Under the pieces are notes generated by a model. That model did not search any database. It saw only the letters and a program-made list of their open reading frames with translations, and was not told the origin of the DNA. From a virus, in IMG/VR virus record IMGVR_UViG_3300027659_000278, positions 1 to 20,147 of that record: 20,147 nt of DNA; one strand, 5' to 3'. Of the stretch, positions 1 through 20,147 are shown in pieces. The first letter of the stretch is position 1. Every line of letters starts with the position of its first letter. A program made the translations under genes and the position numbers.

Positions 1-1
1 T

Positions 2-262
2 GCTGGATACTATTTAGTCTCAGGACAGATATTTAGCAATGTTGGACCAAATGGATTTTTAGCATCAATAGCAAAAAATAATATTCAACATTCATTTGGA
101 ACACAAGATGTTGGACAATCATATAGGTCGGTTGTATCTGATGTAATTTATTTAAATATTGGTGATTTTATTGAACTTCACGCTTACGCCGGAGTAGCAA
201 CAACTATACAGACTAGTATTGCAGATACATATTTCTCAGGTTGCCTAATCCGCTCTGTATGA
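2..262 (+). CDS. C1q/TNF-like tail fibre protein, C-terminal end (partial)
   Basis: The reading frame is already open at base 2 and ends with TGA at 260-262, so only the last 86 residues are present. The visible part looks like the C-terminal half of a C1q/TNF-like jelly-roll domain as found at the tip of phage tail fibres: an early AGYYLVSGQI strand, an IAKNN turn, a DVIYLNIGDFIELHAY strand and a terminal TYFSGCLI strand. Such domains trimerise and sit at the distal end of fibres, where they may contact the host surface. The stop overlaps the ATG of the next gene (ATGA), indicating one transcript. The fold call rests on strand pattern and remembered family motifs; the protein's N-terminus and full architecture lie outside the window. 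Confidence 0.72.
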   Translation, partial: AGYYLVSGQIFSNVGPNGFLASIAKNNIQHSFGTQDVGQSYRSVVSDVIYLNIGDFIELHAYAGVATTIQTSIADTYFSGCLIRSV

Positions 263-603
263 ACAAGCACCTAGCAGGTACAATAGAACTATATGAAAGA
301 AACAAGCTCGACTTACAAGAACTCATCACATGGCATCTTTGCCACGGTGTGGTTATTTGCGACAAGCATTCTTTCGCGTTGTGCTACTACTCTGACTCAA
401 ACAACCCCGAAGAAGCACGGGAACACCATGATTCCAACACGTTGTTTGTCACCATCTGCACGGGAAATATGCGGAACGCACTCGCAAAGTTCGTCCCCGA
501 TTTCGATTACATATCATTTCAACGAGACTTCAAGCAATCTCCCCATGTCAGGGTTTACGACATTCTAAAATTCTACAAAAAACTCAAACAAGATCATGGG
601 TAA
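259..603 (+). CDS. hypothetical protein, 114 aa
   Basis: I do not recognise this protein with confidence. I chose the ATG at 259 because it overlaps the upstream stop (ATGA), the usual arrangement here; a TTG at 241 would add six residues but overlaps more. It is soluble, with no signal peptide or membrane segment, and mixes aromatic and charged residues; three cysteines fall in the first half (HLCHGVVICDKHSF, ALCYYS) and one more in VTICTG. It lies between a tail fibre end and the ejection-type genes, and its stop lies inside the start of the next gene. The small alpha/beta-looking composition and the position next to internal virion genes recall acetyltransferase-like small proteins of some podoviruses, but no catalytic motif is visible, so that is only a guess. 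Confidence 0.75.
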   Translation: MNKHLAGTIELYERNKLDLQELITWHLCHGVVICDKHSFALCYYSDSNNPEEAREHHDSNTLFVTICTGNMRNALAKFVPDFDYISFQRDFKQSPHVRVYDILKFYKKLKQDHG

Positions 604-1585
604 AACTAAAAAAGTCAAAGCTCCCAAGGCTAATTACGGTGCTGATATTAACAAGTTGCTCGGTGCATACCAGCAATCTATGCCTAGCACAATGGCGTTT
701 GAAGGTCAGTACCGTCCGCAGTTCCAAGGACTAAATCTAGGTGACATCTCGGCGTTTACGCAGGGTGTAGGTGGGCAGCAAGGTTACTACGGACAAATGC
801 GTGGTGCTACGCAAGAAGCGGGACGGCAACTTGGTGAGGCTCGATCCGCAGAGTTGGGTCAGATGACTGGTCAAGCAGGTCAGGCACGGGGTCTATTGCA
901 AGCAATGTCACCAGAGGCAGCGGCACGGGTACAGCAATCGCAGGAGCAAGCACTACAGGCGCAGGGTCTGGCTGGGTTGTACCAAGGTCAAAGCCAAGGG
1001 TACGTTAACCAAGCCGACACGTTGGGCAACGAGGCATTCGCTCGCCGTGGGTACTTGTCCCCAGAGCAGATGCGTAACGCGCAGCAGGAGGCCCGTGGGA
1101 GCGCGCAGGCGGCAGGACGTATCGGTGGCAACCTTGGTATAGCCAGTGAGATACTAAACCGTGAGAATGCACTCGCATCGCGTCGAGGAGAGGCAGCAAC
1201 AGCGGGTCAAAGTGCCTTCAACCAATTCCAAGCACAGCAAAGCACAATGGGTAACCTTCGCGGTGAGGCGCAGAACGCTAACCTCGGTGCTTACAATATG
1301 GGTCAGCAATTCTATAGCCCTGGGTTACAAATGCTAGGGTCAACACCACTAAGCTACCAAGCTGGTCAGCAACAATTAGGCGTTGGCTTGCAACAAATCG
1401 GTCGCGGTACACCTGGGCTATTCGACGCAGGACAAGCACTCAACCTTGGTGCAACCGAACGTAGCAACCAACTAGCGGCACAACAGGCAAACGCACAGAT
1501 GAAGGCACAGCAAAACGCTGCAACACTTGGTCTGGTTGGAGATGCTGTTAAAGGCGCAACTTCTATGTTTTCTTTTGGAGCGTAA
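596..1585 (+). CDS. putative internal virion / DNA-ejection protein, Q-A-G-rich
   Basis: The 329-residue product starts with a lysine-rich segment (MGKTKKVKAPK) and is then dominated by glutamine, alanine and glycine, with repeated QQ, QAG and GQ pairs, predicting long helices and flexible stretches. The C-terminus (GLVGDAVKGATSMF) is hydrophobic and glycine-rich. No enzymatic motif is seen. It overlaps the preceding gene by 8 bases and is followed within 20 bases by a glucosaminidase-bearing virion protein and a 1453-aa protein, the usual small-medium-large order of ejection proteins in podoviruses. I infer a virion protein released with the DNA, by context rather than recognised homology. 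Local GC is clearly higher than in its neighbours (37 of 60 bases at 1021-1080). Confidence 0.7.
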   Translation: MGKTKKVKAPKANYGADINKLLGAYQQSMPSTMAFEGQYRPQFQGLNLGDISAFTQGVGGQQGYYGQMRGATQEAGRQLGEARSAELGQMTGQAGQARGLLQAMSPEAAARVQQSQEQALQAQGLAGLYQGQSQGYVNQADTLGNEAFARRGYLSPEQMRNAQQEARGSAQAAGRIGGNLGIASEILNRENALASRRGEAATAGQSAFNQFQAQQSTMGNLRGEAQNANLGAYNMGQQFYSPGLQMLGSTPLSYQAGQQQLGVGLQQIGRGTPGLFDAGQALNLGATERSNQLAAQQANAQMKAQQNAATLGLVGDAVKGATSMFSFGA

Positions 1586-1602
1586 AACTTTCGTACAATA
1601 TT

Positions 1603-3282
1603 ATGGCACTATTAGGAGCATCAATTGACCCCAGCCTGTTTAGACAGGACTACTCTGGGTTTGTAAACGCAGCGAACACCAACGCTAACGCAATAACGGG
1701 GCTAGGGCAGACTATTGCTGGAGGAATTGAGAGATACGGAGAAGAAAAGCAAAACCGTAAAAAACTTGATGCTAGTATCAAAGCAAGTGTCACGGGTATT
1801 GAGAGTGCTATCAAAATGGGCAAAAGCCTTGGTATTGATATTGAATCAAGTTTGTCTCCGTATTTAGAAAAAATAAATGATCCTAATATTTCTCCTATTG
1901 AAGCAGCAGCTTATGCCCAACAAGCGTCTTCTTCAATTGGTAATGTTCTAACATTTGGCATGAAAGCCAATGATATGGATATTGAAAGAAGGAAACTAAG
2001 TCAAGACGCAGCATACAAAAATGAAGAACTTAGAATTTCGCAACAAAATGCAAATTCAAGAGCCGCAGCAGCGGCGGCAACAGGAAACAAACTAGGTGAT
2101 ATTGTTCCAGTTGCAACTCCAGAAGGAACGAGGCAAATGGTACGCAATCCAAAAACTGGTGTACTTGAGCCAATTCAAGTTGCTCCTCAATCTACGTCTG
2201 GAATTGGTGGATTACCCACACCACTCCAACCTTTCGCTAATGATTTCAACGTATTAGGAAATAAATACGGAGTAGACCCTACTCTCTTGGCGGCAATTGC
2301 AATGCATGAAACTGCAAATGGAACATCTTCAGCTTTTCGTAAGAAAAATAACGCAATGGGTGTTTCTGATGCTTCTGGGCCTGTTGAAATGGGAAGTGTG
2401 TCACAATCCATTGAAAAAATGGCATCACTTATTGGAAGTGGAATAAATCAAGGAACTGGGCCATATGCAAACGTGAAATCTATTGAAGATCTTGCAAGCG
2501 TCTACGCTCCTGTAGGTGCTGGTAATGATCCAAATAATTTGAACAAATCTTGGACTCAGGGCGTTTCCCGCAATATTGAAATGCTCACTAAAGCACCAAC
2601 TCAAGATCAAACAACAGATTTTGGGTTTACACCAAACAAACCCAAAGAAGCAGTTAAAATTGTAACTGGCGAAGAAGCTAAAGCTCTTGGACTTAAACCA
2701 GAAAATACTTACGAAGCTAAATTTGTAAACGGAGAACCTACTGGTTATACCGTGTTGGATAAAGCCGCAATACCAACTGCTGATGCTGAAAAAGCTAATG
2801 AAGCATCTTTAAGAGCTGCATCAGATGCTGCGTATGCAATTAAAACAGTAAACGAATTAACTTCTTCACCTGGTTTCTCTGATGTTTTTGGAGTAGGTAT
2901 TGGATTAAAGTACGTACCTGGAACTGCTGGATTTGATGCTGATGTATCAAGAAAGGCAATAGTTGCATTAGCTACCACTGACTCGATGAGAAAATTCCAA
3001 GGATTGGGCTCAATGTCTGATGCTGAATTTTCTGTTGCTAGATCAGCAGCAACACAAATTTCGGAGGGTGGACTTTCTGAAACAAAAGCAGCAGAAGAGT
3101 TGAATAGGCTTAGGGATTATTTCTCTACTTCAATTAGAAGAGCAGAAGAATTAGGTCGCATTCCCAAAGGGACTTCTGATAAAATGATTAGTGAAGCAAT
3201 GGCTGGAATGAACAAAACTAGTGATAGTGAAACAACGACTCCATTGACTGCCGCTCAAAAACTCAAAGCAAAAATTCAATAA
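1603..3282 (+). CDS. virion protein with glucosaminidase (lytic) domain, 559 aa
   Basis: The N-terminal ~200 residues are helical with a Q/A-rich linker. Residues about 210-325 match the phage glucosaminidase-type (lysozyme-like, LytG/GH73-related) domain: YGVDPTLLAAIAMHETANG (from residue 222, likely catalytic Glu236), KKNNAMGVSD, and a late YAPVGAGNDPNNLNKSW. This domain cleaves peptidoglycan glycan strands. The C-terminal part (about 400-520) is helical and carries a GLGSMSDAEF motif near residue 467 that recurs in phage ejection proteins. The enzyme lies among structural genes, far from the lysis genes, so I infer a virion-associated muralysin that opens the cell wall at entry. The start at 1603 lacks a Shine-Dalgarno; the gene ends 4 bases before the next ATG. 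Confidence 0.85.
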   Translation: MALLGASIDPSLFRQDYSGFVNAANTNANAITGLGQTIAGGIERYGEEKQNRKKLDASIKASVTGIESAIKMGKSLGIDIESSLSPYLEKINDPNISPIEAAAYAQQASSSIGNVLTFGMKANDMDIERRKLSQDAAYKNEELRISQQNANSRAAAAAATGNKLGDIVPVATPEGTRQMVRNPKTGVLEPIQVAPQSTSGIGGLPTPLQPFANDFNVLGNKYGVDPTLLAAIAMHETANGTSSAFRKKNNAMGVSDASGPVEMGSVSQSIEKMASLIGSGINQGTGPYANVKSIEDLASVYAPVGAGNDPNNLNKSWTQGVSRNIEMLTKAPTQDQTTDFGFTPNKPKEAVKIVTGEEAKALGLKPENTYEAKFVNGEPTGYTVLDKAAIPTADAEKANEASLRAASDAAYAIKTVNELTSSPGFSDVFGVGIGLKYVPGTAGFDADVSRKAIVALATTDSMRKFQGLGSMSDAEFSVARSAATQISEGGLSETKAAEELNRLRDYFSTSIRRAEELGRIPKGTSDKMISEAMAGMNKTSDSETTTPLTAAQKLKAKIQ

Positions 3283-3286
3283 TAAC

Positions 3287-6200
3287 ATGGCTGAACAAGT
3301 TGATCCAGAAGTCAGCAAACTTGAAGTTGATGCGTTAAATGAGTACTTTGCTGGAGAAGCAAAGAATATTGAATTAACAAAGAACAACTATCTTCCCCCA
3401 AATTGGCAGGATCTTGATCTAAATGATCCAAGGATAACTGCTGCACCGTTTAAGTTGCAACCATTCACAACTGAAGAGGGAATGAAAGCTCGTGGCATTC
3501 TGGATGCTAATGGCGAAGCAACGCAACTTGGTGAAGATTACTTACTGCTTGAAGAAAGAGGACTTTTTAAGGATGGAGAACTTACGGAAAAAGGTAAGGC
3601 TTTTACAACTGAAAACGAAATATATGACACCGTAAATTTTGTTGAGAAGAACATGGATGCTAGTCAACTTGCTCAAGAGGCAAGACTACATTCAATTCGT
3701 GAGGAAGCAGGTCTTACCAAAGAAAGCATGGTATCAGAAGATGGTATGCTTGCTGACTTCTGGAATGGAATCAAAGGATTGGCGACTGGTGCTGATACAA
3801 TTTTACGAGGCACAGTACCAAACTCAAGTGATCTAGCAAAAAATAGAATTCCTAAAGATGCATCTCTTCTAGAGGCCATAAGTGACATGATGGCAAGCGG
3901 AAAGTCTAAAGAAGAAGTAACAACAGCAAGGGCAGAAGCTGCAAGCAAGTTTGTGGGTGGATCTGCAACTGGTCTTGTAAAAGGTGCTGAACTACTTCAA
4001 AATTTAGGAGCGAATGTTGGCGAAGCACTAGGACTTTATTCACCAGAAGAAGCAAAAGCAGGTAAGGAGCAAGCATCCTATAAAACAGAGATGTTTAAGC
4101 GAACCTATGCTGGTATTGATGCAGCAGAGTTTGCATCTCAAGTTGGGCTTGCCGAAGAGGTTGGTAACGCTGTTTTTGAAACAAAAAAACAATACGATGC
4201 TCAATATGGTGAAAAAGGAACAGAAGAATTCCAAAAAGCATTAAATAACTATGGATCTGTGGGTACTGTTGCGGGAGATCCAATAGCTCTTGCTATCGGT
4301 GGAGGTGTTGGAACAGCTATCGGCTTGGTTAAATATGCCAATGCCGCAAGAAACGCCACCAAAATAGCACAAGGTATGGCGGCAGTAAATGCTGGTAATT
4401 CATTACTCAAAGCTAAACCAATTGCTGAAGCTGCATTTATTGAATCTCAAACAGCTATAACTAATGCAAACAAACTTCTTGATGATGCTTTTAAAACTGG
4501 AAATCCAGAACAATTTGCATTAAGATCAGGAGAAGTAGCAAAAGCTACACAAGCGGCAAAACAAACAGAATCTACTCTTGCAACTATCAATGAAGGTATT
4601 GCTAACGCCTCAACATTTGCAAACAAGGTTGAGATAGGATTGGATAGTGCAAGAACTGTTCAAGACGTTGTTCGCGGTGCAGGTGCAGCAACAATGGGTA
4701 AAGCCGCAAGCGTATTGGATTCTGTTGGCAACAAGGCCGCAAGCCTTAATGGTTTTGTGAAAGTAATAGAGAGAAAAATGGGTATAACCAAAATACCTTG
4801 GCTAGTCAGGGTTCTTGCCTCTGTTCCATATTCACAAGTAGCTATACCATATCTTGGAGCAAGAATTGGAATTGCTGTTGCACCCAAAGTTCTTAAAAAC
4901 GTGTCTAAATTCGCCTCAGTTATGAGCGAAGAAATGGTAGAACGTACTAGCTCAACTCCATTCTTTAGACGGGTTGCTGCTAACGAAAGGGTTGGTGGAC
5001 TGGGTGGTGCATTAGCAACCATTGCAGACTACTCCTCACCGCTTGCAAGGGGCGTTGCTAGAGCTACAGTTGGAACAGCTATAGCAGCACCAGCAACGCT
5101 TGCTTACAATGCTATTAACAGCAAAGGTGTTGATGAGGAAACTCTAGCACTTGCTGGAAGAGACGCATTAGTATTTGGTGGTCTAGGTAGGCTTGTTGGA
5201 GGCAGAAAAGACTTTAGTCAAACCAAGATTGACGAGATGGTCAACTACCGCAATAAACTTACCCCAGAAAATCTTGCGATATACGATGGTATCAAAGATC
5301 GCGGAATGAGGACATTTGTTTCCTCTCTTGATGCAGCATACCCTGGTTTCTTTGAATGGGAATTTAAGAATAGCGGAAATAACTTTTTTGACCCAGCATC
5401 AAGAAAAGCAGTTGTTAATTTAAATGATCGGGCTGGATTTTTAAAAGCAGTTGCGGCACATGAAGTTGGACACATGATTCAATTTAGGCACAATAACAAT
5501 GACATGATTGTCTCAAGAATGCTTGGAGACGAAACACAAAGCGGCCTTGTAAGGAACGTAGATGGAACGCTAGATCCAGAGTTCAAAGCATGGGGCGACG
5601 AATACAATAATCTTAGGAGGGATAACGACATTGCTCCAGCAGGTCTTGAAGAACTAGCTATTGAGTTCTATACCGATAATGGCGTTAGGGCATTGGTTGA
5701 AGACGTATCAAGCGGTAAGTTATTCCAACAATCAAGAAAGACTCCATTGAGACGGGATATTGAAAATAGTTTTAAAAACTTGTTTGCCTCTGCACCGATT
5801 GTTAAAAACCTACACTTTAAGTTTGGTGGAGCAACGGATGCGGGTGGACGTATGGTAATGGGTACAGGGTTACTTGCAGACGGCATGAGAGAACTGCCAG
5901 AGGTCAAGGAGATGCTTAGACAGGCATACAAGGATACTGCTGGGAAACCATTGAAACAAGTCAACAACAGGGTTCTAGATGTTAAATCTACTAATCCTAG
6001 CCACTACGAAGCAAGGGAAACAATCAATAAAACTAATAAAAGGATTGTTGATGCGGGAGAGAAGTTGCCAGAAAATATAATAGTGGTTGACTCAAATGGC
6101 AATGGACGAGGACAACTTAGTATTGATCATTTCAAAGATCTTGAAGAGCGTGGCGTTATTGATAATGGCACATTTGGCATGGCTGCAATGCTTCAAGAAC

Positions 6201-7648
6201 AAATCAATAGTGAAAACAAGTTTGCCGTAAGCACGGTAAACAAGCCAATCGAACAAGGAAGATCAGTTCAAGTTGAAGGATTGGCAGAAGGCCTTGTTGT
6301 GCCAACTGGATGGGTTTCTCGCAATGGCAGATTATATCTGGAAGCTATGGATCTAAAGCAGTTGGAAAAAAACGTACAACGCGCAGTTAAGAATCCTATT
6401 GCAAAAAAACTCAACTTGAATAGGCAGCAAATTCTTGATGACATCCAAGAATCAGTTGCGATACAAAACAAGGGTCAGTCTACGGATGCTTACTATAAAA
6501 GCAAAGATCCTAAAAATTGGGAGCGGCGTAAAAACTTCATCAACTCAGTTCTTGGATTGCAGACAAAGAAGCAACTTACAATAAACCCGTTGATGAGCAA
6601 GGTGTCTCCAGACTTAGAATCTGGCATATTTAGAACATTTGCTTTTGATCGCTTACAAAGTGCAATCCAAACAAATAGCAATGTAAGCATACCATTTGGT
6701 GCTAATTCTTACTACGCTATCCGTGATAACTTGTTGCCGCAATCTCCTCGCTTTAACCGCAACGGAGAACTTGTGCCAGAGACAAGTAAAATTAACTACC
6801 TGCCAAATAGTGTTTATGAGAAAATTATGTCAAAGTATAAAGACACTCCAAGTACGGCAGTTACTGAAAATAAAAGAGTCTACTCACCAATTGTTCGTGA
6901 CCTACTTCAGAGGAGGAAAGCTGGAGAGGAAATTCCTAAGGTAGTCATGGATCGTGCAATTAATGAGCATTTCCCATCTTATAAAGTAGAAGTTCCTAAA
7001 TCACCATCTGATCTTCCTTCTGAAGCTAAAGTACTAGCTACTATTGATAAAGGTCAAAGAAAAAAACATTTACAAACAATTAAAGAAGCAGGTCTTCCCA
7101 AAGAAGGTGAGAGTATAATGGTTCGTCAAGATGTTCCATCGATGACTAAAAAAGGAGTAGGTGTTGTAACAACAACAACAGATAATGGAACTTTATATCG
7201 TCCAAGCACTAGGATATCAAAACCTAACTTCATACTAAATGAAGTGCAAACCGAGAAGATCGGTATGGGTGGAGATAAACAACCACACATTGTAGTTAAA
7301 GGTAAATGGATGGAAGACCAAAGTTTCCCTGAAAACTTATCAGAATGGACTCAAGTTGGATTCAATCCAGATAGACATTCGTACTATTACGAACGTGGGA
7401 CTAATAGGATGGTTATTAGTGGAGATGAGGCACTTCAAATTGGTAACACTGTGTTTGTTAATAATCCAAAGTATGGAGACAATCTAGACCCTAATAAACC
7501 ACTTCGCTATCTGCCAAAGAGTAAATCCAAAACAAACCAACCAGAATTCAGGACTACTCGTCGCAGTGATAAGAAATACAATAATCCTGCCCTTGCCAGA
7601 AGCATATCGTCAGCTATAAGTGGTGCTTCAACCAACAAGGAAAAATAA
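3287..7648 (+). CDS. giant internal virion protein with HEVGH metallopeptidase domain and polyvalent-type C-terminus
   Basis: At 1453 residues this is the largest gene. The first ~320 residues are acidic and helical. Three hydrophobic, Gly/Ala-rich stretches (about 325-350, 502-545 and 570-615) could insert in membranes. Residues 725-729 read HEVGH inside AAHEVGHMIQF, the zinc-peptidase HExxH signature; EELAIE at 788-793 may supply the third ligand as in gluzincins. The C-terminus (about 1260-1395) has the block WTQVGFNPDRHSYYY followed by a GDEALQIGNTVFVNNPKYG-like strand, which I recall from large polyvalent proteins of phages and plasmids. Such proteins travel with the DNA into the host. 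A proteolytic role on host or virion proteins is inferred from the motif. Codons are A/T-rich (18 of 60 GC at 4201-4260). Confidence 0.85.
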   Translation: MAEQVDPEVSKLEVDALNEYFAGEAKNIELTKNNYLPPNWQDLDLNDPRITAAPFKLQPFTTEEGMKARGILDANGEATQLGEDYLLLEERGLFKDGELTEKGKAFTTENEIYDTVNFVEKNMDASQLAQEARLHSIREEAGLTKESMVSEDGMLADFWNGIKGLATGADTILRGTVPNSSDLAKNRIPKDASLLEAISDMMASGKSKEEVTTARAEAASKFVGGSATGLVKGAELLQNLGANVGEALGLYSPEEAKAGKEQASYKTEMFKRTYAGIDAAEFASQVGLAEEVGNAVFETKKQYDAQYGEKGTEEFQKALNNYGSVGTVAGDPIALAIGGGVGTAIGLVKYANAARNATKIAQGMAAVNAGNSLLKAKPIAEAAFIESQTAITNANKLLDDAFKTGNPEQFALRSGEVAKATQAAKQTESTLATINEGIANASTFANKVEIGLDSARTVQDVVRGAGAATMGKAASVLDSVGNKAASLNGFVKVIERKMGITKIPWLVRVLASVPYSQVAIPYLGARIGIAVAPKVLKNVSKFASVMSEEMVERTSSTPFFRRVAANERVGGLGGALATIADYSSPLARGVARATVGTAIAAPATLAYNAINSKGVDEETLALAGRDALVFGGLGRLVGGRKDFSQTKIDEMVNYRNKLTPENLAIYDGIKDRGMRTFVSSLDAAYPGFFEWEFKNSGNNFFDPASRKAVVNLNDRAGFLKAVAAHEVGHMIQFRHNNNDMIVSRMLGDETQSGLVRNVDGTLDPEFKAWGDEYNNLRRDNDIAPAGLEELAIEFYTDNGVRALVEDVSSGKLFQQSRKTPLRRDIENSFKNLFASAPIVKNLHFKFGGATDAGGRMVMGTGLLADGMRELPEVKEMLRQAYKDTAGKPLKQVNNRVLDVKSTNPSHYEARETINKTNKRIVDAGEKLPENIIVVDSNGNGRGQLSIDHFKDLEERGVIDNGTFGMAAMLQEQINSENKFAVSTVNKPIEQGRSVQVEGLAEGLVVPTGWVSRNGRLYLEAMDLKQLEKNVQRAVKNPIAKKLNLNRQQILDDIQESVAIQNKGQSTDAYYKSKDPKNWERRKNFINSVLGLQTKKQLTINPLMSKVSPDLESGIFRTFAFDRLQSAIQTNSNVSIPFGANSYYAIRDNLLPQSPRFNRNGELVPETSKINYLPNSVYEKIMSKYKDTPSTAVTENKRVYSPIVRDLLQRRKAGEEIPKVVMDRAINEHFPSYKVEVPKSPSDLPSEAKVLATIDKGQRKKHLQTIKEAGLPKEGESIMVRQDVPSMTKKGVGVVTTTTDNGTLYRPSTRISKPNFILNEVQTEKIGMGGDKQPHIVVKGKWMEDQSFPENLSEWTQVGFNPDRHSYYYERGTNRMVISGDEALQIGNTVFVNNPKYGDNLDPNKPLRYLPKSKSKTNQPEFRTTRRSDKKYNNPALARSISSAISGASTNKEK
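7637..7641 (+). promoter_or_regulatory. Shine-Dalgarno deciding the terS start
   Basis: AAGGA lies 8 bases upstream of the ATG at 7650. It favours that ATG over an in-frame GTG at 7620 that would overlap the preceding gene by 29 bases. It is one of the few clear ribosome-binding sites in the window. Confidence 0.6.
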
Positions 7649-7649
7649 C

Positions 7650-8201
7650 ATGAGTGACAACGAACTTCTTGAGATTGACAGTAAACAGGCAATTAAGGAG
7701 TTCTTTCTTGAGGTTAAGGAACGTGCGAAGCTATTCCCGCGCAACTCAATCGAGCATTACAATCCAAACGTAGCTGCACAAATCTTATGGATGCTTGCAC
7801 AAGGTGGACGTATTAGCGTAATTGCTAAGAAGTGCAAAGTATCGCATGAGCTAGTAAGGTCGCTAGAATGGCGGCATAACGACACGCTTGAGTCAAAGCG
7901 TAAGGAGTTCTCTAAACGCTACGCTATTGCTGCGGCTGAGTACACCGATCTATTGTTCGAGAAAGCAGAACAATTATCCAACGACCCAGAGCAATTAAAG
8001 ATGATCTCGCCAGACCGTCTTGCTTTGACTATTGGCATTATGACAGACAAAGCTGGGCAACTATCTGGTATGGCAAGCACAATCGTAGAACATCGTAAGG
8101 GTGCAAGTATTGACGATGCTGCTAAGATGATTGCTGAAGCAAAGTCTCGCATTGCCAATAAAATCAAGGAACAAGCAATTGAAGTTGAAGTTATTGAATA
8201 A
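7650..8201 (+). CDS. terS: terminase small subunit
   Basis: The 183-residue product has an N-terminal helix-turn-helix-like region (GGRISVIAKKCKVSHELVRSLEWRH, split here as GGRISVIAKKC and VSHELVRSLEW, about residues 52-75) followed by a long helical region and a C-terminal block SPDRLALTIGIMTDKAGQ with SGMASTIVEHR, which is typical of small terminases. TerS oligomers bind the packaging site and regulate TerL. The ATG at 7650 is preceded by AAGGA. The upstream gene ends one base before it, and the stop TAA at 8199-8201 shares its last base with the terL ATG. Position directly before the large terminase strengthens the call. The sequence gives no evidence for the packaging site or strategy (cos or headful). 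Confidence 0.85.
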   Translation: MSDNELLEIDSKQAIKEFFLEVKERAKLFPRNSIEHYNPNVAAQILWMLAQGGRISVIAKKCKVSHELVRSLEWRHNDTLESKRKEFSKRYAIAAAEYTDLLFEKAEQLSNDPEQLKMISPDRLALTIGIMTDKAGQLSGMASTIVEHRKGASIDDAAKMIAEAKSRIANKIKEQAIEVEVIE

Positions 8202-9799
8202 TGCAATGGCGTAATCATGCAATATTGCAACCTCCGTCAGACGACGATATCTGTGCAATGGAACCAGATGAGCTTATGGACATCCATAAGGTTTATCACG
8301 AAGCTATTGATAACGCCGAAAGAGATCCGTACAGGTATGGATTCAGATTGCCGCATTGGCAAAAAGCAGAAGAGCAACTTTCGCAAGTCTCTGAGGTTCT
8401 GGCACTTGGCGGTAATCGCAGTGGAAAAACTGCCTGGGGTTCCTATTGCGTAGTCAAAGCTGCAATTGAAAATCCTAAGTCTGAGATCTTCTGCTTCTCA
8501 CAAACATCCGAGGTTAGCATACGCCAGCAACAAAGTGCAGTATGGAACTGGATTCCCAACGAGTTGCGTACTAAGCAAACATCAGCAAACGCATACATCT
8601 CGTACACTAAAAAGAACGGATTTACAGACAATTCGTTGATTTTCCCCAATGGTTCGCAGATCATTTTCAAGACGTACTCACAGTATCAGAATAATCCGAC
8701 GATCCTAGAAGGTGCTGAACTTGGCAGCAAAGACCCTAAATGGCACAATATTGGAGTATGGCTCGACGAATACTTATTAGGAAATGAGCTGATTGACACA
8801 CTTCGATTTCGACTTGCGACTAGAAATTCAAAGTTGCTACTTACTTTCACTCCGATTGACGGATGGACAGAAGTCATCAAGGAGTATCTAGACGGTGCTA
8901 CAACCATTGAGAACGTCAAAGCTGAGTTGCTAAACGACGAGATCGTTCCATACGTCCAACGCAGTAAGAAGCGCAATGCTAGCGTCCATTACTTCCACTC
9001 TAAGGATAACCCATTTGGTGGCTACGAGCGTATCAAGGAAACTTTGATGGGTAGGTCAAGGGAAGAAATACTTATCCGAGCATACGGAGTACCAGTAAAG
9101 TCTCATGCTACAAAGTTCCCCCGATTCAACAAGGAAGTCAATGTTGTCAAACCTCAAGAAATACCAACAACCAATGTCACAAGGTATCACATTATCGACC
9201 CCGCTGGTGCTAAAAACTGGTTTATGTGCTGGATTGCCGTTGACGAATCAAATACATACTGGGTATACCGTGAATGGCCTGGGGTTGACGTTGGTGACTG
9301 GGCTGAATGGCGTGGAGGCAAGTGGGTTGGTGGAGCTGGATCAAAGGGACAAGGATTTGGTATAAAAGACTACGTTGACACAATCCTAGAACTTGAAGAA
9401 GGCGAAGAGATATTTGAGCGACTCATCGACCCAAGACTTGGTGCTGCAAAATACCAAGCAGCAGATAGTTCATCGAGCATCATCGAAGATCTGAACGAGC
9501 AGGAGATTATTTGCATACCTGCACCTGGAATGGAAATTGATGATGGTCTACAAGCGTTGATCTCAAAAATGTCATGGGATACAACTAAACCCATAGATTC
9601 AGTAAATAGACCACATTTCTACGTCAGTTCTGACTGCGAGAACATTATACAAGCACTTTCCGAGTACACTGGCGAGGGTGGATTAAAGGAAGCGTGGAAA
9701 GATCCGATTGACGTATTGCGATATGCTGCTATTGCTGGTGTTGACCATGTTGATGAATCAAGGTCTTACTGCACAAGGCAAGGTTCTGGGGGATACTAA
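8201..9799 (+). CDS. terL: terminase large subunit (ATPase/nuclease)
   Basis: This is the packaging motor: an ATPase that pumps DNA through the portal and a nuclease that cuts concatemers. Residues 70-77 are Walker A (GGNRSGKT), 186-190 are Walker B (VWLDE), and LTFTPIDG (214-221) fits the coupling motif. The C-terminal RNase H-like nuclease is indicated by HIIDPAG (Asp333), RLIDPR (Asp410) and KDPIDVLRYA (Asp501 or Asp504). The length of 532 aa is normal. The ATG overlaps the terS stop by one base, so translation is probably coupled. No Shine-Dalgarno is visible. The gene lies downstream of the ejection module and upstream of the portal, so packaging genes are embedded among structural ones. 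Confidence 0.95.
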   Translation: MQWRNHAILQPPSDDDICAMEPDELMDIHKVYHEAIDNAERDPYRYGFRLPHWQKAEEQLSQVSEVLALGGNRSGKTAWGSYCVVKAAIENPKSEIFCFSQTSEVSIRQQQSAVWNWIPNELRTKQTSANAYISYTKKNGFTDNSLIFPNGSQIIFKTYSQYQNNPTILEGAELGSKDPKWHNIGVWLDEYLLGNELIDTLRFRLATRNSKLLLTFTPIDGWTEVIKEYLDGATTIENVKAELLNDEIVPYVQRSKKRNASVHYFHSKDNPFGGYERIKETLMGRSREEILIRAYGVPVKSHATKFPRFNKEVNVVKPQEIPTTNVTRYHIIDPAGAKNWFMCWIAVDESNTYWVYREWPGVDVGDWAEWRGGKWVGGAGSKGQGFGIKDYVDTILELEEGEEIFERLIDPRLGAAKYQAADSSSSIIEDLNEQEIICIPAPGMEIDDGLQALISKMSWDTTKPIDSVNRPHFYVSSDCENIIQALSEYTGEGGLKEAWKDPIDVLRYAAIAGVDHVDESRSYCTRQGSGGY

Positions 9800-9802
9800 T
9801 AC

Positions 9803-10087
9803 ATGAATACAAAACAAGCAAAGAAACGTGGACGACCATTTAAGGTGAAGGTATCAGAACCATTGCCAACAACTGAGGAAACAATCACATTGGATGACAA
9901 CTATGTTGGTTCATTCTTGGTTATTATGTTATGCCCTAATAAAAGCTGGGTAGGAGTGCGTATGGATGGAGAAAAGGTGTTTGTGAGGTGTCACGCAAAC
10001 CGATCAGATAAACTACTTGGCAAAACCATCAAAGTAGGTATCATCAAGTCACAAGACGCAGAAGATTTTTACGAACATATTTTATGA
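9803..10087 (+). CDS. small basic hypothetical protein with AT-hook-like core
   Basis: The 94-aa product begins with a basic stretch, KKRGRPFKVK; the RGRP at residues 9-12 is the core of an AT-hook, which binds the minor groove of A/T-rich DNA. The rest looks like a small beta-rich domain (SFLVIML, WVGVRMDGEKVFVRC, KTIKVGIIK), possibly OB- or SH3-like, ending EDFYEHIL. I do not recognise a named family. It starts three bases after terL, with a GGGGGA stretch upstream, and its stop overlaps the portal ATG (ATGA). Position between terminase and portal suggests an accessory role in packaging or head assembly, but that is inference; one short basic motif is weak evidence for DNA binding. Confidence 0.8.
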   Translation: MNTKQAKKRGRPFKVKVSEPLPTTEETITLDDNYVGSFLVIMLCPNKSWVGVRMDGEKVFVRCHANRSDKLLGKTIKVGIIKSQDAEDFYEHIL

Positions 10088-12150
10088 GCGACATGACCCA
10101 CGAAGACGAAGAAGCAATGATTTACGCCGAGGACGAGCCTAATATCAATGCTTTGACAGATGCTTATAACACTTGTTTGCTCAATCTTGAGGAATACTTT
10201 GAAATTTGCTTGCGTTCATACAATGATCGTCGCAACATATGGCCTGGGAAGACTGACGATCTACGGAAGAACGATAGCAATGCTTTCCCTTGGACGGGTG
10301 CTAGTGATACCGAGGTTAACATCGTTGGCGAGAGGATCAATGCTTTTGTAGCTATCCTAGACCAAGCACTACAACGATCCCACATTAAGGCTTTCCCGAC
10401 AAGTATGGCATCCATGTCCCGTGCTGGAATGGTTTCGAGCTTCCTTAAGTGGATGAGGTCTTCATACATACCTAATTTCCGTCAAGAAATGGAACTAGGT
10501 TCAAATTATCTGCTAGAGAAGGGGTTGATGGTATCTTACGTTGGCTGGAAACGAGAAAAAAGAACATACTTACAACAAGTATCCATACAAGAAATAGCGC
10601 AAGTCTCCCCTGATCTAGCGGAACTTATTAGTTCTGGCGTTGATGATACTATGGTTATGGATATGCTAGCTACGGCATTCCCTGACTTATCTAAGAAACG
10701 TGCGACAAGGGTTATCAAAGACCTGCGGAAAAAAGGCACAGCATCTGTGTCCATTCCTCGCACAACAGTAGATTGCCCAATGGTGCATTCTTGCGCCCCA
10801 GATGGCGAGGTGCTATTCCCAGCATACGTTACCGATCCACAAAGGTCGCCATATGTATTCTGGAGGACATTTCTTACCGCCCAAGAACTTGAGAAGAAGG
10901 TCACAAGTGATGGGTGGGACAAAGACTGGGTTGAAAACGCAATCTCCAACCTGCGCGGCAAAGACTCGATGTACCTCGATGGGGAGAAGATTAAGCAAAA
11001 TACGCGACTACCAATCACAGACGACAACGATCTAATCATGGTTGTGTACGCATACCAACGCTTGATCGACGAAGAGGACGGTAGTGAAGGTATTTACTGC
11101 ACCGTGTTCCACCCGATGACTGATGACTATGCAAAGCATGAGTTACTGAATGGTTATGACGATTATCCGTTTGTAGTGACTAGGTTGTCAAACGATCAGA
11201 AGCGGATGTACGACACACAGACGTTCTCAGACGTTCTAAGGGGCGCACAGATGCAAGTTAAGACAGAACGAGACTCTCGTATTGATCGTGCGTCAATGTC
11301 CACCTTGCCACCTTTAATGCACCCTGCTGGACGACCTCCTAGTGATTGGGGGCCAGGAGTCCGTGTACCTTATCGTCGCCTTGGTGAAATCGCTTGGGGG
11401 CCGATCCCGCCGAATGATAATAACTCAATGGAGATCGAGCTATCAATGACAAAGCAAGCGGATCGCGCTGTTGGTCTTGACCTTGACAATCCTATCTCAG
11501 CATCGAGGCAGCAGTTTTATGTTTCACGTTTTCTAGATCATGTTCGTGACGTTTTAACAATGTCATGGAAGCTCTACCAGCGTATGGGGCCAGATGAAGT
11601 ATTCTTCCAAGTTACAGGTAATCCTAACCCGCAGACCATGACGAAAGGGAGTCCCGATGAAAACTTCTCAATTGTGGTAAACTTTGACTCGCAATCAAGT
11701 GACTCAGAGACGGCATCCGAGCAACTAAAGAACATGGTATCACTAGTGCAAATGGACAAGAATGGTGTTATCGACATTAACAAACTTCTTGAGTTTGCAG
11801 CGGCAAGCATCAATCCAATCTTTGCTGACTATGTGTTACAACCAGTTGAAGAAGCACAGCAGAAGGTGGCTAAGAACGTCACTGATGATCTTGCTAAGAT
11901 CTTTGCTGGTATTGAGGTTCCTGCACAAGCCAACGGAGCGCAGATGGCAATGCAGATGATCCAATCGTATGTCCAGCAACCAGACATTGCACAACGCGCA
12001 CAATCTGACGAAGCATTTGGTCAACGTCTACAGAAGTACGCGAGCCAATATCAATTCCAGCTTCAACAAATGGAGAACGCTGAGATTGGTCGAATCGGAA
12101 CAGCTCCAGCACAAATGGGCGGTATGACAACTCAAGGAATGGAACAATAA
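10084..12150 (+). CDS. portal protein
   Basis: The 688-aa product has the hallmarks of a podovirus-type portal: an acidic N-terminus, then WPGKTDDLRKNDSNAFPW and TGASDTEVNIVGERI (residues ~54-85), a pattern I recognise from portals of uncultivated podoviruses; a central region with DYPFVVTRLSNDQKRMYDTQ and a proline-rich YRRLGEIAWGPIPPNDNN clip/wing-like section; and a Q/A-rich helical C-terminus (QKVAKNVTDDLAK, then MAMQMIQSYVQQ). Twelve copies form the ring at one capsid vertex through which DNA enters and leaves and onto which the adaptor assembles. Its length fits large portals with a long C-terminal barrel or crown. The ATG overlaps the previous stop. Confidence 0.9.
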   Translation: MSDMTHEDEEAMIYAEDEPNINALTDAYNTCLLNLEEYFEICLRSYNDRRNIWPGKTDDLRKNDSNAFPWTGASDTEVNIVGERINAFVAILDQALQRSHIKAFPTSMASMSRAGMVSSFLKWMRSSYIPNFRQEMELGSNYLLEKGLMVSYVGWKREKRTYLQQVSIQEIAQVSPDLAELISSGVDDTMVMDMLATAFPDLSKKRATRVIKDLRKKGTASVSIPRTTVDCPMVHSCAPDGEVLFPAYVTDPQRSPYVFWRTFLTAQELEKKVTSDGWDKDWVENAISNLRGKDSMYLDGEKIKQNTRLPITDDNDLIMVVYAYQRLIDEEDGSEGIYCTVFHPMTDDYAKHELLNGYDDYPFVVTRLSNDQKRMYDTQTFSDVLRGAQMQVKTERDSRIDRASMSTLPPLMHPAGRPPSDWGPGVRVPYRRLGEIAWGPIPPNDNNSMEIELSMTKQADRAVGLDLDNPISASRQQFYVSRFLDHVRDVLTMSWKLYQRMGPDEVFFQVTGNPNPQTMTKGSPDENFSIVVNFDSQSSDSETASEQLKNMVSLVQMDKNGVIDINKLLEFAAASINPIFADYVLQPVEEAQQKVAKNVTDDLAKIFAGIEVPAQANGAQMAMQMIQSYVQQPDIAQRAQSDEAFGQRLQKYASQYQFQLQQMENAEIGRIGTAPAQMGGMTTQGMEQ

Positions 12151-12157
12151 TAATCTT

Positions 12158-12256
12158 ATGAAACAAACGCTATCAAAGGAGACTGGCGTAGCGACAAAAA
12201 CTCACCAAATAACCTGTCACGCCGCAAATGGAAGTGTAGCGGAAGCAAATCAATGA
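12158..12256 (+). CDS. small ORF, probably frame-disrupted (32 aa as read)
   Basis: As read, ATG 12158 to TGA 12256 encodes 32 residues starting MKQTLSKETGV. The neighbouring frame is more protein-like from about 12176 on: it gives GDWRSDKNSPNNLSRRKW and ends KSMK with TAA at 12259-12261, one base before the next ATG, matching the tight packing seen elsewhere. Adding one A to the AAA at about 12174-12176 joins MKQTLSK to that frame and yields a basic 35-aa peptide. I infer a small phage protein gene with a one-base disruption, real or from base-calling. The function is unknown, and either frame might simply be noncoding. Confidence 0.35.
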   Translation: MKQTLSKETGVATKTHQITCHAANGSVAEANQ

Positions 12257-12262
12257 AATAAT

Positions 12263-12466
12263 ATGACACCAATACCGAAACCAACATTACAGCAGGCAAT
12301 CGACGGCATTAGTGACCGTGACGAGTTCAAAGTAATTGTAACATTCATCCGCGAGGAGCGTGAAAAGTTCTTTGGTGATCTTAGGTCAGCAGAATCATCT
12401 AATGACGTTATGAAGATTGCTGGTTCAATTGCAGCACTTGATGAACTGCTTTCAGTCTTGTCTTGA
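12263..12466 (+). CDS. small helical hypothetical protein, 67 aa
   Basis: The 67-residue product is predicted to be almost entirely helical: LQQAIDGISDRDEFKVIV, then TFIREEREKFFGDLRSAE, then a final helix IAGSIAALDELLSVLS. Short proteins with this pattern (charged middle, leucine-rich end with LDEL) occur between portal and scaffold genes in related phages, in my recollection, without a defined function. It has no signal peptide or membrane segment and no clear Shine-Dalgarno. Its stop codon lies within the -35 box of a candidate promoter (12463-12489), so it is probably the last gene of the packaging transcription unit. Confidence 0.75.
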   Translation: MTPIPKPTLQQAIDGISDRDEFKVIVTFIREEREKFFGDLRSAESSNDVMKIAGSIAALDELLSVLS

Positions 12467-12489
12467 CATCATCGTAATCATGTTATAAC
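12463..12489 (+). promoter_or_regulatory. candidate sigma70-like promoter (extended -10)
   Basis: A perfect TTGACA (12463-12468) is followed after 15 bases by TATAAC (12484-12489), preceded by TG at 12481-12482, giving an extended -10. The spacer is at the short end of the accepted range. It sits in the only sizeable intergenic gap and would start transcription near 12496, shortly before a terminator. Confidence 0.45.
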
Positions 12490-12495
12490 AAAGTC

Positions 12496-12568
12496 ATGCA
12501 CGGTTGTTTGTGCGTTTCATTGTTGTTGTGTTTAAAGCCTCCAAGCGTAAAAACTTGGAGGCTTTTTT
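12496..12568 (+). ncRNA. candidate short RNA (two hairpins, ~73 nt)
   Basis: Between the candidate promoter and the intrinsic terminator lies a ~73-base segment with a 5' hairpin, ATGCAC (12496-12501) with GTGCGT (12510-12515), a T/G-rich linker, and the terminator hairpin. No ORF of any size fits. The arrangement is that of a small RNA gene, but it could also be a leader that ends most transcripts before the scaffold and capsid genes. The start point is inferred only from promoter geometry. Confidence 0.3.
12534..12568 (+). terminator. strong intrinsic terminator
   Basis: AAAGCCTCCAAG (12534-12545) pairs perfectly with CTTGGAGGCTTT (12554-12565) around an 8-base A-rich loop, and six T residues run from 12563 to 12568. 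It separates the packaging/portal genes from the scaffold/capsid genes. Confidence 0.9.
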
Positions 12569-12663
12569 ACGTCTATATCTATACATTGCTAAACTACTTG
12601 ACATACTAATGATTTAATGATTGACTTCGTGCATCGCCAACGCAAGGCGTAAAACTAGCGTTT
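12569..12663 (+). promoter_or_regulatory. leader of scaffold-capsid genes, promoter not resolved
   Basis: This 95-base stretch must contain any promoter of the capsid unit if the upstream terminator is efficient. A TTGACA occurs at 12598-12603, but no convincing -10 lies 15-19 bases downstream. AACGC (from about 12639) and GCGTT (just before the ATG) form a short 5-bp inverted repeat that could fold over the scaffold start. I see no Shine-Dalgarno next to ATG 12664. Confidence 0.3.
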
Positions 12664-13713
12664 ATGACTAATAGCACCAATCAAGCCACCGCTGAGGCCA
12701 CACAATCAGTGTCAGATAACATCTCATTTGAAGAGCTTGTAGCTCGTAGAATCGGGAAAGAAGTTGCACCAGAGACGGAAGAAGAGTCCGAGGAGGAAGC
12801 AGTAGATACTGATGACGCTGAACTTGCCAGTCTAGAAGACGGAGATGACGCAGAGGAATCCACTGAAGAATCTGATGACGAATCGGAAGAAACTCCAGAG
12901 GAGCATGAAGAAATAGACCTGCTAAGTCTCTCTACAGAGCAGATTCAAGAACTTGCCAAAAAAGGTAAAAGCCGACTACTTCAACGAATTGGAGAGCTTA
13001 CCGCCCAAAAGCGGAGCCTAGAGGAAAAACTTGCTGCTCAACCCCTGCCAGCACCGCTTGCAAATGGTGACAGAATGCCAGACGACATCCAAGCAATTGG
13101 AGATCTAGTGGCACTAAAATCATTCCATGAGGAGATGGCAAGGACGTTGGAGATGACGGATGACATTCTTGACGAACACCAAGATTATGCTGATGACGAT
13201 ATTATCGTTGTTGGTGACAAGGAGTTCCCCAAGTCTAAAATCCGTCTAGCTAACCGAAATTCCAAAAAGGCAATTACCAAGTACATCCCTGCCAGACAGC
13301 AGGAGATTGCAAAGATTGCTGAGTACGGAGTGATGGAACAGCAATACTTAGCAGCAGCACAAAAAGAAGTCCCAGACATTACGGATGAAACGTCCGATAT
13401 TGGAAAGAACTACAAAGCACTAATTTCTGACCCGCTAATTTCTAAAATCAAACGAGACATCCCAGAAATTGGGATACAAATAGAATACATCCTTGCACAC
13501 GCATCAAAGTCTATCTTTGGAGGTAAAGCAAAATCTATACAAACTGGAGCTGGGAATAAGTTGAAGGTGTCGCCACCCGCTTCCCCAGTTGGTTCTGGTT
13601 CGTTAAAGATTAACTCTAGCTCAAAGACAAAGACAAAAGATGCGTACAACAAGTTTGAATCAACAGGATCTGTTGAAGATTGGGTTGCTTCCAGAATTGC
13701 TAGAATGAAATAA
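12664..13713 (+). CDS. scaffolding protein
   Basis: The 349-aa product is highly acidic early (residues ~37-96 are mostly Glu/Asp), then helical with a coiled-coil-like section (SRLLQRIGELTAQKRSLEEK, about 103-122), and ends in a Ser/Lys-rich linker and a short amphipathic helix, EDWVASRIARMK. This composition and the position immediately before the capsid gene are typical of scaffolding proteins, which guide capsid assembly and then leave or are degraded. In P22-like phages a C-terminal basic helix binds coat protein. Here the end motif SVEDWVASRI (336-345) resembles SFEELVARRI near the N-terminus (21-30). No protease motif is visible, so it is probably not a protease-scaffold fusion. Confidence 0.85.
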   Translation: MTNSTNQATAEATQSVSDNISFEELVARRIGKEVAPETEEESEEEAVDTDDAELASLEDGDDAEESTEESDDESEETPEEHEEIDLLSLSTEQIQELAKKGKSRLLQRIGELTAQKRSLEEKLAAQPLPAPLANGDRMPDDIQAIGDLVALKSFHEEMARTLEMTDDILDEHQDYADDDIIVVGDKEFPKSKIRLANRNSKKAITKYIPARQQEIAKIAEYGVMEQQYLAAAQKEVPDITDETSDIGKNYKALISDPLISKIKRDIPEIGIQIEYILAHASKSIFGGKAKSIQTGAGNKLKVSPPASPVGSGSLKINSSSKTKTKDAYNKFESTGSVEDWVASRIARMK

Positions 13714-13730
13714 TTTACAGAAATAATATT

Positions 13731-14720
13731 ATGCCTATCTCAAATACATATTCCCCGAATGCCCCAACGGGCAAAACTAGTACTGGTTCCGCAGTATCGA
13801 ACCGTGAGGATCTCAGCAACGAGTTGAACTTGCTTGCACCAGAAGAAACCCCAATCCTTAGTCTTTGCTCGAAAGGTAAAGCTACCGCTACTTTTAGCGA
13901 ATGGACTGTGGACTCGCTTGCTGCTCCAGTTACAACTGGTATCTCTGAAGGTTCCGATGTGACCTCGTTTAGCGACAAGTTTGCTGATCGCGCTCGCCTT
14001 GGTAACTACGTTCAATTGATGCGCCGTGACTATCTTGTTTCCAACTTGCAACAAGCCGTTACCTCCGTTGGACCTGCAAACGTAGCCCAGGCGGAAGCTA
14101 AATCGATGCGTGAAATCAAACGTGACATCGAGGCAACGATTGCTTCTGCTAACGAAATGACCGTTGAAAACGGTGCTGGCACTCCTTACGGCATGCGCGG
14201 TCTTGGCAAGTGGATTCAAGTAGCTGCTCAAGCCACTAACCCAGTTCCAGAAGCATACCGCACTCCTACTAGTTCGATCTTAACTGCTACTCTTACAGAA
14301 ACCACCTTTAATGGTATGATTGGCTCTATCTTCTCCAAGAACGGAGAAATGAACAGCTTAACGCTTGTTGCTAACACCGCTCTTCGTACACTTGTTAGTA
14401 ATTTTAATCGCAGTCTTGCAGCTACAAATGGTACTTATACCGTTAACCAAGATGCAACCTCAAAAACTATTACCTTGTCTGTCAATATGTATGATTCTGA
14501 CTTTGGTATGGTGAAAATCCTAAACGGTAATCCATCGTGTATGCCTAGCACAACTAATATTGGTTACGTCCTTAACCCTAAGTATCTTGCTTTTAATACC
14601 TTGATCCCAATGGGTGCAACCCGTCTTGAGAACCAAGGTGGTGGCGAGCGTGGATTTGTTGACGTAGCAGGAACCCTGTGCGTTAAGCATCCACAAGCAC
14701 ACGGTAAAATCGCTTACTAA
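13731..14720 (+). CDS. major capsid protein (SU10/DUF5309-like)
   Basis: The 329-aa product matches the pattern of the SU10/DUF5309 family of HK97-fold capsid proteins: EDLSNELNLLAPEETPILSL (residues ~26-45), a KGKATATFSEWTVDSL strand (~48-63), GISEGSDV, an ARLGNYVQLMRRDYLVS segment (~88-104) and a helix AEAKSMREIKRDIEATIASA (~121-140). The C-terminus holds the remaining axial-domain strands and MGATRLENQGGGERGF. Several hundred copies form the shell. It follows the scaffold by 17 bases and precedes a likely decoration protein. The family name is from memory of the motif pattern; the capsid role is well supported by position and neighbours. Confidence 0.9.
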   Translation: MPISNTYSPNAPTGKTSTGSAVSNREDLSNELNLLAPEETPILSLCSKGKATATFSEWTVDSLAAPVTTGISEGSDVTSFSDKFADRARLGNYVQLMRRDYLVSNLQQAVTSVGPANVAQAEAKSMREIKRDIEATIASANEMTVENGAGTPYGMRGLGKWIQVAAQATNPVPEAYRTPTSSILTATLTETTFNGMIGSIFSKNGEMNSLTLVANTALRTLVSNFNRSLAATNGTYTVNQDATSKTITLSVNMYDSDFGMVKILNGNPSCMPSTTNIGYVLNPKYLAFNTLIPMGATRLENQGGGERGFVDVAGTLCVKHPQAHGKIAY

Positions 14721-14730
14721 TCCTAACTAA

Positions 14731-14736
14731 AAAGGA
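14731..14736 (+). promoter_or_regulatory. strong Shine-Dalgarno of the decoration gene
   Basis: AAAGGA ends 7 bases before ATG 14744. It stands out in a genome where most starts lack such a site, and fits high-level synthesis of the protein that follows. Confidence 0.6.
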
Positions 14737-14743
14737 AATAAAT

Positions 14744-15178
14744 ATGAAAGTTACAATTCAAGAATCGTTTAACGGTTTCACCGACATCTACAAACTGACT
14801 GCCGCTGAAATCACATCGCTTACCACTGGTCTGCAACGCACCATTGCTGTCATTCCTCCTGGCGGGGTGGTGACTGCTTGTGCGGTGTATGAGAACGTGG
14901 ACTTCGCGGGAACATCGACTAACCTCACTCTGGACGTTGGCACTACTGCTGGCGACCCAGACGAGATGATCGACGCTCTCGACCTCGACGGACTGACCAA
15001 AGCTGCCTTCAACACTGGAGACGTTCTTATCAATACCGCCGCTGGTTATGTTATCAACAACACGGCATCCGCTGTGCCAATCTTGATTGAGCCTAACTTC
15101 ACTGGAACAGTGACAGCTGGCGAGTGGTGGATTGGAATTCGCATCATGGATCTTGGACTTCTTGCGTCCAACGCCTAA
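14744..15178 (+). CDS. probable head decoration / minor capsid protein
   Basis: The 144-aa product is rich in beta-prone residues, Thr, Ala and Gly and ends in NNTASAVPILIEPNFTGTVT then AGEWWIGIRIMD, a strand-turn pattern I associate with small proteins encoded right after capsid genes in related phages. The middle has LTLDVGTTAGDPDEMIDALD. There is no signal peptide or membrane segment. It follows the capsid gene by 23 bases, has the clearest Shine-Dalgarno in the window and is followed by an intrinsic terminator, all consistent with an abundant virion protein. Decoration (cement) function is inferred from position, size and expression signals, not from a recognised domain. Confidence 0.85.
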   Translation: MKVTIQESFNGFTDIYKLTAAEITSLTTGLQRTIAVIPPGGVVTACAVYENVDFAGTSTNLTLDVGTTAGDPDEMIDALDLDGLTKAAFNTGDVLINTAAGYVINNTASAVPILIEPNFTGTVTAGEWWIGIRIMDLGLLASNA

Positions 15179-15188
15179 ACCCAAAACT

Positions 15189-15226
15189 GGGGAGGGAGGG
15201 TAAAATCTCCCTCTCCTTTATTTTTT
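15189..15226 (+). terminator. intrinsic terminator after the capsid genes
   Basis: GGGGAGGGAG (15189-15198) pairs with CTCCCTCTCC (15207-15216), 10 bp with one G-U, around an 8-base loop, and is followed by TTTATTTTTT up to 15226. The next gene's ATG begins at 15227, immediately after the T-tract. Confidence 0.85.
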
Positions 15227-15505
15227 ATGTTTGAAAGCGAAGCACTTACTTCAGCACTCGTTAAGGAACTTTGTTCTGGACGGATGCTAAAGGAAACAAT
15301 GCAAAAAACGCGTGAACAAGCAGCATCTGCTGAAGCACGTTCCATGAAAGATGCTAAATCCATGCTTGGTAGTCCAATCGGAGCTATCCCACAGCATGAA
15401 TACTTTTTGTTAGCGAATAAGTACGGAAAAGAATGCTGGGATGACCGAGGCTTTGTCCGTGACTTTTTTAAATCACAAACACACTTGAGAGCGGGACATA
15501 TTTAA
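15227..15505 (+). CDS. hypothetical protein, 92 aa, downstream of terminator
   Basis: The 92-aa product has a charged helical N-terminal half (MLKETMQKTREQAASAEA, RSMKDAK) and a conserved-looking C-terminal half, HEYFLLANKYGKECWDD then RGFVRDFFKSQTHLRAGHI. I have an impression of this end from small phage proteins near head-completion genes but cannot name a function. The first ATG (15227) lies directly after the terminator T-tract and has no Shine-Dalgarno; a later in-frame ATG at 15284 would leave 73 residues and keep the conserved half. Its stop is one base before the next gene. It must be expressed by readthrough of the terminator or by an unseen promoter. Confidence 0.78.
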   Translation: MFESEALTSALVKELCSGRMLKETMQKTREQAASAEARSMKDAKSMLGSPIGAIPQHEYFLLANKYGKECWDDRGFVRDFFKSQTHLRAGHI

Positions 15506-15506
15506 T

Positions 15507-16298
15507 ATGCAGACGAGAACCTACGCAGACCTATTTGAGCTAGTATCAGCACTCTGCGGGGTCACGTTTGCAACTATAGAAGAACCTCGTATCCGTGCCT
15601 TGATGAACCGCAGGGCAGTACGGGCATACAAGTCTAGCAATTACTGGACGCGCTACATCAAGATCGGTGAAGAGCGCAGGTTGTCTGGAGACTCTGCTGC
15701 TGTGACCACTACGGTTTCTGGTTCTTCGTATTATATCGCTACCGTTGGTGATACCAACTTCACACTGATCGGTGCTGACAGTAACACAATTGGCGTTTAC
15801 TTCACTGCAACTGGAGCGGGAACTGGCACTGGTACTGTTTTCCCAGCACTTGACTACTTGCCATACACCCAGACTGGACTGAATACCATTGACTCGTTCC
15901 TACGGGTGTTTGTCTACGCTCCGTTTAAGACTATGGGCAGTCAAGAATACCAGTATACTGTTGGTTCTGACGGTGCTGAGTTGATCTCTGGCACTGTGTC
16001 CCCATCGTCTGCTTTTGTGGCCTATAAAAGCGTTTTGACCTTTTCCACAACAGCAGGGGCAACTTCACAGTCATTAACGTCATCGTCGTTAATCCCTGAG
16101 GAATGGTTTGAATACATTGCACACGGCACATACGCCGATTACCTACGCGCTGAAGGACAGCAGGAGAAGGCAGCAGTAGCAGACGCTGAGGCTAGTGAGA
16201 TACTACTCGACGAGCTAATGAAGCTAGACGAGCAGCATACCCAGACGTTGATTTCAAACCGCATGTTCACCAATTCAAACATGCAAGTCAGGTGGTAA
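15507..16298 (+). CDS. putative head-tail adaptor / tail completion protein
   Basis: The 263-aa product has a helical N-terminus (TYADLFELVSALCGVTFATI, then RIRALMNRRAVRAYKSSNYW), a central beta-rich insertion with many Thr/Ser/Gly (about 60-180), and a helical C-terminus with PEEWFEYIAHGTYADYLRAE, GQQEKAAVADAEASEILLDE and a last LMKLDEQH segment. Helix-insertion-helix proteins with an aromatic PxxW..YIAxGxxADYLRAEGQ block encoded after capsid genes are typical of adaptor or gatekeeper rings that attach the tail to the portal. The specific role is inferred from architecture and position; it could instead be another tail completion protein. The ATG follows the previous stop by one base. Confidence 0.82.
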   Translation: MQTRTYADLFELVSALCGVTFATIEEPRIRALMNRRAVRAYKSSNYWTRYIKIGEERRLSGDSAAVTTTVSGSSYYIATVGDTNFTLIGADSNTIGVYFTATGAGTGTGTVFPALDYLPYTQTGLNTIDSFLRVFVYAPFKTMGSQEYQYTVGSDGAELISGTVSPSSAFVAYKSVLTFSTTAGATSQSLTSSSLIPEEWFEYIAHGTYADYLRAEGQQEKAAVADAEASEILLDELMKLDEQHTQTLISNRMFTNSNMQVRW

Positions 16299-16299
16299 C

Positions 16300-17142
16300 A
16301 TGGAATATTCACTTTCAAATTCACTAGTCGGCGGATCGGAATCACTCAACCCATTGGGGTTGTCACTGGACCTGCGATTTGCGGAGGACAAGAGTCTTAC
16401 TGCTCGCAAAGGACCGACTCCAACTTTTACTCGGGCAAGTACCGCTACATACTATGGTCCGCTAATTGATGTTGGTGTGTATACTTTGCAAACAATAGGT
16501 TTTTTGAGTGACCGAGCGGAGTGGTTTGTTACAGATGGAACGGATTCGATTAATGTTTATTATAGTGCTGGTAGATGGCGAGTCGAGATTTATATTGGAG
16601 GAGAATTCAATTCTTATCAAGCAGCAATTGGTAGTGAGTTTAGACCAGACGAAGCAGATTGGAGTGATGTGCCTACTAGCGTGACAGTACAGACTAGTGC
16701 GGCGTATGGGCTTGTGCTTGCAGCAACAAACGAACCTCGTTTTGACCATAATACAAGTACGTTTGTATGCAAAGGACTGCTGATCGAGGAACAAAGGACT
16801 AACTTGGTATTCCCAAGTGCAACCTTAACCACCCAAACTTGTACTGTTACAGCAACACCTCACACGCTTTCATTTTACGGAACTGGAACGGTTGTTTTGT
16901 CAGGAGTTACTGGTCCAACAACAGTCAATGGAACAGGATCTTTCCCAACAAAAACTACACTTACATTTACGCCTACTGCTGGCAGTCTTATTTTAACAGT
17001 TACAGGAATTGTAGAACTCGCACAACTAAGCAGGAGCTTTTGCAACGTCCTACATCCCGACCACCACAGCGTCCGTGGTTCGCAGTGTCGATCTTTGCAG
17101 TATTACGGGGAGTGGTTTTACATCGATTTACAACGAATCTGA
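16300..17142 (+). CDS. LamG-type tail protein, N-terminal part (frameshifted)
   Basis: The true protein is probably about 413 aa, spanning 16300-17542. The first ~243 residues include TPTFTRASTATYYGPLID, NEPRFDHNTSTFVCKGLLIE and EEQRTNL, then a Thr/Gly-rich strand region (TLTFTPTAGSLILTVTGIVE). These blocks mark phage tail proteins that end in a concanavalin A-like (LamG) domain. Residues after about 243 (from 17029, starting SRSFCNVLHPDHH) are unlike the family: the continuation is in the +1-shifted frame. A ~80-residue segment (LQTIGFLSDRAEWFV to PTSVTVQTSAAY) separates two blocks that are usually adjacent. The start has AGGTGG upstream. It is likely a tail spike or fibre that contacts host glycans; binding is inferred. 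Confidence 0.8.
   Translation: MEYSLSNSLVGGSESLNPLGLSLDLRFAEDKSLTARKGPTPTFTRASTATYYGPLIDVGVYTLQTIGFLSDRAEWFVTDGTDSINVYYSAGRWRVEIYIGGEFNSYQAAIGSEFRPDEADWSDVPTSVTVQTSAAYGLVLAATNEPRFDHNTSTFVCKGLLIEEQRTNLVFPSATLTTQTCTVTATPHTLSFYGTGTVVLSGVTGPTTVNGTGSFPTKTTLTFTPTAGSLILTVTGIVELAQLSRSFCNVLHPDHHSVRGSQCRSLQYYGEWFYIDLQRI
17026..17035 (+). other. frameshift site within the tail protein gene
   Basis: Reading changes here from frame CTA (17026-17028) to GCA (17030-17032). Skipping the A at 17029 joins ...VELAQL to AGAFATSYIPTTTASVVRSV, which is the expected family continuation. In the new frame a TAA at 17027-17029 blocks any start further upstream. The cause may be a base-calling error, a true mutation or a recoding event. 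Confidence 0.75.
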
Positions 17143-17542
17143 ACATAGTTTTTTTGTTGAAGCGTTGGCTATGAGTCACGCAAATTTTGGTTCTTATGGA
17201 GGGTTTGATAATGGATCTGCTGAACAGTCTATTATTGCTGGGTTCCCGACACCTAATAGTGTAAACTTGTGGGCAGTTGATAATTCCGTAGCTCAGCAAG
17301 TAAGTTTAGTTGTAACATTAAATCAAAACAATAAGATTGCGGGTGGATCTAAATTGAATTCTTTTCAAATCGCAGTTAACAATACATTGGGAACTGAGGA
17401 CACTAGCGGGACTATGCCAACCGCAACTGGTTTTAAAATCGGAAGATCTTGGAACAATACTACAATTAGCGGAACATACGTTCAATTTAAAGTATTCAAG
17501 AAACGTCTAACCAACGCAAAACTTCAATCGCTTACACAATGA
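17075..17542 (+). CDS. LamG-type tail protein, C-terminal part (same gene, shifted frame)
   Basis: This 155-residue frame, opening at 17030 and with a GTG at 17075 as first conventional start, completes the protein begun at 16300. It contains RSVDLCSITGSGFTSIYNES, EHSFFVEALAM, a run of beta strands, KIAGGSKLNSFQIAVNN, DTSGTMPTATGFKIGRSW and a final FKVFKKRLTNAKLQSLTQ. These are typical of the concanavalin A/LamG jelly roll at the end of phage tail proteins (cf. the SGxxPTxTxxxIGR block). There is no Shine-Dalgarno before GTG 17075, so independent expression is unlikely. The stop overlaps the next ATG (ATGA at 17539). Confidence 0.75.
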   Translation: MVRSVDLCSITGSGFTSIYNESEHSFFVEALAMSHANFGSYGGFDNGSAEQSIIAGFPTPNSVNLWAVDNSVAQQVSLVVTLNQNNKIAGGSKLNSFQIAVNNTLGTEDTSGTMPTATGFKIGRSWNNTTISGTYVQFKVFKKRLTNAKLQSLTQ

Positions 17543-17925
17543 CCGACTACATTTTAAAATTCCCATCGAAATCAATCGCTGAACAATTCGGCATCGCCAA
17601 CGGGTTCTCCGAGGAGGTCGATGGAGTTGTCCAGACAACATTAGCATCTCACGAATACGCACTTCACGAAATCGGTGAGCATAACGGAACTGACTTCTGG
17701 GTTCTCTTTCGTGACATTGTAGGCATCCCGATTCCAGAAGGTGGCGAGCAGTTTATTTTTTGGTGTTCTGAATGGACTGTCCAAAACGAAGCAGGCGACG
17801 AGATACTTGTTCCAAGACCTAAATTGAATCCAGATGTTCCTAATGTTTTTTGGGCGGATAATAGTATTTCGCCGAAATTATTAAGATCAACAATAGTTTC
17901 ACCACAAGTAATTAGAAGACTATGA
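17539..17925 (+). CDS. hypothetical tail-associated protein, 128 aa
   Basis: The 128-aa product has a mixed alpha/beta N-terminus (DYILKFPSKSIAEQFGIANG), an aromatic strand region (HNGTDFWVLFRDIVGIPIPE, QFIFWCSEWTVQNEAGDE) and a proline-rich VPRPKLNPDVPNVFWADN block. The C-terminus is a short basic tail. I have an impression of FWVLFRDIVGIPIPEG and PDVPNVFWA from small proteins encoded beside tail fibre genes, where they may act as assembly helpers or fibre tips, but I cannot name a family. Start and stop both overlap neighbours by ATGA, suggesting coupled translation with the LamG protein. Confidence 0.82.
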   Translation: MTDYILKFPSKSIAEQFGIANGFSEEVDGVVQTTLASHEYALHEIGEHNGTDFWVLFRDIVGIPIPEGGEQFIFWCSEWTVQNEAGDEILVPRPKLNPDVPNVFWADNSISPKLLRSTIVSPQVIRRL

Positions 17926-18092
17926 AGTCATTAATTATAGCATTATTCTTTTCATCATACTCGTTCGCCGAGCGCACAGTGACCTTTGCATGGGACGCTA
18001 CGTCGTTCCCCCTGCACCAACGATCCCCAAAGGATTTCGTATTTCAAAAATCGTCCGTACCACTACCGCTACACCTAAATGAATCCATTTGA
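17922..18092 (+). CDS. small secreted protein, frame-disrupted at a C5 tract
   Basis: The ORF begins with an export signal, MKSLIIALFFSSYSFA, followed by ERTVTFAWDAT; cleavage after SFA is plausible. As read it ends at 18092 with 56 residues, but from 18008 on the -1 frame reads PPAPTIPKGFRISKIVRT and ends with TGA at 18080-18082, overlapping the next ATG (18079) as is usual here. Adding one C to the CCCCC at 18008-18012 joins FAWDATSF to that frame and gives a ~53-aa protein. TVTFAWDA recalls the first strand of fibronectin type III-like domains, but the protein is too short for one. Role unknown; it lies at the head of the lysis genes and could be a small periplasmic factor. Confidence 0.6.
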   Translation: MKSLIIALFFSSYSFAERTVTFAWDATSFPLHQRSPKDFVFQKSSVPLPLHLNESI

Positions 18093-18267
18093 CCAAGCCG
18101 ATCTTGGAACAAAATTTATGTATGGCATTGGTGCTCCAATCGCCGGACTGTTTCTCAACATCGTCCCCGCCGAAATAAACCCGTGGTTGCAAACCGTGGC
18201 GCTCTTAACGGCAATTATCGTATCGGTGCTTTCAGCATTGTCGATAATTCGGCAAAATATTAAGTAG
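18079..18267 (+). CDS. putative holin, two membrane segments
   Basis: The 62-aa product has two hydrophobic segments, FMYGIGAPIAGLFLNIV (about 13-29) and LQTVALLTAIIVSVLSALSI (about 37-56), a short polar turn (PAEINPW) between them and a basic C-terminus (RQNIK). Size, topology and position upstream of an M15 endolysin fit a small class II-type holin that opens the inner membrane so endolysin can reach the wall. No family motif is recognised, so holin is inferred from architecture. The ATG at 18079 overlaps the stop of the corrected preceding frame, another argument for that correction. Confidence 0.75.
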   Translation: MNPFDQADLGTKFMYGIGAPIAGLFLNIVPAEINPWLQTVALLTAIIVSVLSALSIIRQNIK

Positions 18268-18296
18268 TTGACAACAATTTCAAAATACACTAAACC

Positions 18297-18464
18297 ATGA
18301 ATATGAATACGACAATCGTAGGACTACTCGCAGCGGTATTTGCCGCCATCCAGAGCATCGTGCAACAAGGCAACAGCATCGAGGATTGGAAAACATGGGC
18401 GTTACCAGCAGCACTTGCGGCACTAGGCTTTCTAGCTCAAGACCAAAAACCACCAACGGCATGA
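18297..18464 (+). CDS. small membrane protein in lysis cassette, 55 aa
   Basis: MNMNTTIVGLLAAVFAAIQS begins the protein; hydrophobic residues about 5-20 and a second Ala/Leu-rich stretch (WALPAALAALGFLA, about 34-47) surround a polar segment with IEDWKTW, and the end is polar (QDQKPPTA). Short proteins of this kind (an N-terminal helix, an xxDW middle, an Ala/Gly-rich helix) are common near phage lysis genes and may be accessory holins or antiholins; I cannot assign which. It lies 29 bases after the holin candidate and its stop overlaps the next ATG (ATGA at 18461). It has no Shine-Dalgarno, and either of the two Met codons at its start could be used. Confidence 0.65.
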   Translation: MNMNTTIVGLLAAVFAAIQSIVQQGNSIEDWKTWALPAALAALGFLAQDQKPPTA

Positions 18465-18637
18465 GATCTGACTCAGCACTGCCAGGCTTATTCATGCTGC
18501 TTGCTCTGGCAGGCATTGCAATCTTTGCCGTGACCTGCTCGTCATGTGCTACCAGCGAGGCTTTCCCATTCCGTGGTGAGTTTGGCTATTCCCCATCGAC
18601 GGGGCAGTTTGACGTACAGTTTAAATCGAGCAAGTAA
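18461..18637 (+). CDS. small lipoprotein-like protein, possible spanin subunit
   Basis: The 58-aa product has a hydrophobic stretch (LPGLFMLLALAGIAIFAV, about 7-24) followed by TCSSCATSEAF. Cys26 or Cys29 could be lipidated, though neither has a canonical lipobox (-1 residue Thr for Cys26, -3 Cys for Cys29). The mature part, about 30 residues, reads FRGEFGYSPSTGQFDVQF. A small lipoprotein between holin and endolysin fits an outer-membrane spanin-like or other envelope-disrupting peptide, but the mature part is short and not proline-rich, so the role is speculative. I chose ATG 18461 because it overlaps the preceding stop. Confidence 0.65.
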   Translation: MRSDSALPGLFMLLALAGIAIFAVTCSSCATSEAFPFRGEFGYSPSTGQFDVQFKSSK

Positions 18638-18652
18638 GCTCACATAGTCGCC

Positions 18653-19213
18653 ATGAGACGCGAAGCCATCATTGATATCCAGCACAAGATTGGAGTAGTC
18701 CCAGATGGTTTCTGGGGCGTTAAATCCATCGAGGCTTGCCAACGTCATTGCCGTAGGCTTATGCCGATACCTAACCCGTGGCCAGCACAGTCTGAGGCTG
18801 CATTGATTGGCTTCTTTGGTATGCATGGCAACGAGGACAAACTGGTCAACCTATACGTTGGTGATCTAGACGTTCAATACGATGGCGGCAAGGTTAAAAC
18901 CGTGCGTGTCCACAATAGGATTGCCGCTGCCCTCAGAAGGGTGCTAGAAGAGGTTGCTATCGTCTCGCCTGAGACTTTGCGGGAATACTGTGGCGGGTAC
19001 AACAACCGCCCTATGAGGGGGCTTAATAAGCCTTCCTTGCACTCCTACGGTGCTGCTGTAGACTTTCGTGCGTATAACAACGGGAACCACCAGCATTGGC
19101 CTGTATCGGCTGATATGCCATTTAAGGTGATTGAGGCTTTCTCCCGCGAAGGATTTCTCTCAGCAGGTGCTTTCTGGTCTAGGGACGCAATGCATTTTCA
19201 AACAACAACTTAA
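18653..19213 (+). CDS. endolysin, M15-family peptidase with N-terminal PG-binding-like domain
   Basis: The 186-aa product combines an N-terminal ~40-residue repeat-like domain (IQHKIGVVPDGFWGVKSIEA, about residues 9-28), resembling peptidoglycan-binding domains (IQxxLGVxxDGxWGxxT), with a C-terminal zinc peptidase. Zinc ligands are visible in SLHSYGAAVDF (His130, Asp137) and DAMHFQ (His181), the HxxGxAxD...MHF signature of M15 D,D-carboxypeptidase/endopeptidase-like enzymes. It cuts peptide stems or cross-links in peptidoglycan to lyse the host. No signal peptide is visible, so release through a holin is expected. The bond specificity cannot be read from the sequence. Confidence 0.92.
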   Translation: MRREAIIDIQHKIGVVPDGFWGVKSIEACQRHCRRLMPIPNPWPAQSEAALIGFFGMHGNEDKLVNLYVGDLDVQYDGGKVKTVRVHNRIAAALRRVLEEVAIVSPETLREYCGGYNNRPMRGLNKPSLHSYGAAVDFRAYNNGNHQHWPVSADMPFKVIEAFSREGFLSAGAFWSRDAMHFQTTT

Positions 19214-19214
19214 T

Positions 19215-19295
19215 ATGGTACTTCCCAAAAAGGTAACGATTGGTGGCGTTACTTTTAGGGTAAAGCGTACCAACAGCGTGGGACAACCTAACTAA
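19215..19295 (+). CDS. 26-aa ORF resembling the N-terminus of a small metalloprotease-type protein
   Basis: ATG 19215 follows the endolysin stop by one base, and the TAA is five bases before the next gene, so the ORF exactly fills the gap. It encodes MVLPKKVTIGGVTFRVKRTN and six more residues. The LPKKVTIGGVTFRV pattern recalls the beginning of some SprT/ImmA-like phage metallopeptidases, but the rest is absent, so it may be a remnant or an independent peptide. The same bases form a stable hairpin (19229-19256). It could be noncoding. Confidence 0.4.
   Translation: MVLPKKVTIGGVTFRVKRTNSVGQPN
19229..19256 (+). terminator. possible weak terminator hairpin after endolysin
   Basis: AAAGGTAACG (19229-19238) pairs with CGTTACTTTT (19247-19256), 10 bp with one G-U, around an 8-base loop. 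The T residues lie mostly within the stem and are followed by AGGG, so termination would be weak. It overlaps the 26-aa ORF. Confidence 0.3.
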
Positions 19296-19300
19296 AAAAC

Positions 19301-20029
19301 ATGGCATATAAACGATTCCTAGTCTGCGCCGATAATCATGGTCATTTGGTCGATGCCGACGCTATGATTAAACTGATGGCGTTTGCCGATAGTTGGAAAC
19401 CACACTACCGCATTCATTTAGGTGACTTGTGGGATTTTTCTCCATTGCGGAAAGGTGCTTCGCCAGAGGATCGGGCTGAGGGCATATCTATGGACTACCT
19501 TGCTGGCATGAAGTTCCTCGATGCTTTTAAACCAAACTACCTGACCATCGGCAACCACGATGATCGTATCTGGCTAGGTATGCACAGCGGTGACGGTATT
19601 CTACAAGAGCGGTGTGCTGAGTTGGTAAAACACTCTGAGGAGCAATTTAAGAAACGCAAGATTACATGGTGTCCGTACCATGTTTCAAAGTACCTGCAAA
19701 TGCCAGAGGGCGGCCCTAAGCTACTGCATGGTTTCCGTGCTACGATGTACCCTGCTAGGTCGCACTATGAGAACTGGGGTAGCTGCTTAGTTGGTCACGT
19801 CCACAAGCCAGACATTTACTCAGCGAGGCACATCGACGGCTCACAAGCGTTTAGTCTAGGGTGCATGGCTAATATCGACGCACTAACCTACGCAGACCGT
19901 CATGCCGCAAAACTATCGTGGAGAAATGGCTTCCTTTATGGACTAATCAACGATAAGACTGGTGCTTGGAACGCTTGGAACGTAACAAAAGAAGGTAGCG
20001 ATTGGATCTCACCACAAGGAATTTTATGA
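19301..20029 (+). CDS. calcineurin-like metallophosphoesterase
   Basis: All motifs of the metallophosphoesterase fold are visible: DNHG (Asp11, His13), GDLWD (Asp42), GNHDDR (Asn85, His86), LLHG (His143) and GHVHKPD (His166, His168), binding two metal ions that cleave phosphate esters. The length of 242 aa is typical for phage and bacterial single-domain members. The substrate cannot be read from the sequence; relatives act on nucleotides, nucleic acids or phosphoproteins. It begins five bases after the 26-aa ORF, with an A-rich leader but no Shine-Dalgarno, and its stop overlaps the next ATG (ATGA). Its place among late genes is unusual for a metabolic enzyme. Confidence 0.92.
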   Translation: MAYKRFLVCADNHGHLVDADAMIKLMAFADSWKPHYRIHLGDLWDFSPLRKGASPEDRAEGISMDYLAGMKFLDAFKPNYLTIGNHDDRIWLGMHSGDGILQERCAELVKHSEEQFKKRKITWCPYHVSKYLQMPEGGPKLLHGFRATMYPARSHYENWGSCLVGHVHKPDIYSARHIDGSQAFSLGCMANIDALTYADRHAAKLSWRNGFLYGLINDKTGAWNAWNVTKEGSDWISPQGIL

Positions 20030-20147
20030 AGTATCTATTTATATTGCTGCTAGCAGGGTGTGCTACAACGCCCAAAAATCCTGAGAAGTATATTGAATGG
20101 GAAAACAACTCATGCCTACCCACAGCAATTACTATGCACTATGGGCT
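20026..20147 (+). CDS. lipoprotein, N-terminal part (cut by window end)
   Basis: The first 40 residues are present. MKYLFILLLAGCATTPKNPE is a lipoprotein signal with lipobox LAGC (Cys12), so the mature protein would be anchored in the envelope. A few residues later WENNSCLPTAITMHYG resembles the cysteine end of papain/transglutaminase-like phage lipoproteins as I recall them (SCLPTAI, Cys30), but the rest lies outside the window, so activity is speculative. The start overlaps the phosphoesterase stop and has AAGGA upstream. Confidence 0.75.
   Translation, partial: MKYLFILLLAGCATTPKNPEKYIEWENNSCLPTAITMHYG

What the first reader, a model, noticed from the sequence alone, without database searches (positions are those of the whole stretch)
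3287..7648. 1453-aa virion protein joining an HEVGH peptidase and a polyvalent-protein C-terminus
The sequence shows HEVGH at residues 725-729, a downstream EELAIE that could be the third zinc ligand, three Gly/Ala-rich hydrophobic stretches that could cross membranes, and a C-terminal WTQVGFNPDRHSYYY block that I recall from large polyvalent phage/plasmid proteins. A protein ejected with DNA that carries a zinc protease could process host or phage proteins at entry. The combination in one ejection protein next to a glucosaminidase protein is worth study.
Basis: partly seen in the sequence, partly recalled or inferred. Interest (0 to 1): 0.6.

Follow-up and report, generated by a model that had tools for sequence, protein, structure and literature searches.

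The report
Phage protein with protease and swappable cargo
This phage gene encodes a large, probably virion-carried protein with a fixed body containing a zinc-protease site and an exchangeable cargo section at its end, and the short repeated motif between cargo pieces looks like something the protease might cut.

Summary
The ORF is real (1453 aa). Its HExxH and a downstream Glu (E793) are invariant in 45 aligned sequences down to about 25% identity, and the zincin region is under strong purifying selection (dN/dS 0.02-0.10). AlphaFold gives a zincin topology whose best PDB look-alikes are IrrE/PprI, ArdC and lethal factor (Z 5-7, borderline). Membrane-crossing stretches are not supported. Virion location is inferred from synteny only.

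The larger finding: residues 1-1165 are a fixed core, and 1166-1429 is an exchangeable cassette. Near-identical phages carry unrelated cassettes between the same DNA breakpoints. Relatives carry nothing there, or up to ~1200 aa including ADP-ribosyltransferase, E3-binding and L,D-transpeptidase-like modules. Cassette seams carry R[FYL][MLV]P (44 in 19.5 kaa of extensions, 0 in 42.1 kaa of cores), conserved as protein rather than DNA. The same module elsewhere is flanked by each host protein's own motif.

Best reading: a polyvalent protein with a new zincin family, possibly cutting its cargo loose at the seams. The cutting is inferred, not shown.

The parts
3287..7648 (+). 1453-aa protein (polyvalent-type, inferred ejection protein)
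   Evidence: syntenic homologues in ~75 IMG/VR loci
3287..6781 (+). conserved core, residues 1-1165
   Evidence: 28-95% identity to relatives over this length
5207..5731 (+). zincin-like peptidase region, residues 641-815
5459..5473 (+). HEVGH, residues 725-729 (invariant HExxH)
5663..5665 (+). E793, candidate third zinc ligand (invariant)
5810..5869 (+). most conserved stretch after the zincin, LHFKFGG..D.GG..V.G.GL (residues 842-861), role unknown; poorly predicted by AlphaFold
5990..6730 (+). WYL/SH3-like resemblance, residues about 902-1148 (structural look-alike only)
   Evidence: Z 7.4 to BrxR; also PafBC, CapW, DriD; no Pfam support
6782..7573 (+). exchangeable cassette, residues 1166-1429
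   Evidence: DNA homology to L001 and L002 stops at 6780-6804 and resumes at 7570-7574
6794..6808 (+). N-terminal seam motif NYLPN (residues 1170-1174)
6806..7471 (+). WTQVGF module, residues 1174-1395 (pLDDT 89); second half L5_gp82-like
7346..7390 (+). WTQVGFNPDRHSYYY block
7505..7519 (+). C-terminal seam motif RYLPK (residues 1407-1411)
7574..7645 (+). conserved C-terminal tail KYNNPALARSISSAISGASTNKEK
1603..3282 (+). upstream 559-aa protein with Glucosaminidase (residues 214-282); the hydrolase domain is itself swapped in relatives
7650..8201 (+). terminase small subunit-like ORF immediately downstream (listed from GTG 7620)
8201..9799 (+). terminase large subunit

Best explanation
The protein is a phage polyvalent protein, probably carried in the virion and ejected with the DNA. 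A conserved core of about 1165 aa holds an N-terminal part, a zincin-type metallopeptidase (H725, H729 and E793 as zinc ligands, E726 as base) and a following globular region. Between the core and a conserved short tail sits an exchangeable cargo cassette, here the WTQVGF module. The most likely use of the peptidase is to cut the protein at the short seam motifs that flank each cargo module (here NYLPN and RYLPK; consensus R[FYL][MLV]P), releasing cargo during assembly or in the host. Shown here: invariant catalytic residues, purifying selection, cassette exchange, and seam motif enrichment. Inferred: virion location, ejection, protease activity, cutting at the seams, and cargo function. I put the architecture at about 0.85 and the seam-cutting step at about 0.35.
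For: HExxH and E793 invariant in 45 sequences; zincin topology (N-helix, three strands, HExxH helix, Glu helix) in the model, with look-alikes IrrE/PprI, ArdC and lethal factor. dN/dS 0.02-0.10. The window, L001 and L002 share cores but have unrelated cassettes between the same breakpoints; the window's module is 73% identical to that of L010, whose core is only 30% identical. 56 extensions fall in 36 clusters, and some relatives join core to tail with no cassette. Extension modules include ART-PolyVal, E3_binding and YkuD. Seam motif: 44 in extensions, 0 in cores; 33 of 38 within 12 aa of a homology breakpoint against 16% at random; 28 different 12-mers and all six Arg codons; rare in neighbouring genes. 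The same module in other proteins is flanked on both sides by that protein's own motif (0 of 5000 permutations). Seams lie at low-pLDDT ends of the module model. Processing by zincins was proposed for polyvalent proteins in PMC5512222.
Against: No activity or virion data. Fold matches are borderline (Foldseek best E 0.46; VIA Z about 7). Seam-like repeats also occur in giant proteins with no HExxH in cis (L098, L099) and in a repeat protein of phage C75C1, so the motif need not be a zincin site. Most of the 36 cassette clusters have one or no R[FYL][MLV]P copies. N4 virion RNA polymerase, which also has an HExxH domain, is packaged unprocessed (PMC5512222). HSP ends may fall at seams partly because the motif itself is shared.
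Confidence: 0.5

Rival explanations
1. The architecture is right but the seams are docking motifs: short linear peptides that anchor each module to another virion or host component, or mark it for translocation. The peptidase cuts something else (host proteins, or the upstream hydrolase protein).
For: Seam-like repeats exist in proteins without HExxH. Conservation is at protein level. Effector-type MPTases are a stated option in PMC5512222.
Against: The motif is nearly absent from other proteins encoded next to it, so it is not a general tag in these phages. Seams differ between proteins that carry the same module.
Confidence: 0.3
2. The seams are leftovers of recombination or a preferred linker with no recognition function; module exchange at linkers explains their position, and copying within a gene explains the shared motif.
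For: Modules clearly recombine at these points. Within-protein similarity could come from linker duplication.
Against: 28 distinct 12-mers and six Arg codons among 44 motifs argue for selection on the peptide.
Confidence: 0.2
3. [quoted passage not shown]
For: Fold matches are borderline, including one to an HExxH oxygenase (8s5f, Z 4.6). No Pfam peptidase passes its cutoff.
Against: Invariant HExxH plus downstream Glu, and most look-alikes in that region are zincin-type proteins.
Confidence: 0.2

Closest known systems
Polyvalent proteins (Iyer et al. 2017, PMC5512222)
   Same: Several unrelated domains in one large phage polypeptide, HExxH-plus-Glu zincin, ART-PolyVal and other effector modules in relatives; processing by zincins already proposed there.
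   Different: This family has a fixed core of ~1165 aa in a fixed locus, with cargo exchange confined to one C-terminal slot before a conserved tail (in the closer relatives). Seam motifs were not found in that paper's main text (terms linker, spacer and boundary gave no hits). The zincin reaches no Pfam cutoff or PHROGs family.
N4 virion RNA polymerase (Schitoviridae)
   Same: Giant ejected protein with an internal HExxH domain (HELVH) followed by a large C-terminal region.
   Different: No RNA polymerase domain was detected here, and the family profile does not match the N4 HExxH domain.
IrrE/PprI and ArdC zincins
   Same: Best structural look-alikes of residues 630-811 (Z 7.2 and 6.5); ArdC is also an injected plasmid protein (PMC5512222).
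   Different: 10-18% identity over about 100 residues; Z below 8; no sequence-profile match.
PF25735 Phage_L5_gp82 / phrog_586
   Same: Second half of the WTQVGF module matches (16 of 38 members, best E 2.5e-6; phrog_586 9 of 38). BFVD holds small stand-alone phage proteins with part of the fold.
   Different: The window's own copy scores 16.6 bits, below the 27-bit cutoff; the N-terminal half is extra.

Membership tests
Polyvalent proteins | two or more domains of disparate kind in one polypeptide | tested here: met
   zincin region plus unrelated WTQVGF module; relatives add ART-PolyVal, E3_binding, YkuD
Polyvalent proteins | delivered into the host with the DNA | not testable with these tools
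   only synteny next to a hydrolase protein and the terminase genes
Polyvalent proteins | shares modules with other polyvalent proteins | tested here: met
   module in 63 loci including >3000-aa multidomain proteins; BFVD hits named ART-PolyVal-like, Zeta toxin, PcfJ-like
Zincin-like metallopeptidase | HExxH | tested here: met
   invariant in 45 of 45 and present in every relative extracted
Zincin-like metallopeptidase | downstream Glu ligand on a second helix | tested here: met
   E793 invariant; predicted helix 158-180 of the model holds it
Zincin-like metallopeptidase | zincin fold matched to solved structures | tested here: inconclusive
   Z 5-7 to IrrE, ArdC, lethal factor, but Foldseek E 0.46 or worse
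Zincin-like metallopeptidase | zinc-dependent proteolysis | not testable with these tools
   needs protein
Any named Pfam peptidase family | score above the curated cutoff | tested here: not met
   best DUF6782 at 17.1 bits against a cutoff of 27
N4-type virion RNA polymerase | T7-like RNA polymerase domain | tested here: not met
   no such Pfam hit in the protein
WYL domain | Pfam WYL score above cutoff | tested here: not met
   WYL E 0.27, 11.7 bits against 21.8; resemblance is structural only, Z 7.4
PF25735 Phage_L5_gp82 | score above cutoff | tested here: inconclusive
   window copy 16.6 bits, below 27; best member E 2.5e-6

The most novel reading that the evidence does not exclude
A self-cleaving, cassette-loaded phage injection protein: one conserved core with its own zinc protease serves as a delivery body, arbitrary effector modules are loaded into one slot, and each lineage marks its module seams with its own peptide that the protease recognises, so that imported modules must acquire the local seam to be released.
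Probability: 0.3. Interest if true: 0.78.

Novelty: new variant of a known kind. Interest (0 to 1): 0.58.

Why it matters
Phages are thought to inject multidomain proteins at entry, but how such modules are loaded, exchanged and released is mostly guesswork. This family isolates the question: a fixed core, one cargo slot with an empty version in nature, and short candidate sites. If the seams are cut, they give a readable code for finding module boundaries in giant uncharacterised phage proteins.

Tried and rejected
tblastn of the whole protein in annotated phages gave only a C-terminal hit in MW202701. The protease core gave no relatives in GTDB genomes; the module gave one short match in an Asaia MAG, so no host could be assigned. 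The module had no match in plasmids. PDB sequence search found nothing for the core profile and only one weak hit for the module profile (E 0.55). The module had no PDB fold match (Foldseek best E 1.1; VIA at most Z 2.1). The nearest TerL match among annotated phages, C75C1 (43% identity), has no zincin core in the three large proteins checked: no HExxH and no credible profile match. Membership in N4 vRNAP was tested and rejected. A DNA-level recombination site as the cause of the seam was rejected by codon diversity. The WYL reading rests on structure alone and is not claimed. Papers searched did not turn up a description of the seam motif, in a library that lacks most subscription journals.

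Full report
Observation. The ORF at 3287-7648 encodes 1453 aa. HExxH would be expected 0.006 times by composition.

Relatives. Scans of IMG/VR found close relatives, distant ones, and then about 80 loci with an alignment query. I extracted the gene from them. Every extracted relative has an HExxH. In 45 sequences aligned over residues 630-1165, H725, E726, H729 and E793 are invariant at identities down to 25%. Between close relatives dN/dS in the zincin region is 0.02-0.10 and in 816-1165 it is 0.04-0.08, so the domain is maintained.

Fold. AlphaFold on the 45-sequence alignment gave mean pLDDT 72, with about 70-86 over most of the zincin part and the order helix, three strands, HExxH helix, later helix with E793. 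This matches the MPTase core described in PMC5512222. Foldseek hits are weak (best E 0.46) but led by PprI and ArdC; VIA-align puts IrrE/PprI at Z 7.2, ArdC 6.5, lethal factor 5.4 and selecase 5.3. These Z-values are below the level the tool treats as safe. Residues about 902-1148 resemble WYL domains (Z 7.4), without sequence support. I had no coordinates of the model, so the clustering of the three ligands in space was not measured.

C-terminal module. The WTQVGF block is part of a ~220-aa module found in 63 loci, many encoding proteins of 1700 to more than 3000 aa. Its model is confident (pLDDT 89), unmatched in the PDB but matched in predicted viral proteins with names such as PcfJ-like, Zeta toxin, LT_GEWL and ART-PolyVal-like, and in small stand-alone phage proteins. 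Its second half resembles PF25735 L5_gp82 in 16 of 38 members.

Cassette exchange. Aligned to L001 and L002, the protein is 88-95% identical over 1-1165, unrelated over 1166-1429, and again alike in the last 24 residues. At the DNA level homology stops at 6780-6804 and resumes at 7570-7574 against both relatives. L010 carries the same module at 73% identity on a core only 30% identical, so modules move between distant lineages. Across the family the extension beyond the core ranges from 5 to 1209 aa; 56 extensions form 36 clusters, and several relatives join core to tail with nothing between. Modules found include ART-PolyVal (best E 4e-13), E3_binding, YkuD and a weak GNAT. Synteny with the upstream protein and the terminase genes recurs throughout the loci, and the upstream protein also swaps its hydrolase: Glucosaminidase in the window and L037, Phage_lysozyme in L002, none recognised in others.

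Seams. Module boundaries carry R[FYL][MLV]P followed by E, Q or K: 44 in 19,472 aa of extensions, none in 42,101 aa of cores. In neighbouring genes there are 9 matches in 122,487 aa, two of which are the L010 extension itself counted from an earlier start. Of 38 internal motifs 33 lie within 12 aa of a homology breakpoint, against 16% of random positions; the 44 copies are encoded by 28 different 12-mers using all six Arg codons, so the peptide and not the DNA is conserved. Two cautions: the pattern was chosen after looking at the extensions, and BLAST alignments may end at seams partly because the motif is shared. The same WTQVGF module in other phage proteins has other flanks: RFQP, YAxT, AASLD, YSIG, YSIRE, DITYSL, GYVPNF. 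Flanks before and after the module agree within a protein more than between proteins (mean score 21.4 against 16.2, permutation sd 0.70, 0 of 5000; 22 proteins); related proteins remain in that set, so the count is not a strict probability.

Mechanism. A zincin in a modular protein with protein-specific seam peptides fits self-processing, which PMC5512222 proposed in general terms. Against it, proteins such as L098 and L099 have seams and no HExxH, a C75C1 protein has similar repeats without an HExxH in the part read, and the N4 enzyme is packaged uncut. I rate seam cutting at about 0.35, docking motif about 0.3, recombination residue about 0.2.

Verdict. It is a new variant of polyvalent proteins: a zincin family matched by no library searched here, on a fixed core with an exchangeable cargo slot and a seam motif that I did not find described.

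Noticed in passing
1603-3282: The upstream protein swaps its peptidoglycan hydrolase between close relatives: Glucosaminidase here and in L037, Phage_lysozyme in L002, none recognised in others.
   Followed up: partly
5810-5869: LHFKFGG..D.GG..V.G.GL (residues 842-861) is among the most conserved parts of the family, including an invariant His843, but AlphaFold gives it pLDDT under 50.
   Followed up: no
16300-17542: Two overlapping ORFs (16300-17142 and 17075-17542) look like one gene broken by a frameshift, real or an assembly error.
   Followed up: no
L009:3886-4689; also L037, L040, L043, L052, L053, L090: A recurrent ORF of about 267 aa (MTKLEKTKELI...CWSGGKDSMVLLH, PAPS-reductase-like by eye) sits upstream of the hydrolase protein in many relatives.
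   Followed up: no
L156:1-7576 (phage C75C1, OQ984151): A giant protein of a phage with a related terminase repeats Y.[LAM]P[DE]F.V about ten times (by eye), resembling the seam motifs although no HExxH was seen in the part read.
   Followed up: no
L109: A protein from a 174-kb viral contig repeats PNFA (often [VI]PNFA, GGYVPNFA) six times between segments.
   Followed up: no
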